Source: Pseudovibrio japonicus (GTDB lineage: Bacteria; Pseudomonadota; Alphaproteobacteria; Rhizobiales; Stappiaceae). From it: 64,000 nt of DNA. The DNA is taken from NCBI RefSeq assembly GCF_014651595.1, contig NZ_BMXE01000002.1, positions 310,001 to 374,000 on the forward strand. Direction: 5' to 3'. The notes under the pieces are model-generated. The model saw nothing but the letters and a program-made list of their open reading frames with translations. It was not told the origin of the DNA and searched no databases. Within the stretch, counting starts at the first letter, position 1; the number at the start of each line of letters is the position of its first letter. Both the position numbers and the translations under genes were made by a program. This document shows, piece after piece, positions 1 through 64,000 of this stretch.

Positions 1-886
1 ATACGCCCAGCGCTCGTGCTGCCGAGATGTACTCAAAGTTTCTGCCCCTGAGGAATTCAGCGCGCACCACGCCCACCAAGGCAACCCATGAGAAGGCGAG
101 CAGGATCGAGAAGAGTATCCAGAATCCGGGCGTGAGCACCGAAGAGATGATCAAGATCAGGTAGAGCGTTGGCATCGCTGTCCAGATTTCAATGAAACGC
201 TGGAAGCCAAGATCGACCCAACCGCCATAGAAGCCCTGTACTGCACCGGCGCCGATGCCGATGACAGAAGAGGCAAGTGTGAGGGCCAGACCAAAGAGCA
301 CAGAGATTCTGAAGCCGTAAACAAGACGAGCGAGAACATCACGCCCCTGATCGTCCGTACCAAGCCAGTTCCAGTTGCCGATTGTGCAGTTCGGGTCATT
401 TACCCCATCTGCATAACGCTCACAGCGCTGCTCCTTGTCCATCATCCAGCTTGGCGGTGCTGGGGCCGGGACGGGAATTTCGTTGTTCACGGTCTGGTAG
501 GAATAACGAACTGGTGGCCAGATAATCCATCCATTGGCATTGATCTCGTCCTGAATGAACGGATCACGATAGTCCGTTGTTGCCAGAAAGCCACCGAATT
601 TTTCTTCCGGGTAGTCAACAAAGATCGGAGCGAGCAGTTCCCCCTTATAGGAGACCAGCAGTGGGCGATCATTGGTAAGGAACTCTGCAAACATCGCTAG
701 AACGAACAGGACCAGAAAAATCCAGAGAGCCCAGTATCCACGCTTATTTGCTCTGAAGTTCTTCCAGCGGCGTTCATTAAGCGGGGAAAGTCTCCTACGC
801 TTTTCCGGGGGCTGCGTTTGTTCTGGCAGCGGATTGATCGTTTCGTAGCCTTCATCCTTAAGGCGTTTTTCAAGCTGTGTGTCCAT
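1..886 (-). CDS. yejE: YejE-like ABC transporter permease, partial (C-terminus beyond window)
   Basis: Inner-membrane permease of a peptide/microcin C type ABC importer. About 295 residues are visible. A basic cytoplasmic N-terminus ending in an arginine-rich stretch leads into a first TM segment (about residues 50-68). A long periplasmic loop follows, then the TM core with GTDDQGRDVLARLVYG, typical of the DppC/OppC/YejE family. The window ends just after the start of the cytoplasmic EAA loop (EYISAARALGV). The ATG at 886 lies 6 bp after the yejB stop, with GGGAGGTG overlapping the end of yejB, so the two are probably translationally coupled. The order fits yejA-yejB-yejE, and an ATPase gene (yejF) is expected outside the window. 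Truncation is due only to the window edge. Confidence 0.9.
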   Translation of the reverse strand, partial: MDTQLEKRLKDEGYETINPLPEQTQPPEKRRRLSPLNERRWKNFRANKRGYWALWIFLVLFVLAMFAEFLTNDRPLLVSYKGELLAPIFVDYPEEKFGGFLATTDYRDPFIQDEINANGWIIWPPVRYSYQTVNNEIPVPAPAPPSWMMDKEQRCERYADGVNDPNCTIGNWNWLGTDDQGRDVLARLVYGFRISVLFGLALTLASSVIGIGAGAVQGFYGGWVDLGFQRFIEIWTAMPTLYLILIISSVLTPGFWILFSILLAFSWVALVGVVRAEFLRGRNFEYISAARALGV

Positions 887-892
887 TGCTCG

Positions 893-2002
893 TCACACCT
901 CCCGGCTTTCGAAATCGATCCGCGGATCAATCCAAGTGTAGGTGAGATCTGAGATCAGGTTCACAATAAGACCTATCAGCGAAAAGATATAAAGCGTGGC
1001 AAACATGACCGCATAGTCGCGATTGAGGGCCGATTCAAAGCCCAAGAGACCAAGGCCATCCAACGAGAAGATTGTCTCGATGAGGAGAGAGCCCGCGAAG
1101 AATGCCGAGATAAAGGCGCCAGGGAAGCCAGCGACCACGATGAGCATGGCATTGCGGAACACGTGGCCGTAGAGCACCTGACGTTCTGTCAGCCCCTTGG
1201 CGCGGGCGGTCTGCACATATTGCTTCCTGATTTCATCAAGGAAGGAGTTCTTCGTCAAAAGCGTCGTCGTCGCAAATGCAGAAAGAGCCATTGCGGTCAG
1301 TGGCAGAACCAGGTGCCAGAAGTAGTCGAGAATACGATGCGGCCATGACATGTCGACCCAGTTTTCCGAGGTCAGCCCTCGCAGTGGGAAGAAATCCCAG
1401 AAGGAGCCGCCAGCAAACAGGACGATTAGCAGGATCGCGAACAAGAACCCGGGGATGGCATAGCCCACGATGATGACGCTGGATGTCCAGACATCAAAAG
1501 ACGTCCCGTCTTTGACTGCCTTTCGGATTCCAAGAGGTATTGATATGCCATAGGAAATGAGCGTCATCCAAAGCCCAAGCGAGATGGAAACCGGCAATTT
1601 TTCGATGATTAGATCAACAACGGCAATGTCCCGGAAATAGCTCTCACCAAAATCAAAGGTGGCGTAACTCAAAATCATCCGGCCAAAGCGTTCCAGTGGT
1701 GGCTTATCAAAACCAAACTGCGCTTCCAGCTCCTGAATGAATTCCGGGTCCAGACCCTGCGCGCCTCGATATTTCGATCCTGCGCCCTCTCCGCTGCCCT
1801 GATTGGCGCCAGCTGAGCCACCGAAATCACCTCCACCACCGGAAATCCGGCTGGTGGCTGACACACTATCCCCTTGCAACTGAGCAATCACTTGCTCAAC
1901 CGGTCCACCGGGCGCAAACTGGATAATGACAAAGTTAATCGCCATGATGCCGATCAGTGTCGGGATCATCAAAAGCAATCTACGCAGAATATAGGCGCCC
2001 AT
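893..2002 (-). CDS. yejB: YejB-like ABC transporter permease
   Basis: First permease subunit of the Yej importer, 369 aa. The N-terminus ([20 protein letters not shown]) is the standard first TM of DppB/YejB proteins. The EAA loop that contacts the ATPase is visible as [22 protein letters not shown], around residues 265-287, and the protein ends in the usual [13 protein letters not shown]-type tail. An insert rich in Gly, Ser and Ala sits at about residues 52-77 in the first periplasmic loop. YejB proteins are known to be longer than DppB in this loop, but the low-complexity make-up is notable. It follows the binding protein by 42 bp and is directly followed by yejE, so the four genes look like one transcription unit. 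Confidence 0.93.
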
Positions 2003-2044
2003 GGGCTTCTTTTGTCCCTAATTTATACGCCGATGCAAACGGCT

Positions 2045-3913
2045 TTACTTGCCGATGCGAGCGGCTTTTTCCGTATCGACCCACCACGTTGTCTCTACGG
2101 GGAAATCATAGGCTGGCATATCCGTTGGAATGCCAAACATGTCCCAGAGAGCAACTGTATGGGACGCTTTGAACCATTGTGGTACCCAATAGTAACCAGC
2201 ACGCAGAACTCTATCCAATGCCCTGGCAGCGGTTACCATTTCCTGACGCGACGATGCATTAATCGCCTTTTCAACCAGATCATCGACAGCAGGCAGTCTT
2301 ATGCCTGAGAGATTGTAAGAACCGAAGGTTTCTGCAGCCTCAGATGTCCAGAGGTTTTGGATGGTTGACCCGAGTGTCGGTGTCAACGAGAAACGATGCC
2401 CGACAATGTCGAAATCGAAGTCATTTACACGTTTTTGGAACTGCGCTGGATCAACCACTCGGAAGCTCGCTTCAATACCTAACAGACTGAGATTCTTGAC
2501 GTATGGCAGCACGATTCGTTCAAAAGTGGGCGAACTGGAGAGAAATTCCATCACCAATTGGTTTCCATCGGGGCCGATCAATTGCTCGCCTCGCCGGAAG
2601 TAGCCTGCCTCTCTAAGAAGAAGTGAAGCTTCTCTAAGAAGCGTGCGGTCCTGCCCGGATCCGTTGGAGACTGGCTGTGTGATTGCCTCGCCAAAGACCG
2701 CTTCTGGTAAATCATCCCTATAAGGCGCCAGCAAAGCCAGTTCAGCGTCACTGGGTAGGCCGACCGCTTTCATCTCTGAATTTTCGAAGTAGGATTGCGT
2801 TCTTATGTATTGATCATAAAAGAGCGCAGCATTCGACCACTCAAAATCAAATGCATAGCCGAGCGCCTCGCGAACCCTTGGGTCGGAGAACTTGTCACGG
2901 CGTGTGTTCAGGAACCAGCCCTGCGCTCCAGATGGCAGGCCGATTGCAAATTCTCTTTTGATAACACGTCCTTCTGTAAAGGCCGGGAAATTGTATTCCG
3001 TTGCCCATGTCTTGGAGGAGAACTCCTCATGGAAAGTGAGCGTCCCCTTCTTAAAGGCTTCAAAGGTTGCCTGACGTTCGCGGAAGAAGTCGAAACGAAT
3101 GATCTCGAAATTGTAGTGCCCTTTGTTTACCGGCAAGTCGTTTGCCCAGTAATCCTCGACTTTTCTGTATTCGATATACCGCCCGATCTCGTAACGCCCC
3201 ACTGTGTACGGGCCGGAGGACAGTGGTGGTGTCAGCGTCGACGCCTCGAAGTTGTAGCGGGTGTAGTAGTCCTTCGAGAAAATGGGGAGAGTTGCTATCA
3301 ATAAGGGAAGTTGCCTGCTGTGATTACCGGAAAAGGCGACTGTCACAGTGTGCTCATCCGGCGCCGTTGCAGAAACCATCTCCTGAATCGACTGGCTAAT
3401 ATACGGATGACCTTTTTCCTTCAGGGTGTTCAGGCTGAAGGCAACGTCCTCTGCATTGAGGATTGAGCCGTCGTGGAAGCGGGCTTCAGGACGGATTTTG
3501 AAGGTTACAAAGTTGCCATCGTCAGAGACCAGCGCGCTTTCGGCAACCAGCCCGTAGACCGCATCCGGCTCATCGAAGGCGCGGACCATCAGGCTATCAA
3601 AGCAACGCTCCATACGTGGTGGAGCGTCCCCTTTGAGGATGAAGCTGTTGAATGTATTGAAGGTTTGAGGGTTCTGATTATAGGTCCAACTCGGTGCGGT
3701 CATGTTGATCTGACCACCTACCGGCGCTTCCGGATTGACATAGTCAAAGGCCGTGAAGCCCTTTGGATACTTCAGATCACCGAACACGGAGAGGCCATGG
3801 CTCCAAGTTCCGGCCTGAACCGGCAAGGCGCCCCCAGGGATGAGGAACGCTGCCGCTGTCGCCGCGCTGAAGTGTAGGAAGCTACGTCTATCGAGTTGGT
3901 TTCGCACTATCAC
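2045..3913 (-). CDS. Extracellular solute-binding protein (family 5, YejA-like), Tat-type signal
   Basis: Periplasmic substrate-binding protein, 622 aa, of the SBP family 5 (DppA/OppA/YejA) type. The N-terminus contains DRRSFLHF followed by an Ala-rich hydrophobic stretch, which is a twin-arginine (Tat) signal pattern. The mature part shows YejA-like features such as GLSVFGDLKYPKGFTAFDYV near the start and RPEARFHDGSILNAEDVAFS around residues 135-155. The GTG start overlaps the stop of the upstream binding-protein gene (GTGA), with GGAGG 4 nt ahead. It is clearly paralogous to the upstream gene. Likely ligands are peptides or peptide-nucleotide compounds; the true substrate cannot be read from sequence. 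Confidence 0.9.
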   Translation of the reverse strand: MIVRNQLDRRSFLHFSAATAAAFLIPGGALPVQAGTWSHGLSVFGDLKYPKGFTAFDYVNPEAPVGGQINMTAPSWTYNQNPQTFNTFNSFILKGDAPPRMERCFDSLMVRAFDEPDAVYGLVAESALVSDDGNFVTFKIRPEARFHDGSILNAEDVAFSLNTLKEKGHPYISQSIQEMVSATAPDEHTVTVAFSGNHSRQLPLLIATLPIFSKDYYTRYNFEASTLTPPLSSGPYTVGRYEIGRYIEYRKVEDYWANDLPVNKGHYNFEIIRFDFFRERQATFEAFKKGTLTFHEEFSSKTWATEYNFPAFTEGRVIKREFAIGLPSGAQGWFLNTRRDKFSDPRVREALGYAFDFEWSNAALFYDQYIRTQSYFENSEMKAVGLPSDAELALLAPYRDDLPEAVFGEAITQPVSNGSGQDRTLLREASLLLREAGYFRRGEQLIGPDGNQLVMEFLSSSPTFERIVLPYVKNLSLLGIEASFRVVDPAQFQKRVNDFDFDIVGHRFSLTPTLGSTIQNLWTSEAAETFGSYNLSGIRLPAVDDLVEKAINASSRQEMVTAARALDRVLRAGYYWVPQWFKASHTVALWDMFGIPTDMPAYDFPVETTWWVDTEKAARIGK

Positions 3914-5775
3914 TTCGCCTCCGCTACCTTTTGCGCTTTGGCTTCATCCCACCACCAAATTGTTGGGAAGCCAACGTCATATTCAGGAAGTTGCTGAGGA
4001 TGTGAGAACCGGTCCCAACGCGCCACACGGCTGAACGGAGAAGTCCATCCTGGGATGGTGTATTGCTCCCACATCAGAATGCGGTCCATAGCTTTGGTTG
4101 CCGCTGTCAGCTCTTCACGATTATCTGCATTCACAATGATATCAATCAGCTCATCGATTGCTGGATCTTTAATACCCGCATAGTTTCGCGAAATATCATC
4201 GTCAGCCGACTCCGAACCCCAGTAACCGCGTTGTTCGTTACCCGGAGACAGAGACTGTACCCAACCAGTATAGATCATGCCAAAATCACGATTTCGAATA
4301 CGGTTTATATACTGGGAGCTGTCCACTACGCGTAGCTGCAAATCGATACCGATTTTGCGCAGAGATGTCTGATAGCGAAGAGCAACACGTTCAAACGAAT
4401 CGCCATTCAGCAGGTATTCAATAGTGAATGGCTCACCAGTTTCCTCGTTTACCAGCTGCCCTTGTCTTTGCACATAACCAGCTTCTTTGAGAAGATCGAG
4501 GGCCATTCTCAGATTGGTGCGTTCCTGACGAGCGTCTTCCGAAACCGGGTTGACGTATGGCTCAGTGAAGATCTCCTCAGGCACCGCTGATTTGAGCGAC
4601 TTCAGAATCTCCAGTTCGCGGCCTTCCGGCAGGCCAGAGGAGGCAAGTTGGCTTCCATTAAAGTAACTGGTGAATCGGCTGTATTGATCGAAGAAAATCG
4701 TGCGGTTCATTTCCTCAAAGTTTAGAGCGTAATTCAAAGCACGGCGAACACGTCGATCCTGGAATTGCTCTAGGCGCGTGTTGAGGATAAACCCCTGCAT
4801 CAACCCAATGCCGCGGTATGTTTGCGGGAATTCCTCTTTCACGATCTCGCCACGGTGCACCGGTGGGACGTCATAGGCCGTTGCCCAGTTCTTCGCAATG
4901 GCTTCTGTACGCCAGTCAAAACGATCAGCCTTGAATGCTTCCAGTTCAACAGTCTCGTCGCGGTAATACTCGTAGGCAATTTCGTCGAAGTTGTCTTTAC
5001 CGACATTTACGTTGAGATCTTTGGCCCAGTAGTCATCGACGCGTTCATACGTGATCGACCGGCCAGGCACGACTTCGCTAACTTTGTAGGCACCGGACCC
5101 CAGCGGGACCTCCAGCGTACCTCGTGATATATCCCGCTGTTCACCCTCGCTGTTTGTTGCCGTCCACCAATGCTTTGGAAAGACAACAAGTTGGCCCATG
5201 ATTTGAGGTGCTTCGCGGTTGCCCGCTTCAACAAAGTTGAATTTGATTTCGGTTGGGCTGAGAACTTCGTAGCCTGTAACATGCTCATAATAGTTCTTGT
5301 ACATCGGGTTCAGTTCCCGAAGTTGATCGAAGGACCATGCTACATCTTCTGTGGTAATCTGTGTGCCATCGTGCCAATGGGCTTCTGGGCGAAGACGGTA
5401 GATAACCCAAGAGAAATCGTCCGGATATTTCAAGGCATCTGCTATGAGGCCATATTCTGTCGAGATCTCGTCACTGGAGGGCGTTGTCAGTGTGTCGTAG
5501 ATGAGACCAAGGCCAATTGGCGTGACGCCGCGGTTGGGGACCAAGTTCAGACTGTCGAATGTTCCTGTCCACGCCATACGGACCCTGCCACCCTTTGGGG
5601 CATCCGGATTTACATAGGGGAAGTACTCGAAGTCTTCCGGCAAGGCTGGCTCACCGATTAGAGAGGTTGCGTGCCGCCATTCAGGTTCACTGGTTTCAGC
5701 AATTGCCGCTGAGGAAGTCAGGCTTGCAAAGGCAAGCGTCAGAGCTGCCAGTGAGCTATATAATTTGGTCCGCAC
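3910..5775 (-). CDS. Extracellular solute-binding protein (family 5, YejA-like), Sec-type signal
   Basis: First gene of the importer operon: a 621-aa SBP family 5 protein with a Sec signal peptide (hydrophobic stretch, then cleavage near SSAAIA-ET). The mature region shows EDFEYFPYVNPDAPKGG and RPEAHWHDGTQITTEDVAWS, as in the next gene. The open frame reaches a TTG at 5796, but the GTG at 5775 has GGAGG six bases upstream and puts the signal peptide at the N-terminus, so it was chosen. Two binding proteins sharing one permease pair suggests broadened substrate range. The operon promoter should lie between 5776 and about 5980; no clear -35/-10 pair stood out. Confidence 0.9.
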   Translation of the reverse strand: MRTKLYSSLAALTLAFASLTSSAAIAETSEPEWRHATSLIGEPALPEDFEYFPYVNPDAPKGGRVRMAWTGTFDSLNLVPNRGVTPIGLGLIYDTLTTPSSDEISTEYGLIADALKYPDDFSWVIYRLRPEAHWHDGTQITTEDVAWSFDQLRELNPMYKNYYEHVTGYEVLSPTEIKFNFVEAGNREAPQIMGQLVVFPKHWWTATNSEGEQRDISRGTLEVPLGSGAYKVSEVVPGRSITYERVDDYWAKDLNVNVGKDNFDEIAYEYYRDETVELEAFKADRFDWRTEAIAKNWATAYDVPPVHRGEIVKEEFPQTYRGIGLMQGFILNTRLEQFQDRRVRRALNYALNFEEMNRTIFFDQYSRFTSYFNGSQLASSGLPEGRELEILKSLKSAVPEEIFTEPYVNPVSEDARQERTNLRMALDLLKEAGYVQRQGQLVNEETGEPFTIEYLLNGDSFERVALRYQTSLRKIGIDLQLRVVDSSQYINRIRNRDFGMIYTGWVQSLSPGNEQRGYWGSESADDDISRNYAGIKDPAIDELIDIIVNADNREELTAATKAMDRILMWEQYTIPGWTSPFSRVARWDRFSHPQQLPEYDVGFPTIWWWDEAKAQKVAEAK

Positions 5776-5980
5776 AACGTTCCTCCATAAAGACAATCAG
5801 TAGTTCCATCGTAGAAAAAGCACCACGCTTCGAAAATTGAACTTCTCTTGCAGCTTTCATCCAGACTTAACCTAAGATTACGGCTGAAAACACTTCTGCG
5901 ACAACGTCTTTCGCTAAGATGACAAAAATTTAACTGGAAGAAACGAGGAAAAGGTTAGCATTCAACCAAAATTAGACAAT

Positions 5981-6008
5981 AAAAAAGCCGGGAGTAAATC
6001 CCGGCTCT
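5981..6008 (-). terminator. Rho-independent terminator of the cytochrome c gene
   Basis: On the minus strand GCCGGGA and TCCCGGC form a 7-bp GC stem with a 5-nt loop, followed by six T. It sits about 47 nt past the stop of the cytochrome c gene and separates it from the importer operon. Confidence 0.85.
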
Positions 6009-6054
6009 TTGAGAATTCTACCCTCATATCTGAGGGAAGGAGATCAAATCAAGA

Positions 6055-6603
6055 TCAATTAATTGGCACTGGATTATCTGAGAGTGAGTTCAGATAAGCA
6101 ATCAGATCAGCGCGCTGGTCGTCTCTCTTCAGGCCAGCGTAGCCCATGCTGGTACCAGGAATGTGAGCTCTAGGAGACTCGATGAACTCGTTGAGCTGCT
6201 CGAAAGTCCACTCTGGGTGGGTTGTCGCAAACTCCTGCATCGCGGTGGAGTACGAGAAGCCTTCGTGAGAAGCTGGTGCGCGGCCTACGATGCCCCAGAG
6301 ATTAGGGCCAACCTTGTTCGCGCCACCGTCGTCAAACGTGTGACAAGCTGCACACTTTCTAGCTTGTGTTTCGCCATCTTCAACAGAGGCGTTGGCGAGC
6401 AGTTCTTCAATTGGCACGACCGCGACGACTTCTGCAGCTGCTTCACTTGATGCGTTATCCGCACTGGCAACTTCGATTTCATAACCGCGCTGCTCGTCTC
6501 CGTGAGGCGCAAAGATGACTTCCGTCAAAACATTCAGGCCCAAGAATGCAACCAAGGCGAACAGAATTGCACCGGCAATTTTGTTCAGTTCAAACGAATT
6601 CAT
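6055..6603 (-). CDS. Membrane-anchored class I cytochrome c (CycM/c552-like)
   Basis: 182-aa c-type cytochrome. Residues about 8-30 form an uncleaved TM anchor. A polar, Ala-rich linker follows, then a cytochrome c domain with the haem site CAACH at residues 84-88 and a probable axial Met153 in GTSMGYAG. VGPNLWGIVGR, typical of mitochondrial-type cytochrome c, is present. This matches the membrane-bound cytochromes of alphaproteobacteria (CycM, cyt c552, cy) that carry electrons between the bc1 complex and aa3-type oxidase on the periplasmic face. It is monocistronic: divergent from pheA and closed by its own terminator. Confidence 0.92.
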   Translation of the reverse strand: MNSFELNKIAGAILFALVAFLGLNVLTEVIFAPHGDEQRGYEIEVASADNASSEAAAEVVAVVPIEELLANASVEDGETQARKCAACHTFDDGGANKVGPNLWGIVGRAPASHEGFSYSTAMQEFATTHPEWTFEQLNEFIESPRAHIPGTSMGYAGLKRDDQRADLIAYLNSLSDNPVPIN

Positions 6604-7204
6604 AGCTCATACGCTCCGAATATTGGTTAGGCTCGCCCTGACGCAACAGGCATTGCACCTAACTTGATCTGTATATTTTGCTGGGAAACTACAGTTATTT
6701 TTGGGCTCTTGTCCATAATTTAATTAGTGTTTTTCCTAGGTCTTTCGCAGTGATGTGGACCAGAAGTTGATCTGTGTGAATTCAAAAAACCATGGAACAC
6801 AACGGGTTTCGTCGCATCGCAGTTTAAAATAGCTATAAACTACTGATTTGTTCCGCGTTATTCCGCTCATGCCAAATTTGATTGTAGGAACAAGAGCATG
6901 CAATCACGCCATCAGAACCCAGGAAAATGCGACAAAATATCACACCTGAATAATCTAAAGGCCCGACATTTGACTCCTGAGCATCAAATTTAGATCAAAG
7001 CGATACCCTCTAAAGACCAGAATCTGGTCTACATAATCACAGAGGCCGGCCCATTCTTGAGGTCTTTTCACCTTAAGTTTCATCTCTGAGTATGATTAGA
7101 GTTTGCAATCCCTTATATCTCAGGCAATTTGTGAGTGTGGCTGTTGCGTAACTGTTGGCAAAGCCTCAAATGAACAAGGTTTCTATAATCCCGTGAGTGT
7201 AGTG
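6604..7204. other. Divergent intergenic region between cytochrome c and pheA
   Basis: About 600 bp, AT-richer than its neighbours, with no supported gene. An open frame runs upstream of pheA from 7103, but its 34 extra residues do not fit the family. The one distinct element is a short palindrome, AGACCAGAATCTGGTCT (7014-7030), an operator-like 7-bp inverted repeat with a 3-bp spacer, about 175 bp before the pheA start. Promoters for both flanking genes must lie here. Confidence 0.6.
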
Positions 7205-8095
7205 ATGTCAGATCAGCGCAAAGTCGTGTTTCAAGGAGAAGTGGGAGCCAACTCCCATATGGCGTGCAACGCCGTCTACCCAGAGTATCAAGCTGTCCCT
7301 TGCCCGACTTTTGAAGACTGCTTCCACGCGCTCCAAACCGGGGAAGCAGAACTGGGCATGATCCCGATCGAAAACTCGGTCGCAGGACGTGTTGCGGATA
7401 TTCATAATCTGCTTCCTGGTAGCAATCTTCATATTGTCGGCGAGTACTTCATGCCGATCCGATTTCAACTCATGGGCATCAAAGGCACCAAGCTGGAAGA
7501 CCTGAAGAGCGTTCAAAGCCATGTAATGGGTTTGGGTCAATGCCGAAAATTCATCCGTAAACATAGTCTTCAGCCAATCATTGGTGCCGACACCGCAGGT
7601 TCTGCACGTCAGGTTGTTGAAGGTGGTGATAAAACAATTGGTGCGTTTGCTCCTGAACTTGCTGCCGAGGTTTATGGTCTGGATATCCTTGCGCGCGATT
7701 GTGAGGATGCAGCACACAACACAACCCGGTTTGTGATCCTCTCCCCTGAGAAGAAACAGGCAGCGAACTCTGGTCAGCCGATCATTACGACCTTCATTTT
7801 CCGCGTTCGGAACGTTTCTGCTGCCCTATACAAAGGGCTGGGTGGATTTGCGACGAACAACGTCAACATGACAAAGCTGGAGTCTTATCAGCTTGAAGGT
7901 CAGTTTTTTGCTTCAATGTTTTATGCAGATATCGAAGGACACCCTGAAGATCCCAACGTAGCCCTTGCACTTGAGGAGCTGGCGTTTTATTCGACTGAAC
8001 TAAATATTCTTGGGGTGTACAATGCGAGCCCGTTCCGCGAAAAAATTCGGGAACCTGAGGCCAATCGTGCGTTGCGTCCTACACCAGGAAAATAA
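7205..8095 (+). CDS. pheA: Prephenate dehydratase
   Basis: 296-aa monofunctional enzyme converting prephenate to phenylpyruvate in phenylalanine synthesis. The N-terminal catalytic domain shows FQGEVGANSHMA and PIENSVAGRV (residues about 53-63). The conserved TRF motif is at 174-176 in NTTRFVILS. An ACT regulatory domain follows (about 196-275) with NVNMTKLESYQ, the expected phenylalanine-binding region. There is no chorismate mutase domain. ATG 7205 was chosen because MSDQRKVVFQGE matches the usual N-terminus, although the ribosome binding site is weak. It is followed after 83 bp by a kinase gene on the same strand. Prephenate dehydratase next to cytochrome c is a common Rhizobiales arrangement. 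Confidence 0.94.
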   Translation: MSDQRKVVFQGEVGANSHMACNAVYPEYQAVPCPTFEDCFHALQTGEAELGMIPIENSVAGRVADIHNLLPGSNLHIVGEYFMPIRFQLMGIKGTKLEDLKSVQSHVMGLGQCRKFIRKHSLQPIIGADTAGSARQVVEGGDKTIGAFAPELAAEVYGLDILARDCEDAAHNTTRFVILSPEKKQAANSGQPIITTFIFRVRNVSAALYKGLGGFATNNVNMTKLESYQLEGQFFASMFYADIEGHPEDPNVALALEELAFYSTELNILGVYNASPFREKIREPEANRALRPTPGK

Positions 8096-8178
8096 CAGTT
8101 GTAGGCCTTGCTCTAACGGTAAGCCACCTATGTATCGTTCCGGGCATTTGTGAACCGGGCTAGTTACAAGGACTTTAC

Positions 8179-9189
8179 ATGTCTGAATTCAAGTTTGATG
8201 CATTGTGCATCGGCAATGCAGTCACTGACGTCTTCTCTCATGTGGAAGATAGCTTTCTCGTTGAGCAGTCTCTGGTTAAGGGATCCATGCGCCTCATTGA
8301 TACTGATGAAGCGCTGCGGCTTTACGATAAAATGGGCCAAACAACCCGTATTTCGGGCGGCAGTGCTGGAAATACGGCTGCCGGCATTGCGTCCTTAGGC
8401 GGAAAACCATCCTATTTTGGCAAAGTGGCCGACGACGAGATTGGCGACGTTTATCGCCATGACATGAATAGCATCGGCGTTCACTTTAATACTGGCCCAT
8501 TGCGCGATGACCTGCCTTCCAGCCGGTCTATGATCCTGATCACGCCCGATGGCGAGCGGACCATGAACACCTATCTTGGTTCTGCAACCAAGTTGACGGC
8601 GTTTGATATCGACCGCGATGTGGTTGCCAGTTCTGAAATCACCTACATGGAAGGCTATCTATGGGACGAGGAAGCTGCGAAAGATGCCTTCCTCAAAGCC
8701 TCCAAGATTGCCCATGAAGCCGGCAAGCTGGTTTCCCTTTCTCTTTCAGACAGCTTCTGCGTTGATCGCTTCAGAGATGAATTCCTGCAACTGATCCAAG
8801 AAGACAAGGTCGACATCCTGTTTGCGAATGAGCATGAGCTCAAGGCGCTCTACCAGACCTCCGATATTGAAACAGCAATTGCGCTGGTTCGCGAAGATTG
8901 CACTCTCACAGCCCTGACATTGGGCTCTGAAGGCGCGATGGCGATCTCTCGTGAGGAAACCGTGCACGTGCCTGCAACAGCGATTGTCGGCGGTGTGCGT
9001 GACCTGACCGGGGCTGGTGATCTGTTCGCCTCCGGCTTCCTGTTTGGTCTGGCTCGCGACTTCAGCCTGAGCGACTGCGCCGAGCTGGGGTGTCTGTGTG
9101 CGGGTGAAGTGATCAGCCACGTGGGTGCACGTCCCGAAAAACCTCTCAGCCAGATCGCAGAACAGAGTGGCTTCACGCTTAGAGCCTAA
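8179..9189 (+). CDS. PfkB-family carbohydrate kinase (adenosine kinase-like)
   Basis: 336-aa ribokinase-fold kinase. The N-terminal glycine-rich substrate region reads SGGSAGNTAAGIASLGG (about residues 59-76). The C-terminal PfkB signature DLTGAGDLFASGFLFGL places the catalytic Asp at 281 within GAGD (278-281). Alphaproteobacterial proteins of this type are usually annotated as adenosine kinase, which phosphorylates adenosine to AMP, but sugar specificity cannot be excluded. ATG 8179 has AAGGA about 7 nt upstream. The gene is closed by a strong terminator directly after the stop. Confidence 0.87.
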   Translation: MSEFKFDALCIGNAVTDVFSHVEDSFLVEQSLVKGSMRLIDTDEALRLYDKMGQTTRISGGSAGNTAAGIASLGGKPSYFGKVADDEIGDVYRHDMNSIGVHFNTGPLRDDLPSSRSMILITPDGERTMNTYLGSATKLTAFDIDRDVVASSEITYMEGYLWDEEAAKDAFLKASKIAHEAGKLVSLSLSDSFCVDRFRDEFLQLIQEDKVDILFANEHELKALYQTSDIETAIALVREDCTLTALTLGSEGAMAISREETVHVPATAIVGGVRDLTGAGDLFASGFLFGLARDFSLSDCAELGCLCAGEVISHVGARPEKPLSQIAEQSGFTLRA

Positions 9190-9209
9190 CAACTGGCACT
9201 GATGAATTA

Positions 9210-9233
9210 GGCGGCTCACGGGCCGCCTTTTTT
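9210..9233 (+). terminator. Rho-independent terminator after the PfkB kinase gene
   Basis: GGCGGC and GCCGCC form a stem around a six-base loop, followed by TTTTTT on the plus strand. The T-run touches the stop codon of the convergent mutase-like gene. Confidence 0.9.
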
Positions 9234-9840
9234 ATGTGCCGATCTCTTCGATACTGCCTGCGCTAGTCACCTGAAAGAAGAGCGGCTGTGCTGTAGCAAT
9301 ATGTAGGCTCTCTGTCTCGTCTTGCCCGAGGTTGCAGATTCTCGCGATCAGTCCTCGGATTGTATTCCGGTGCGAGGCGATGAGGATATTCTTTCCGCTC
9401 GTCAACTGAGGCAGGACACGGTGTTTGAAAACACTGTGTGCTCTGTTTGCGGTCATCTCCAAGCTTTCACCGCCGGGTGGAACAGCCTGCAATGAGTTGC
9501 GCCATTGATGCACCTGCGCCTCACCATGTTTGTGACATGCCTCTTCGATCGAGGTACCAGTGAGCTTGCCGTAGGCTCGTTCATTGAGCTGATCATCTTT
9601 AATCACATGCAGGTGAGGCTGATTGGTTTCCTGAAGGATCAAGTCCAGCGTCTTACGGGCGCGCTTGAGGGTTGATGAGTAGGCCATATCGAACTGAATT
9701 GCCTGCGAGCCGAGGGTACGGCCCGCGTTTCTGGCTTCCTCAACGCCCTTGGGCGTCAACTCTGGATCGCCCTGCCCTGAGAAAATCCTGCGCGCATTCC
9801 ATTCACTTTGTCCGTGACGCACCAACACCAACATTCCCAT
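9232..9840 (-). CDS. Histidine phosphatase superfamily protein, divergent phosphoglycerate mutase paralogue
   Basis: 202-aa relative of cofactor-dependent phosphoglycerate mutase. The catalytic [10 protein letters not shown] motif is at residues 6-15, followed by FSGQGDPELTPKGVEEA and the ERAYGKLTG region (ERxYG is the family signature). The second histidine motif reads ASHRNTIRG, where true GpmA proteins have AHGNSLR, so the Gly after the catalytic His is Arg. A second, more typical GpmA lies 1.9 kb away (11712-12335). This copy may be a mutase, a broad phosphatase, or a paralogue with a new substrate. It sits 91 bp downstream of the PNPOx-fold gene and could share its transcript. Confidence 0.85.
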   Translation of the reverse strand: MGMLVLVRHGQSEWNARRIFSGQGDPELTPKGVEEARNAGRTLGSQAIQFDMAYSSTLKRARKTLDLILQETNQPHLHVIKDDQLNERAYGKLTGTSIEEACHKHGEAQVHQWRNSLQAVPPGGESLEMTANRAHSVFKHRVLPQLTSGKNILIASHRNTIRGLIARICNLGQDETESLHIATAQPLFFQVTSAGSIEEIGT

Positions 9841-9931
9841 AAGACACGCCCCACAGATTCTCCAATATGGGTGCCTTATATAGCTTCCTGCACAGCTCTA
9901 AACCCGACTTTTGTTGAAATGCTCAGAGATT

Positions 9932-10483
9932 TCAGCTGGGCTCGAGAATCTTGGTGGGCAGACCGTCCAGACTGGTGACGTTGTATTTCCGCCAGTAATT
10001 CTCCAGTTCCTCGCGATCCATTGTCTCGTAGTAAGGCAGGAACTCCTTCTCAACACGGGTATCGACCAACTCCATGTGCGGGACTGTTGAGCCGCATGAG
10101 GTCTGGATCAGTTCGATGTCCAGATCGAAGATTTGCCTGCACCCCGGTAACTCCGGGAACTGAGCAACCAGATTGTTCCACTCCGGGTCCCTTGGGTGGA
10201 CCACCTTTGCAGTTCCAAACACCCGCAGCGTGAGGCGCTGCTCGCCGAACGAACAAAACATGAGAGTCATTCGGCCATCTTCCTGCACATGGGTGGCCGT
10301 TTCATTGCCAATGCCGGTCAGGTTCAACCAAATGACCCGCTCATCACTCAGGACCCTCAGCGTATCCATACCCTTGGGAGACAGGTTGATATGTCCAGTG
10401 GCAGCAGCGGTCGCCACGAAGAATACTGATTGTTCTTCGATATGCTGGCGAAATCTGCGGTTCAGTTTCTTCGCTTTTATCAT
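9932..10483 (-). CDS. Pyridoxamine 5'-phosphate oxidase (PNPOx)-fold family protein
   Basis: 183-aa protein with the split-barrel flavin-binding pattern: FFVATAAATGHINLSPKGMDTLRVLSDERV near the N-terminus, then LNLTGIGNETATHVQEDGRMTLMFCSF. Proteins of this group bind FMN, F420 or haem and act in general redox or detoxification roles; true PdxH is longer and different, so vitamin B6 synthesis is not implied. The ATG at 10483 follows the stop of the unknown 242-aa gene by 27 bp, with GAGAG just upstream, so the two are likely co-transcribed. Confidence 0.82.
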   Translation of the reverse strand: MIKAKKLNRRFRQHIEEQSVFFVATAAATGHINLSPKGMDTLRVLSDERVIWLNLTGIGNETATHVQEDGRMTLMFCSFGEQRLTLRVFGTAKVVHPRDPEWNNLVAQFPELPGCRQIFDLDIELIQTSCGSTVPHMELVDTRVEKEFLPYYETMDREELENYWRKYNVTSLDGLPTKILEPS

Positions 10484-10510
10484 CTGCTCTCAGGACCGTT
10501 TCAAGGACGC

Positions 10511-11239
10511 TTAATCAGCATCAGCATACTGGGCGTTAATGCGGCGCTGCTCGCTTGCGTAGCTGCCGGAACGGCCGCCATTGCGTTTGTCGTAGCTTCT
10601 TGCCCAAGCCTGCCAAAACTCTTCCGAGGTGGCGTCCATATCTGTGATTTCCGGCTGGACAATCGGCGTCTTCGGCAGGATCGTGTTGGGCAATTGCACA
10701 ACTTGCAGCAAAGGCCGATGGCGTGGGAAGCTGATGGGCACATCCTGCTTGCGCAGCTTCACATTGATGAAGAGCGGCGAACAGAACCAGCTGGAGTCGA
10801 TCATTGCTTCAAAGCAATCAAAGCCGGAATTGGACGGAAGGTTGATCGGACCACGAACCCAATGGCACTGGCCTTCATCACCAATCAGACTGTAGCCGGT
10901 GCCAATCTGGACGATATCGCCTTCCGGAAACACATCCAGAAACGGCGGGTAGTAGTCTTCCAATCCTTCCGGACAGAGTTTTTGGTAGTCTTCCACGAAA
11001 TCGGTAAGATACAGCCGGTCGAGCAAGGTCCACTCACCATCAGCACCTAGCTTGTAAAGGACCTCTGATCCGGTCCACATCAGGTAAAAGTCTACTGGCG
11101 GGTAAACGTAGTAGCCTTGGCGAGAAGCCGTAACAAGGGGCTCACAGTACTTCATTGCCCGAGCAGGCATCATGCCAAGATTTGTTCCATCTGCCTTCAC
11201 GACATCTGGGGCAGACTTGACCATTCTTACAAACTTCAC
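10511..11239 (-). CDS. Uncharacterised 242-aa protein (possibly DUF6065-like)
   Basis: Function unknown. The protein has no signal peptide or TM segment. It is rich in aromatic and Pro residues, with conserved-looking stretches TASRQGYYVYPPVDFYLMW (about residues 37-56), YYPPFLDVFPEGDIVQIGTG and VPISFPRHRPLLQVVQLP. From memory this resembles DUF6065 proteins, but I could not check. The open frame extends to 11302, but GTG 11239 has GAGGGAA about 6 nt upstream, and the extra region is a terminator hairpin, so GTG 11239 was chosen. Upstream lies a 35-aa ORF (11311-11418), separated by a terminator-like hairpin; downstream is a PNPOx-fold gene. The set could form one unit with a small product. 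Confidence 0.75.
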   Translation of the reverse strand: MKFVRMVKSAPDVVKADGTNLGMMPARAMKYCEPLVTASRQGYYVYPPVDFYLMWTGSEVLYKLGADGEWTLLDRLYLTDFVEDYQKLCPEGLEDYYPPFLDVFPEGDIVQIGTGYSLIGDEGQCHWVRGPINLPSNSGFDCFEAMIDSSWFCSPLFINVKLRKQDVPISFPRHRPLLQVVQLPNTILPKTPIVQPEITDMDATSEEFWQAWARSYDKRNGGRSGSYASEQRRINAQYADAD

Positions 11240-11271
11240 GGAAATTCCCTCGCAGAAAGATACTCTGCTAC

Positions 11272-11300
11272 AAAAAAAGAGAGGCAGTCTGGACTGCCTC
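11272..11300 (-). terminator. Terminator or attenuator between the 35-aa ORF and the 242-aa gene
   Basis: Minus strand: GAGGCAGT and ACTGCCTC pair perfectly (8 bp, loop of 4), followed by CTC and then seven T in a row. It starts 10 nt after the small ORF stop and ends about 33 nt before the GTG of the next gene. It should stop much of the transcript and let a fraction read through. Confidence 0.85.
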
Positions 11301-11310
11301 ACGCATTAGA

Positions 11311-11418
11311 TTATTTTGGCTTTTTCTTCTCATCTTTTGGAGCCAACCCGCCGTTCAATTTTGCTGGCTTAGCTTGTGCAGATGCTGGGCGACCGTCGTT
11401 TGCTACAGAAAACTTCAT
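11311..11418 (-). CDS. Small basic ORF, 35 aa, function unknown
   Basis: Starts MKFSVANDGRPASAQAKPAK and ends in a charged run (KDEKKKPK). The ATG at 11418 is preceded by GAGAGGACAACCT, so an AGAGG-type ribosome binding site lies 6-7 nt upstream. The reading frame is closed just before a strong terminator hairpin. The peptide is very basic (8 Lys, 1 Arg) and rich in Ala and Pro, with no Cys and no signal or TM segment. It could be a translated small protein, a leader peptide for the downstream gene, or a precursor peptide. The lack of Cys and scarcity of Ser and Thr argue against most modified-peptide classes. It is supported by its binding site and placement, not by homology. Confidence 0.5.
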   Translation of the reverse strand: MKFSVANDGRPASAQAKPAKLNGGLAPKDEKKKPK

Positions 11419-11659
11419 AGGTTGTCCTCTCAATCAGAATTAAATAGGTGCATACATTTTTTGTAAGCTTTGAGAGGCTTGCATCGAATCTGGCATAGCA
11501 CAAGGCAAATAATAATCACGCATTCATTATCTATTATTGATAATTCGCAGTGCTTTATATTTCACGGACTTAGTATTTAAATAGGGTCTATTTATGTGAA
11601 TAATATTTATGCCTTGAATTCCAACTCAGGTACTATTTAGGGGCATATCTTCGGAAAAT
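11419..11659. other. AT-rich intergenic region upstream of the 35-aa ORF
   Basis: About 240 bp of strongly AT-rich sequence (for example 11520-11640) between the small ORF and the gpmA terminator. It must hold the promoter of the small-ORF unit on the minus strand. I could not pick one -35/-10 pair with confidence, and no gene is supported. Confidence 0.5.
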
Positions 11660-11689
11660 AAAAAAGCGACCCCGAAGAGCCGCTTTTTT
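11660..11689 (-). terminator. Rho-independent terminator of gpmA
   Basis: AGCGGCTC and GGGTCGCT pair with a TTCG tetraloop and wobble pairs, flanked by A and T runs on both sides. It is on the gpmA side, 22 nt past its stop, and could work in both directions. Confidence 0.82.
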
Positions 11690-11711
11690 GATTCCGGATT
11701 GTCAGCCTGGC

Positions 11712-12335
11712 TTAAGCGTCTGCCAGATCCTCGACAGAGAGAACCTTACCTTCTTCATCAAGGCGATAAACAACAGGCTTGCCTGTGCCGAGTTCACGCT
11801 TGAGGATTTCTTCGCGTGAGAGGCCTTCCAGTTCCATGATGAGGGAACGCAGAGAGTTGCCGTGTGCAGCAACGATAACGCGATTACCTTCGAGAACTTT
11901 TGGAAGAATGTCAGAACGGTAGTAAGGCAAGGTGCGTTCTGCAGTCATCTTCAGGCTTTCACCGCCTGGGGGAGGTACGTCGAACGAACGGCGCCAGATG
12001 TGGACCTGCTCGTCACCGAACTTCTTACGTGCTTCGTCTTTGTTCATGCCCGTGATGTCGCCGTAATCACGTTCGTTCAGAGCCTGGTCCTGAGAAGTTG
12101 GCAGGTCTTCCTGACCAAGCTCACCGAGGATCAGCTTGAGTGTGTGCTGCGCACGCAGCAGGTCAGAAGTGAACGCCAGATCAAACGTCAGGTTCATTTC
12201 TTTGAGTTTTTTGCCTGCAGTTTTTGCTTCTTCAACACCCTGCTCTGTCAGATCCGGGTTTTTCCAGCCGGTGAACAGGTTTTTCAAATTCCATTCGCTT
12301 TGTCCGTGGCGGACGAGAACCAAAAGGCGTTCCAT
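11712..12335 (-). CDS. gpmA: 2,3-bisphosphoglycerate-dependent phosphoglycerate mutase
   Basis: 207-aa glycolytic enzyme interconverting 3- and 2-phosphoglycerate. The catalytic motif [10 protein letters not shown] is at residues 7-16, [13 protein letters not shown] follows, ERDYGDITG carries the conserved Glu and Tyr, and the second His is in [11 protein letters not shown]. The length matches the short alphaproteobacterial GpmA type (about 206 aa). A TTG directly precedes the ATG, but AGGAGAG lies 5 nt before ATG 12335, so that start is used. It is downstream of dapB by 103 bp, with an 11-bp inverted repeat in the gap. The dapB-gpmA pair is conserved in Rhizobiales. Confidence 0.94.
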
Positions 12336-12363
12336 CAAACTCTCCTAGGGAGGCTATGTGTTC

Positions 12364-12396
12364 TTGAAAGCAGTTGTCTTGGAAGACTGCTTTCAA
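12364..12396. repeat. 11-bp perfect inverted repeat between dapB and gpmA
   Basis: TTGAAAGCAGT (12364-12374) and ACTGCTTTCAA (12386-12396) are exact inverse copies around an 11-nt loop. There is no T-run, so it may be a weak terminator, an mRNA stability element or an operator. Confidence 0.75.
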
Positions 12397-12438
12397 AGTC
12401 ATTCCGCATATCTCGCAATATCGAGTATGCGCTACGTA

Positions 12439-13254
12439 TCACTCGTCATTTAGGCCGAGAACATCGGCCATTGAGTATAAGCCCGGCTGCTGCTTATGCG
12501 CCCAGATGGCGGCCTTCACCGCACCGCGAGCAAAAATCTGTCGGTCTGTTGCTATGTGTGAGAGTTCTATACGCTCTCCTTCGCCTGCAAACATCACCGT
12601 ATGTTCACCTACCACTGAGCCGCCGCGCAGTGTTGCGAACCCGATATCGCTTCTTTTGCGCTCTCCAGTGATACCGTCACGGGAGCGAACACTATGAGGT
12701 TCCAAAGGAATTTCGCGACCCTCAGCTGCTGCCTCGCCAAGCAAAAGTGCTGTGCCTGATGGTGCATCAACTTTGTGTTTGTGGTGCATTTCCAGAACTT
12801 CAATGTCGAAATCCTCATCAAGCGCAGCTGCAGCCTTTTTGACGAGACCAGCCAGCAGGTTAACACCCAAGCTCATATTGCCGGATTTTACAATGCGGGC
12901 GGATGTCGCGGAGTGAGCCAGCTCAGTGGATTGCGCGGAGGTCATACCGGTTGTGCCGATGATGTGCACGATGGAATGGCGTGCGGCTGCCTCTGCGAAT
13001 AGGACGGTTGCTTCCGGCCTCGTGAAATCCAGAACTCCGTCAGCTTCTGCGAAAGCTGCGTTGAGATCGGACATGATTTCAACGCCGAGTTTGCCACATT
13101 CGGCCAGCTCGCCAGCATCCTTGCCGAGAAACTCGGAGTTTTCGCGTTCAATCGCTGCGGATACCACCACACCGTCCATCTCGGTTACGGTGCGAACCAA
13201 AGTGCGGCCCATTCGGCCTGCTGCGCCGACAACAACCAGTCGCATGTCGCTCAT
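12439..13254 (-). CDS. dapB: 4-hydroxy-tetrahydrodipicolinate reductase
   Basis: 271-aa enzyme of lysine and meso-diaminopimelate synthesis, reducing hydroxy-tetrahydrodipicolinate with NAD(P)H. The nucleotide-binding GAAGRMGR is at residues 10-17, FTRPEA and GTTGM are in the middle, and the catalytic [14 protein letters not shown] is at about 155-168. The open frame runs to 13401, but ATG 13254 ([16 protein letters not shown]) matches the family and has a GGGGGAA site close upstream. The length is normal for DapB (about 270 aa). Confidence 0.95.
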
Positions 13255-14065
13255 CTCATTCCCCCGGGCTACGAGGAGCCCCTCCAGACTTAAGGTGAGA
13301 GTGGGTATAGCAGGCAGTTTGCTTTGTTTCAAACCGAATAGAGCGAAGAGATGGCTCTCGCTTCGGTTGTGAGGATTTCTCAATCTGTACAGCGAAAACA
13401 ATGCAGGCCTGCAGGCCGCAACGTGGCAGCTCAGTCATGCGCGATAATCTGGTAGGGGGAGAATGTGCTTGCTCTACAGAGCAAGCTGGATGCGCGAAGA
13501 GCACCGCATGGGGGCCATGCAGTGTTGAAGCTGAAGTTTCCCGCTGAAACGGGTGGAGCAAGGCGAACAGGCTCTGCCTGCGCTACTTGTTAAGTTAGTT
13601 TCTTCGGCATTGGCTGCTCGCCTTGCCCGGGTCTTTTATCATGAACGCGCGGGTTCCTTCTCGAACAGACGTGACTGACACATTGCTGTGCCATTGGCTG
13701 TTTCCTGCCACCGCCGGACGCCCTTCGGAACGATCTCATTTCCCCTATACCACTGCGGTCTCAAAAGGGGACGCTTCACCGGACCTCCCGACACGATACG
13801 TTACCTCATGCCGGTAGCCCAACCCCACCCACGCCGAGGGACGGACGGTCCGTCCCTGCCCGAATGCGTGGGCACGAGAACAAGCATAGGGTGGATTGGA
13901 GCAAGGGGGATAAGTTTTTTGAATGGCTCTCTCCGCAAACACTAAAATATAAGTGAGTGATAGGCTGAGCTGGGTGCCTATAACAATGTTGGGTGCCGAC
14001 CATGTGCATTTTTGGTAGGAGAACTAAAAGTTCTTCTTTTAAATCACTCATCAATCTTCGAATTT
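13255..14065. other. 810-bp non-coding region with a GC-rich palindromic island
   Basis: No gene supported. About 13490-13920 is GC-rich, with several short open frames on both strands that have no good ribosome binding site and no recognisable domain. It contains a nested inverted repeat (13828-13872). Beyond 13920 the composition drops sharply to AT-rich, with an 8-bp direct repeat TGGGTGCC at 13971 and again at 13990. The island may be a decayed mobile or interspersed repeat, or a structured RNA. I found no tmRNA or RNase P hallmarks. Confidence 0.55.
13828..13872. repeat. Nested palindrome in the non-coding island
   Basis: Outer arms CCCACGC (13828-13834) and GCGTGGG (13866-13872) enclose a near-perfect inner palindrome, GGGACGGAC-G-GTCCGTCCC (13838-13856). 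The structure could extrude as a cruciform or fold as RNA. It is unlike the simple terminators elsewhere in the window because it has no T-run on either side. Confidence 0.7.
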
Positions 14066-15682
14066 TTAGTTTGATGGATAGGACCAAAGGCGCTCTCTTA
14101 GTTCATAGTTCAGGGCAATACTCTCGTTCATGGCATCTTCACCGAGAGTTTCGACCAGAGTGGTCTCCTCCGAGAGCAGAGAAACCCCAAGGCCAGCCCT
14201 GGAGTTCTTAAGGGGCAACCCGATAGCCTCAAGCACCGTGGGATAAACATCCATGAGGGATCCGAGCTTGTCGGTTTTCCCGGGTTCAATACCGGGGCCA
14301 AACACGAAGAAGAGATTTCTTCGCTCGCTACTTTGCAACTCAGAATAGACACTATTTTTCATCGCAAAATGATCGCTCTGAACAATAATCACGGTGTCCT
14401 CTAGCAGGCCAAGTTTCTGGCTCTTGCTAATAAAATCGGCAAGGAGCCAGTTCGTGCATTTCACGGCCTTCAGCATCGTCACGCGAGCCTGCATGATCCG
14501 CTCCATACTCTCGCATTTTGGCGAAACAAGCCCAATGGGAGAGTGCCCCCCAATTGTCTCAATGGTGAGGCCAAATCTTTGTCCGGCCTGTACGTTCTGC
14601 TGCAGGATTTCCAGGGCTTTATCAAAGACAAGTTCGTCGCTTACACCCCATGCATTTTTGTGTCGTTCGAGGTTGTCCGTACCTTCGAGCTTTTGCAGAA
14701 AGTACTCCGCCCCCATAACCTGTTGAAAGCCATGCATGTTATAGAAGTTGGAGAGTCCTGAGAAAACCAAATCTACCCCAGCCAAAAACGTCAGATCATA
14801 CCCTTCGTTTGGTAGAACATCACCCAGACACACCGCTGATGGCAGGAAGCCGGACAGTCTCCAAAATTTATTTGCGTATGAAAATCCCGCTGGCGACAAC
14901 GGGACGCCACAGTGCGAAGCCGTCATACCAGCGATAGTCCAGCCTGTATCCCTTACCTGAACAAGATTGGTTGCCTCAAATCCACGATCAATCAACGGCT
15001 TCAGCGGATCCATCACATCACCAAAAAGTTCTGAGCGCATATAGGTACGCTCAGCGCTTTCCAGATAGATATGAATGAAGTTCATTTTGCCGCTTCCAGT
15101 TTGTGGAATCGGGGAAGGAACCTGATACTCTGCGGCAAAATCGGCAACTTGTTGCTGGAACAAGTTTACCCTTTGAGAAACAAAAGCCCCCAACAGAAAA
15201 GCGTAAAATACCATGGCAAGCAGGAACTCTGCTTTTTTGTAGGCTGTGCTTTGGTACAGTAAAATCAGGCTCCCAATCAGGAAAGCCAGAATTCCAAGTG
15301 CAAACTTTATGCCCCCAGTTACAAAGGGTCCGACTAAATCGGGGCTGAGATGCCCCATTCCCACTTGCAGGTGAAACATAACCGCTGTCAGGTCTATGTC
15401 TCCCATCATGGCTTTGTAATAGCCTAACAGCGTTAGAATTATAAAAGGCAGGAGTAAGTGCGGGAAGTTTAGTTTCCTTGGAGATTTAGTTTGATCTCCT
15501 GTCAATATAAGCGTCAATACTGAAGCAGTAAGAAGTGATGGAAGTACAAATAGATCATGTAAGTCGAATGACTCTTTAATAACATGAAATGTACCGATCG
15601 ATAAAAGAATGCATGCTACGATTACAATATAATATTCTTGGAAATACCTGATAGCTTCATCTAGTTTTATTCTGATGTACAC
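14066..15682 (-). CDS. Membrane phosphoglycerol transferase/sulfatase, OpgB-like
   Basis: 538 aa. The first about 190 residues hold four or five TM segments. A periplasmic alkaline phosphatase-fold domain follows, beginning FIHIYLESAERTY, with the nucleophile region TGWTIAGMTASHCGVPLSP (Thr in TIAGM), ETIGGHSP and IVQSDHFAM. These match OpgB/MdoB-type phosphoglycerol transferase I, which moves phosphoglycerol onto periplasmic glucans, and LtaS relatives. The open frame reaches 15970 inside pnp, but that stretch includes the pnp terminator. The GTG at 15682 with AGGAT about 9 nt upstream is my choice, though the start is uncertain. The N-terminal part is distinctly AT-rich and the gene sits alone between dapB and pnp, which hints at acquisition. 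Confidence 0.8.
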   Translation of the reverse strand: MYIRIKLDEAIRYFQEYYIVIVACILLSIGTFHVIKESFDLHDLFVLPSLLTASVLTLILTGDQTKSPRKLNFPHLLLPFIILTLLGYYKAMMGDIDLTAVMFHLQVGMGHLSPDLVGPFVTGGIKFALGILAFLIGSLILLYQSTAYKKAEFLLAMVFYAFLLGAFVSQRVNLFQQQVADFAAEYQVPSPIPQTGSGKMNFIHIYLESAERTYMRSELFGDVMDPLKPLIDRGFEATNLVQVRDTGWTIAGMTASHCGVPLSPAGFSYANKFWRLSGFLPSAVCLGDVLPNEGYDLTFLAGVDLVFSGLSNFYNMHGFQQVMGAEYFLQKLEGTDNLERHKNAWGVSDELVFDKALEILQQNVQAGQRFGLTIETIGGHSPIGLVSPKCESMERIMQARVTMLKAVKCTNWLLADFISKSQKLGLLEDTVIIVQSDHFAMKNSVYSELQSSERRNLFFVFGPGIEPGKTDKLGSLMDVYPTVLEAIGLPLKNSRAGLGVSLLSEETTLVETLGEDAMNESIALNYELRERLWSYPSN

Positions 15683-15846
15683 TACAAAATATCCTATTAT
15701 CGAAATGCATTTTTGAGACCAGCAAGAACAATTATCGTGAGGAATTCGGATGAAACCAACCCCATGAAAAGGATGGATATTTTTCAGACCCAGCTCGCTC
15801 CTGGAGAGGTCAATCGTTCCACCACCTCCCAATCCATGCCACACAC

Positions 15847-15876
15847 AAAAAGGCCGGCTCATTTCTGAGCCGGCCT
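15847..15876 (-). terminator. Rho-independent terminator of pnp
   Basis: AGGCCGGCTCA and TGAGCCGGCCT form a perfect 11-bp stem with a 4-nt loop (GAAA on the minus strand), followed by TTTT. It lies 27 nt after the pnp stop and marks the end of the translation-gene block. Confidence 0.9.
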
Positions 15877-15902
15877 TTCTTAATTGAATTGAAGAGCTGG
15901 GA

Positions 15903-18041
15903 TTAGTCCGCAGCTTTCTCTTCTTTTTTCTCTTCGCGAGGGATTTCCTGACCAGTTTCCTGGTCAACAACCTTCATGGAGAGACGTACCTTACCGCGCT
16001 CATCAAAGCCCATCAGCTTAACGAAGACTTTGTCGCCTTCTTTCACAACGTCGGTCACTTTCGCGACTTTGCGTGGAGCCAGCTGGGAGATGTGAACCAG
16101 ACCGTCGCGTGCGCCGAAGAAGTTTACGAATGCGCCGAAGTCTACAGTCTTAACAACAGTACCTTCATAGATGACGCCAACTTCTGGCTCAGCAGCGATG
16201 GAGTTGATCCAGTTGAGAGCAGCTTTAATCGCTTTACCGTCAGAAGAAGCCACCTTAACGGTGCCGTCGTCTTCGATGTTCACTTTTGCGCCGGTCTTTT
16301 CAACGATCTCGCGGATAACTTTACCGCCAGAACCGATCACTTCACGGATCTTGTCTACTGGGATCTTGATCACTTCAATACGTGGAGCATGCTCACCAAG
16401 CTCGGAACGAGCTTCGGTGATTGCATTTGCCATCTCATCAAGGATGTGAACGCGACCGCCTTTAGCCTGCTCCAGAGCGACTTTCATGATCTCTTCGGTG
16501 ATACCGTCGATCTTAATGTCCATCTGCAGCGCAGTGATGCCGTTTGCAGAACCTGCAACTTTAAAGTCCATATCGCCGAGGTGATCTTCATCACCAAGGA
16601 TATCGGAGAGAACTGCAAAGCGCTCGCCTTCCTTGATGAGACCCATCGCGATACCAGCCACAGGAGCCTTCAGAGGAACACCAGCGTCCATCAGGGACAG
16701 GGATGCACCACAAACGGAAGCCATGGAGGAAGAACCATTGGACTCAGTGATTTCAGAAACAACACGCAGGGTGTATGGGAAATCATGGTGTGCAGGCAGC
16801 ATTGGGTTAACAGCGCGCCATGCCAGTTTACCGTGACCGATTTCACGACGTCCTGGGGAACCCATGCGACCAGCTTCACCTACAGAGTATGGAGGGAAGT
16901 TGTAGTGCAGCATGAATGCAGATTTGGTGGTGCCTTCGAGCTTGTCAACGAACTGCTCGTCTTCACCTGTACCCAGTGTTGCAACAACCATTGCCTGAGT
17001 TTCACCGCGTGTGAACAGGGCAGAACCGTGTGCACGTGGCAGCATGCCAACTTCAGAAACGATTGAGCGAACAGTGGAAAGGTCACGACCATCGATACGG
17101 GAGCCAGTATCAAGGATACGGCCACGAACGATTGCAGCTTCAGCTTTCTTGAACAGGTCAGAAATAACAGTCGCGTCAGGAGCGCCTTCTTCACCGGTTA
17201 CAAGAGCTTCAATAACTTTCGCCTTCACAGCATCAACAGCGTCTTTACGCTCTGTTTTAACAGTGATGGAGTAAGCAGCGCCAAGCTCTTCAGTAGCCAG
17301 TTCCTGAACTTTTGCGAACAGTTCAGAATGATCTGGCAGGTTCAGTTCACGTGGTTCTTTAGCAGCTTTTTCAGCAAGCTGGATGATTGCGTCGATTACT
17401 GGCTGGAAGCCTTTGTGACCGAACATCACAGCGCCGAGCATGACTTCTTCGGAGAGTTCCTGAGCTTCGGACTCAACCATCAGAACAGCGTCGTTGGTAC
17501 CTGCAACAATGAGGTCCAGATCGGTTTCTTCCATCTGGTCAACTGTTGGGTTCAGAACATATTCGCCGTTGATGTAACCAACACGAGCGCCACCGATTGG
17601 GCCCATGAATGGAACGCCGGAGATGGTGAGTGCTGCGGATGCACCAACCATTGCCAGAATGTCTGGAGCGTTCTCGAGATCATGAGACAGAACAGTGAGA
17701 ACAACCTGAGTTTCGTTCTTGTAACCATCTACGAACAACGGACGGATCGGACGGTCAATCAGACGGGATGTCAGGGTCTCGTGCTCGGACGGACGGCCTT
17801 CGCGCTTAAAGAAGCCACCTGGAATGCGGCCAGCAGCGTATGCCTTTTCCTGATAATTTACGGTAAGTGGGAAGAAATCCTGACCTGGCTTTGCGGTCTT
17901 CGCAGACACAACAGTCGCGAGAACTTTTGTCTCGCCGTATGTTGCGATGACTGCGCCGTCTGCCTGACGAGCAACCTTGCCGGTTTCAAGGATGAGCGGA
18001 CGTCCGCCCCAATCTACTTCCACGCGATGTATATCAAACAT
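15903..18041 (-). CDS. pnp: Polyribonucleotide nucleotidyltransferase (PNPase)
   Basis: 712-aa phosphorolytic 3'-5' exoribonuclease of the RNA degradosome. Two RNase PH domains are visible; the first begins [29 protein letters not shown], and the second contains [17 protein letters not shown] and [16 protein letters not shown]. The KH domain ([12 protein letters not shown], about residue 560) and S1 domain ([31 protein letters not shown], about 620-655) close the protein, and a Lys/Glu-rich tail follows. It starts at ATG 18041 and lies downstream of rpsO, the classic rpsO-pnp pair, with its own 323-bp spacer. Confidence 0.97.
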
Positions 18042-18364
18042 ATCTTTATCCTAACGTTCGCCTCAGTGCCTGATGGTCGTCACCAAGCTTGAGGCTGTCA
18101 TTTGCCGGCAATGCGCGCACAAACTCCTTGAGCAACAAGGGCGCGATGCCTTTTCAGGTCGAACAATTGCAGGCAAGACAGCGGGAAACTCATCGTTTGC
18201 TAAGCTTCCGGCAATCCTGCCAGGTCTTCATTCGACTATTTCATTCCGGAAGAGGCCTCCCCTTTTCCAGAATACCCTCCAACATTTTCCAGGAACACCA
18301 TGGAAACACGAGGAGGTAGGGAAAACGCGGCAAGCTGTCGCTGCCGCGCTTCGAATTCTTCGTC
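18042..18364. other. rpsO-pnp spacer
   Basis: 323 bp with no gene. A terminator-like hairpin lies just past rpsO (18321-18348). The rest is the pnp leader, which in many bacteria folds as a target for RNase III and PNPase autoregulation. I did not identify a long clean stem here. Confidence 0.55.
18321..18348 (-). terminator. Terminator-like hairpin after rpsO
   Basis: On the minus strand CGCGGCA and TGCCGCG pair, with extra inner GC pairs, followed by TTTTC. It starts 16 nt past the rpsO stop and probably gives partial termination before pnp. Confidence 0.75.
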
Positions 18365-18634
18365 TTAGCGACGAATGCCCAGACGCTCAATCAAGGACTG
18401 GTAACGGGAAACGTCTTTGCCCTTAACGTAGTCAAGAAGCTTACGACGCTGAGAAACCATTTTCAGAAGACCACGACGTGAGTGGTTGTCTTTCTTGTGG
18501 CCCTTGAAGTGCTCAGTCAGAACTGTGATACGGTGTGTCAGGATCGCAACCTGTACTTCCGGAGATCCAGTATCGCCTTCTTTAACAGCGAATTCTTTGA
18601 TCAGTTCTGCTTTTTTTTCTGGCGTAATCGACAT
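18365..18634 (-). CDS. rpsO: 30S ribosomal protein S15
   Basis: 89 aa, the standard S15 length. The sequence [62 protein letters not shown] is the full family pattern, including the residues that contact the 16S rRNA three-way junction. ATG 18634 has AAGGAAAAATCG upstream; the longer open frame to 18694 does not fit. It stands between truB and pnp. Confidence 0.98.
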
Positions 18635-19071
18635 CGATTTTTCCTTATCTGATAGCAGCCGAGACTGCGTCTTATTGAATGCCTTTACAGGCATGCGCTC
18701 TTTTGCAGAGCTATGTGCTGAACTCGGGCCGTGCCAAGATGTCGTCTAGCAGGGTCAGGTCAACACATTTAAGCCGGGTAAGCAGTTGCTTCCCAGCGGC
18801 GGGACTATGACCGAAATTCTTTCAAAAAACCAGAAGAATCTTGAGATCGGTGCAACCAAAGAGCTTAGTGAAACCGTTCAGCTTTTATGCAAATTACACA
18901 AACAGCTTGCGGGTCTTGTTCCGGCACGTCCTTATTGGATGGCCAGCACACGCATTTCAAGACAAACTCGTCCGATTCAATTTGTGATTTTGATTGCCGG
19001 ATACCGCGCTTGTCCTGTGCGCGGCTCCGCAAACCAACGAGGAACGCTTAGGGCAGCGTTCCTCTAGGAAC
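18635..19071. other. truB-rpsO intergenic region
   Basis: 437 bp without a supported gene. It ends next to truB with a perfect hairpin (19039-19064). The rpsO promoter should be in the part near 18640-18780. Short open frames here lack ribosome binding sites and known domains. Confidence 0.55.
19039..19064 (-). terminator. Hairpin after truB
   Basis: GAGGAACGCT and AGCGTTCCTC are perfect inverse copies around a 6-nt loop, 7 nt past the truB stop. On the minus strand the following sequence is GTTGGTTTG, so the T-run is weak and termination may be partial. Confidence 0.7.
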
Positions 19072-20049
19072 TTAAAGATTGAAAACCCGCTTGGGCTTGA
19101 ACTGCCCCTTTGCGACTTCGCCAAGCGCGATCAACTTGCCGCCGGAAACCACATAGGCTTCTTCCGGGCCAATAGGAGCATCAGCGCCACGAAGAAGGAC
19201 CGGGTTGCCTCGTTTTACCTTTGCAGCTGCGTCAGATGTAATCCTGATTTCGGCAAACTGCTGGAGGGCGACTTCAACGGGGTTGATGTGTCCGATCAGC
19301 TCTGGATTTTCGAGCGGGTTGAGGACCGGAGGCTCTTCGCCCTCCTCAACTTCGACAGCCATTGCTTCTTTGGCGGCGCGCAGCTCATCCAGTGTGACCA
19401 TCTGCTCTTCGCCGAATGGCCCAACAAGCAAACGGCGCAGGTCGGTGACGTAGCCGCATGTGCCGAGGCGTTCGCCAAGGTCCCGTGCCAGAGAGCGGAC
19501 GTAGGTGCCCTTCCCACACTCAGCTTCGAAAACTGCGCGGTTCTCATCCAAACATTCAACGAGGTCGAGGCGGTGCACTACGATTGTGCGAGCTTCCAGC
19601 TTGACGTCTTCGCCGTCGCGGGCGAGGTCGTATGCGCGGTTTCCATCAACCTTGATTGCCGAGAAAATCGGTGGGACCTGCTCAATCGCGCCGCGGAATT
19701 CCGGCAGGACTGCGAGGATTTCCTCTTGTAACGGACGCACGTCAGACGTTTTGATCGCCTCACCTTCTGCGTCGTCAGAGGTGGTTTGGGTGCCCCAGGT
19801 CACTTCAAAGCGATAAACCTTGCGGCCATCCATGATGTAGGGAACGGTCTTGGTTGCTTCTCCGAAGGCAATCGGCAGGCAGCCTGTTGCCAGTGGGTCA
19901 AGCGTACCTGCGTGACCAACCTTCTCGGGGTGGAAGATTCTCTTCAACTGCCCCAATGCATCATTAGAGGTCAGGTTCAAAGGTTTATCCAGAACAAGCC
20001 AACCGTTTACAGGGAAACGGGGTCTACGTCGCTGCTGTCTGCGCGCCAT
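19072..20049 (-). CDS. truB: tRNA pseudouridine-55 synthase
   Basis: 325-aa enzyme making pseudouridine 55 in the tRNA T-loop. VNGWLVLDKPLNLTSNDALG opens the catalytic domain, and the catalytic Asp is in KVGHAGTLDPLATGCLPIAFGEATK (about residues 40-65). RFEVTWGTQTTSDDAEGE and CGKGTYVRSLARDLGE follow. A C-terminal PUA-like region ends with KGQFKPKRVFNL. It lies 98 bp downstream of rbfA, as in most bacteria. Confidence 0.96.
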   Translation of the reverse strand: MARRQQRRRPRFPVNGWLVLDKPLNLTSNDALGQLKRIFHPEKVGHAGTLDPLATGCLPIAFGEATKTVPYIMDGRKVYRFEVTWGTQTTSDDAEGEAIKTSDVRPLQEEILAVLPEFRGAIEQVPPIFSAIKVDGNRAYDLARDGEDVKLEARTIVVHRLDLVECLDENRAVFEAECGKGTYVRSLARDLGERLGTCGYVTDLRRLLVGPFGEEQMVTLDELRAAKEAMAVEVEEGEEPPVLNPLENPELIGHINPVEVALQQFAEIRITSDAAAKVKRGNPVLLRGADAPIGPEEAYVVSGGKLIALGEVAKGQFKPKRVFNL

Positions 20050-20147
20050 ACTTCTCAGCTCTTAAATCTTTGCCGGTGCTTTGCTTCAGGTGGCTTTTGC
20101 CCAAAAACCCGATGGGTGCCTTTCGGAAGCATACGCCCTATTATAGC

Positions 20148-20585
20148 CTAGCCGCGATCATCATCCTGATCATCATGGTCATCAATACCGCCGTCAGCGA
20201 AATCCTTGCGGATGCTCGGTTCGTGCAGCAGGCGGGTGATGAGATCATCGTCATCGAAGCGGGTATCTGCAACAAAACGGAGGTCGCAGGTGTACTTCAT
20301 GGTGACACGACGTGCGACCTGACCACGCAAATACTTTGCGTTGCGCTTGAGAGCGGCCAGAACCACCTCAACATCGCGGCCACCCATTGGCATAACGAGG
20401 ACATCAGCCCATCTCAGGTCTGGCGACATGCGGACTTCAGGAACGGTAATGATCACGCCATCCAGATCCGGATCGGAGACGCGGCCACGTGTCAGGAGGT
20501 CTGAGAGTTCCTTACGGACCAGCTCGCCTACACGCAACTGACGCTGTGATGGCTGACCTGCAAATTCATCGCGTGCTTTTGCCAT
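20148..20585 (-). CDS. rbfA: Ribosome-binding factor A
   Basis: 145-aa KH-fold factor for late 30S maturation. SQRQLRVGELVRKELSDLLTRG is the conserved N-terminal helix. The core continues ITVPEVRMSPDLRWADVLVMPMGG and the C-terminal part shows LRFVADTRFDDDDLITRLLHEP. The tail is unusually rich in Asp (GIDDHDDQDDD). It is placed between infB and truB. Confidence 0.95.
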   Translation of the reverse strand: MAKARDEFAGQPSQRQLRVGELVRKELSDLLTRGRVSDPDLDGVIITVPEVRMSPDLRWADVLVMPMGGRDVEVVLAALKRNAKYLRGQVARRVTMKYTCDLRFVADTRFDDDDLITRLLHEPSIRKDFADGGIDDHDDQDDDRG

Positions 20586-20621
20586 TGTTTTCTCTCAATT
20601 TCTTTGAGTTTGTAACAGCAG

Positions 20622-20651
20622 AGCGCCGACGGAGATTTCTCCGCCGGCGCT
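20622..20651. repeat. Long hairpin between infB and rbfA
   Basis: AGCGCCGACGGAGA and TCTCCGCCGGCGCT form a 14-bp stem with one mismatch and a 2-nt loop. It lies 34 nt past the infB stop and 37 nt before rbfA, with no T-run, so a processing or stability site is more likely than a terminator. Confidence 0.75.
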
Positions 20652-20685
20652 GCTGATTGTTCTGATTGGTTGAACTCAGCTCTTA

Positions 20686-23600
20686 TCAGAGAGAGCGCGC
20701 AATCTCTTCAACCTGGAAGCACTCGATCACATCGCCGACGCGCATATCCTTGTAGTTGGTGAAGTTCATGCCGCATTCAACGCCAGATTCTACTTCTTTC
20801 ACTTCGTCCTTGAAGCGCTTCAATGTGCCCAGCTCACCTTCGTGGATGACAACGTCATCACGCAGCAAGCGAACCTGTGCACCACGCTTAACGACACCTT
20901 CGGTAACCAGACAACCTGCAACACGACCAATTTTGGTGATGTTGAAGATCTCTTTGATATCTGCGTAACCGAGGAACGTTTCGCGACGTTCTGGAGCAAG
21001 CATGCCAGACATGGTGGACTTCACATCGTCGATGAGATCGTAGATCACGCTGTAGTAGCGGATTTCTACGCCTTCGCGACGTGCAGCTTCCTGAGCCTGT
21101 TTGTTTGCGCGAACGTTGAACGCCATGATCGGAGCCTTGGAGGCAATCGCCAGCGTGATATCGCTCTCGGTAATACCACCCACAGATGCTGCTACAACAC
21201 GTGCACCGACTTCGTCGTTGCCCAGTTCTTCCAGAGCACCCTGGATTGCTTCGGCAGAACCCTGCACATCGGACTTGATGATGAGCGGGAATTCCTTTTT
21301 GCCTTCTTCCTGCAAGCCCTTCATCATCGCTTCCAGAGAACCGCGGGACCCAGCAATACGTGCTGCAATCTGATCGCGTTTCTGGCGCTGACGATATTCG
21401 GAGATCTCGCGGGCACGGCCTTCGTTCTCTACGACTGCAACCATGTCCCCAGCAGATGGCGTGGACTGGAAGCCAAGAACTTCAACCGGCTTGGAAGGAC
21501 CAGCTTCCTTAACCTGTTTGCCATTCTCGTCGAGCATCGCACGAACACGACCCCACTCAGAGCCAGCAATCACGATGTCACCAACGTTCAGCGTACCCTT
21601 CTGAACCAGAACAGTCGCTACCGGACCACGGCCCTTGTCGAGCTTGGCTTCGATCACGGTACCTTCCGCCATGCGGTTCGGGTTGGCTTTCAGTTCAAGA
21701 ACTTCAGCCTGCAACAGGATCATTTCGATCAGCTTGTCAAGGTTGGTGCCTGCTTTTGCAGAAACTTCCACGTCGATGACGTCACCACCCATGGATTCTA
21801 CAACGAGGTCTTCGCGAAGAAGGTCGTTGCGAACGCGGGACGGATCAGCGCCAGGCTTGTCCATTTTGTTGATCGCGATGATCAGCGGAACGCCAGCAGC
21901 TTTTGCATGAACAATAGCTTCTTTGGTCTGTGGCATCACACCATCATCGGCAGCAACCACGAGGATCACAACGTCAGTGGACTTGGCACCACGTGCACGC
22001 ATCTGAGTAAATGCGGCGTGACCAGGCGTATCGATGAAGGTAACCTTCTGGCCGTTCTGCTCAACCTGGTATGCACCGATGTGCTGTGTAATGCCGCCAG
22101 CTTCACCAGAAGCAACGTTTGCCTTACGCAGCGCATCAAGAAGTGATGTCTTACCGTGGTCAACGTGACCCATGATGGTCACTACAGGAGGACGGGATAC
22201 CAGTGCGGTGTCATCGTCTTCGATGGTGAAGAGACCTTCCTCAACATCCGCTTCAGAAACACGCTTAACAGTGTGGCCCATCTCCACTGCGATCAATTCC
22301 GCAGTATCAGCGTCGATGATGTCGTTGATCTTCATCATCTGGCCCTGCTTCATGAGCAGTTTGATCACATCAACAGCACGCTCAGACATACGCTGTGCGA
22401 GCTCCTGAATGGTGATCGCCTCAGGAAGTGTTACCTCACGAGCAACCTTCTCGCGAACAACCTTCTGACCCTGACGTTTTTCTTTTTCACGACGACGGCG
22501 CATGGATGCCAGTGAACGGCTGCGGCCTTCATCACCACCGGTTGCGCGGGTAATTGTCAGTTTTGACTTACGACGGTCGTCACCAACAGCGCGGGTTGGT
22601 CTGTTCGGCGCGTCAGGCTTTCTGTCACGTGTAACCGGCTTAAGAGCCATCTTCTTGGATGGGGTCTTAGCAGTTTCCATGCTTTCAACCGGAGCGGCTG
22701 GAGCACCAGAGCGAGCGCCCGGACGCGGACCATCCAAACGAGGAGGCTTACCATCACGCATTGGCGGACGGCCACGGTCGCCACCTGGGCGAGGACCACG
22801 ATCACCACCTGGGCGTGGACCACGCTCGCCACCTGGACGAGGACCACGGTCACCACCTGGACGAGGACCACGGTCACCACCTGGACGAGGACCACGGTCA
22901 CCACCTGGGCGTGCGCCACGCTCGCCTGCCGGACGAGGGCCACGGTCGCCTGCGGAGCGAGGGCCTCGGTCGCCGGAACGCTGTGGACGATCGCCGTTGC
23001 GAGCCGGACGTTCCTCACGCTGTGCAGGTTTTGGAGCAGCAGCAGCTTTTGCCTTTGCTTCAGCTTCAGCCTTGGCTTTCGCTTCTGCTTCAGCTTTTGC
23101 ACGTACTGCAGCTTCTTCAGCTTCACGCTTGGCGCGAGCTTCGTCTTCAATGCGTTTCTTTTCAGCTTCAATCGCGCGCTGTTGTGCCAGTTCTTCCTGA
23201 CGCTTTGCTTCTTCAACGCGACGCTTGGCGTCCTCTACTTCGCGGATCTTGGCCATTTTAAGCGCTGCGAGACGTGCGTCTGCTTCGCCCTTGGTCAAGG
23301 TCTTGAGGACCGCACCACTGCCCTGACCGCCACCGCCGCCACGGCGCTGGTTGTTGCGGTTTCCACCGCGACCACCACCTTGTTCACCGCGTCTTTGGCC
23401 ATCGCCGCCACGACGAGGCTGCTGCTGACCACGGTTTTGGGCTGGACGCTTTTCAGTGCCAGTTGAGGAGGCCGCAGGAGAAGCCGAAGGCGCAGATGTA
23501 GGTGCAGCGGAGCCTTCCTGGCCCGGCACAACTACACGGCGCTTCTTCTTTTCCACGACGACTGCCTTGGAGCGGCCGTGGGAGAAGCTCTGCTTAACAG

Positions 23601-23691
23601 TGCCCTTCTCAACACTGCCTCCGCGTTTGAGGCCCAGCGTTTTCTTTTCCCCGCCGGCGGGATTGTCGTGGTTGTTTTTGGTATCGCTCAT
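20686..23691 (-). CDS. infB: Translation initiation factor IF-2
   Basis: 1001-aa GTPase that places initiator tRNA on the 30S subunit. The long N-terminal region holds a [12 protein letters not shown] element, a Gly/Arg-rich stretch, an Ala/Glu/Lys coiled coil (about residues 140-225) and an eight-residue repeat array (about 234-312). The conserved core follows: an IF2_N element ([26 protein letters not shown]), the G domain with GHVDHGKT (about residues 503-510), DTPGH and NKMDKP, then domains II-IV. ATG 23691 ([10 protein letters not shown]) was chosen over the longer open frame to 23769. It starts 7 bp after the ylxR stop. Confidence 0.97.
22760..22990 (-). repeat. 24-bp tandem repeat array inside infB
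   Basis: About eight copies of a 24-bp unit encode GDRGPRPG-type octapeptides, with units degenerating at both ends ([15 protein letters not shown]). The central copies, about 22835-22910, are nearly identical in DNA, which points to recent slippage or unequal exchange. They lie in the low-complexity N-terminal region of IF-2, outside the conserved GTPase core. Confidence 0.85.
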
Positions 23692-23698
23692 ATTGCCT

Positions 23699-24364
23699 TC
23701 AGTCCTGCGCCACTGCACCCTTTGTACCGTCGTCGTCGGCCTTAACAGAGACTTCGCGGAATAGCGCAAGGCGTTGCGCGTGCTTCACGAAGTTTCTGCC
23801 CGCCTCGCCGGCCAGCAGTACAGCATGTATAACGTTTTCCCGACCCAGATGCGTACTCATCTGTTCCGAGGTAAACAGGCGGATCACGCTGAGACGATCC
23901 ACCTTGCCAAATCTAGAAGCGGCTACGGCCGCCAACTTACGCACACCATCTTCAGAGGCATCAGTGGCGTGTACCAGAGCAAGAACACTCTCTTTTTTGA
24001 GAGCTGCCTCGACTTTCGAAAATCCAACAATCAGATTGCCGGCTTTTCGGCTAATGGACAGTGCGCCCAAAGCTGCCTGCTCTAGTAGTTTGTCGGTGTG
24101 GTCGGCCAAACCGTCTTCAGCGTTAACCTGCTCCTTAAAGCCTCTCGAGAAAGCACGCTTTTTGATCGCTTCCTGCAAAATAGACTTCTTTGCGGTCACC
24201 CATACCCCACGTCCCGGGAGGGTGCCCTTCACATCAACTACAACAGTTTTGTCAGGAGCCATAACGAATCTGAGAAGATCTGTCACCGGTAGAACTTCGC
24301 GCGTTACTGCGCAGGTGCGTTCCGTCGGCTCATTTTTTCTCGGCACTTCGTTATCCCAATCCAA
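23699..24364 (-). CDS. RNA-binding protein, YlxR-like domain plus L7Ae-like domain
   Basis: About 221 aa. The N-terminal YlxR (DUF448) domain shows [24 protein letters not shown] and [29 protein letters not shown]. The C-terminal half resembles a ribosomal L7Ae-type fold ([26 protein letters not shown]). This fusion is normal in alphaproteobacteria and the nusA-ylxR-infB order is canonical. The first in-frame start is TTG 24364 without a good ribosome binding site; GTG at 24346 with GGGAT upstream is an alternative that removes six residues. Related YlxR proteins bind RNase P RNA or nucleic acids. Confidence 0.88.
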
Positions 24365-24476
24365 CTATTGTTGTTATTTTTCATTCAGTTACGGGGATGC
24401 AGAAACCTGCAGTCACATGCTGCAATTTCAACACACCCCCGTATAATTCTTTTTTCTGCAGTCAAGCGGCTACAGA

Positions 24477-26264
24477 TTATTCAGAGGACTGCTCGCCTTT
24501 AGCGTCTTCGTCAACGCTCTCTTGCGCCAATTCCTCGTCGGCGTCAACCACAGTCTCTTCAATTGTTTCGTCTGCGGAGACTTCTTCTTCGACTTCCAGC
24601 TCTTCATCAGAAGCTTCAAGCTCTTCATCAGAGGAGGCTTCAAGCTCTTCGTCGGAAGAAACTTCAAGCTCTTCATCAGAGGCTTCCAGCTCTTCGTCAG
24701 AAACTTCCACGAGATCTTCCGCTGAGATCCATCCTGCTGCGACGCGTGCTGACATAACGATGCCTTCAGCATCAGCGCGAGACAGATCAAAACTGCTCAG
24801 AGTACCTTCAACGCGAATGGTTTCTTTATCCTTACGCTCGGTCCAGCCAACAAGGTCGTCAGCAGCACAGCCTGCAAGGTCTTCCATGGTTTTGATTTCG
24901 TCTTTACCCAATGCAACGAGCATTGCGGAAGTGAGACCAGGAACCTGAACCAGCTCTTCGGAAACACCAAGCTGACGGCGCTCTTCCGCGAGTTTCGCTT
25001 CCTGCTCTTCCAGGAATTCACGCGCGCGAGCCTGAATTTCGTCGGCGGTTTCTTCGTCGAAGCCTTCGATGGACGAGATTTCGTCAAGGTCAACGTACGC
25101 GACTTCCTCTACAGAAGTAAAGCCTTCTGATGCGAGAAGTTGAGAAACCATCTCATCAACATTCAGTGTATTCTGGAAGAGATCAGAGCGAACCTGGAAT
25201 TCTTTCTGGCGACGCTCGGACTCTTCAGCTTCCGTCATGATGTCGATGCCCCAGCCTGTCAGCTGAGAGGCAAGACGCACGTTCTGACCGCGGCGACCGA
25301 TTGCCAGAGACAGCTGGTCATTCGGAACAACCACTTCAATACGCTCAGACTCTTCGTCAAGAACTACTTTGGCAACTTCAGCAGGCTGAAGCGCGTTCAC
25401 GATGAAGGTTGCGGCGTCGTCATTCCATGGAATGATGTCGATTTTCTCGCCCTGAAGCTCGCCAACAACGGCCTGAACACGGGAACCACGCATACCAACA
25501 CATGCGCCAACCGGATCAATGGAACTGTCGCTGGACAGAACAGCAATTTTTGCACGGGAGCCCGGATCGCGAGCAACAGCCTTGATCTCGATAACACCGT
25601 CGTAGATTTCTGGCACTTCCTGCGCGAACAGTTTGGCCATGAACTGTGGGTGTGTACGGGACAGGAATACCTGCGGTCCGCGCTGTTCGCGGCGCACGTC
25701 AAAGATCAGTGCGCGGATGCGATCACCATTGCGGAAAATTTCGCGTGGGATCAGCTCATCACGACGAACGATTGCTTCGCCCTTACCGGTATCAACAACG
25801 ACGTTGCCGTATTCAACACGCTTCACAACAGCGTTAAGCACTTCGCCGATGCGGTCTTTGAACTCATCGTACTGCTGATCACGCTCTGCTTCGCGCACTT
25901 TCTGAACGATCACCTGCTTGGCAGACTGAGCTGCGATGCGGCCAAAGTCCAACGGCGGCAGTGGATCTGCCATAAAGTCGCCGATGGTTGCATCCGGGTT
26001 GCGCTCCTGCGCATCAACCAGAGCAATCTCAGTGGAGATGTTCTCGACAACCTCAACAACCTGCAGCAAACGCTGAAGGCGAATTTCACCGGTTTTCGGA
26101 TTAATCTCAGCACGAACTTCAGTCTCGGTGCCATAACGGGAGCGAGCGGCTTTTTGGATTGCATCCTCAAGAGCCGCAATCACGATGCTACGGTCGATCG
26201 ACTTTTCGCGGGCAACCGCGTCAGCGATCTGCAGCAGCTCCAAACGGTTTGCGCTGATAGCCAT
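24477..26264 (-). CDS. nusA: Transcription termination/antitermination factor NusA
   Basis: 595 aa. The N-terminal RNA polymerase-binding domain begins MAISANRLELLQIADAVAREKSIDRSIVI. An S1 domain follows (VNAVVKRVEYGNVVVDTGKGEAIVRRDELIPRE, about residues 135-170). Two KH domains (GACVGMRGSRVQAVVGELQGEKIDII, and the region with LAIGRRGQNVRLASQLTGW) are next, then two acidic-repeat HhH elements. The last about 70 residues are a Glu/Asp/Ser tail with tandem repeats. It is preceded by rimP and followed by ylxR, infB and rbfA. Confidence 0.97.
   Translation of the reverse strand: MAISANRLELLQIADAVAREKSIDRSIVIAALEDAIQKAARSRYGTETEVRAEINPKTGEIRLQRLLQVVEVVENISTEIALVDAQERNPDATIGDFMADPLPPLDFGRIAAQSAKQVIVQKVREAERDQQYDEFKDRIGEVLNAVVKRVEYGNVVVDTGKGEAIVRRDELIPREIFRNGDRIRALIFDVRREQRGPQVFLSRTHPQFMAKLFAQEVPEIYDGVIEIKAVARDPGSRAKIAVLSSDSSIDPVGACVGMRGSRVQAVVGELQGEKIDIIPWNDDAATFIVNALQPAEVAKVVLDEESERIEVVVPNDQLSLAIGRRGQNVRLASQLTGWGIDIMTEAEESERRQKEFQVRSDLFQNTLNVDEMVSQLLASEGFTSVEEVAYVDLDEISSIEGFDEETADEIQARAREFLEEQEAKLAEERRQLGVSEELVQVPGLTSAMLVALGKDEIKTMEDLAGCAADDLVGWTERKDKETIRVEGTLSSFDLSRADAEGIVMSARVAAGWISAEDLVEVSDEELEASDEELEVSSDEELEASSDEELEASDEELEVEEEVSADETIEETVVDADEELAQESVDEDAKGEQSSE
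24600..24712 (-). repeat. Tandem repeats coding the acidic tail of NusA
   Basis: Four to five imperfect copies of a 21-30 bp unit encode SDEELEAS / SDEELEVS / SSDEELEAS blocks near the NusA C-terminus. All copies stay in frame. Unit lengths differ by whole codons, which would allow length changes without frameshift. Confidence 0.8.
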
Positions 26265-26382
26265 TCCTCGTCAACTCCTTCCACGCCCTGCTTTCCTTCA
26301 CACCAGCAGGAACATCAAAACAAAAGGGTGGCTCTTAAATTTCGGAACCGCCCATACCCCATTGCGCAACAAGAACAGCTAA

Positions 26383-26973
26383 TCAGTGACTGAGGTAACT
26401 GTCATCGTCCGTAGGCTCACCACGGGCTGCTTTTGCGGCTTTATCGGCTTTCAAAGCCGCGTCAATCAGTTCATCGGTCAAAACCAGTACGGCTGATCCG
26501 ATCTCATCCAGTGGAAGACGACTTGTCTCGTCCTGACCGTCCTGTGCGTCGGACAGTCTGATGACGGCACTTCCCTCTTCCACACCGATGATTTGTCCAC
26601 GGTATCTCTTGCGCCCAGCTTGCGGCACAGACATTTCGATTTTCACAACATGTCCGGCCCAGCGCTCGAAATCGCCTGCGCGTACGAGCGGGCGGTCAAT
26701 ACCTGGAGATGAAATTTCGAGATGATAGGCACCGGAAATCGGGTCGTCGACATCCAACGCCGGGGAAACTGCGTGGCTGATCTCTTCACAATCTTCAACA
26801 GCCATTGTCCCGTCCGGGCGCTCTGCCATGATTTGAAGGGTGCAGCCGTTATTTCCGTTTACACGGATGCGCACCAGCCGATAGCCCAGATCAACAATGA
26901 CCGGCTCGACAATTTCAGCAACGCGGGCTTCTAGGCCCTTTTCCTTTATAATCCGGGGATCGGTTTCGTCCAC
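26383..26973 (-). CDS. rimP: Ribosome maturation factor RimP
   Basis: 196 aa. [24 protein letters not shown] and [52 protein letters not shown] are the full RimP signature. The last about 50 residues form the C-terminal SH3-like domain and an Ala/Lys-rich tail. The GTG start at 26973 has AGG 7-8 nt upstream. It heads the rimP-nusA-ylxR-infB-rbfA-truB series and needs a promoter in 26974-27075. Confidence 0.95.
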
Positions 26974-27075
26974 TTGGTACCTATCGTCTTAATGCAAAGA
27001 CATACTTGGTGTCTTTGGCAGTTATTTTCGGATACCTGATTTTCGACAGTCAGGCATCAATACCGACTTAGCTAA

Positions 27076-27107
27076 TAAAAAAGAGCGGGTCCTTTCGGGG
27101 CCCACTC
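27076..27107 (-). terminator. Rho-independent terminator after trmB
   Basis: On the minus strand GAGTGGGCCC and GGACCCGCTC pair with minor wobble around a GAAA-type loop, then TTTTTTATT. It separates the trmB-metK side from the rimP operon. Confidence 0.87.
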
Positions 27108-27216
27108 CTCAATGCTCTTAACTGAGCCGATAGAGAACTCTTGCTCTGCAATATAGTCATTTGCCCACTGTATGCAACAGAAAATCAAGATATGGGCAGA
27201 CAAAAGAGAGCCCTCG

Positions 27217-27927
27217 TCAGCTTTTCATATCTGCGGCGCGCAAAAATGTCAGGTAACGACCAACTCTACCTTCGCGGTGGGCCTTGCGTTCATACCTCGT
27301 GCCCGGCCAATTATGCCATGGGGTACGCCAATCAGTGGCGCTCTCGTCAGCCCACTCAAAGGCGGGATGTTTACGGCAATGGGATAGGGTCCAATCCACG
27401 TAGGTGTCGATATCACTGGCGAACCGGTATTCGCATCCGGGCTTCAAAGCTCGGGCGATGCGCGTCAGGTTGATCTGGTTCACAAAACGGCGCTTCCAGT
27501 GCTTCTTCTTTGGCCATGGATCAGGATAGAGCTGATAGGCCATGTCCAATGATGCAGCCGGGAGCCAATCGAGCAACTTGCCTGCATCATCGTCGTAGAG
27601 GCGTATATTCTTCAGGCCATGCTCTTCAATGCTGGTGACAGCCTTGATGATACCGGAACTGAACGGTTCGCAGCCGATAAATCCGATCTCCGGATTTTCT
27701 CTCGCCCGATGAATTAGGTGCTCGCTACCCCCGAATCCGATCTCCAGACAAACAGTTTTGACTGGGACGGGGAACAATTCCGCCAGATTTTCCGGAGGGG
27801 ACTGCGTTAGGTCCAATGCCACGGTTGGCAGGACCTCCTTAAGCAAATGTGTTTGTCGCGGACTTGCTGGCTTTCCGACGCGGCGGCCGAAAAAGGAGCC
27901 TTTGTAGTAATCTACCATAGTTCTCAT
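27217..27927 (-). CDS. trmB: tRNA (guanine-N7)-methyltransferase
   Basis: 236-aa SAM-dependent enzyme making m7G46 in tRNA. FFGRRVGKPASPRQ is the usual start. The SAM motif is VCLEIGFGGSEHLIHRA (about residues 57-73), and YQLYPDPWPKKKHWKRRFVN is the characteristic substrate-binding signature. ATG 27927 is the first start; a second ATG at 27918 is closer to a GAGA site and is possible. The metK stop lies 57 bp upstream, with a hairpin between. Confidence 0.95.
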   Translation of the reverse strand: MRTMVDYYKGSFFGRRVGKPASPRQTHLLKEVLPTVALDLTQSPPENLAELFPVPVKTVCLEIGFGGSEHLIHRARENPEIGFIGCEPFSSGIIKAVTSIEEHGLKNIRLYDDDAGKLLDWLPAASLDMAYQLYPDPWPKKKHWKRRFVNQINLTRIARALKPGCEYRFASDIDTYVDWTLSHCRKHPAFEWADESATDWRTPWHNWPGTRYERKAHREGRVGRYLTFLRAADMKS

Positions 27928-27935
27928 AAATACAA

Positions 27936-27961
27936 ACTGGCCGGAGATTGCCCCGGCCAGT
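27936..27961 (-). terminator. Hairpin between metK and trmB
   Basis: ACTGGCCGG and CCGGCCAGT pair perfectly over 9 bp around an 8-nt loop. The minus-strand continuation TTGTATTT gives a modest T-run, so partial termination or processing after metK is likely. Confidence 0.75.
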
Positions 27962-27984
27962 TGTTTATTCTCTAGCGTTAGAGG

Positions 27985-29169
27985 TTAAGCGTAGGCTTTC
28001 TCTACAGCATCACGCAGGTTATGGACAAGGTCGATTTTCTCCCATGAGAAACCGCCGTCACGTTCTGCCTCACGTCCGAAGTGGCCGTAGGCAGCTGTAC
28101 GTGCATAGATTGGCTTGTTCAGACCGAGGTGCTCACGAATGCCGCGCGGGGTCAAACTCATGACTTCGCGGATCGCAGCTTCAACGCGCTCACCTTCAAC
28201 ACGGCCTGTGCCGTGCAGGTTGACAAACACGGACTGCGGATCGGCAATACCAATCGCGTAGGACAGCTGAATGGTGCATCTGTCTGCCAGATCAGCGGCC
28301 ACCACGTTTTTCGCCAGATAACGCGCTGCGTATGCCGCAGAGCGGTCGACCTTGGTCGGGTCTTTACCGGAGAATGCGCCGCCACCGTGTGGAGCTGCGC
28401 CGCCGTAGGTGTCTACGATGATCTTACGGCCTGTGAGACCACAGTCGCTGTCCGGACCACCAATCACGAACTTGCCAGTCGGGTTGATATGCCAGATGGT
28501 ATTTTTGGTAACCCAGTCACCCGGCAGTGCTGCGCGAATGTAAGGCTCTACAACAGCGCGCACATCGTCGGATGTCATGGTTTCATCCAGATGCTGGGTG
28601 GATAACACGATGGATGTTGCCTCAACGGGTTTGCCATCTTCATAGCGGATAGACACCTGGCTCTTGGCATCTGGGCCGAGCATTGGTTCATTGCCGGATT
28701 TGCGCGCCTCTGCGAGCAAACGCAGGATCTTATGGGCGTACAGGATCGGAGCTGGCATCAACTCTTCAGTTTCGCGGCATGCGTAACCGAACATAATGCC
28801 CTGATCGCCGGCGCCTTCGTCCTTATTGTCAGCGGCATCTACGCCCTGAGCAATATCTGCGGACTGACCGTGCAGAAGTACCTGAACATCCAGGTTCTTC
28901 CAGTTAAAGCCAGCCTGCTCATAGCCGATATCCTTCACGGCCATGCGGGCGATGTGCGCCAGATATTCTTGTGTAAGAGTTGCTGGGCCGCGTGTTTCAC
29001 CTGCAATAACAAGCTTATTTGTTGTTGCTAGCGTTTCACACGCTACGCGGGCTTCTGGCATTTCCTTTAGAAATGCATCTACGATCGTATCTGATACCCG
29101 ATCGCAAACTTTGTCGGGGTGGCCTTCTGAGACCGATTCCGACGTGAACACGTAGTTCTGACGAGCCAT
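27985..29169 (-). CDS. metK: S-adenosylmethionine synthetase
   Basis: 394-aa enzyme making SAM from methionine and ATP. The family motifs are all present: [16 protein letters not shown] near residue 11, [12 protein letters not shown] (about 120-131), [19 protein letters not shown] (about 255-275). ATG 29169 ([11 protein letters not shown]) has AAGGACG about 8 nt upstream; an upstream TTG is less likely. The leader (29170-29317) holds a perfect 10-bp hairpin, and an XRE regulator gene lies immediately upstream, an arrangement conserved in Rhizobiales. Confidence 0.97.
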
Positions 29170-29203
29170 TGGCAAACGTCCTTCTGGGAAGAAAAGTAGG
29201 ATT

Positions 29204-29228
29204 GAAGCGACGGCAAATCCGTCGCTTC
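29204..29228 (-). promoter_or_regulatory. Perfect hairpin in the metK leader
   Basis: GAAGCGACGG and CCGTCGCTTC pair over 10 bp with a 5-nt loop, 35 nt ahead of the metK ATG. On the minus strand it is followed by AATCCTACTTTTC. It could act as an attenuator, the terminator of the upstream regulator gene, or part of an RNA switch. It does not resemble the SAM-II or SAM/SAH patterns I know. Confidence 0.6.
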
Positions 29229-29317
29229 CGGTGTTACATCAAACAAGGAATGTCGATTACGTCAAGAGATTTAGATCAAAATTGCGGGAGAATTGCGAAA
29301 ATTTACGGATCACAAAC

Positions 29318-29725
29318 TCAATCTTCATCCCCAGCAATACTCTTCACGAGCTCGACGACCTTCTTGCGGACTTTCGGGTTTTCAATGCGCACGAAAGCCT
29401 TGTTGAGGGCTAAACCATCAGAAGATGACAAAAAGTCGACAACATAGGTGGTTTGCGGGTTATCACCGACGCCCGGGGTCTCATCCGGAGTGCCGGGAGC
29501 ATCTTCAAAGAAAAAGGCAACAGGCACTTTCAAAATGGTTGCAATGTGCTGTAAGCGGCTCGCACCAATCCGGTTTGTACCTTTTTCATACTTTTGAATC
29601 TGCTGGAACGTAATCCCAAGGCTCTCACCGAGCTTTTCCTGACTCATACCAAGCATCATGCGGCGCAAGCGAACTCTGCTGCCGACATGAACGTCGATAG
29701 GGTTTGGTGCTTTTTTGCTGGGCAT
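29318..29725 (-). CDS. XRE-family helix-turn-helix regulator
   Basis: 135 aa. The N-terminal HTH is clear: VGSRVRLRRMMLGMSQEKLGESLGITFQQIQKYEKGTNRIGASRLQHIATIL (residues about 14-65), including the Cro/C1-type QEKLGESLGITFQQIQKYE helix pair. The C-terminal part has Pro/Asp-rich and basic stretches with no known domain. ATG 29725 was preferred over an upstream TTG. Regulators of this type precede metK in many alphaproteobacteria, so control of methionine or SAM genes is an attractive but unproven idea. Confidence 0.92.
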   Translation of the reverse strand: MPSKKAPNPIDVHVGSRVRLRRMMLGMSQEKLGESLGITFQQIQKYEKGTNRIGASRLQHIATILKVPVAFFFEDAPGTPDETPGVGDNPQTTYVVDFLSSSDGLALNKAFVRIENPKVRKKVVELVKSIAGDED

Positions 29726-29966
29726 TATCAAAGGCCCTCTTCTTTGGTTTTTTACGGTGCCTTACCGTGGGTTTTTATTTAAACAAGGGCGCATCTCTGC
29801 ATCCCTTGCAAGAACACAATTCATCAAACCTGCATTTCGACAAGTGCCAAAACAACCTCTGACGGAGGCATCAGCTGGCAGGCCCGTAAGGCTTTTTTAT
29901 GGTCCAATCTGACGATTAGGATAAAAACCTTTACGTGTATTAGATGACGATATTTGCGTGCATTCG

Positions 29967-31577
29967 TCAATCTCTACGGGTAGGTAATAATTGCTCCATC
30001 ACCAATAGGAGACTAACAACTACTAGAATAATTCCCCAAAAAATTGAATCACCCGCCCGCACGTAAAGCGTGGGGCTTAGTATTTCAGGCAATTCACTAT
30101 CGAAACTACCTTTTTTATTTAAAACAACTTCTGCGAGTATTCTACCATTGGAATCTACTAGACCAGAAATACCAGTATTTGCAGCTCGCACCAACGGCAC
30201 GCCTTGCTCGACTGCTCTAATTCTTGCCTGCGCCAAATGCTGATAGGGACCCGACGTTTCGCCAAACCAACCGTCATTTGTTAGATTTACGAGCAAGTTA
30301 GGCCGCTCCTCCACTGGAAGCATGGTTTGCGGAAAAATCGCTTCATAACAAATCAGCGGCTGGAAACTAAATGAATTTCTTAAATCTATTTTCTCAAATT
30401 GAGGCCCAGAAGTAAAGTCCTCCGGCGCCGGGACAAGACGCTCCACACCAATGGATTGTAGGAGCGGACGCATCGGCAAATACTCCCCAAACGGAACAAG
30501 GTGCACTTTGTCATAGATATCTATGAGTGCACCTTCGTCGGATACAACAAATGTACTGTTAAAAAAGTGAGTACCGCTTGCTGAAACTTCGCGTCGAATA
30601 CCACCGGTAATCAACATAGTATTTTTAGGAAGCGTGGCTGCAATCGCCTCCAGAGCGCCCGGCTCTTCATCCAGTAAGAATGGAAAGGCCGATTCAGGCC
30701 AGAAGATGAGCGTTTCCTTATCCAGATTCATCTCTGCAAGGGCCTGCTCTGTTTGCTGCAAATAGAGCGGTAGAAGCCTTTGTCTGTTCTCGGGCTTCCA
30801 CTTGTCTGCCTGGGGCACATTGGGTTGTATGACCAACACGCGAGCGCCCGCAACCGGCTGTTGCGGGGCCTGCAACCTATTCGTTCCGTATGCAACCACC
30901 CCTGCCCACACCAGCACACACGCAACGATATAGACAGCGGCGGCTTTACGTCCTTGGTCAATCAGGACAACAGGCATCGAGAAGAGCAACAGGACAAGCA
31001 AGCCGACGCCGTAAATCCCCAAGGCAGAGAAGCTCTGCATGAGTGTCAGGTTTTCGGCAAAGGCATAGCCCCAAACATTCCACGGGAAGCCGGTCAGCAT
31101 GTGCCCACGCAGCCAGTTGGACAGGGCCAACGCGACAGCGAAGAGCAGAATGCGGGAGATGCCAGGTCTCCAGAAGAAGGAGGCACCGCCCAATATGATG
31201 GAGGGGATCAGGGCAAGCCCGCCAGGTAGGATGAGCAACGCAAACGGGATCATCCAGGCATAGCTTTCGGCGTCTACAAGGAACGCTTCGGCAATCCAGA
31301 ACAAGCTAACCAGGAAAAAGCCGAAGAAAAACGCCCAGGACACCCGGAAAAACGCGGCAAAGCGGGCTTTACGGCTTTCTGCGGCTTGTTGCTTTGCCCC
31401 ATCCAACAGCAGGATTAACTGCGGCAAGGTCAGCCAGAGGATGGGAAAGGCACCATAAGGGGGGAAGGCAAAGGCAGATGCCAATCCCCCTACGAAAGCA
31501 AGTAGTGCGCGTCTCCACCCTGATAATTCTCGAATACTGCTTATCAGAGTTCGAGGGGTATCAATGGCAGCGAACAT
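29967..31577 (-). CDS. lnt: Apolipoprotein N-acyltransferase
   Basis: 536-aa inner-membrane enzyme adding the third acyl chain to lipoproteins. The N-terminal half contains several TM helices, including GGLASAFAFPPYGAFPILWLT. The C-terminal nitrilase domain shows the three catalytic residues: Glu in FWPESAFPF, Lys in YDKVHLVPFGEYLP and Cys in PLICYEAIFP. A final TM segment (about residues 510-530) anchors the tail. The gene lies between corC and the XRE gene, as in other Rhizobiales. Confidence 0.95.
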   Translation of the reverse strand: MFAAIDTPRTLISSIRELSGWRRALLAFVGGLASAFAFPPYGAFPILWLTLPQLILLLDGAKQQAAESRKARFAAFFRVSWAFFFGFFLVSLFWIAEAFLVDAESYAWMIPFALLILPGGLALIPSIILGGASFFWRPGISRILLFAVALALSNWLRGHMLTGFPWNVWGYAFAENLTLMQSFSALGIYGVGLLVLLLFSMPVVLIDQGRKAAAVYIVACVLVWAGVVAYGTNRLQAPQQPVAGARVLVIQPNVPQADKWKPENRQRLLPLYLQQTEQALAEMNLDKETLIFWPESAFPFLLDEEPGALEAIAATLPKNTMLITGGIRREVSASGTHFFNSTFVVSDEGALIDIYDKVHLVPFGEYLPMRPLLQSIGVERLVPAPEDFTSGPQFEKIDLRNSFSFQPLICYEAIFPQTMLPVEERPNLLVNLTNDGWFGETSGPYQHLAQARIRAVEQGVPLVRAANTGISGLVDSNGRILAEVVLNKKGSFDSELPEILSPTLYVRAGDSIFWGIILVVVSLLLVMEQLLPTRRD

Positions 31578-31622
31578 GCCCCACTCCCGAATATCATAGG
31601 TAAAACGTTAGCGATGTGCTGC

Positions 31623-32774
31623 TTATTCTGCAGCTTCAGACTTCCGTGGGCGGACGCGCTGAACAACGACACGCTGCTCAATCCGCCGCTTGGAAATGCG
31701 AAGACGCTTGATACGGCGCAAATCGGCATCAATCACTTCGAATTCGTAGGCCGGAAGGCTCTTATCGATGATCAACTCACCGCGAACCGGAACCCTGTCC
31801 AAAATCGAGAACAACAGACCGCCAAGGGTATCCACCTCTTCTGTCTGCTCTTCACCGACCTGGAAGTCTGCACCAAGTTCTTTCTGAAGATCATCCAAAT
31901 CGATACGAGGATCAACCACCCAAACGCCGGGGCTGACGGTCATGATAAGTTCTTCTTCGTCCTTATCGTGCTCGTCTTCAATGTCGCCCACCACGGTCTC
32001 GACTATGTCCTCAAGAGACACAAGCCCGTCAGTTCCGCCGTATTCATCGATCACCAGCGCCATCTGGACACGGGTGACCTGCATCTTCTTCATCAGATCG
32101 GAAGAGGACATGGACGGTGGAACAAAGTGCAGTGGCCGGATCAGGCCTGTTCTGTTCAATGGCGTGGACAGGTCAACACATGACAAGTCGAGCAGAGATT
32201 TCTCTTCTGCGCTCTTCTCAGGCGCGCTCTGTTCCGGCTTCACCAAAGTCAGAGGGGCACCGTTTTGGTTGGCTTTTACAGCCAGCTCCACGAAGTAGGA
32301 CATCAGGTCCTTAATGTGGATCATGCCCCGAGGATCATCCAGGTTGTCATGATAAACCGGCATACGGGAGTGACCTGAGGCCTTAAACAAAGCCATCACT
32401 TCACCGATTGTTGTTGTATCTTCCACGGCCTCAATATCGGCACGGGGGATCATGACATCTTCAACACGAGACTCGCGCAGTTGGAGGATGTTGGTGAGTA
32501 GTTCGCGCTCTTCCTTGGTGAAGGCCGCATCGGCGCCTTCACTGTCGCGAGCGAGCTCGTCTTCCAAATCTTCGCGTAATGAAACAGCCGCGCTTCTTCG
32601 GATACCTTTAAACGGGTTCAGTATGGACCCAAGCCTGGTCAGAAAACCAGGCTTGATCGCTTGTGGTTCGGAGGTATCGTCGGCAACAGCTGTGCCGGTA
32701 CTACTTGCAGGCTCTGCATTCTCAGCCTGAGTGGAGGTGCTTGCACCTTCTGTACTTCGAGGTTCCGGGCTCAT
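31623..32774 (-). CDS. corC: CorC/HlyC-type hemolysin family protein (CBS domains)
   Basis: 383 aa with two CBS domains and a C-terminal CorC_HlyC domain. ELLTNILQLRESRVEDVMIPRADIEAVE, MALFKASGHSRMPVYHDNLDDPRGMIHIKDLM, and LVIDEYGGTDGLVSLEDIVETVVGDIEDEHD are the family signatures. It is soluble and usually linked to Mg2+/Co2+ efflux or to envelope maintenance near lnt. The longer open frame overlaps ybeY; ATG 32774 with GAGAGAG upstream avoids this. It is followed by lnt after 45 bp. Confidence 0.93.
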   Translation of the reverse strand: MSPEPRSTEGASTSTQAENAEPASSTGTAVADDTSEPQAIKPGFLTRLGSILNPFKGIRRSAAVSLREDLEDELARDSEGADAAFTKEERELLTNILQLRESRVEDVMIPRADIEAVEDTTTIGEVMALFKASGHSRMPVYHDNLDDPRGMIHIKDLMSYFVELAVKANQNGAPLTLVKPEQSAPEKSAEEKSLLDLSCVDLSTPLNRTGLIRPLHFVPPSMSSSDLMKKMQVTRVQMALVIDEYGGTDGLVSLEDIVETVVGDIEDEHDKDEEELIMTVSPGVWVVDPRIDLDDLQKELGADFQVGEEQTEEVDTLGGLLFSILDRVPVRGELIIDKSLPAYEFEVIDADLRRIKRLRISKRRIEQRVVVQRVRPRKSEAAE

Positions 32775-32817
32775 CTCTCTCTCGTTGTTCCCTGTATTCC
32801 CAATGAATACCGGGGTG

Positions 32818-33324
32818 TCATTTATCAGCCGAAAGTGGCGCATCTTTGTATGGGTCGGGGATTTGCAGGCTCGCCAAAATCAGGCGCTCTTCCGCTTCCA
32901 TTTCCTCCGCGTCCTCATCTATTTGGTGATCATATCCGAAAAGATGAAGGGTTCCATGAACAATAAGATGAATTAAGTGGTGTTCGAATGGAATTTCAAG
33001 CTCCAGAGCTTCGCGCTTTACTGTCTCTTTTGCAATAACAATATCGCCCAATAATGGACCAAATGGCGGCTCTTCACTGTCATCCCCCGGAAAAGAAAGA
33101 ACATTTGTCGGTTTGTCTTTCTCGCGCCACATCTTATTCAGATCCTGAATATGGGCATCATCGGTGAAGACAAGGGAGACTTCGGTGTTTTCTACCACAC
33201 CAAGGTCGCTTATTGCAAAAGCGGCAGCGATTGCCTTTTCGGCAATCGCCTCCAACAGATCTTCACTCTGCCAATCGCCTGCTTCAATCAGCAGGTCGAT
33301 GTGGACCGGGCAAGCTTTGTTCAT
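32818..33324 (-). CDS. ybeY: Endoribonuclease YbeY (rRNA maturation factor)
   Basis: 168-aa metal-dependent RNase for 16S rRNA 3'-end maturation and 70S quality control. The zinc site [11 protein letters not shown] (His-x3-His-x5-His) is at about residues 134-144. [20 protein letters not shown] and [11 protein letters not shown] are conserved family stretches. The ATG overlaps the phoH stop by 4 bp (ATGA), showing tight coupling. Confidence 0.96.
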
Positions 33325-34385
33325 TCCTTGGAGCCTTGCTCTGCATTTTCTTTGGCAGCTTCTTCTGCCTGCCTGAGTTCTTTGGCTTTCAACCGGCGGC
33401 GACTTTCATTGTCGTAGGCACCAACGATACGCGCCACAAGTTCGTGACGCACCACGTCGCTCTCTGTGAAGTCCACCCGAGAGATACCTTCAACGCCGTC
33501 AAGGATCTTCAGTGCATCACGCAGACCGGACATCTGGCCCGGAGGTAAGTCAACCTGACTGGGGTCGCCTGTCACGATCATCTTGGAGTTCTCACCGAGG
33601 CGCGTCAGAAACATCTTCATCTGCATGGATGTGGTGTTCTGCGCTTCATCGAGAATCACGACCGCATTGGATAGCGTACGTCCGCGCATAAAGGCCAGTG
33701 GCGCAACCTCAATCATCCCACTTTCCAAGCCACGTTCGAGCTTTTCCGGTGCCATCATCTCGTTGAGGCCATCATAAAGCGGGCGCAGGTATGGATCGAC
33801 CTTTTCCTTCATGTCACCGGGCAAGAAGCCTAGACGTTCGCCTGCTTCAACTGCCGGACGGGACAGGATCATGCGGTCAATCTCACCGCGTTCCAACAAA
33901 GCAGCCGCGTAGGCCACAGCAAGGAAGGTCTTACCAGTTCCTGCCGGGCCAATGCCAAATGTGAGATCAGAACGGTCCATAGCCCGGATGTAGGCATCCT
34001 GAGCGGTCGTTCTGGCAACCAGCGTCTTGCGGCGCGTCGCGATCTGCGCAAATGCCATGCGCGACTTAGGCTCCATCGTTGGCAGAGAGAGCTGGGCTTC
34101 AGCAACTTCTGCCAGACGAATTGAGCCATCCACATCGCCCGGAGTGATGTCGTGACCACCCTGCAAACGCGTATAGAGCGATTCCAGAGCAAGCTTGGCC
34201 TGCTCTGTGGATTTTTTATCGCCGCGGATTGTGACCTGATTGCCATGGGCGACCGCCTCAACACCTAAACGCTGTTCGATGAGCGCGAGGTTTTGGTCAA
34301 ACTGACCAAATAGATCGCCTAAAAGTCTGTTGTCTTCGAATGCCAACACCACATGCATCATATCCGATGCCGCAATGGGGCGCAT
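33321..34385 (-). CDS. phoH: PhoH-family ATPase
   Basis: 354-aa cytoplasmic ATPase of unknown exact role, linked with YbeY in RNA metabolism. Walker A is [15 protein letters not shown] (about residues 146-160), followed by [32 protein letters not shown] and Walker [12 protein letters not shown]. An N-terminal KH-like part precedes these. The ATG at 34385 ([18 protein letters not shown]) has AAGGA five bases upstream and was chosen over the longer open frame to 34475. It lies between miaB and ybeY, a conserved order. Confidence 0.95.
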
Positions 34386-34475
34386 GGCCGTCCTTGAAGC
34401 GGACGTTGTCTGGGCTCTGCCCTTCAAATAATGCCTCCGTTCGCCTTTACGCGATATTCTGGGAGCATCATGCAC

Positions 34476-35888
34476 TTAAACGAGACGCCCTTCCAGACTA
34501 TTTGCGCTGGCAGCAACAATTTCTACCGATCCGATTTCACCATACAGGTCCAGTGGTGCATTTACATGAACTGGCTGGAGCCAAGGTGATCGGCCTGCAA
34601 GCTGGCCTTCTCTGCGGCCTTCCTTTTCAAACAGTACATCAATTGTTTTTCCAATCAATGACGCATTAAAGTCTTTTTGCTGCGTGCTGAGCAATACCTG
34701 CAATTCTGCAAGGCGTTCGGACTTGACTTGCTCGTCGATCTGGTCTTCCAGCGTTGCACCCGGAGTACCCGGACGTGGGCTGTATTTGAAGGAGAATGCA
34801 GAGCCGTAGGTGACACGCTTGATCAGGTCCAGAGTGTCTTTGTGGTCCTGATCGGTTTCACCGGGGAAGCCGACAATAAAGTCGCCGGACAGCGCGATAT
34901 CGTCGCGTGCTTCGCGAATGCGGTCGATCAGGCGGAAGTAATCGTCGCGGGTATGCTTGCGGTTCATCGCCTTGAGGATTGCATCAGAACCGGACTGAAC
35001 CGGCAAGTGCAGGTACGGCATCAGAATATCGAGGTCGCGGTGGGCGGCGATCAGGCTGTCTTCCATGTCCCGTGGGTGGGATGTGGTGTAGCGCAGGCGC
35101 TCGATACCATCGATCTTGGCGAGGCGGAACAGGAGCTCACCGAGGCCCCACTCGCGGCCATCAGGGCCTTCACCGTGCCATGCGTTGACGTTCTGGCCAA
35201 GCAAGGTCACTTCACGGACACCAGCAGCTGCCAAGCGCTCGGTTTCCATGACGATCTGTTCTACTTTACGGGAGACTTCCGCACCGCGTGTGTATGGCAC
35301 TACGCAGAAGGTACAGAACTTATCGCAGCCTTCCTGAACGGTCACAAATGCAGTCACACCACGCTTGCGAACAGCTTCCTTGGACGGTGTTGCCAGATGC
35401 TTGAACTTGTCCTGAATATCGAACTCTGTCTCAACGACCTTTGAGCCATTAGAGGCCCGGGTCAGTAGCTCTGGGAGGCGGTGGTAAGACTGAGGACCAA
35501 CAACAAGGTCAACGATTGGCGCACGGCGGGAGATTTCCGCGCCTTCCGCCTGCGCAACACAGCCTGCAACGGAAACCATCATCTGCTTGCCGTCTTTGGC
35601 GCGCTCTTCTTTCAGCTTACGAATGCGACCCAGTTCGGAGTAGACCTTTTCAGCAGCCTTTTCGCGGATGTGACAGGTGTTCAGGATAACCAGATCTGCA
35701 TCGTCCGGGGTTTCCGTCTTTACGTAACCATCGTTGCTCAGAGCGTCGTTCATACGGTCAGAATCATAGACATTCATCTGGCAGCCATAGGTTTTGATGA
35801 AAACCTTACGGGTCGCTTCGTTCTGGTCGCGCGCCTCCGTTGTATTTTCGGATTGGCTCTGGGTGTCTTGGTCTACTAGGTTATCCAT
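34476..35888 (-). CDS. miaB: tRNA-2-methylthio-N6-dimethylallyladenosine synthase
   Basis: 470-aa radical SAM methylthiotransferase acting on A37 of tRNA. The N-terminal [4Fe-4S] cysteines appear in [25 protein letters not shown] and [11 protein letters not shown]. The radical SAM cluster motif is [15 protein letters not shown] (C-x3-C-x2-C). A TRAM domain closes the protein near [18 protein letters not shown]. It begins [10 protein letters not shown] with a polar leader of about 25 residues. The gene is between plsC and phoH. Confidence 0.96.
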
Positions 35889-36042
35889 TAAATCCTCGAG
35901 TGGATCTGCTGCCGCGATGTCTTTTTTGTTTCAATGCCCGACAGTTCGAGCACACCTGCTCTGTTCAACAGCAGCGCCAGCTCGTCATGTTCAGAATTTT
36001 GGTGAGCTTTACTCTGTTTTGCGCAGAAAGAGAAGCTTTGTC

Positions 36043-36861
36043 TTACTCAGCTTCAACCAGCTCTTTCTGTTTGGATCGATCTCCATGCAATGCTGAAAGG
36101 GTCATCACCCTGACCTGCTCCTGTAGATCACGCGCTAAAACCTTGCGATCAGTGGCTTTCTCGATCGGAATCGGGGTGCCCCAGGTCAGTTCAACATCCA
36201 GCCCACCTTCTTTGAGAATGGCCCAGAGATGTCCAGCGAGCTCCATATCCCCATACCACGCAACATGTTTGCGCCAAAAGTGGCCCATGGGCATCCCGTG
36301 CAGGCGGGTGTAGGCGATGGACAGAGGCTGCACGTAAGCTGACTCCCCTTCTCCCACATGCATTGCCTGATGAGCTGCGCCAATGAGTGCTGAACGGAAG
36401 GGCAGAACCTCGTTGCCGTTGCTGGAGGTGCCTTCAGCAAACAATACCATGGCCTCTCCCCCAGCCATGCGGTGAGCTACTTCCTTAGCAACCCGGCCAA
36501 TATCTGTTTTGCGTTGGCGATCAACAAATATCGTTCGTTGGAGCCTGGAGAGGAAGCCGAAGACGGGCCATTTATTGACTTCGGATTTCGCGATGAAGCA
36601 GACTAGGTTGGTTGATCCAAGAGCAGAAATATCCAACCACGAGCAATGGTTGGCGGTAATGAGAAGAGGCCGTTCGGTGGCCATTTCCCCGTGTTGGTGA
36701 ACACGCAGCCCCACGAGCCAGCACACAGCTTTGTGCCAGAGCAGAGGAACGTGCGGTTTTGTCGACAAGCCTAGCTTCACTATCACCCATTGCGTAGGAA
36801 TGACGAACAAAGAAACGAGGATTAGCCCGGCAATTGCACAAACAGCTCTGACAGTCGCCAT
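36043..36861 (-). CDS. 1-acyl-sn-glycerol-3-phosphate acyltransferase family protein
   Basis: 272 aa with an N-terminal TM segment (CAIAGLILVSLFVIPTQWVIV). The acyltransferase motifs are NHCSWLD (NHx4D, about residues 71-77), VDRQRKTD and FAEGTSSNG (EGTxS, about 141-149). The PlsC family makes phosphatidic acid; PEGTRS-type residues are partly changed here (FAEGTSS), so ornithine-lipid OlsA-type roles are possible. It starts 9 bp after the fur-like stop and likely shares its transcript, as in other Rhizobiales. Confidence 0.9.
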   Translation of the reverse strand: MATVRAVCAIAGLILVSLFVIPTQWVIVKLGLSTKPHVPLLWHKAVCWLVGLRVHQHGEMATERPLLITANHCSWLDISALGSTNLVCFIAKSEVNKWPVFGFLSRLQRTIFVDRQRKTDIGRVAKEVAHRMAGGEAMVLFAEGTSSNGNEVLPFRSALIGAAHQAMHVGEGESAYVQPLSIAYTRLHGMPMGHFWRKHVAWYGDMELAGHLWAILKEGGLDVELTWGTPIPIEKATDRKVLARDLQEQVRVMTLSALHGDRSKQKELVEAE

Positions 36862-36870
36862 GAACGGCTC

Positions 36871-37296
36871 CTATTTTTCATCTATGGGAATGCCGTATAG
36901 CTCCAAGCGATGATCAACCAGTTTGAAGCCCAGCTTTCGTGCCACTTCTTCCTGCATCTTTTCAATTTCTTCACTACGGAATTCGATCACATCACCTGTA
37001 CGCAGGTCGATGAGGTGATCATGGTGCTCGTCAGAAACGGTTTCGTACCTGGAACGACCGTCGCGGAAGTCGTGGCGTTCGATAATACCTGAGTCCTCGA
37101 AAAGCTTTACAGTCCGGTAAACAGTGGAGATAGAAATTTTAGGATCGATGCCGGAAGCTCTCCGATAAAGCTCTTCTACATCCGGATGGTCTTCAGCAGA
37201 TTGTATTACATCAGCAATCACACGGCGCTGTTCTGTCATTCGCATACCCTTATGAGCACACATTTCAATCAGCGTCATTTTTTCTTCTGCCGTCAT
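36871..37296 (-). CDS. fur: Fur-family metalloregulator (Fur/Mur type)
   Basis: 141 aa. The winged helix region GMRMTEQRRVIADVIQSAEDHPDVEELYRRA and DPKISISTVYRTVKLFEDSGIIERHDF (residues 18-77) and the metal site with HHDH at 91-94 are clear. In E. coli Fur the sequence after HHDHL carries CxxC; here it reads HLIDLRTGDVIEF, and only one Cys (position 13) is present. That pattern fits alphaproteobacterial Fur/Mur, which often senses Mn rather than Fe. ATG 37296 was preferred over a TTG at 37305. No Fur/Mur box was verified upstream. Confidence 0.93.
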   Translation of the reverse strand: MTAEEKMTLIEMCAHKGMRMTEQRRVIADVIQSAEDHPDVEELYRRASGIDPKISISTVYRTVKLFEDSGIIERHDFRDGRSRYETVSDEHHDHLIDLRTGDVIEFRSEEIEKMQEEVARKLGFKLVDHRLELYGIPIDEK

Positions 37297-37446
37297 TTGC
37301 CCCAATTCCTCAAAATCACACAGGCACTACCGTTTTCAATCCGCATGGGTATCCTATCTCCCAAAGCAACGAGAGAAAAGAACCAGTTTTACTGTACCCC
37401 GGTTTGATTACGAGCTTATAGCTCCATCTCACATGCGTATTGTCGC

Positions 37447-37932
37447 TTAAAGAAGATCGCAACGCATAACAAGCGCTGTTCCACTGCCTTCGCTCGTGGC
37501 GTAATAGGCTTTTCTCTCTCCGACCTGCTTGAACCCCAATTTCTTGTAGAGCTTCAGTGCCGCGCTGTTGGTGTCATCCACTTCGAGGAACAAGGCTTCG
37601 GCACGGTCAGAGTAAAGCTGGAAGATGGCTGCTTCCATGAGTTTTCGCCCAATCCCCCTGTTTTGCTGCTTTGGGGAGACTGCGATGGTCAAAACTTCCG
37701 CTTCGCCTGCAACTGAGCGGATGACAACAAAGCCCAGATTGGCTTGGCCAGTCACACGAGATGTACGCGCAATCAGGATGAAAACGCCTTTTTGCTCGAA
37801 CATTGTGGTCAGTTCTGCTGTACCCCAGTTCTGCTTGAAGCATTCAGCGTGGAGTTTCGCCAGGTCAGGCAGGTCGTCTTTTTCAGCACGCTCGATCATT
37901 AGAGGCTTTTCTGATGTCCACCAGGACTTCAT
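37447..37932 (-). CDS. rimI: Ribosomal protein S18-alanine N-acetyltransferase family (RimI)
   Basis: 161-aa GNAT acetyltransferase. The acetyl-CoA loop is AVSPKQQNRGIGRKLMEAAIF (about residues 83-103), preceded by LGFVVIRSVAGEAEVLTIAV and followed by ALFLEVDDTNSAALKLYKKLGFKQVGERKAYY. It overlaps the tsaB stop by 4 bp (ATGA), so tsaB and rimI are coupled, a pairing seen widely. Confidence 0.93.
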   Translation of the reverse strand: MKSWWTSEKPLMIERAEKDDLPDLAKLHAECFKQNWGTAELTTMFEQKGVFILIARTSRVTGQANLGFVVIRSVAGEAEVLTIAVSPKQQNRGIGRKLMEAAIFQLYSDRAEALFLEVDDTNSAALKLYKKLGFKQVGERKAYYATSEGSGTALVMRCDLL

Positions 37933-38609
37933 TGACGACGAACCTTTCCTTTCTCACCCGGAACAGCGTCAGGGGCACGAAGATAGAGTGGGACCGGCGC
38001 CTTGTCCTGACGCTTTGCACCCTTACCAAGCTTCGCGATGTATTCAATTGAAGCAGCAGCAGCTTCGTTGCAAACACGTGAATTATCTATGCCCGCCGTG
38101 TTGGCAACCGCCTGTGCTGCAGAGCCTGCCAGTATAGTGTCAGCATCAATGCTGTGCGCAAGGTCTTTCACGGTAGAAATTCGGGCTTCCCCGATAGGAG
38201 CTCCGTTTTCATCGAAATTCTGGCAGTAGACTTCATTGCGGCGCGCATCCAGAACCACCAGAATCGGTTTCTTGACAAGAGCAGCGTCCAAAGCTTCATG
38301 CGCAATTGCAGCCAGCGTTGTGACCGAAACAACCGGCTTTTCGAGCACCAAACCAAACCCGCGCGCAATGGAGAGACCAACGCGAAGGCCGGTGAAGCTT
38401 CCCGGACCGACGTTCACAACAATCCGGTCCAGCGAGTTAAAGGTGGTTGAGGAGTCCGTCATGACACTCGCCACCATGCCCATGATGCGCTCGGCGTGGC
38501 CCCGTCCGAGATCTTCGCATTGGGAGACAATATCCTGCTTACTACCGTCATCGATTAAAACGGCGGCAGCACAGGTACTTAGTGCGGTATCAATAGCAAG
38601 CAACTTCAT
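37929..38609 (-). CDS. tsaB: tRNA threonylcarbamoyladenosine biosynthesis protein TsaB
   Basis: 226-aa ASKHA-fold partner of TsaD in t6A37 synthesis. MKLLAIDTALSTCAAAVLIDD and VNVGPGSFTGLRVGLSIARGFGLVL are the typical N-terminal and central motifs, and VVLDARRNEVYCQNFD follows. The C-terminal part is shorter and lacks a TsaD-type metal site, as expected. It precedes rimI with a 4-bp overlap. Confidence 0.95.
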   Translation of the reverse strand: MKLLAIDTALSTCAAAVLIDDGSKQDIVSQCEDLGRGHAERIMGMVASVMTDSSTTFNSLDRIVVNVGPGSFTGLRVGLSIARGFGLVLEKPVVSVTTLAAIAHEALDAALVKKPILVVLDARRNEVYCQNFDENGAPIGEARISTVKDLAHSIDADTILAGSAAQAVANTAGIDNSRVCNEAAAASIEYIAKLGKGAKRQDKAPVPLYLRAPDAVPGEKGKVRRQ

Positions 38610-38689
38610 TAGTTCGGCTTATCGTTAGGGTCGCGAATTGTCGAGCAACCAATTCGTTTAACACCCGGAGTATTTTTTTGCCTTGCAAC

Positions 38690-38714
38690 AAAAAGGGCAG
38701 CGTGTGCTGCCCTT
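38690..38714 (-). terminator. Rho-independent terminator after the nfu-type gene
   Basis: AAGGGCAGC and GCTGCCCTT pair over 9 bp with a 4-nt loop, followed by a T-run on the minus strand. It lies 26 nt after the NifU-like stop. Confidence 0.88.
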
Positions 38715-38740
38715 CTACAGAAGAATTAAATTAGCAGAAA

Positions 38741-39301
38741 CTAGATCTGTTTAACTTCTTGAACTTCTGGGATGAAATGCCTCATCAGGTTCTGAATGCC
38801 ATGGCTCAGGGTTGCTGTTGAAGACGGGCAACCGGCGCATGCCCCACGCATGGTCAGATATACGATACCCTCACGATATCCCCTGAATGTTATGTCGCCA
38901 CCATCCTGAGCAACAGCTGGACGCACACGGGTTTCCAGCAGTTCCTTGATCATGTTTACAGTCTCTTCGTCTTCCGCTTCGAAGAACTCTTCACCTGTAT
39001 CACCATCACCTGCTTCCTCACCTTGCAGGATCGGGGTGTCGGACATGAAGTTTTCCATGATCGCACCAAGAATGGCCGGGCGCATATGCTGCCAGTCAGT
39101 CTCATCCTTGGTTACGGTGATAAAGTCGTGACCGAAGAAGATGCCAACAACACCTGGAATAGAGAAAAGCTTTTCTGCCAGCGGAGAAACCGCAGCTTCC
39201 GCTGCCGAGCGGAAATCGCGTGTGCCTTCCGACAATACTACGCGGCCGGGCAGAAACTTCAGTGTTGCCGGGTTTGGTGTCGCTTCGGTCTGAATGAACA
39301 T
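38741..39301 (-). CDS. NifU-like Fe-S cluster scaffold (Nfu)
   Basis: 186 aa. The Nfu N-terminal domain is MFIQTEATPNPATLKFLPGR, with EKLFSIPGVVGIFFGHDFITVTK. The C-terminal NifU domain shows MRGACAGCPSSTATLSHGIQ with the cluster-binding CxxC at about residues 161-164. It carries and delivers [4Fe-4S] clusters to target enzymes, and MiaB nearby would be one kind of client. ATG 39301 was preferred over the upstream open frame. It sits upstream of tsaB and is closed by its own terminator. Confidence 0.94.
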   Translation of the reverse strand: MFIQTEATPNPATLKFLPGRVVLSEGTRDFRSAAEAAVSPLAEKLFSIPGVVGIFFGHDFITVTKDETDWQHMRPAILGAIMENFMSDTPILQGEEAGDGDTGEEFFEAEDEETVNMIKELLETRVRPAVAQDGGDITFRGYREGIVYLTMRGACAGCPSSTATLSHGIQNLMRHFIPEVQEVKQI

Positions 39302-39431
39302 GGTTTTGTTTCCGATTTTTCTTGCCAAAGAGTGTTCTTAAGCAGTTGCAGCACAGTTTACACTACTTAACTTACAGCACTCAATGCATCAGCAATGTCT
39401 GTTTTCTTTTCTATATGATAGGTAATCCTGA

Positions 39432-39926
39432 TCAGGCAAGGGCATCCAGCGCATCATCGTCCAAATTACCTGGTACGATGGTGGTGGGAATCGGGAAGGT
39501 TCCCGCCGATTTACCCGCTATGGATGAAACCAGAGGACCCGGTCCTTCTTTGCTGGTTCCTGCCGCCAGAACAAGAATCGCGATATCCGCGTCTTCGTCA
39601 ATCAGAGCTATAATCTCATCTGACTGGTGCCCTTCGCGCACAACCAGTTCCGGTTCTGTACGGGCCGCTGCTCTTACCTGTTCAGCAGCTTTTGCCAGGA
39701 TTGTGTCTGCATTATCACGCGCTTCCTGGCGCATGATATCCTCAACCCCCAGCCAATGCTGGAAGTTTCCAGGGGCAATCACATAGAGCAAGAGAACGAC
39801 GCCGCCAGTACGGGCCGCCCGTTTTGCGGCGTAAACGATGGCTCTACCACATTCCGGTGTGCCGTCGACGACAACCAGAAACTTTCGGTGGTGACCTTCT
39901 TCATTACTTTTACGAATAGCTACCAT
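39432..39926 (-). CDS. Universal stress protein (UspA family)
   Basis: 164-aa cytoplasmic protein. KFLVVVDGTPECGRAIVYAAKRAARTGGVVLLLYVI opens the fold. LVVREGHQSDEIIALIDEDADIAILVLAAGTSKEGPGPLVSSIAGK has a G-x2-x9-type ATP-binding pattern that is only partly conserved. The C-terminal FPIPTTIVPGNL matches the usual last strand. It is 93 bp downstream of hslU on the same strand. Confidence 0.9.
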   Translation of the reverse strand: MVAIRKSNEEGHHRKFLVVVDGTPECGRAIVYAAKRAARTGGVVLLLYVIAPGNFQHWLGVEDIMRQEARDNADTILAKAAEQVRAAARTEPELVVREGHQSDEIIALIDEDADIAILVLAAGTSKEGPGPLVSSIAGKSAGTFPIPTTIVPGNLDDDALDALA

Positions 39927-40019
39927 GGAGGTATGCTGCCACTTGCGGTGGTAGGCGGCAAGTATTTTTCCTTGCCACTTACCGCCAGGTTTTCATTTTC
40001 GAGCTGATTATTGAGTCAG

Positions 40020-41324
40020 TTAGAGGATGAACTGAGACAAATCGACGTTCTTGGCCAACTCGCTGACGTTCGACTTCACGTAGTCAGCATCAATCGTGAC
40101 TTGCTCACCAGACTGGTCTGGCGCGGTGAAGGAGATTTCATCCAGCACACGTTCCATTACAGTCTGCAAGCGCCGCGCACCGATGTTCTCAACGGTCGCG
40201 TTCAGATCCACCGCAATGTTGGCGATTTCGTCAATCGCATCCTTGGTAAACTCAATTGAGACCTCTTCAGTTCCCATCAATGCAACATACTGCTTGATCA
40301 GGCTTGCCTCCGTGTCCGTCAGGATCTTCACAAAGTCCTCTTTGGTCAGAGCTTTAAGCTCGACACGGATCGGCAGACGGCCCTGAAGTTCCGGCAGCAG
40401 ATCAGATGGCTTTGAAACGTGGAACGCACCAGACGCGATGAACAGAACATGGTCGGTTTTCACCGGGCCGTACTTTGTTGAAACAACAGTGCCTTCAATC
40501 AACGGCAAAAGGTCACGCTGCACACCCTCACGGGACACATCACCGCCACCGCGGCCGTCTTTTCCGCAGATCTTGTCGACCTCATCAAGGAACACAATGC
40601 CGGAATCTTCAACCCGTGCGATTGCTTCCTGTGTGATCTTTTCTTCGTCAAGAAGCTTGTCGGATTCTTCCGCCAGCAGAACCTTATGACTTTCTTTGAC
40701 GCTGGTGCGCTTTGGCTTGGTTTGGCCACCAAAGGCCTTGCCCAGCATATCAGAGATGTTCATGACGCCGACGCTGCTTCCTGGCATGCCCGGAATATCA
40801 AAGCTTGGCATCTGCGGGGAGGAGCGAACCTCGATTTCGATTTCTTTTTCGTCGAGTTCCCCTTCACGCAGCTTCTTGCGGAAGGTATCGCGGGTGGCCG
40901 GGCTTGCGTTGTTGCCGACCAGCGCATCCAGAACGCGTTCTTCAGCTAAGACATGCGCTTTCGCTTCCACGTCCTTGCGGCTTTGCTCGCGGACCAGAGC
41001 GATACTGGATTCCACCAGATCACGGATGATCTGCTCCACATCGCGGCCCACATACCCGACTTCGGTAAACTTGGTAGCTTCAACTTTCGTGAAAGGAGCA
41101 TTCGCAAGCTTAGCCAAACGACGAGAGATCTCTGTCTTACCAACACCGGTTGGTCCGATCATCAGAATGTTCTTTGGCTGAACTTCTTCGCGCAGGCCTT
41201 CATCCAACTGCTGGCGGCGCCATCTGTTGCGCAGTGCAATTGCAACTGCGCGTTTTGCGTCATGCTGGCCGATGATGTAGCGATCAAGTTCACTAACGAT
41301 TTCCCGTGGAGAGAAATTTGTCAT
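40020..41324 (-). CDS. hslU: ATP-dependent protease ATPase subunit HslU
   Basis: 434-aa AAA+ unfoldase of the HslUV protease. It starts [37 protein letters not shown]. Walker [11 protein letters not shown] is at about residues 54-63, the I-domain holds charged stretches about residues 110-240, and Walker [11 protein letters not shown] is present. The C-terminal tail NVDLSQFIL is the HslV-docking end. It follows a DUF2157-like gene by 11 bp, and the hslV partner is 1.2 kb upstream, so the pair is interrupted. Confidence 0.97.
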
Positions 41325-41335
41325 TTTCTTACTTT

Positions 41336-42397
41336 CTAGTTCCGGATAGGTGGCAGATATGTAGTGAGTTTGGTTCCTGCAAGAGGGCGCATGACGATCC
41401 GCCGCGCCGCGTTCCAGCCTGAACCGAGTAGCAAGACAAAACTCCCAAGTAATACAAGGGAGATAGCAGTTAGTTGTAATTCCGAAAAGTCGGCGGGCTC
41501 CAGCAAATAGCCGAGGGCAAAACCGAGGTAGCTCAGGGCAGCAACCAGCATTGCACGTCGATCAACAATCAATGCGACGACACCAAACGCCAAAATGACT
41601 GCGATGGAAACCAGCGCATAGGCTTCTGTTTGCTCCGCAGTGTACATCCGGCTGAGGATGGAATGGACGATGAGCGGTGCTGCAAGCAGGTGAAGCCAAA
41701 AGGCTTTGTCTGTATTGAGCGTTTCGCGGGCCGTGTCTTTGCTATCAAAGTACATTGCGCAGGCAAAAGCAAATAAACCGCAAACCAGCGTGACCCAGGG
41801 AAAGTAGTCCAGAATTCGCGCATCAGTCGCGAGGGTCAATGCCCCGACAATCAAGCCCATTACTCCTGCGACGATGACTGTCAGTGTGATTGGCACCTTG
41901 AAGCGCCAGTAAAACAAGGAGGCACCAGCCAGCGCAAAGATTGACCCCAACATGATCTGAATGGTTTCAGAGTTCTGATTCAAGGGGTTGGATGTGAACA
42001 GGCTAAAGCCAACCATCGCAATCGCTCCCCCGAACAGTCCTGTCAGCAGGATAGAGGGCAGGGCGAGCTTCTTGATCTTGGTGAACCATTCGGCCATAGC
42101 CCAAGAGATAATCGCGGCAGCACCGGCTACAGCTGCTGCCGGCATGCCGCCTTGTGACAGCGGTTCATTCAAGCCAATGATATAGCCTGAAAACAGGATT
42201 AAAATGCCGAGGCTGATGAAGATATCGTGAAAACCTCGGGTAAACCGGACTTCTTCTGGATCATGAAGGTTCTCAGCGGCTTGCTGTGCTTGGATATTTT
42301 CTGCTTGCAGTTTCAAATAGGAGACGAGCTTATCAGCTTGATCTGCGCTGATAATTCCAGCGGAGACGGCTCCGGTAAGGGCTGCTCTTGATATCAT
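41336..42397 (-). CDS. DUF2157-like polytopic membrane protein
   Basis: 353 aa with an N-terminal soluble helical region (residues 1-55, [30 protein letters not shown]) like the DUF2157 domain. Eight or more TM helices follow. No catalytic motif is visible. It sits between hslV and hslU, with 11 bp to hslU and 140 bp to hslV, so it is probably co-transcribed with hslU. Its function is unknown, and heat-shock or envelope stress involvement is an inference from position only. Confidence 0.82.
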
Positions 42398-42537
42398 CAG
42401 ATCCTCATTAAATCCGAATGGGGCAATAAAAGCGTCAAGTATCCTCGGCTTAGCAAGTCAAGCTGATCTAAACATGTCTTGCATACAGAACTGGAGATCG
42501 AAATTCACTGACCTCCAGTTGTTTCTTGCAGTAAGTG

Positions 42538-43086
42538 TCACTCTGTGTCGAGGGACTCAATAGTGACATTGCTGTTTGTGTAGACGCAGATTTCGGCTGC
42601 AATTGCCATAGACTTGCGGCAGATCTCTTCTGCAGTCAGGTCCATGTCAACCAGCGCTCGTGCTGCTGACAGCGCATAGTTGCCGCCGGAGCCAATGCCC
42701 ATCACGCCATTTTCTGGCTGCAGAACATCGCCGGTTCCAGTCAGGACCAGTGAATCTTTCTTATCGGCAACAAGCATCATCGCTTCCAGACGCCGGAGAT
42801 AGCGATCGGTCCGCCAGTCCTTTGCCAGTTCAACACATGCCCGCATCAGCTGATCCGGGTATTGTTCCAGCTTGGCCTCAAGGCGTTCAAACAGCGTGAA
42901 TGCATCAGCTGTAGCGCCTGCAAAGCCTGCAATGACCTGGCCACCCGCCAATGGACGGACTTTACGAGCGGTGCCTTTGATGACAGTCGATCCAAGAGAT
43001 ACCTGACCATCTCCAGCAATTACGACTCTGCCATCTTTGCGCACGGTCAAGATGGTTGTGCCGTGCCACTGTTCAGGTTCACTCAT
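42538..43086 (-). CDS. hslV: ATP-dependent protease subunit HslV
   Basis: 182-aa threonine peptidase. The pro-sequence MSEPEQWHG precedes the catalytic Thr10 ([23 protein letters not shown]). [28 protein letters not shown] and [17 protein letters not shown] are the standard core. It forms a dodecamer that pairs with HslU. The partner gene is separated by the DUF2157-like gene. Confidence 0.97.
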
Positions 43087-43210
43087 TCAATCTTCTCCAG
43101 AGTTAAATTGGCAGCAGAGCAAACTTCCGCGCAACCCAATTTCAAATTTGTGTCTGCGGTCTTATGTATGTAGTCCTTTGCTCATTGCAAATGCGGTAGG
43201 CCAAAAAAAC

Positions 43211-43801
43211 TCAGTTATCCTGCAGCTTTACATGACTTGCCTCGCTCACGAAGCGGTCAACCATCTTGTGCAATCGTTTGATCTGGTGGTCTTTTGTGAG
43301 GTCGCCATTTTCATCGAAGGATTTACCTGCAAAGTTAATGGAAATCATTTCCGGCAGCACAAGGCAACCCAGAGACACTTCCATAATCGTCCGCAGGTGC
43401 ATCAACCCGCGCAAAGAACCGTGAGCGCCGGGTGAGGCACCGCCAACGGCATAGATGGATGTATGGAAGACTTCGAGCGGCTCTTCCTCCGGCATCTGGA
43501 TGCGGCTGATCCAATCCAATGTATTTTTAAGCAGCGGCGTGATCGATGAATTATATTCGGGGCTTGCGATAAAGATCCCATGGTGGGTCTCGATGAGCTT
43601 TCTAAGCTTGTAGACATTCTCCGGAATGCCGGTCTCATCCTCCAGATCGCCATCGTAAATAGGGAGCGGATAGTCGGCGAGGCTGATCTTTGTGACATCG
43701 GCATTCGCGACTGTCAGGTGTTTTGCCACCAGATCTGCCAGCATCTGGTTATAGGACCCTTTCCGCGTTGAACCTGAAAACACGAGTATCTTGGGCTTCA
43801 T
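43211..43801 (-). CDS. NADPH-dependent FMN reductase family protein
   Basis: 196-aa flavodoxin-fold oxidoreductase. ILVFSGSTRKGSYNQMLADLVAKHL is the FMN phosphate loop, and IFIASPEYNSSITPLLKNTLDWISR with GGASPGAHGSLRGLMHLRTIM complete the family signature (GSxR-x8-N, PEYN). Enzymes of this group reduce FMN, quinones, chromate or azo dyes. It is upstream of hslV by 124 bp on the same strand. Confidence 0.92.
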   Translation of the reverse strand: MKPKILVFSGSTRKGSYNQMLADLVAKHLTVANADVTKISLADYPLPIYDGDLEDETGIPENVYKLRKLIETHHGIFIASPEYNSSITPLLKNTLDWISRIQMPEEEPLEVFHTSIYAVGGASPGAHGSLRGLMHLRTIMEVSLGCLVLPEMISINFAGKSFDENGDLTKDHQIKRLHKMVDRFVSEASHVKLQDN

Positions 43802-43959
43802 AAAACTATCCTTACAACGTGGCTCAGCACGCTTTCGCGCTGAAGTGTGACGATCTGAAATAATGTCGACACGTAGAATATCACATAGTATCCAAGCGGA
43901 AGGTTTATGAAAGACGCGTGGTTTTACAAGTTAACAACTTAAGGTTTTACGCAGAAAAA

Positions 43960-44565
43960 TCAGAAGGGCTTACGGAAGATCCAGATACGGGCAGGAGGGA
44001 TATTCTTTACGATCCATCCGGTTTTCGACCAGGTGAACATTTTTGATCTCAGTGTCACCGGGGAGATCAGAGAATACGAGAACTGGATGAACGGGGCCCC
44101 TGGTCGCATGAGCTTAAACGCGTCATGAAGGCATTTGAGCCGGCTTTCCATAGGTCTGGCAACCAATGGCAGGCTGGATACAACAGCGCAGAGAGAGTTT
44201 GGTGCAATGTGCTCCAGGCTTGGGCGCATGTTATAGGCATCACCTTGCACCACATTCAGATCCCCGAATTTTTCAGTAAGAAGCTCACAGAAGTCCGGGC
44301 TGTATTCCAGACAAGTCAGACGTTCTTTGGTAACGCCGGCGTCCAGAATAGCTTTTGTGACCGGGCCAGTGCCGGGACCAAGCTCCAATACGGGATTCTC
44401 TGAATTTGCTGGAACGAACTCTGCCATTCTCTGGGCGAGAACGGGACCTGACGGGGTCACCGCTCCGGTCGTGAGCGGTGCTTCCACCCACGCCCGGAGA
44501 AACTTGGAAGGTTCACGAAATCTGCTAATGGCATTTTCTGCCAGTGACCGAGTTTCGTAGAACAT
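43960..44565 (-). CDS. Class I SAM-dependent methyltransferase, PmtA-like (phosphatidylethanolamine N-methyltransferase)
   Basis: 201 aa. The SAM motif LELGPGTGPVTKAILDAG is at about residues 60-77, and SSLPLVARPMESRLKCLHDAFKLMRPGAPFIQFSYSLISP is close to alphaproteobacterial PmtA, which methylates phosphatidylethanolamine to phosphatidylcholine. The N-terminal FLRAWVEAPLTTGAVTPSGPVLAQRMAEFV is also PmtA/rRNA-dimethylase-like. Ribosome binding site GGAGAG precedes ATG 44565. It follows dnaJ by 66 bp, an order I recall in Rhizobiales. Confidence 0.85.
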   Translation of the reverse strand: MFYETRSLAENAISRFREPSKFLRAWVEAPLTTGAVTPSGPVLAQRMAEFVPANSENPVLELGPGTGPVTKAILDAGVTKERLTCLEYSPDFCELLTEKFGDLNVVQGDAYNMRPSLEHIAPNSLCAVVSSLPLVARPMESRLKCLHDAFKLMRPGAPFIQFSYSLISPVTLRSKMFTWSKTGWIVKNIPPARIWIFRKPF

Positions 44566-44631
44566 TCAACTCTCCGTAGTAACAACAAAGCTTCCTACTG
44601 AGATATTACTGTTTGATGGCGTTTTAAAGAG

Positions 44632-45759
44632 CTAAGCCTTGAAGTTCTCTAAAAAATCTTTGGCCTTGGCAAAAAAGCCCGTAGACTCAGGATGATTTTC
44701 TCCAGAAGACTCACCTTCAAACTCTGAAAGAAGCTCGCGCTGCCTTTTGGTAAGGTTCGTAGGTGTCTCTACGGCAACCTGAATATACATGTCGCCTTTC
44801 TGGTTAGACCGCATGATCGGCATGCCTTTGCCACGCAGTCTGAACTGTTTTCCGGTCTGCGTGCTTTCAGGAACCTTCACACGTGCTGTGTTGCCATCCA
44901 AGGCAGGAACCTCAAACTGACCACCCAGCGCAGCGGTTGTCATAGAAATTGGCACCCGGCAGAAGATATCAGCTCCATCACGCTGGAAGAACTCGTGCGG
45001 ACGGATGGACAGGAAGATATAAAGATCACCTGCTGGTCCGCCGCGTGCACCTGCCTCGCCTTCGCCAGACAAGCGGATGCGTGTTCCGTCTTCGATGCCA
45101 GCTGGGATGTTGACGGAAAGCGTGCGCTCTTTTGTGGTCCGGCCCGTACCGCCACAGCTGTCACACGGATCGGTAATGACTTCACCGCGCCCCTGACAGG
45201 TTGGGCAGGTGCGCTCCATTGTGAAGAAGCCTTGAGCTGCTCTTACGCGTCCGGCACCGCCACAGGTTGGGCAGGTGGATGGACGGGTTCCAGACTTGGC
45301 ACCGGAGCCACCGCAAGGTTCACAGGTTACGGAAGTTGGAACTTCAATCTCGACGGATTTGCCTTCGTAAGCCTCTTCCAGTGAGACTTCGAGGTTATAG
45401 CGCAAGTCAGCACCGCGTTCGCGGCCAGAGCCACGACGGCCACCGCCGCCGCCAAAGAACTCGTCGAAAATGTCTGCCATGGAGGATGCAAAGTCGCCCG
45501 GACCAGCTCCACCGCCACCACCAAAGCCGCCGTTTTCAAAGGCTGCATGGCCAAATCGATCGTAGGCAGCGCGCTTTTGCGGGTCTTTCAGGGTTTCGTA
45601 AGCTTCGCTTACTTCCTTAAAGTTTGCTTCCGCTTCATCATCACCTGGATTGCGGTCCGGATGGTATTTCATCGCAAGTTTGCGATAAGCGCTCTTAAGT
45701 GCCTTTTCGTCGACCTCCCGTGCTACCCCCAGCACCTCATAGTAGTCGCGTTTAGACAT
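44632..45759 (-). CDS. dnaJ: Chaperone DnaJ
   Basis: 375-aa Hsp40. The J domain has [14 protein letters not shown] with the HPD triad. A Gly/Phe-rich region follows ([20 protein letters not shown], about residues 73-92). Four CxxCxGxG zinc motifs are present: [30 protein letters not shown] and [10 protein letters not shown]. The C-terminal substrate-binding region continues to ENFKA. It is downstream of dnaK with a 353-bp gap. Confidence 0.97.
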
Positions 45760-46112
45760 TATGAAATAAGCTCCAAAGACGTGATGTCTATCTGTGTTTT
45801 GAAGTCTCAGGAGAACATTAGCTCAGCCCGAGGTACTCTGTGGCAGTCGTAGTTCATTCATGCTTTGCAGCGAACTAACTTACGGACCGCTCTCATCTTC
45901 AAAACAAAACTGTTTACTGTTCCGCTGAAATTCAAGGTGCAGCTATCAGCACAGCGCGCACATTTCCAGCTCCCCATATGTAGGAAGCAGCGCTCTCGAA
46001 TGCAATTGCACCCAAAAGGCAACCTTTAACTCAGATCTTCCATACCGTTGGGAAATACTTCAATAAAGTTTACCTCGCAAGCCCGTTAGAGCTCGCGAGG
46101 TAAAAGTATTAG
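45760..46112. other. dnaK-dnaJ intergenic region
   Basis: 353 bp with no gene. A perfect 10-bp hairpin sits just past dnaK (46069-46104). I saw no second CTTG-N18-CTTATAT element before dnaJ. The gap is large for a dnaK-dnaJ pair, so dnaJ may have its own promoter. Confidence 0.55.
46069..46104 (-). terminator. Hairpin after dnaK
   Basis: TTTACCTCGC and GCGAGGTAAA are exact inverse copies around a 16-nt loop that itself can pair weakly (AGC/GCT). The minus-strand continuation is CTTTATTG. It begins 9 nt after the dnaK stop and probably terminates partially before dnaJ. Confidence 0.78.
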
Positions 46113-48032
46113 TTAGCTGGACTTTTTGTTGTCGTCGTCACGAACTTCTTCGAAGTCGGCATCAACAACATCGTCAACAGGCTTTGGCTCACCTTCGCCT
46201 TCAGCGGCGTCTTCGCCAGCTTCAGCCTGAGCGTCCTTGTACATTGCTTCACCAAGCTTCATGGAAGCTTCAGCAAGTGCCTGTGTCTTCGCTGTAATAT
46301 CTTCGAGGTCTTCACCTTCGAGAGACTGCTTCAGAGCTGCAAGAGCGCTTTCGATAGCTGACTTGTCTTCTTCAGAGACCTTATCGCCGTACTCTTTCAA
46401 AGACTTCTCGGTGGAGTGGTGCAGTGCTTCACCCTGGTTTTTCGCTTCAACCAGTTCCTTACGCTTCTTGTCTTCTTCAGCGTGGGATTCAGCGTCTTTC
46501 ACCATCTGCTCGATGTCGGTGTCGGACAGACCACCAGATGCCTGAATGCGGATCTGCTGTTCTTTACCGGTGCCCTTATCCTTAGCGGATACGTTCACGA
46601 TACCGTTTGCATCGATGTCGAAGGCAACTTCAACCTGAGGCACACCGCGTGGTGCTGGTGGGATACCAACCAGATCAAACTGACCGAGGATCTTGTTGTC
46701 CGCAGCCATTTCACGTTCACCCTGGAAGACGCGGATGGTCACTGCAGTCTGATTGTCTTCAGCTGTAGAGAACACTTGGCCCTTCTTGGTTGGGATTGTG
46801 GTGTTGCGGTCGATCAGACGTGTGAACACGCCACCAAGGGTTTCGATACCGAGGGACAGCGGAGTAACGTCGAGAAGCAGAACGTCTTTAACATCACCCT
46901 GCAGAACGCCAGCCTGAATTGCTGCACCCATTGCAACAACTTCGTCCGGGTTCACGCCTTTGTGCGGGTCTTTACCGAAGAACTGTTTAACAACTTCCTG
47001 AACCTTAGGCATACGGGTCATACCACCGACGAGAACAACCTCGTCGACTTCACCAGCTGCCAGACCTGCGTCTTTCAGTGCTGCTTTCATTGGCGCAACG
47101 GTACGCTGTACCAGATCGTCAACGAGCTGCTCGAACTTCGCACGGGTCAGTTTCAAGGTAAGGTGCTTAGGACCGGAAGCGTCTGCAGTGATGAACGGCA
47201 GGTTGATTTCGGTCTGGGAAGAAGAGGACAGCTCGATCTTCGCTTTTTCAGCAGCTTCTTTCAGACGCTGCAGAGCAAGCTTATCGTTCTTCAGGTCAAT
47301 GCCCTGTTCTTTCTTGAACTCAGCTGCGAGGTAGTCAACCAAGCGCATGTCGAAGTCTTCACCACCGAGGAAGGTGTCACCGTTGGTGGACTTCACTTCA
47401 AATACGCCGTCGCCGATTTCCAGGATGGAAACGTCGAAGGTACCACCACCAAGGTCGTAAACTGCGATGGTCTTACCATCGTTTTTGTCCATGCCGTATG
47501 CAAGGGCAGCAGCAGTTGGCTCGTTGATGATACGCAGAACTTCAAGACCAGCGATCTTACCGGCATCTTTGGTTGCCTGACGCTGTGCATCGTTGAAGTA
47601 TGCAGGAACGGTAATAACAGCCTGAGTTACATTCTCACCGAGGAAGCTCTCAGCTGTTTCTTTCATCTTCTGCAGGATGAAAGCAGAAACCTGGGATGGG
47701 GAGTACTTCTCACCCTCAGCTTCAACCCATGCGTCGCCATTGTCGGCTTTTACGATTTCGTATGGGACGAGCTTTTTGTCTTTTGCAACGGTCGGATCAT
47801 CAAAACGACGACCGATCAGACGCTTCACAGCAAACAGAGTGTCTGTTGGGTTGGTTACAGCCTGACGCTTTGCTGGCTGGCCTACAAGGCGCTCGCCATC
47901 ATCACTAAAAGCAACCATAGAAGGGGTAGTACGCGCACCTTCTGCGTTTTCGATTACCTTAGCGTCTTTGCCGTCCATTACAGATACGCACGAATTTGTC
48001 GTGCCGAGGTCGATACCAATGACCTTTGCCAT
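46113..48032 (-). CDS. dnaK: Chaperone DnaK (Hsp70)
   Basis: 639-aa chaperone. [21 protein letters not shown] starts the ATPase domain, [14 protein letters not shown] and [38 protein letters not shown] follow. The substrate domain begins [13 protein letters not shown]. The C-terminal tail is acidic ([19 protein letters not shown]). ATG 48032 with AAAGGAGAG upstream was chosen over the longer open frame. A strong alphaproteobacterial heat-shock promoter lies about 135-165 bp upstream. Confidence 0.98.
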
Positions 48033-48166
48033 GTTTTCACTCTCCTTTCGGCAGACCGCCCGAACCCCGAAGGCCTTCGGATTATGTCGGATCAGTTTCC
48101 AACCGGTCCCCAGTACATTGCACTTGCATGTGTTGTCGCAAACACGCAAGAAAACTTCAATTGGCT

Positions 48167-48195
48167 ATATAAGAGGGGTGCTCTGCCCCTGCAAG
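48167..48195 (-). promoter_or_regulatory. Heat-shock (RpoH-type) promoter of dnaK
   Basis: On the minus strand CTTG (48192-48195) is separated by 18 bp from CTTATATAGC (-10, beginning 48173). This agrees with the alphaproteobacterial heat-shock consensus CTTG-N17/18-CYTATNTNNG, with one mismatch at the last position. Transcription would start near 48158, giving a leader of about 125 nt that contains a 14-bp palindrome, CCGAAGGCCTTCGG (48067-48080). Confidence 0.8.
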
Positions 48196-48335
48196 GGACA
48201 GGACTGTATATATCGACACAAGACCTAACCGAAGCCAATTTCTGAGTTAAGAAACCGAAATTTTCTTTGGAAAACCAGCGGAAACGCCCCGCTGTTGCGC
48301 CCGTTTGCCAACGTTCCCCAAAGTTACCCCTATTT

Positions 48336-49829
48336 CTAAGAGGGGGTTTGTGGATAGAGCTCATCAAGTGAGATCGAGTGCCCATTTCCCTGGACGATCC
48401 TGACATGCTCTCGTGAAAGCTGGCGTGCTTCATCTACACCACAGGCGTGGGCGATCATATCCACTTCCATTCTTACACTATGGCAATAAGCGGCAACGCG
48501 GTGGCTCTTTTCCGTTGGATCAAGCCCGGCCTGCAGTGCCTTATTATGGGTGGTGATGCCTGTTGGACACGTATTCTTATTGCACCGCATGGCCTGAATG
48601 CAGCCCAGAGCAAACATGAAACCACGTGCTGTCACCGTAAAGTCAGCTCCTGCACACAGAGCCATTGCAACTGCCGACGGCGTTATGCGCTTTCCTGAGA
48701 CGATAATGCGAATACGATCACGCAGGTCATGCTTTCGCAGAATTTGATCCACAATCGGAAGGGCCTCCGAGATAGTCAGGCCCACATTATCCATTAGCGG
48801 CATAGGTGCAGCACCAGTACCACCATCGGCAGAGTCGATCGTGATGAAGTCCGGTGCGTGCTCAATTCCGCGGTGGTTGATTTCACGGCATAGCTCTTCC
48901 ACCCAAGCACTGGAACCGATGACGGTTTTGAAGCCCACTGGCTTTTTGGCGATGTGGCGCACGCGGGAGATGAAGTCCAGCAACTCGCCTGTATTACTGA
49001 TTTCCGGGTGGCGGTTTGGAGAGTGGGATGGCTGCCCGACCTTGATACCACGGATCTCCGCAACTTCGGGCGTGACTTTACCGCCGGGAAGAAGACCGCC
49101 TTTACCCGGTTTTGCACCTTGGGCCAACTTGATCTCAACCATCTTGACCTGCGCGTGGTCAGTGATCTTTTTCAGCTTGTCTTCGTTCAGCGTGCTATCA
49201 TCATTACGGCAGCCGTATTTTGCAGTACCGATCTGAAAAACAATGTCCGCTCCACCTTCCAGATGGTAGGGAGACAGACCGCCTTCGCCGGTATTCATCC
49301 AGCAATTTGCCATCTTCGCGCCGCGGGAGAGGGCGAGCACTGCCGGTCGGGAGATTGCACCGTAACTCATGCCCGAGATGTTGAAGTAGCTGGGCGGCAC
49401 GTAAGGGTTTTCGACATATGGCCCAATGAGCAGTGGCTCGGGTTCGTCGATCTCCGCTTCTAACTTTGCAAAGGGCGCATTCACGAACAGGGCGGTTCCC
49501 GGTACGGCCAGATTTTTTGTGGACCCGAACGCCATTGTGTTGCCTTCTGCTCTGGACGCATGACCCACCCAGGTTCGCTCAGCTCTGTTGAACGGCATCT
49601 CCTCCCTGTCCATAGCAAAGAAGTACTGGCGGAAAAATTCGCCCAGATACGCGAAGAGTGCCCGGAAGCGACCTACGACAGGGAAGTTATGGCGAATTGC
49701 ATCTTTGTGCTGGCGGCGATCAACGACGTACAGAACGACGACGGCGATGAGAGTGAGCACTATCAGGAGAGAAACAACGGCGGCAAAGATGTTAAGGACA
49801 GCTGCAAGCAGAGGGGGAAGAAGGTGCAT
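48336..49829 (-). CDS. FMN-binding glutamate synthase family protein, membrane-anchored
   Basis: 497 aa. The N-terminal TM helix (about residues 10-35) precedes a GltB-like FMN domain with GTIKLAQGAKPGKGG-like MVEIKLAQGAKPGKGGLLPGGKV, DFITIDSADGGTGAAPMPLMDNVG and the [3Fe-4S] motif CIQAMRCNKNTCPTGITTHN. There are no glutaminase or NADPH domains, so it is not classical glutamate synthase. Stand-alone proteins like this are widespread, and their substrate is unknown. Ribosome binding site GGAG lies 8-10 nt before ATG 49829. It is divergent from alkB. Confidence 0.88.
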   Translation of the reverse strand: MHLLPPLLAAVLNIFAAVVSLLIVLTLIAVVVLYVVDRRQHKDAIRHNFPVVGRFRALFAYLGEFFRQYFFAMDREEMPFNRAERTWVGHASRAEGNTMAFGSTKNLAVPGTALFVNAPFAKLEAEIDEPEPLLIGPYVENPYVPPSYFNISGMSYGAISRPAVLALSRGAKMANCWMNTGEGGLSPYHLEGGADIVFQIGTAKYGCRNDDSTLNEDKLKKITDHAQVKMVEIKLAQGAKPGKGGLLPGGKVTPEVAEIRGIKVGQPSHSPNRHPEISNTGELLDFISRVRHIAKKPVGFKTVIGSSAWVEELCREINHRGIEHAPDFITIDSADGGTGAAPMPLMDNVGLTISEALPIVDQILRKHDLRDRIRIIVSGKRITPSAVAMALCAGADFTVTARGFMFALGCIQAMRCNKNTCPTGITTHNKALQAGLDPTEKSHRVAAYCHSVRMEVDMIAHACGVDEARQLSREHVRIVQGNGHSISLDELYPQTPS

Positions 49830-49964
49830 TTATTTTTCTCCTTAATCGTGCAACGACTATCTTGAGGATTATGAGTTAAATTCAGTTTCGACAAATTTCT
49901 CCAAGTTTTCCGGTTTCTTAAGCGGTCTCTTCAGGAGGTAAGCCCGGAATATGAGAGGTTCAAG

Positions 49965-50585
49965 ATGCAGCTGACTGGTAATTTTCCCAAAGGTTTCAAA
50001 TACCTGCCCGGATACTTCTCTCATGAAGAACAAAGAGAGCTCGTCGAAACGCTGAGGTATCTGGTGAAAGAGTCACCGTTGTTCACCCCCGTGATGCCAC
50101 GCACGGGCAAGCCTTTCTCGGTTCGGATGACCAATCTGGGCGAACTGGGGTGGGTGTCTGACCGCAACGGATATCGATACCAATCCGAGCATCCGGAGAC
50201 CGGTCAGGCTTGGCCTACCATTCCTGAAGTGCTCAATGATTTGTGGAGCCGTGTAGGAGAGTGTGAGGCGGTTCCTGAGACTTGCCTTGTCAACTATTAC
50301 GCCTCGACTGCAAAAATGGGTCTGCATCAGGACCGGGACGAAAAGACGTTTGAGGCACCGGTGGTTTCTGTCAGTTTAGGAGACACAGCTGTATTTCGGC
50401 TTGGCGGAGTCAAGCGCGGTGGGCCGACGCAATCGCTCAAGCTGAATTCAGGAGACGTTGTGGTTCTGGGTCGGGAGGCGCGGCTTTGTTACCACGGGAT
50501 CGACCGCATTTTGGGTGGGAGCTCAAGCTTGCTCAAAGACGGAGGTAGATTGAACCTCACCCTCCGCCGCGTCTCTGCGTTTTAG
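49965..50585 (+). CDS. alkB: AlkB-type 2-oxoglutarate/Fe(II) dioxygenase
   Basis: 206 aa. It repairs alkylated bases (1-methyladenine, 3-methylcytosine) by oxidative demethylation. Fe ligands are His121 and Asp123 in GLHQDRDE and a distal His near residue 178 in CYHGIDRI. The 2-oxoglutarate-binding Arg lies in RLNLTLRRVSAF. The N-terminal GFKYLPGYFSHEEQRELVETLRYLV and PETCLVNYYAS fit AlkB. Convergent with the TetR gene (8 bp apart). Confidence 0.94.
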   Translation: MQLTGNFPKGFKYLPGYFSHEEQRELVETLRYLVKESPLFTPVMPRTGKPFSVRMTNLGELGWVSDRNGYRYQSEHPETGQAWPTIPEVLNDLWSRVGECEAVPETCLVNYYASTAKMGLHQDRDEKTFEAPVVSVSLGDTAVFRLGGVKRGGPTQSLKLNSGDVVVLGREARLCYHGIDRILGGSSSLLKDGGRLNLTLRRVSAF

Positions 50586-50592
50586 TCCGGCG

Positions 50593-51255
50593 TCAGGCTT
50601 CTTCGAGCGCGCTGGTCTTAAAGAAAGCGCGGATTCCACTGGATACGAAGCAAATGGTGCCTTCGACGATGGCATCTTGATCCATTTCTTCATCGTAGGG
50701 GCCTTTAGAGGCTCCTGTGACGACATAAAGCGCTTCCAGCGTTGCGCTGTGCATGAGCATCATTAGGAGCTGTGCACGTGGCCCTGTGGGGATGTCGCTG
50801 TCGGTCGCTTTGGCGAGCGCCTTGGTGATGCGCAGGATAATTCTTGGTGGCTCCCATGCATGCATAATCTTTTGGCCGGCTTCCGGATCAGAGAAGACCT
50901 GACGGATGAGAACCACAAACGGGACCAGCTTTCCGGTTTCTCTGGATATTCCCTGTACAATCAGAGGCTCCATGAAGGCGCGGGTGATCTCTTCTACATC
51001 CGGCTCTCGCCCACCAACTTCCAGAGCATCCAGTCGCTGCATGCGCATGTCGTCGATCTCGCGAAGTCGCCGCATAAACACGGCTCGAACGAGATCCTCC
51101 TTGCTGCCGAAGTGGTAGTTGACGGCAGCAACGTTGGCATCAGCTTTTTCAGTGATCATTCTTACAGAAGTTTCCGCAAGACCATGTTCAGCGAGCAAGC
51201 GTTCAGCGGCATCTAGTAACCGTTCACGGGTCCCCAGTTCAGAACTGTCTGGCAC
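50593..51255 (-). CDS. TetR/AcrR-family transcriptional regulator
   Basis: 220 aa. The N-terminal HTH is typical: TRERLLDAAERLLAEHGLAETSVRMITEKADANVAAVNYHFGSKEDLVRAVFMRRL (about residues 8-63). The C-terminal ligand domain resembles the CecR/DUF1956 type (FVVLIRQVFSDPEAG and PRAQLLMMLMHSATLEALYVVTG). No divergent transporter gene is next to it: it converges on alkB and is followed upstream by a 300-bp gap and the ubiB terminator, so its target is unknown. Confidence 0.92.
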   Translation of the reverse strand: MPDSSELGTRERLLDAAERLLAEHGLAETSVRMITEKADANVAAVNYHFGSKEDLVRAVFMRRLREIDDMRMQRLDALEVGGREPDVEEITRAFMEPLIVQGISRETGKLVPFVVLIRQVFSDPEAGQKIMHAWEPPRIILRITKALAKATDSDIPTGPRAQLLMMLMHSATLEALYVVTGASKGPYDEEMDQDAIVEGTICFVSSGIRAFFKTSALEEA

Positions 51256-51502
51256 GGCGGCACCTCCAGGAAGATAGTTTTACGAACACATTGGGCGTTT
51301 TCCCAAGGGTTTGAGTAGTCCCTCAGAAATCCCAAATACTTATTTCAAGCTATCTTGCTTTTAGCACGTTTTACTGCGTCACAACCCGCCTACAATTCAT
51401 ATCATCAATTGCGGTTACTATATAAATCTTAGACAAAATTATGCAGAAACTTAATACAATCTAAATATATCCGGTTTTTTCCGGAAAAACTGCCTAATCA
51501 AC
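51256..51502. other. AT-rich region upstream of the TetR-family gene
   Basis: About 250 bp with no gene. It should contain the promoter of the TetR-family gene on the minus strand. I saw no clear operator repeat. Confidence 0.5.
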
Positions 51503-51534
51503 GAAAAACGGGAGTCTCACAACTCCCGTTTTTC
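51503..51534 (-). terminator. Rho-independent terminator after ubiB
   Basis: GAAAAACGGGAGT and ACTCCCGTTTTTC are perfect 13-bp inverse copies with a 6-nt loop. It lies 21 nt past the ubiB stop and has A and T runs on both sides, so it may work in both directions. Confidence 0.92.
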
Positions 51535-51555
51535 ATAGTATCAACTCAGAAAGTC

Positions 51556-53139
51556 TTAGAAATAAATGCCGTAGGCAATTGCTGAAAGGGCGACTGCGAT
51601 GACCCATAGCGCAACACGGCCAGAACGGCTGTGTTTTGCCTCCGCTTTGCCGATCGCATCTGCGGTCTTCTCGTCGAATCTCAGGCCGTTGTTGGCCATC
51701 TGCTCCAGGTGATTAGAGAACGCACTCACGCGGTCGGCAATGATCGGCAGATCACCTGCCAGACGCCCAAGAACCGTCACACCTGTTGCAAGGTCTGTGA
51801 TGCGTCCAATCGGGCCCAGATTCCGCTGAATCCAGCTTGTGACAACAGGGTCTGAGGTTTTCCACATATCCAGATGCGGGTTCAGCGAGCGGGCGACACC
51901 CTCTGCCAGAACCATGTTCTTCTGCAATAGGATCAGCTGCGGCTGAGTGTGCATGTTGAACATCTCAGTCACTTCAAATAGCTGGGTCAACAGGCGCGCC
52001 ATTGAGATTTCGCTGGCGTCATGGCCGTGGATTGGCTCACCAATCGCTCTGATCGCCTGTGCGAAGATGTCGACGTCCTGATCGGCGGGCACATAACCGG
52101 CTTCAAAGTGAACCTCAGCAACTCTGAGATAATTGCGGGTGATGAAGCCGTAGAGGATTTCTGCCAGGAATCTGCGCTCGGACAAACCCAGACGTCCTGT
52201 AATTCCAAGATCAACGGCAACCAGCGTTCCGTCCGGCTCAACGAACAGGTTACCCTGGTGCATGTCTGCGTGGAAGAAACCATCGCGTACGGCATGGCGT
52301 AGGAAGGACTGGATGACCTTGTTGCCCAGTTCAGGCAAATCATGACCTGCTTCTTCGATGCCTTCCAGATTGGAGAGCTTCACACCATCAATCCACTCCA
52401 TTGTAAGAACGGAGCGAGACGTGCGCGGCCAATCTACGCTTGGTACCCGGAAGTCTGTGTCTTCTTTGCTGTTTTCACCCATTTCAGAAAGGGCTGCGGC
52501 TTCCATGCGCAGGTCCATTTCCAAGATGACAGAGCGCTCATAGGTCTCCACAGTTGCAATTGGACGCAGGCGGCGGCTTGCTTTGCTGAAACGTTCGGCA
52601 AGGCGTGCGGCAAGGTAGAAGCTTTTCAGATCACGCTTGAATCCACGCTCCACACCGGGGCGCAGGACTTTTACAGCGACCTTCTCAAGCTCACCATCGC
52701 GGTTGCGCAGGTATGCCGGGTGTACCTGTGCGATCGAGGCTGCAGCTACCGGATCGCCAAACTCTTCGAAATGGTACTCGACTGTATTGCCGAGCTGCTC
52801 TTCTACAGTTTTCCGCGCATACTGCGTCAGAAATGGCGGAACGTTGTCCTGAAGGGCGGAGAGTTCTTTCGCGGCTTCCTTGCCAACCACATCCGGCCGG
52901 GTGGCAAGAAACTGCCCGAGCTTGATGTAGGAGGGGCCAAGGCGGTTCAGAGCATCTGTCAGGCGAGCGGCAGCATCTTTTTTCTCGATACCACGGCGCT
53001 CAAGCATCCGCGCTGTGCGGATAGCCAGGCGCGGACCGGGCGGGAGATCCGGTAGAGAAACAAGTCCGAACACACCTTCGCGGGCCATAACAAAACCCGC
53101 GAAACCCAGACGCATAAATGGCACAATATTTGCGATCAT
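51556..53139 (-). CDS. ubiB: UbiB-family ABC1/ADCK-type kinase-like protein
   Basis: 527-aa ABC1-family protein needed for ubiquinone synthesis. The N-terminal GPSYIKLGQFLATRPDVVG has the KxGQ element, followed by AAASIAQVHPAYL (Ala-rich loop), the nucleotide-site LVAVDLGITGRLG and DMHQGNLFVEPDG. A C-terminal TM segment (VALWVIAVALSAIAYGIYF) anchors it in the membrane. It is 6 bp downstream of ubiE and forms an ubiE-ubiB operon. Confidence 0.95.
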   Translation of the reverse strand: MIANIVPFMRLGFAGFVMAREGVFGLVSLPDLPPGPRLAIRTARMLERRGIEKKDAAARLTDALNRLGPSYIKLGQFLATRPDVVGKEAAKELSALQDNVPPFLTQYARKTVEEQLGNTVEYHFEEFGDPVAAASIAQVHPAYLRNRDGELEKVAVKVLRPGVERGFKRDLKSFYLAARLAERFSKASRRLRPIATVETYERSVILEMDLRMEAAALSEMGENSKEDTDFRVPSVDWPRTSRSVLTMEWIDGVKLSNLEGIEEAGHDLPELGNKVIQSFLRHAVRDGFFHADMHQGNLFVEPDGTLVAVDLGITGRLGLSERRFLAEILYGFITRNYLRVAEVHFEAGYVPADQDVDIFAQAIRAIGEPIHGHDASEISMARLLTQLFEVTEMFNMHTQPQLILLQKNMVLAEGVARSLNPHLDMWKTSDPVVTSWIQRNLGPIGRITDLATGVTVLGRLAGDLPIIADRVSAFSNHLEQMANNGLRFDEKTADAIGKAEAKHSRSGRVALWVIAVALSAIAYGIYF

Positions 53140-53145
53140 AACTGG

Positions 53146-53949
53146 TTAGATTTTCCAGCCGGAGTGAAGTGCAGCGATACCGCCGGTGTAGTTTCGATAA
53201 GTGACACGCTCAAAGCCTGCATCACGTATCATCTGCGCAAAACGTTCCTGATTTGGAAATTTCCGGATAGATTCTACAAGATAGCTGTAGGGATCGCCGT
53301 CGCCAGTCACCGCCTGTCCAATTTTTGGGATGGCGTGGAAGGAGAACAGATCATAGATCTTATCGAGCGCGGGAACGTCCACCTGAGAGAATTCGAGGCA
53401 CATGAAGCGGCCACCGCGCTTTAGCACACGGTGTGCTTCTTTCAGAGCTTTGTCGATTTGCGGGACGTTTCTAATTCCAAATGCAATTGTGTAGGCATCG
53501 AAGTATTTGTCCGGGAAAGGCAAGTCTTCTGCATTGCCCTGAATGAACTCAATGTTCTCTGAGAGTCCTGCTGCGCTGGCGCGGTCTTTGCCAACACCAA
53601 GCATTGAGCCGTTGATGTCGCAAACGGTTGACTTTACTGTTCTATTGGAACGCTCAACTACACGAGTTGCAATGTCGCCAGTGCCGCCTGCCACGTCAAG
53701 ATGTCGCCATTCACGGGCGCCATTCTTTGGTGGGTTCATGCTGGAAACCATTGCATCTTTCCAGAGACGATGCATTCCGCCGGACATAAGGTCGTTCATG
53801 AGGTCATAGCGAGATGCCACTTTGTGGAAAACATCATCCACCAGATCCTGCTTTTCACCTTCACGAACTGTGCGAAACCCGAAGCTTGTTGCCATTTCAG
53901 ACGGGTCTGTTACGGATGCCTGCTCAGGGGTTGAGAACTCACGCGCCAT
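53146..53949 (-). CDS. ubiE: Ubiquinone/menaquinone methyltransferase UbiE
   Basis: 267-aa class I methyltransferase for the C-methylation step in ubiquinone synthesis. [46 protein letters not shown] is the UbiE signature, [14 protein letters not shown] the SAM loop, and [38 protein letters not shown] the second. ATG 53949 is used; an upstream TTG with closer GGAG is possible. Divergent from mutM by 108 bp. Confidence 0.95.
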
Positions 53950-54057
53950 AATCAAATCACTCCATTTCGCGGGCGAACATAGTACAGCTTGTTACAAAGC
54001 GCTATTGTAGAACGCAATCTTTGCCCAGTAGCAAACCACTGTACCAACGGATATCTT

Positions 54058-54960
54058 ATGCCTGAATTACCGGAGGTTGAAACAGTCCGCCGCGGACTTG
54101 CTCCTTTTTTTGACAATGCAACAATTTGCAGAGTTGAACAACGCCGACCCGATCTTCGCTTTCCATTTGGTGATGATTTTGTAGAGCGGCTGGAAAATCG
54201 CAGGGTTGTCTCCTTCACGCGCCGCGCAAAATATCTGCTGCTTGATCTGGACAGTGGTGATGTTTTGGTGATGCATCTTGGCATGTCCGGGTCCTTCCGC
54301 TGGATCGAGACTGACGATCAGGAACCGACTCAAACTGTTGAAATGTATCATGCAAAAGGCAAGCACCCGCAGCATGACCATGTGATTTTTCATCTTCGTC
54401 CAGAGGACCGGGAGACGATTGTAAAGATCATTTACAACGACCCGCGCCGGTTTGGCTTCATGGTGCTTATTCCACGAAGCGAGCTGGCAGCACATCCGAT
54501 GTTTGCTGAGATGGGGATCGAGCCACTCGGCAATGAACTGGATGGCGCGCACCTTGCCAAGCTGTTTGAAAACCGGAAAACCTCACTCAAGGCTGCCTTG
54601 CTTAATCAGAAGTTCATTGCGGGGTTGGGCAATATTTATGTGTGTGAAGCACTCTGGAGAACGGGGTTAAGTCCTTTCAAGAGCGCATCCACACTCTCGG
54701 GTAAATCCGGCAAGCCACTCAAAAAGGCCAATGAACTTGCCAATCACATCCGCGAAGTCCTGCTGGAAGCGATTGCATCTGGAGGCTCCTCGCTGAAGGA
54801 TCATCGCCAAGCGGATGGTTCTCTTGGGTATTTCCAGCATAACTTCTCTGTCTATGACCGGGAAGGGGAACCTTGCCGGACGCCTGGCTGCTCCGGTATC
54901 ATTGAACGTAAAGTACAAAATGGCCGCTCGACGTTCTTCTGCCCCAAATGCCAGAAGTAA
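54058..54960 (+). CDS. mutM: Formamidopyrimidine-DNA glycosylase
   Basis: 300-aa bifunctional DNA repair enzyme removing 8-oxoguanine. Catalytic Pro and Glu follow the start Met (MPELPEVETVRRGL). The Lys of FTRRAKYLLLDL is the expected helper. HLGMSGSFRW and IYVCEALWRTGLSP are present, and a C4 zinc finger ends the protein (CRTPGCSGIIERK ... FFCPKCQK). ATG 54058 was chosen because MPELPE must be N-terminal. Divergent from ubiE, the standard alphaproteobacterial layout. Confidence 0.97.
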   Translation: MPELPEVETVRRGLAPFFDNATICRVEQRRPDLRFPFGDDFVERLENRRVVSFTRRAKYLLLDLDSGDVLVMHLGMSGSFRWIETDDQEPTQTVEMYHAKGKHPQHDHVIFHLRPEDRETIVKIIYNDPRRFGFMVLIPRSELAAHPMFAEMGIEPLGNELDGAHLAKLFENRKTSLKAALLNQKFIAGLGNIYVCEALWRTGLSPFKSASTLSGKSGKPLKKANELANHIREVLLEAIASGGSSLKDHRQADGSLGYFQHNFSVYDREGEPCRTPGCSGIIERKVQNGRSTFFCPKCQK

Positions 54961-55088
54961 GCCTACGGGCTGATATGTCACGCTTAAGGGAATTGCATTC
55001 TCTTTTGCAACTGTCTAGGAGACAGGCACGAAATTTGGATGCGGGCAGGATGACCCGCAGACCCCAAGAATAAGAAAAGGATAGCCCT

Positions 55089-56033
55089 ATGAAAATTGGT
55101 GTAGTTGGTGTTGGCGCTGTTGGGAGTACTGCAGCCTATGCCATGGCCATGAACGGTGTGGGCAACGAAATTGTTCTTGTCGATTACAACCCGAAACTCG
55201 CCATTGCTCAGGCGGAAGACATTCTCCATGCAACGCCGTTTGCGCGCCCGATGAACATCATTGGCGGCGATTACAGCGACCTGAAGGATGCAGCGGTTGT
55301 AGTGATTGCTGCTGGTGTGAACCAGCAACCGGGTGAGACTCGTATTGAGCTACTGGCTCGCAATGCTGGCGTCTTCGCAAAAGTCATTCCTGAAGTGCTG
55401 AAGTACGCACCGCATGCCATCCTGATCATTGCGACCAATCCGGTTGATATCATGACCCAGGTGGCAACCGAGATTTCTGGCCTGCCGCGCACCCGCGTTA
55501 TCGGCTCCGGAACCATCTTGGATACAGCCCGTTTCCGCACCTTGCTGGGTAAGCACCTGGGCATTACGCCAAATTCCGTGCATGCAGATGTTCTTGGTGA
55601 GCATGGTGACAGTGAAGTGCTGATCTGGTCCGGCGCAAAAGCTGGCAACACACCGCTGTTTACATTTGCCGAGCAGACCAACAAACCGATCACTCAGGAA
55701 GTGCGCGATCGCATTGATCATGGGGTGCGTTACGCTGCCTATTCTATCATTGAAGGCAAGGGCGCAACCAACTTCGGTATTGGGGCAGGGCTCTCCCGTA
55801 TCGTAAAGGCAATCCTGACCAACGAACACGCAGTAATCAGCCTTTCCATCGTCAACGAGGAAATCGTCGGCGTGAAGGATACCGCACTTTCTGTACCGCG
55901 CGTGCTGGGCGCAGACGGCATTGAAGCGACACTGTTCCCAAGCATGGATGAGCTGGAGCGCAGTCAGTTGCAGGCTTCCGCTGTGGCGCTGGAGACTGCA
56001 GCAAAAGAAGTGCTCTCCAAACACCTGAAATAA
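55089..56033 (+). CDS. ldh: L-lactate dehydrogenase
   Basis: 314-aa NAD-dependent enzyme of the LDH/MDH family. GVVGVGAVGSTAAYAMA is the dinucleotide loop, ATNPVDIMT, SGTILDTARFRTLLGKHLG and ADVLGEHGDSEV (catalytic His) follow. The mobile loop reads AAGVNQQPGETR: Gln in the substrate-discrimination place points to lactate rather than malate (Arg). It is followed by a clear terminator and precedes gnd. Confidence 0.9.
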   Translation: MKIGVVGVGAVGSTAAYAMAMNGVGNEIVLVDYNPKLAIAQAEDILHATPFARPMNIIGGDYSDLKDAAVVVIAAGVNQQPGETRIELLARNAGVFAKVIPEVLKYAPHAILIIATNPVDIMTQVATEISGLPRTRVIGSGTILDTARFRTLLGKHLGITPNSVHADVLGEHGDSEVLIWSGAKAGNTPLFTFAEQTNKPITQEVRDRIDHGVRYAAYSIIEGKGATNFGIGAGLSRIVKAILTNEHAVISLSIVNEEIVGVKDTALSVPRVLGADGIEATLFPSMDELERSQLQASAVALETAAKEVLSKHLK

Positions 56034-56038
56034 CGACG

Positions 56039-56090
56039 ATTCCGCAAAAGCGCTCTTGCTGCAGCAATATTAGGCTTTTGCGGAATTTTT
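56039..56090 (+). terminator. Rho-independent terminator after ldh
   Basis: ATTCCGCAAAAGC and GCTTTTGCGGAAT are perfect 13-bp inverse copies, with TTTTT directly after. The 22-nt loop contains a smaller palindrome (TTGCTGCAGCAA). It begins 6 nt past the ldh stop. Confidence 0.93.
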
Positions 56091-56233
56091 CTATTCCGAC
56101 CTTGGCAAAAACCCGTTTTTCACCTATGCCACTCTCCTAGTTTCTGAGGCACAAGCGCATACAATCGCCAAGTTATCTATTGGGTTAGGTTTTTACGCGT
56201 GTCTGTGCACCACTTGCAGCACGGAGAGTATTG

Positions 56234-57661
56234 ATGACACAGGCGGACATCGGTCTTGTTGGACTAGGCGTCATGGGGGCCAATCTGGCTCTCAACATCG
56301 CAGATAATGGCTATAAAGTTGCGGTATACAACCGTACTGCAGAGGGAACCGACGCTTTCATGGAGAAGGCAGGTCACCTCAAGGATATGTTCATTCCCTG
56401 CTACAGTACTGAAGAGCTGGTAGCAAATATCAAAGCACCTCGTCCTATCATTCTGATGGTACCAGCTGGTGCGCCAGTTGATCAGCAGATCTCTGTTTTG
56501 AAAGACCATCTGAAAGATGGTGACATCCTGATTGACGCAGGTAACAGCGACTTCAACGACAGTAACCGCCGCTACAAAGAACTGGCTGATACGCCGTTTA
56601 CCTTTGTCGGCATGGGCGTTTCTGGTGGTGCAGAAGGCGCTCGCTTCGGTCCTTCCATTATGGTTGGCGCTTCCGAGACGGCCTACGCTCGCATTGAGCC
56701 AATCCTCAATGCCATCTCTGCCAAGCACAATGGTGAGCCTTGTGTAGCATTGATGGGTCCAGAAGGTGCTGGGCACTTTGTGAAGACCCTGCACAACGGC
56801 ATCGAATATGCCGACATGCAGATGATCGCTGAAGTTCATGAAGTGATGACCAAGACCCTTGACCTGAGCATTCAGGAGCAGGCCGAGATCTTCACCAAAT
56901 GGAACGAAGGCCCGCTCGCATCGTATCTCATTGAAATCACTGCGAATGTGATGGGTGTGGTTGACGAAGAAAGCGGCAAGCCAATTCTGGATGTTATTCT
57001 GGATACTGCTGGTCAGAAGGGCACTGGTCGCTGGTCTGCTGTCGAAGCGCATCTGCTTGGCGTTCCTGCAACCGGCATTGATGCGGCAGTGGCTGCGCGC
57101 TGTCTTTCTTCTGCACGCGCCTTGCGTCAGGAAATTGCAGAGATCTACCCGCAGTCAGATGAAACTCTGACCTGGGAAGAAAAACAGGAAGGCATTGCTG
57201 CTTGTGAGCGTGCGCTGATTGCCGGCAAGATTGCTGCCTATGCAGAAGGTTTTGCTGTACTAGCCGCTGGTGGAAAGGAAAACGGCTGGGATCTGCCAAT
57301 GGGCGATATCGCTCGTATCTGGCGTCAGGGCTGTATTATCCGCTCGCGCTTCCTCGACGAAATCGCTCAGGCTTACGACGAAAATCCAGAGCTCAAGTCT
57401 CTTTACATGGCGCCTGCAATCGCGGAACGTATGAAAGATGCTGTTCCGGGTCTGCGCGAAGTGCTTTGCATGGGAATAAGCAACGGTATTCCTACACCAG
57501 CTCTATCTGCTGCACTTGGCTCCTTCGACATGATTCGTCAGAAACGGACGGCAGCCTACGTGATTCAGGGTCAGCGCGACTTTTTTGGTCAGCATGGCTT
57601 TGAGCGTACCGACAAAGAGGGCTCCGGCTTCCACGGCCCGTGGCCAGCAGGTGGTGCGTAA
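56234..57661 (+). CDS. gnd: 6-phosphogluconate dehydrogenase (decarboxylating)
   Basis: 475-aa enzyme of the oxidative pentose phosphate pathway giving ribulose 5-phosphate and NADPH. GLVGLGVMGANLALNIADNGYKVAVYNRT is the NADP loop, MGVSGGAEGARFGPSIMVGA the substrate loop, and GAGHFVKTLHNGIEYADMQMIAE carries the catalytic Lys. The C-terminal RRDFFGQHGFERTDKEGSGFHGPW-type end is intact (GQRDFFGQHGFERTDK). ATG 56234 has GGAGAG upstream; a TTG directly before it is unlikely. A GntR regulator gene follows. Confidence 0.97.
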   Translation: MTQADIGLVGLGVMGANLALNIADNGYKVAVYNRTAEGTDAFMEKAGHLKDMFIPCYSTEELVANIKAPRPIILMVPAGAPVDQQISVLKDHLKDGDILIDAGNSDFNDSNRRYKELADTPFTFVGMGVSGGAEGARFGPSIMVGASETAYARIEPILNAISAKHNGEPCVALMGPEGAGHFVKTLHNGIEYADMQMIAEVHEVMTKTLDLSIQEQAEIFTKWNEGPLASYLIEITANVMGVVDEESGKPILDVILDTAGQKGTGRWSAVEAHLLGVPATGIDAAVAARCLSSARALRQEIAEIYPQSDETLTWEEKQEGIAACERALIAGKIAAYAEGFAVLAAGGKENGWDLPMGDIARIWRQGCIIRSRFLDEIAQAYDENPELKSLYMAPAIAERMKDAVPGLREVLCMGISNGIPTPALSAALGSFDMIRQKRTAAYVIQGQRDFFGQHGFERTDKEGSGFHGPWPAGGA

Positions 57662-57673
57662 GGCAGAAACAAC

Positions 57674-57713
57674 TCAGGCATGCTAGTTATTAACTAGGTT
57701 GTGCTATGCCTGA
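57674..57713 (+). terminator. Nested hairpin after gnd
   Basis: TCAGGCAT (57674-57681) and ATGCCTGA (57706-57713) pair over 8 bp and enclose a second stem CTAGTT/AACTAG. A weak T-run (TTGAAATTT) follows. It may terminate gnd transcription or affect read-through to the GntR gene. Confidence 0.65.
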
Positions 57714-57825
57714 TTGAAATTTAACGCCGAAACTGGCAGGACCGCATGCGTGGCCCTGCCTATCCACACAAAGGCTGGCATGTATGAGCTACAAACCGAG
57801 CCTTTACTAATCCTGGGAATAAGAC

Positions 57826-58470
57826 GTGACTGCCAATTCACCCAACGGAGCTGAAATTTACCGCCGTCTCATCAAAGCGATTGAGACCCGTGAGCTGAAA
57901 CCAGGCAGTCGCTTACGGGAAGCAGAACTGGCAGAGAAATTCGGCGTCAGCCGCACACCGATCCGGGAAGGCCTGAAGCGCCTTGAAGCGCAGGGGCTTG
58001 CGGTTCATGAACCGAACCGCGGCATGGTCATTCCTAGTCTCGACCACAATCAGATCAGCGAACTCTATTTTCTGCGTGAGGTGCTCGAAGGCACCGCTGG
58101 CCGTTTGGCTGCACAGCATGCGTCAGCTGCGGAGATCGAGATCCTTCAGGAGATGGTTGAGTCAGACATGCAGAACCTTGCGGATGCAGACCGTCTGATC
58201 AAGACCAACCGTGAGTTCCACCGTCGCTTTTATCTTGCCTCCCATAACCGCTATCTGGTTGAACAAATTGACCATATGCGCTTGTCTCTGCTGTTGCTCG
58301 CTGGCACAACCCTGACAGATGATGACCGTCGTCGTCTGGCGATTGAGGAGCATGCTGAGATCGTCGATGCCATTTCCAAGCGCGATTGTGACCGTGCAGA
58401 CAGAGCTGCGCGTCACCATATTGCGGAGGCCCACAAGGCGCGCCTGAAGTTCTTCACTCAGCTCACTTAA
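57826..58470 (+). CDS. GntR-family (FadR/FCD subfamily) transcriptional regulator
   Basis: 214 aa. The N-terminal winged HTH is GSRLREAELAEKFGVSRTPIREGLKRLEAQGLAVHEPNRGMVI (about residues 26-69). The C-terminal all-helical FCD domain includes REVLEGTAGRLAAQHAS and NREFHRRFYLASHNRYLVEQIDHM, with the His and Asp residues that bind a metal or carboxylate in this family. The start is GTG 57826 with GGGAAT upstream. Ligands for FCD regulators are often organic acids such as gluconate, lactate or acyl compounds, so the nearby gnd or ldh are candidates only. Confidence 0.92.
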   Translation: MTANSPNGAEIYRRLIKAIETRELKPGSRLREAELAEKFGVSRTPIREGLKRLEAQGLAVHEPNRGMVIPSLDHNQISELYFLREVLEGTAGRLAAQHASAAEIEILQEMVESDMQNLADADRLIKTNREFHRRFYLASHNRYLVEQIDHMRLSLLLLAGTTLTDDDRRRLAIEEHAEIVDAISKRDCDRADRAARHHIAEAHKARLKFFTQLT

Positions 58471-58497
58471 GTCCATCGAAAGCTGGATCATCCAGAG

Positions 58498-58525
58498 CGC
58501 GTTCCGGTAAAAGAGCGCGTTTTTT
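58498..58525 (+). terminator. Rho-independent terminator after the GntR gene
   Basis: CGCGTTC and GAGCGCG pair over 7 bp with one wobble around an 8-nt loop, followed by TTTTTT. It sits 27 nt past the stop. Confidence 0.8.
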
Positions 58526-58784
58526 GTATGGGGCATAATGCTGGCAATTCCGACCTCCCTTGCTTATGGGCTTGTACCCCATCTTCATCGCTGGAACACT
58601 TTTCTCTAAGCGCCGATCACCACAACCTGCGTGGGAACGCGCAGTCGTTACAGTTTTAGAGACAACTTGTGCAGCGTTTCGAGCGCACGGGGATCAGGTA
58701 GGGAAATCGTAATTCTTACCCTTCAAATTTAAATTAGATAGGTGACCTTTACAGAGATTCACGACAGTTTTTTGAGGGGAATAA
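58526..58784. other. Upstream region of the small lipoprotein gene
   Basis: About 260 bp with no gene except the leader of the lipoprotein gene. No promoter was identified with confidence. A GAGGGGA ribosome binding site lies at its end. Confidence 0.5.
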
Positions 58785-58979
58785 ATGAGAGTTATCGCGA
58801 TTACAGCCTGCATTCTTACAGTATTACTAGGAATCTCCGGCTGTGCTGTTGTTTCAGTAGGAGGAGCGGCGGTCTCTGTTGCTTCAACTGCAGTAACAAC
58901 AACTGCGAAAGTTGGTGCAACTGTCGTAGAAGGAGCCGTAGACCTTGCTATTCCGGACGGTGACGACGATGATGATTAA
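58785..58979 (+). CDS. Small lipoprotein with acidic tail
   Basis: 64 aa. A lipoprotein signal peptide (VIAITACILTVLLGISG) is followed by lipobox Cys20 (ISGC). The mature part has Val/Ala/Ser-rich segments resembling a short amphipathic or entericidin-like helix, then ends in an acidic run (DGDDDDD). Asp at +2 is absent (Ala follows Cys), so outer-membrane sorting is expected. GAGGGGA lies 6 nt before the ATG. No known domain was recognised. Confidence 0.75.
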   Translation: MRVIAITACILTVLLGISGCAVVSVGGAAVSVASTAVTTTAKVGATVVEGAVDLAIPDGDDDDD

Positions 58980-59018
58980 TAGATCTATTGGTTCAGATAG
59001 ATAGCGTCTTTTACCAGA

Positions 59019-59417
59019 TTAATCCAAGCCAGCCATCTTCTTGCCTGCCAACACCACTTCTACCGCTCGGTGCAACTCGGCCATCTGGTCTTTATCAAGA
59101 GCCTCGACAAGCTCGTTCCGTGTTTCCGCATCCAGTTGTTCTAGCGTGAAACTATCTTCTGCCAGTTTCACGAGTGGTTCAGAGCTGGCTGAAATCGGCA
59201 GAATTTCGCCATCCATGCGCGCAGCTTTCACGCGTGCGTCTTCCAAAATGGCGTGCACAAGGCCGCGGCGGTCATCGGGAAGATTAACCTCAGCAACGAC
59301 CGCGTTGACCGTAGCACGGTCCCCCAGCAGCAATACTGGTGGTCTGGACGTAGCAGAATTGGTCATGGACAGGGCAGTCAGAAACGCGCCCAGAAGCACT
59401 ACTAGAAAATACGGCAT
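59019..59417 (-). CDS. Small exported protein, function unknown
   Basis: 132 aa. The N-terminus YFLVVLLGAFLTALSMTNSA is a signal peptide or TM anchor. The rest is charged and helical, with many Glu and Asp, and no domain was recognised. It is 24 bp downstream of the glycerophosphodiesterase gene on the same strand, so the two are probably co-transcribed. The small lipoprotein gene converges on it. Confidence 0.65.
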   Translation of the reverse strand: MPYFLVVLLGAFLTALSMTNSATSRPPVLLLGDRATVNAVVAEVNLPDDRRGLVHAILEDARVKAARMDGEILPISASSEPLVKLAEDSFTLEQLDAETRNELVEALDKDQMAELHRAVEVVLAGKKMAGLD

Positions 59418-59441
59418 ACACGAGATTCTTAGGGTCGACTG

Positions 59442-61292
59442 TTAGTTCAAGCTGAGATTGTACAGGACAGAGGTATGAAGTAATAACCGTTCAAACTGGT
59501 TCATTTCCTTATATTCTTCCAATGTACTGCGCGCCAGTGCAGGATCATCCGTGATAATTCCGTCAACGCCCATAGAGATGTAACGCAGCATGCTGGATGG
59601 ATTGTTTACGGTCCAGACAAACACCTGCTTATCAGTCTCTTGTGTTCTTCTTATGAAGTTCAAAGAAGCGGAGGCGGAGGAGACGGCTACGAAATTTCCT
59701 TCGAGTTCAGAGAAATTGCCGATAGATGTGGCGGTAAGGAGGCCGATGTTCCAGTTTGGCTCCAATTCTTGCATTTTTGTGAGGGCAGGGCGGTCTAGGG
59801 ACATGATGGCTATTTCATTTTCCATCTCGGCCTGGGTTACGATGCGGGCGACCTCATCTTCTAGGGTTTCCTGTTGGCTGTGGGGATAATATTTGAACTC
59901 AATGAGGAGAGTTGCCTTTCCCTTCACGGCTTCAAGGGCCTCTTGCAGGGTTGGAACGCGCTCGCCCTGAAACTCCACGGCAAACCATCCGCCCACATCG
60001 AATGAACGGACTTCTTCCAATGTCAGGTCCCAGATGTTTTCCGGATTCCCGATCAAACGCATGAAGTCGTTGTCGTGGGTGACAATCACGGACCCATCTG
60101 CCGTTTGCTGGACGTCCACCTCGATCCAGTCAGCGTCGTCTTCAATCGCACGTTCGATCGAGGCGATTGTGTTTTCAGGGGCGTGAGAGGAGGCGCCCCT
60201 GTGGGCGATAATCAGGACTTCCTTCTCTGGCAGGTCTGCCGAAACCCAATAGGTTCCGGTCAGAACCACAATGGTTCCCGCCAGTCCGATCAGGACAGCA
60301 AGGCGCAACGGGGTCAGTGGATTAGTCCATTTTGGCTGGATTTTGGGCCTGTCCGGCACCTCGGTAAAGGTATGTCCTTTGCCGTCTGCCATGAACAAAC
60401 CTGCCTTAAAAATCAACGCCAAACTGCCGGACATGGCCGCGGTGATGAGCGTATTTCCAACCAGCAGAAGTACAACAAGGCTACCGAGGATTGCTGCCAG
60501 CGTTTCTGGAGAGCTATCGTCAAAAGAGATGGCGTAGGAGCCGATATACTCCAAGAGCAGCAGGAGGAGTGCCTGAATGATAATACCCAGCAAGAACCAC
60601 AGTGATACAACACCTGCAAACACCGGGCGCAGGCCACGGGAGAGGAACCTTGCGCGGGAGAACGCCGAGCCCACGGGGTGATCTCTCAGGACCACAAGTG
60701 GTAGAGACAGACCCCAGACAAGGATCGCATAAAGCGGCATTACAATAACCAGCGCGATCCCGATCCCGATGAAGAAAGCCGCCATCCAGAATTCCATGGG
60801 CTGGTATTGCAGGTAATAGTTGATGTCGTATTCTTGCAAAAAGACAAGCACACTCAATACGATAATGGCGATACCAGGGATCATCGCCACCACCAGCCGC
60901 TGGGTTAGCCGCCAAGTGAATATGCCGAGGCGCGGGAACAAGCCAAGCGTTGAGAACAGGGCGTTCCGGGCTGCCATAAACGCACTTTCCTGCCTGTCGA
61001 GCACCAGAAGCAGGGCGACCTGCTCCAGCAATGCCATTGCGATGAAGACAACAACAAAGACAAAGGCGCCGAGCAGCCCTACGGGAGAGAGAAAGAACGA
61101 GGCAATCTCATAGTCTGCCAGCACTGCACTACCTGAAAGGCCGATCACGAAGTTGCCGAGGCCCGCAACGATGGGCGTGATTGCAACGGCACCAAGGAAG
61201 ACAAAGGCATAGTGAACCAGCAACAAACGAAATGCGTTTGCCTTCCAGCCACGAAGTATCAATTGAGCAAGCGTGTGTATTCGTGCTGCCAT
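59442..61292 (-). CDS. Glycerophosphodiester phosphodiesterase with N-terminal membrane domain
   Basis: 616 aa. The first about 340 residues form a polytopic membrane domain (six to eight TMs, for example LVVLRDHPVGSAFSRARFLSRG). The C-terminal GDPD catalytic domain begins IIAHRGASSHAPENTIASIERAIEDDADWIEVDVQQTADGSVIVTHD, with the catalytic HRG and the Glu/Asp metal ligands. VDGIITDDP is near the end. It hydrolyses glycerophosphodiesters to glycerol 3-phosphate. The fused membrane domain resembles the GPDPase_memb type. It is followed by a small exported protein gene. Confidence 0.92.
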   Translation of the reverse strand: MAARIHTLAQLILRGWKANAFRLLLVHYAFVFLGAVAITPIVAGLGNFVIGLSGSAVLADYEIASFFLSPVGLLGAFVFVVVFIAMALLEQVALLLVLDRQESAFMAARNALFSTLGLFPRLGIFTWRLTQRLVVAMIPGIAIIVLSVLVFLQEYDINYYLQYQPMEFWMAAFFIGIGIALVIVMPLYAILVWGLSLPLVVLRDHPVGSAFSRARFLSRGLRPVFAGVVSLWFLLGIIIQALLLLLLEYIGSYAISFDDSSPETLAAILGSLVVLLLVGNTLITAAMSGSLALIFKAGLFMADGKGHTFTEVPDRPKIQPKWTNPLTPLRLAVLIGLAGTIVVLTGTYWVSADLPEKEVLIIAHRGASSHAPENTIASIERAIEDDADWIEVDVQQTADGSVIVTHDNDFMRLIGNPENIWDLTLEEVRSFDVGGWFAVEFQGERVPTLQEALEAVKGKATLLIEFKYYPHSQQETLEDEVARIVTQAEMENEIAIMSLDRPALTKMQELEPNWNIGLLTATSIGNFSELEGNFVAVSSASASLNFIRRTQETDKQVFVWTVNNPSSMLRYISMGVDGIITDDPALARSTLEEYKEMNQFERLLLHTSVLYNLSLN

Positions 61293-61541
61293 ACCCTGTT
61301 CTTATCTTTGTTGGTGCAGACAGACCGACTGAGTGTTGCCAGGCAATTTCAATGTACCTGAAGAACGTTCCGTAAGAGCGTATAGGTTCCGGGAAGTCAA
61401 GATATGCCAAACAAACGGTAACAGTTGAGCAGGGGATTCGCGGATTTTCCCAATCTTATCCAACTTATTTTTGCGAATGATTTGCAACTGCAAAAACGCT
61501 GAAAAGCCATTACTGACAGTGGGTTGCAACGTGAAATCGCA

Positions 61542-61558
61542 TTTAGAACCAGTCTAAA
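61542..61558. promoter_or_regulatory. Irr-type iron control element (ICE box)
   Basis: TTTAGAACCAGTCTAAA is a 17-bp inverted repeat that agrees with the Irr consensus TTTRGAAYNRTTCYAAA at 16 of 17 positions (the exception is G at position 11). It lies 26 bp before a TTGACA -35-like element and 168 bp before the imelysin start. Confidence 0.78.
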
Positions 61559-61583
61559 CTACTGAAAACACTGGTTTTTAAAC

Positions 61584-61612
61584 TTGACAAAAATAGTCAT
61601 GAATATGAAATA
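61584..61612 (+). promoter_or_regulatory. Candidate sigma-70-type promoter of the imelysin gene
   Basis: TTGACA at 61584-61589 is an exact -35. With a 17-bp spacer the -10 would be GAAATA (61607-61612), a poor match; TATGAA at 61604 gives too short a spacer. The assignment is tentative. Confidence 0.35.
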
Positions 61613-61726
61613 GCCGCAGTTTTCTCACGCCTCTGAGCGTGAATACATTTGCAAACTGAATTCGTGCAGTCTGTTTTGCCCGCTCGCAGTGCGAGGCACC
61701 TTCTCTGCACATTTAAGGGGATTACA

Positions 61727-62995
61727 ATGAGCTTTATCCGCAGCGCTCTGCTCGGCACCGTGGCAATGGCGAGCCTTTCTACTGTTGCTGTTGCAGCAAC
61801 GCCTTCCGAGGTTCTTGAAAACTACGGCGATATCGCCCAGGCAGCGTTTGAAGATTCTCTGACGACTGCAAAGACCCTGCAGGACGCAGTCAACACGCTT
61901 GTGGCAGCACCAACAGAAGACAATCTGAAGGCAGCGCGCCGCGCATGGATTGCTGCTCGTAACCCGTACCAACAGACAGAAGTTTTCCGCTTTGGCAACT
62001 CGATCGTTGATGACTGGGAAGGCAAGGTCAACGCATGGCCGCTTGATGAAGGTCTGATCGACTATGTGGACGGTGCATATGGCAATGAGTCCGAGGAGAA
62101 CCCGTTTTACGCAGCAAACATCATCGCAAACACCAAAGTGACCGTTGCTGGCGAGGAAATCGACGCGACCAAGATCACACCTGAACTGCTCTCTGAACAG
62201 CTTCAGGAAGCGGGTGAAGTGGAAGCAAACGTTGCGACCGGTTACCACGCAATCGAGTTTCTGCTGTGGGGACAAGATTTGAACGGAACGGGGAAAGGTG
62301 CTGGCAACCGTCCTGCTTCTGACTTCGATACCGCAAACTGCACTGGCGGCAACTGTGATCGCCGGGTGGAGTACCTTCAGGCTGCAACCAACCTACTTAT
62401 CACCGATCTGGAAGAGATGGTGGCCGCATGGCAGGTTGACGGTGCAGCACGCAAAGACCTTGCTGACAAGGGTGATGCAGCAGGCATCGCAACGATCCTG
62501 ACCGGCATGGGTTCCCTGTCTTATGGCGAACTGGCCGGTGAGCGCATGAAGCTGGGTTTGATGCTGAACGATCCTGAAGAAGAGCAGGATTGCTTCTCCG
62601 ACAACACCCACATGTCGCATTACAACGACGTGGTTGGCATCAACAACGTCTTCCAGGGAAAATACACCCGGGTTGACGGTAGTGTTGTTGAGGGTGCTTC
62701 CCTTAAGAACTTGCTTGCAAAGGCAGATTCTGCCGTCTCAACCGAGTTGGAAGGTAAGCTGAACGCCTCTATGGGTACATTCACCGCGTTGAAAACCCGC
62801 GCTGAAACCACTGAGTCCTACGACCAGATGATTGGTGAAGGCAACGCTGAAGGCAATGCTGTTATTCAGGCTGCCATTGATAGCCTTATCGACCAGACCG
62901 CCTCCATCCAGCGTGCTGTAAAGGCTCTGAAGCTGGAGAATGTCGCGTTCGAAAGCTCCGACAGCCTCGACAATCCTTCCGCTGTATTTGAGTAA
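61727..62995 (+). CDS. Imelysin-family (peptidase M75) iron-regulated periplasmic protein
   Basis: 422 aa. A Sec signal peptide (LLGTVAMASLSTVAVA) precedes the mature N-terminus near residue 21. The GxHxxE motif is GYHAIEFLLWGQD (about residues 172-184), and AWIAARNPYQQTEVFRFGN and EVEANVATG lead to it. Imelysins are periplasmic iron-uptake components whose chemistry is unproven. ATG 61727 has AAGGGGA about 7 nt upstream. The Irr box upstream and the di-haem oxidoreductase downstream fit an iron-responsive unit. Confidence 0.9.
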   Translation: MSFIRSALLGTVAMASLSTVAVAATPSEVLENYGDIAQAAFEDSLTTAKTLQDAVNTLVAAPTEDNLKAARRAWIAARNPYQQTEVFRFGNSIVDDWEGKVNAWPLDEGLIDYVDGAYGNESEENPFYAANIIANTKVTVAGEEIDATKITPELLSEQLQEAGEVEANVATGYHAIEFLLWGQDLNGTGKGAGNRPASDFDTANCTGGNCDRRVEYLQAATNLLITDLEEMVAAWQVDGAARKDLADKGDAAGIATILTGMGSLSYGELAGERMKLGLMLNDPEEEQDCFSDNTHMSHYNDVVGINNVFQGKYTRVDGSVVEGASLKNLLAKADSAVSTELEGKLNASMGTFTALKTRAETTESYDQMIGEGNAEGNAVIQAAIDSLIDQTASIQRAVKALKLENVAFESSDSLDNPSAVFE

Positions 62996-63002
62996 GAAAT
63001 CC

Positions 63003-63032
63003 AGTCCCGCAGAAGACACTGTCTGCGGGACT
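63003..63032 (+). terminator. Hairpin between the imelysin and di-haem oxidoreductase genes
   Basis: AGTCCCGCAG and CTGCGGGACT are exact 10-bp inverse copies with a 10-nt loop. No T-run follows (TATTCCCTTT), so it may limit rather than stop transcription into the next gene. Confidence 0.65.
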
Positions 63033-63124
63033 TATTCCCTTTGAGCCTTCTTTTGCGCCGAAATGTGCGTTGGTTTGCGTTAATTAGCGTTTTTGTGAAG
63101 GCCTATGTAATACAGGCCCCCGTT

Positions 63125-64000
63125 ATGCCAGCAATGGTTCCAGCCACACTTCGCAGCCGTGCCGGAGTGATAGCCACTACCGCCGCCGCTTTTTCCAGCC
63201 TCTTCATTCCTGCTGCTACCGCTATCGATTTGGAGCGGCGAACCGACCTTAGCTCCGAAGATAAGGCTAGGGTCAACCAGATCCTGAAAGCACCGACAGA
63301 TTTTTCCAAAGCTGAGAAATTTGAATTGATGCAGGCAGGGAAGACAACGAGCCGGAAGCCTCTTAATCGCGCCGCCTTTACGCACCCCAGCACCAATCTT
63401 CCTTTCGAGCAGCATCAGGACTTCCGATTGGGTGAAAGCCTCTTTCAGAAGCTGTGGGTTTCCACTCCAAGTTCGACGCGCGCCTCCGACGGGCTAGGCC
63501 CGCTGTTTAACGCCCGATCTTGTGAGAGCTGCCACCCCAAAGCAGGGCGTGGCCGTCCGCCGGTTGAAGATGAACGTCCAGTTTCCATTTTCCTGCGCCT
63601 TTCTGTTGCCCCTTCCACGCCGGAAGAGCGGGCGCTGATTGAAAGCGGCAAAGTTCCTTTCCTTCCAGAACCAACCTATGGCAGCCAACTGCAGAATTTT
63701 GGGGTGCCGGGGGTGCCGGGGGAAGGGGAGATAAAAATCACCTATGAAGAGATCAAGGTGGATCTCTCTGAGGGTGAAGTCGCCTACCTGCGCAAACCGA
63801 CCTACACCATCGAGAACCTCGCTTACGGTCCGATGTCGGACCATGCACTGGTTTCGGCTCGTGTCGCGCCGCCCATGATAGGCCTTGGCCTGCTGGAAGC
63901 AATTGCAGAAACGGACATCACCTCCCAGGCTGATCCGGAGGATGCTGATCAAGATGGTATTTCGGGTCGGGTCAGCTGGGTCGATCCCAACGACTCTGAC
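63125..64000 (+). CDS. Di-haem oxidoreductase (DUF1111, thiol oxidoreductase-like), partial
   Basis: 292 residues visible; the gene continues past the window. A signal peptide-like stretch (VIATTAAAFSSLFIPAATA) opens it. A first c-type haem site CESCH is at about residues 133-137, in FNARSCESCHPKAGRGRPPVED. FGVPGVPGEGEIKITYEE and ADQDGISGRVSWVDP are typical of the DUF1111 family. No ribosome binding site is obvious; a GTG at 63095 in the same frame would add ten residues. It probably follows imelysin in an iron-related operon, as in other Proteobacteria. Confidence 0.85.
   Translation, partial: MPAMVPATLRSRAGVIATTAAAFSSLFIPAATAIDLERRTDLSSEDKARVNQILKAPTDFSKAEKFELMQAGKTTSRKPLNRAAFTHPSTNLPFEQHQDFRLGESLFQKLWVSTPSSTRASDGLGPLFNARSCESCHPKAGRGRPPVEDERPVSIFLRLSVAPSTPEERALIESGKVPFLPEPTYGSQLQNFGVPGVPGEGEIKITYEEIKVDLSEGEVAYLRKPTYTIENLAYGPMSDHALVSARVAPPMIGLGLLEAIAETDITSQADPEDADQDGISGRVSWVDPNDSD

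Follow-up and report, generated by a model that had tools for sequence, protein, structure and literature searches.

Layout of the unit

The window, the whole stretch of 64,000 nucleotides analyzed here (locus L001), derives from the genome of Pseudovibrio japonicus (G000; 4.96 Mb in 24 contigs). On its minus strand, we find in this order a dyad, a 35-aa ORF, 10 nt, a hairpin, a gene for a DUF6065 protein and a gene for a PNPOx-fold protein. The dyad ATTATCTATTATTGATAAT (ATTATC-N7-GATAAT; 11526..11544, unstranded) is a candidate operator or promoter element; the peptide ORF follows ~107 nt downstream. This ORF (11311..11418, minus strand) starts with ATG, has GAGAGGA upstream as ribosome binding site and encodes the basic peptide MKFSVANDGRPASAQAKPAKLNGGLAPKDEKKKPK, a candidate one-copy precursor or ligand. 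A motif inside the peptide, KLNGGLAP (11338..11361, minus strand), is proposed as the counterpart of a repeat unit of relatives, based on a matrix and on tree-chosen relatives (see below). The terminator-like hairpin (11281..11300, minus strand; folding z −3.0) begins 10 nt past the peptide stop; its 8-bp stem, GAGGCAGT/ACTGCCTC, encloses the loop CCAG at 11300-11281, with TC and seven T after it. The DUF6065 gene (10511..11239, minus strand) has a GTG start at 11239 with GAGGGAA upstream and encodes 242 aa with a predicted dUTPase-like fold, while the third gene of the unit encodes a PNPOx-fold protein of 183 aa (PF01243; 9932..10483, minus strand). The ORF with its ribosome binding site, the 8-bp hairpin with seven T, the 242-aa gene and the PNPOx gene, which an earlier note had listed from the letters of this DNA, are all present. 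Phosphoglycerate-mutase-type genes lie on both sides of the unit (9232-9840 and 11712-12338); both score best on NF002339, and the one at 11712-12338 alone passes its cut-off. Rfam families have no match within the window, and no tRNA or tmRNA genes were found in it.

The 35-aa ORF is a gene under selection

Two lines of evidence support the 35-aa ORF as a gene. First, an intact copy was found in 8 of the 16 genomes of the genus (E ≤ 4.3e-14), which are the identical eight genomes that carry DUF6065; the other eight are without a match, and the best match outside the genus has an E of 0.16. Second, 10 of the 11 codons that differ between L001 and L002 are synonymous (pS 0.43, pN 0.025), as are 9 of the 15 that differ between L001 and the most distant locus, L008 (pS 0.42, pN 0.098). 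Because it is intact in the DUF6065 carriers and changes mostly synonymously, the ORF is more than a chance reading frame, and we conclude that it is a real gene with coding under selection. The search for homologous loci that lack the ORF or have stops in it, which the earlier note had proposed, turned up none in the eight carrier genomes, and 6 of 81 loci in a wider set of relatives are without a candidate peptide. Among the eight noncarrier genomes of the genus, inspected beside gpmA, G009 keeps a decayed remnant (L197) downstream of this gene, in which the peptide end, the hairpin and pieces of DUF6065 are left; therefore, the unit has been lost at least once.

The peptide contains two Ser but neither Cys nor Thr, in agreement with the earlier description of no Cys and few Ser or Thr. 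It has no family match in Pfam or NCBIfam, and the view that no standard modified peptide is indicated stands.

The hairpin and the upstream dyad

The hairpin forms in all five loci that were folded out of the eight carriers (z −2.4 to −3.8), including L008, in which it forms though the stem sequence differs; in the three remaining carrier loci, the stem is visible by sequence. The run of seven T is found in the window only. Because the other carrier loci have five T or fewer, the term "strong terminator" applies to the window locus alone. A pattern scan of 9100-12500 gave seven terminator-like sites, of which the peptide hairpin is one, versus 3.6 in shuffles. Among the wider relatives, we folded the peptide-DUF6065 gaps of 51 loci against 100 shuffles (12 loci were excluded by hand, and two gaps were <25 nt); z was below −2 in 16 of the 51, i.e., about a third, and the median was −0.9. 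Where they occur, hairpins after the peptide could keep it in excess over DUF6065. The precursor-peptide layout that the earlier note had suggested is supported by the multicopy motif peptides found at the same place in most of the relatives examined (see below), and by stable hairpins at this place in a minority of them.

All eight carriers have the dyad ATTATCAATAATAGATAAT without a single difference, and it lies inside a 20-base block that is identical across the aligned loci. ATTATC-N7-GATAAT has its sole exact match in G000 here and is found upstream of the peptide in all eight carriers. The pattern is present in 9 of the 16 genus genomes, of which G003 has it elsewhere only; six carriers have additional copies elsewhere, one each in five of them and two in G005. 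We know of no regulator that fits the 20-base block.

A small ORF 5' of a terminator-like hairpin and downstream of a conserved dyad might also be a regulatory leader, the translation of which controls read-through past the hairpin, and a leader-controlled layout had indeed been suggested. However, conservation is on residues rather than codons, and repeat arrays occupy the corresponding place in relatives. Leader attenuation is unsupported for these reasons, and we regard it as quite improbable.

The DUF6065 protein has a predicted dUTPase-like fold

The 242-aa protein, previously listed as unknown, has a family: it matches PF19541 (DUF6065) at 40 bits versus a curated cut-off of 26.6 (E 4.2e-10). 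DUF6065 is a family without an assigned function in Pfam. The match lies above the cut-off, yet it is partial, with the best stretch covering positions 86-200 of the 236 of the profile, unlike the matches to the entire model at 306-330 bits in six other genomes of the same search. No family was found for the protein in NCBIfam, PHROG or PADLOC; the subfamily members of L020, L051 and L079 match phrog_7084 (function unknown). The closest named relatives are from Pseudovibrio, at 87-94% identity.

An AF2 model of the window protein from a 50-row alignment has a pLDDT of 90.1 and a pTM of 0.84. Foldseek listed 50 PDB matches for it, all with titles naming a dUTPase or a dUTPase-Stl complex, 12 of them at E ≤ 0.001, and structural comparison gave Z 11.5 with 3ecy_A (rmsd 3.6 over 116) and Z 11.4 with 1six (rmsd 2.5 Å over 114). 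A second model, led by the protein of the array-bearing locus L060, has a pLDDT of 90.8, 92 matches at E ≤ 0.001, and Z 12.1 with 3ecy_A (rmsd 2.9 over 119). Based on these models, the DUF6065 subfamily is predicted to have the jelly-roll fold of trimeric dUTPases (PF00692). The fold is not visible from sequence: hhalign of the sequence profile versus dUTPase gave a probability of 0.1% and E 0.5, and a sequence search of solved structures returned two insignificant VirB11 matches only. The window genome carries a separate PF00692 dut gene.

The dUTPase motifs could be compared through the nonsignificant hhalign alignment only. There, the RSG of motif II is aligned to PIN, Pro176 (P in 50/50 rows) stands opposite the Arg of motif IV, and the Asp of motif III falls on a position occupied by Glu in 44/50 rows; Gln179 is the only motif residue retained in this alignment, and motif I falls outside it. 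An additional segment at the N-terminus of DUF6065, relative to trimeric dUTPases, contains an invariant Cys. Cys32, Gln179, Trp209, Gly225 and Arg232 are invariant in 50/50 rows; Arg129, Asn133, Glu144 and Asn159 are conserved in 49/50. The protein ends in a conserved C-terminal tail, GxYAxxxR(K/R). Trimeric dUTPases have five motifs, of which the mobile C-terminal motif V closes the site (excerpt of PMC12524310); by analogy, the GxYAxxxR(K/R) tail may play a motif V-like role.

Repeat arrays lie upstream of DUF6065 in relatives

A scan of genome contigs for relatives gave 165 pattern matches, of which 149 were confirmed and 80 kept; together with one locus from IMG/VR (L110, from 12 pattern matches there), these make up the 81 loci studied. 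L110 lies on a contig filed as viral and has a unit ORF and DUF6065. ORFs upstream of DUF6065 subfamily genes carry units such as DAGKVRLGGFAPTL, DSGTVRLGNMSPAFKV and KDSKKVKLGGGLAPAAL (among the matches listed), and a typical upstream ORF has 1 to 19 DAGKVRLGGxAPxL-like units. A profile made from 46 units of 24 loci, out of 28 loci set aside for building, matches the same-strand ORF directly upstream of DUF6065 in 60 of the 81 loci and in 33 of the 53 outside the building set, and has no other match in the 557,612 bases of the 81 loci. Unlike the subfamily of the window protein, the other DUF6065 genes are without a unit array by this profile, which matched none of their 33 loci (L010-L015, L019, L029 and L116-L140; 111,954 bases), L014 and L135 among these being one gene.

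The 21 loci missed by the profile comprise five from Pseudovibrio plus R. hamelinense, with short one-copy peptides; two with <70 bases upstream; seven in which a related short ORF was seen by eye (L038, L063, L067, L084, L087, L091 and L095); and the six without a candidate peptide (L041, L058, L075, L077, L080 and L104). In L038, L084 and L095, a short peptide carries one variant unit like DAGRVRFGAGVGIIxRR at its C-terminus.

Counted by a strict pattern, complete ORFs have from 0 or 1 up to 14 copies and ORFs truncated by a contig end up to 19, and the commonest spacing is 17 residues (131/223). Among 263 units from the 52 loci that were left after 14 others had been removed by hand (spurious pattern match, N in the array, or Pseudovibrio), D is conserved at 91%, K at 80% and P at 91%; only the frequencies at such remaining positions are free, because the pattern itself fixes G at +3 and restricts the neighboring residues. 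Units within one array differ by synonymous codons in the six arrays displayed.

Beyond the 81 loci, arrays were found, among the matches listed, in L112-L115 and in L150-L152 (four units of the SMGGGVAP type); the array of L020 (G118) has twelve 20-residue units. A Rhizobium plasmid carries an ORF that is annotated as a hypothetical protein and has three VHIANKSP units; DUF6065 and an overlapping MFS gene come next. Among 11 further subfamily loci, the profile matched five (L020 and L112-L115) and missed L016, L018, L150-L152 and L212. In L017, a frame change interrupts the DUF6065 gene of G072, and the 46-aa peptide upstream is intact; a similar peptide occurs in G092 (L018). A long SSN-repeat ORF in L019 (G115; 758-1306), which converges with a nearby phrog_7084-type DUF6065 gene, is probably unrelated. 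Four repeat ORFs, one of them the shortened L108 array, gave weak family matches, the best RiPP-like one being to a J25 lasso model (20.8 bits, under the model's cut-off of 23). The L020 array exceeds the cut-offs of LpxI_N, PG_1098_N, DUF123 and DciA, which we take for summed repeat noise.

The array and the DUF6065 subfamily occur together

At an E of 1e-60 or better, a cut chosen by inspection, the DUF6065 subfamily is present in 5 of 385 class genomes (the window genome, G191, G317, G335 and G414); in the other 33 of the 38 genomes with a match, DUF6065 matches are weaker and partial, and there is no repeat. The class-level repeat profile, which included rows from G317 and G414, also matches 5 of the 385, i.e., G191, G317, G335 and G414, at the neighboring place in each, and G220, in which the neighbor is not readable because the array sits at a contig end; it has no match in the window genome. 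For the association of array and DUF6065 across the 384 other genomes, Fisher's test gives 5.6e-9, and with G317 and G414 left out, 2/2 versus 1/380 (~4e-5). Altogether, the pairing of the peptide with the DUF6065 subfamily, and their order, are well supported.

A small gene next to a larger one, a patchy distribution (14 of 87 family genomes), the decayed copy in G009 and the plasmid copies in Rhizobium are also what a toxin-antitoxin or similar two-gene addiction pair could look like. However, arrays of up to 19 copies would be unexpected for an antitoxin, six proteins have no match among the PADLOC defense families (toxin-antitoxin families were covered through Pfam and NCBIfam), and exporter-type genes are present at some loci; we consider an addiction pair highly improbable. 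As to mobile elements, the L051 protein is found in four plasmid records, while plasmid DNA has no match to window 10400-11700 and no match to phage proteins was found.

The window peptide as a probable member of the repeat family

Whether the one-copy peptide of the window belongs to the repeat family was examined with matrices, alignments and a tree. The matrix of the main repeat type does not recognize it (10115/20000 shuffles score as well). With the matrix of a nine-residue-core type, a type selected after the likeness had been noticed, 113/20000 shuffles reach its score; among the window ORFs of 25-80 aa, 2/323, the peptide included, do so. The same matrix misses the peptides of R. hamelinense (19150/20000) and L018 (7172/20000). 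The likeness lies in the motif, KLNGGLAP in the window versus KLGGGLAP in L079 and GGGLAP in L150.

The DUF6065 tree provides a choice of relatives made on the partner protein: it places Pseudovibrio and R. hamelinense with L020, L018, L087, L067, L150 and L152, versus 46 rows (96/90). With the peptides so chosen (L150, L067, L087, L020 and L018), the best local score to the window peptide is reached by 26/5000 shuffles and the summed score by 42/5000, although the L020 and L018 peptides singly align weakly (scores 18 and 17). No shuffle of 5000 is as good as the alignment with the R. hamelinense peptide. Because these tree-chosen relatives and the R. hamelinense peptide align, and with the main-type matrix to the contrary, membership in the repeat family, as a one-copy and diverged relative, is the most likely status of the window peptide but not a certain one.

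The alternative is that the peptide gene has no relation to the arrays and merely adjoins the DUF6065 gene in Pseudovibrio, so that the array pairing of other lineages does not apply to it, as would fit the miss by the main-type matrix and the lack of a match to the class-level profile in its own genome. This we hold to be very improbable: R. hamelinense has an alignable peptide in the identical place and order, and several members of the nearest tree group have GGG-x-AP repeats (among the matches listed).

The PNPOx gene and other neighbors

The PNPOx gene is present in the same 8 of the 16 genus genomes at ≥82% identity, and a ninth, G011, has a homologue at 48%. We considered PNPOx as a general component and rejected it; outside Pseudovibrio, a gene of this type was seen near DUF6065 in L017 only and is barely alike (pair E 0.009). 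The PNPOx gene, which had been counted to the unit, was found in it in Pseudovibrio only and is a lineage-specific addition.

MFS-type genes follow DUF6065 in L020, L067, L150-L152 and L212, and an EamA gene does so in L063. The MFS-type proteins of L067, L150-L152 and L020 are mutually homologous at 26-30%, that of L212 is unrelated to them, and two of the calls are below the Pfam cut-off of 33.4 bits (L067, 19.3; L150, 31.0). Among the 29 of the 81 loci with a close same-strand downstream gene, three have a transporter-like gene there, judged by eye from the first residues (L062, L063 and L067); exporters are thus found in a minority of the 81. Neither a constant protease or transporter nor a clear leader/core split was seen among the 81 loci. 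Other candidates for constant neighbors (clusters of ORFs ≥110 aa in the 81 loci) were rejected as, by eye, antisense frames or synteny of close relatives. In L016, a 348-aa protein (1992-3038) follows the R. hamelinense DUF6065; it is also found in L035 and has no Pfam match at E 0.01.

Discussion

Here, we identify a pair of adjoining genes, encoding a short peptide and a protein of the DUF6065 subfamily, in which the peptide of most relatives is an array of a repeated unit. The explanation that we favor, and to which we give an even chance of being right, is that the unit is a minimal RiPP-like system, composed of a precursor peptide and a DUF6065 partner that binds and most likely modifies the repeat unit; the peptide is probably a substrate or ligand of DUF6065. 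In this scheme, the precursor peptide would be transcribed first, and the hairpin after it would limit read-through into the DUF6065 gene, leaving the peptide in excess. DUF6065, with its predicted dUTPase fold, would bind units of the form (K/R)-hydrophobic-(G/N)-G-x-A-P and most likely modify them chemically. In most relatives, a precursor has several copies of the unit, and one transcript would therefore supply many substrate sites; in some lineages, the exporter gene directly next may serve export of the matured product. In Pseudovibrio, a one-copy, diverged precursor would have been joined by a PNPOx-type flavoprotein. We suggest a precursor with a modifying partner because the peptide-first order, the conserved unit, the expansion in copy number and the downstream exporter-type genes fit it. 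Counting against it, the unit is nearly invariant, neither a clear leader/core split nor a constant protease or transporter was seen, exporter-type genes are infrequent, six of the 81 loci are without a candidate peptide, and the main-type matrix misses the window peptide.

A more specific form of this proposal is that DUF6065 is a dUTPase fold that has evolved into a peptide-modifying enzyme, using Cys32 and the C-terminal tail to act on tandem (K/R)-x-G-G-x-A-P units with an exported product, in Alphaproteobacteria and some other phyla. We put this forward tentatively, as somewhat doubtful. To our knowledge, no dUTPase-fold protein is known as a peptide-modifying enzyme.

The main rival to a modifying partner is a nonenzymatic, probably trimeric DUF6065 receptor that has lost the dUTPase chemistry and binds a linear motif, such that the arrays would be multivalent ligands or scaffolds, or the peptide would control DUF6065, in a way somewhat similar to the mutual control of Stl and phage dUTPases. 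The predicted fold is that of trimeric dUTPases, motifs II and IV are not kept in the single weak alignment, and binding would be expected to keep a motif nearly invariant. Moreover, phage dUTPases exert their effect by binding the Stl repressor (excerpts of PMC5593958 and PMC12524310), a precedent for a dUTPase-fold protein able to act by binding another protein, from which the present case differs in that the partner is an adjoining short repeat peptide and not a repressor. By contrast, the invariant Cys32 and the conserved GxYAxxxR(K/R) tail resemble an active-site set, and the exporter-type genes of some lineages suggest a product. We regard a receptor as unlikely, though to be taken seriously.

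Short gene-encoded peptides with repeated units and an adjoining partner gene are reminiscent of multicore RiPP precursors such as those of the multivalent graspetides, e.g., plesiocin (excerpt of PMC13003496). The present system differs from these in that no recognized RiPP enzyme lies beside DUF6065, the unit is nearly invariant, and the system is known from genes alone. With the definition of RiPPs taken from the same excerpt, there is an encoded precursor-like peptide beside a partner gene, and no known tailoring enzyme or recognized precursor family was found for the window peptide and the four repeat ORFs. In the open-licence PMC literature, we found no paper on DUF6065, PF19541 or the repeat motif, none linking a dUTPase-like protein to a RiPP or precursor peptide, and no description of the peptide-DUF6065 gene pair, which appears to be undescribed.

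Altogether, these findings give the Pfam family DUF6065 a partner that recurs beside it, together with a predicted fold and substrates that can be tested; the natural arrays offer from 1 to about 19 sites each. If DUF6065 only binds the unit, the pair would represent a multivalent peptide-receptor system. Should DUF6065 modify the unit, a fold of nucleotide enzymes would have been turned to peptide chemistry, and the family would represent a kind of RiPP enzyme that mining with known enzyme profiles would miss.
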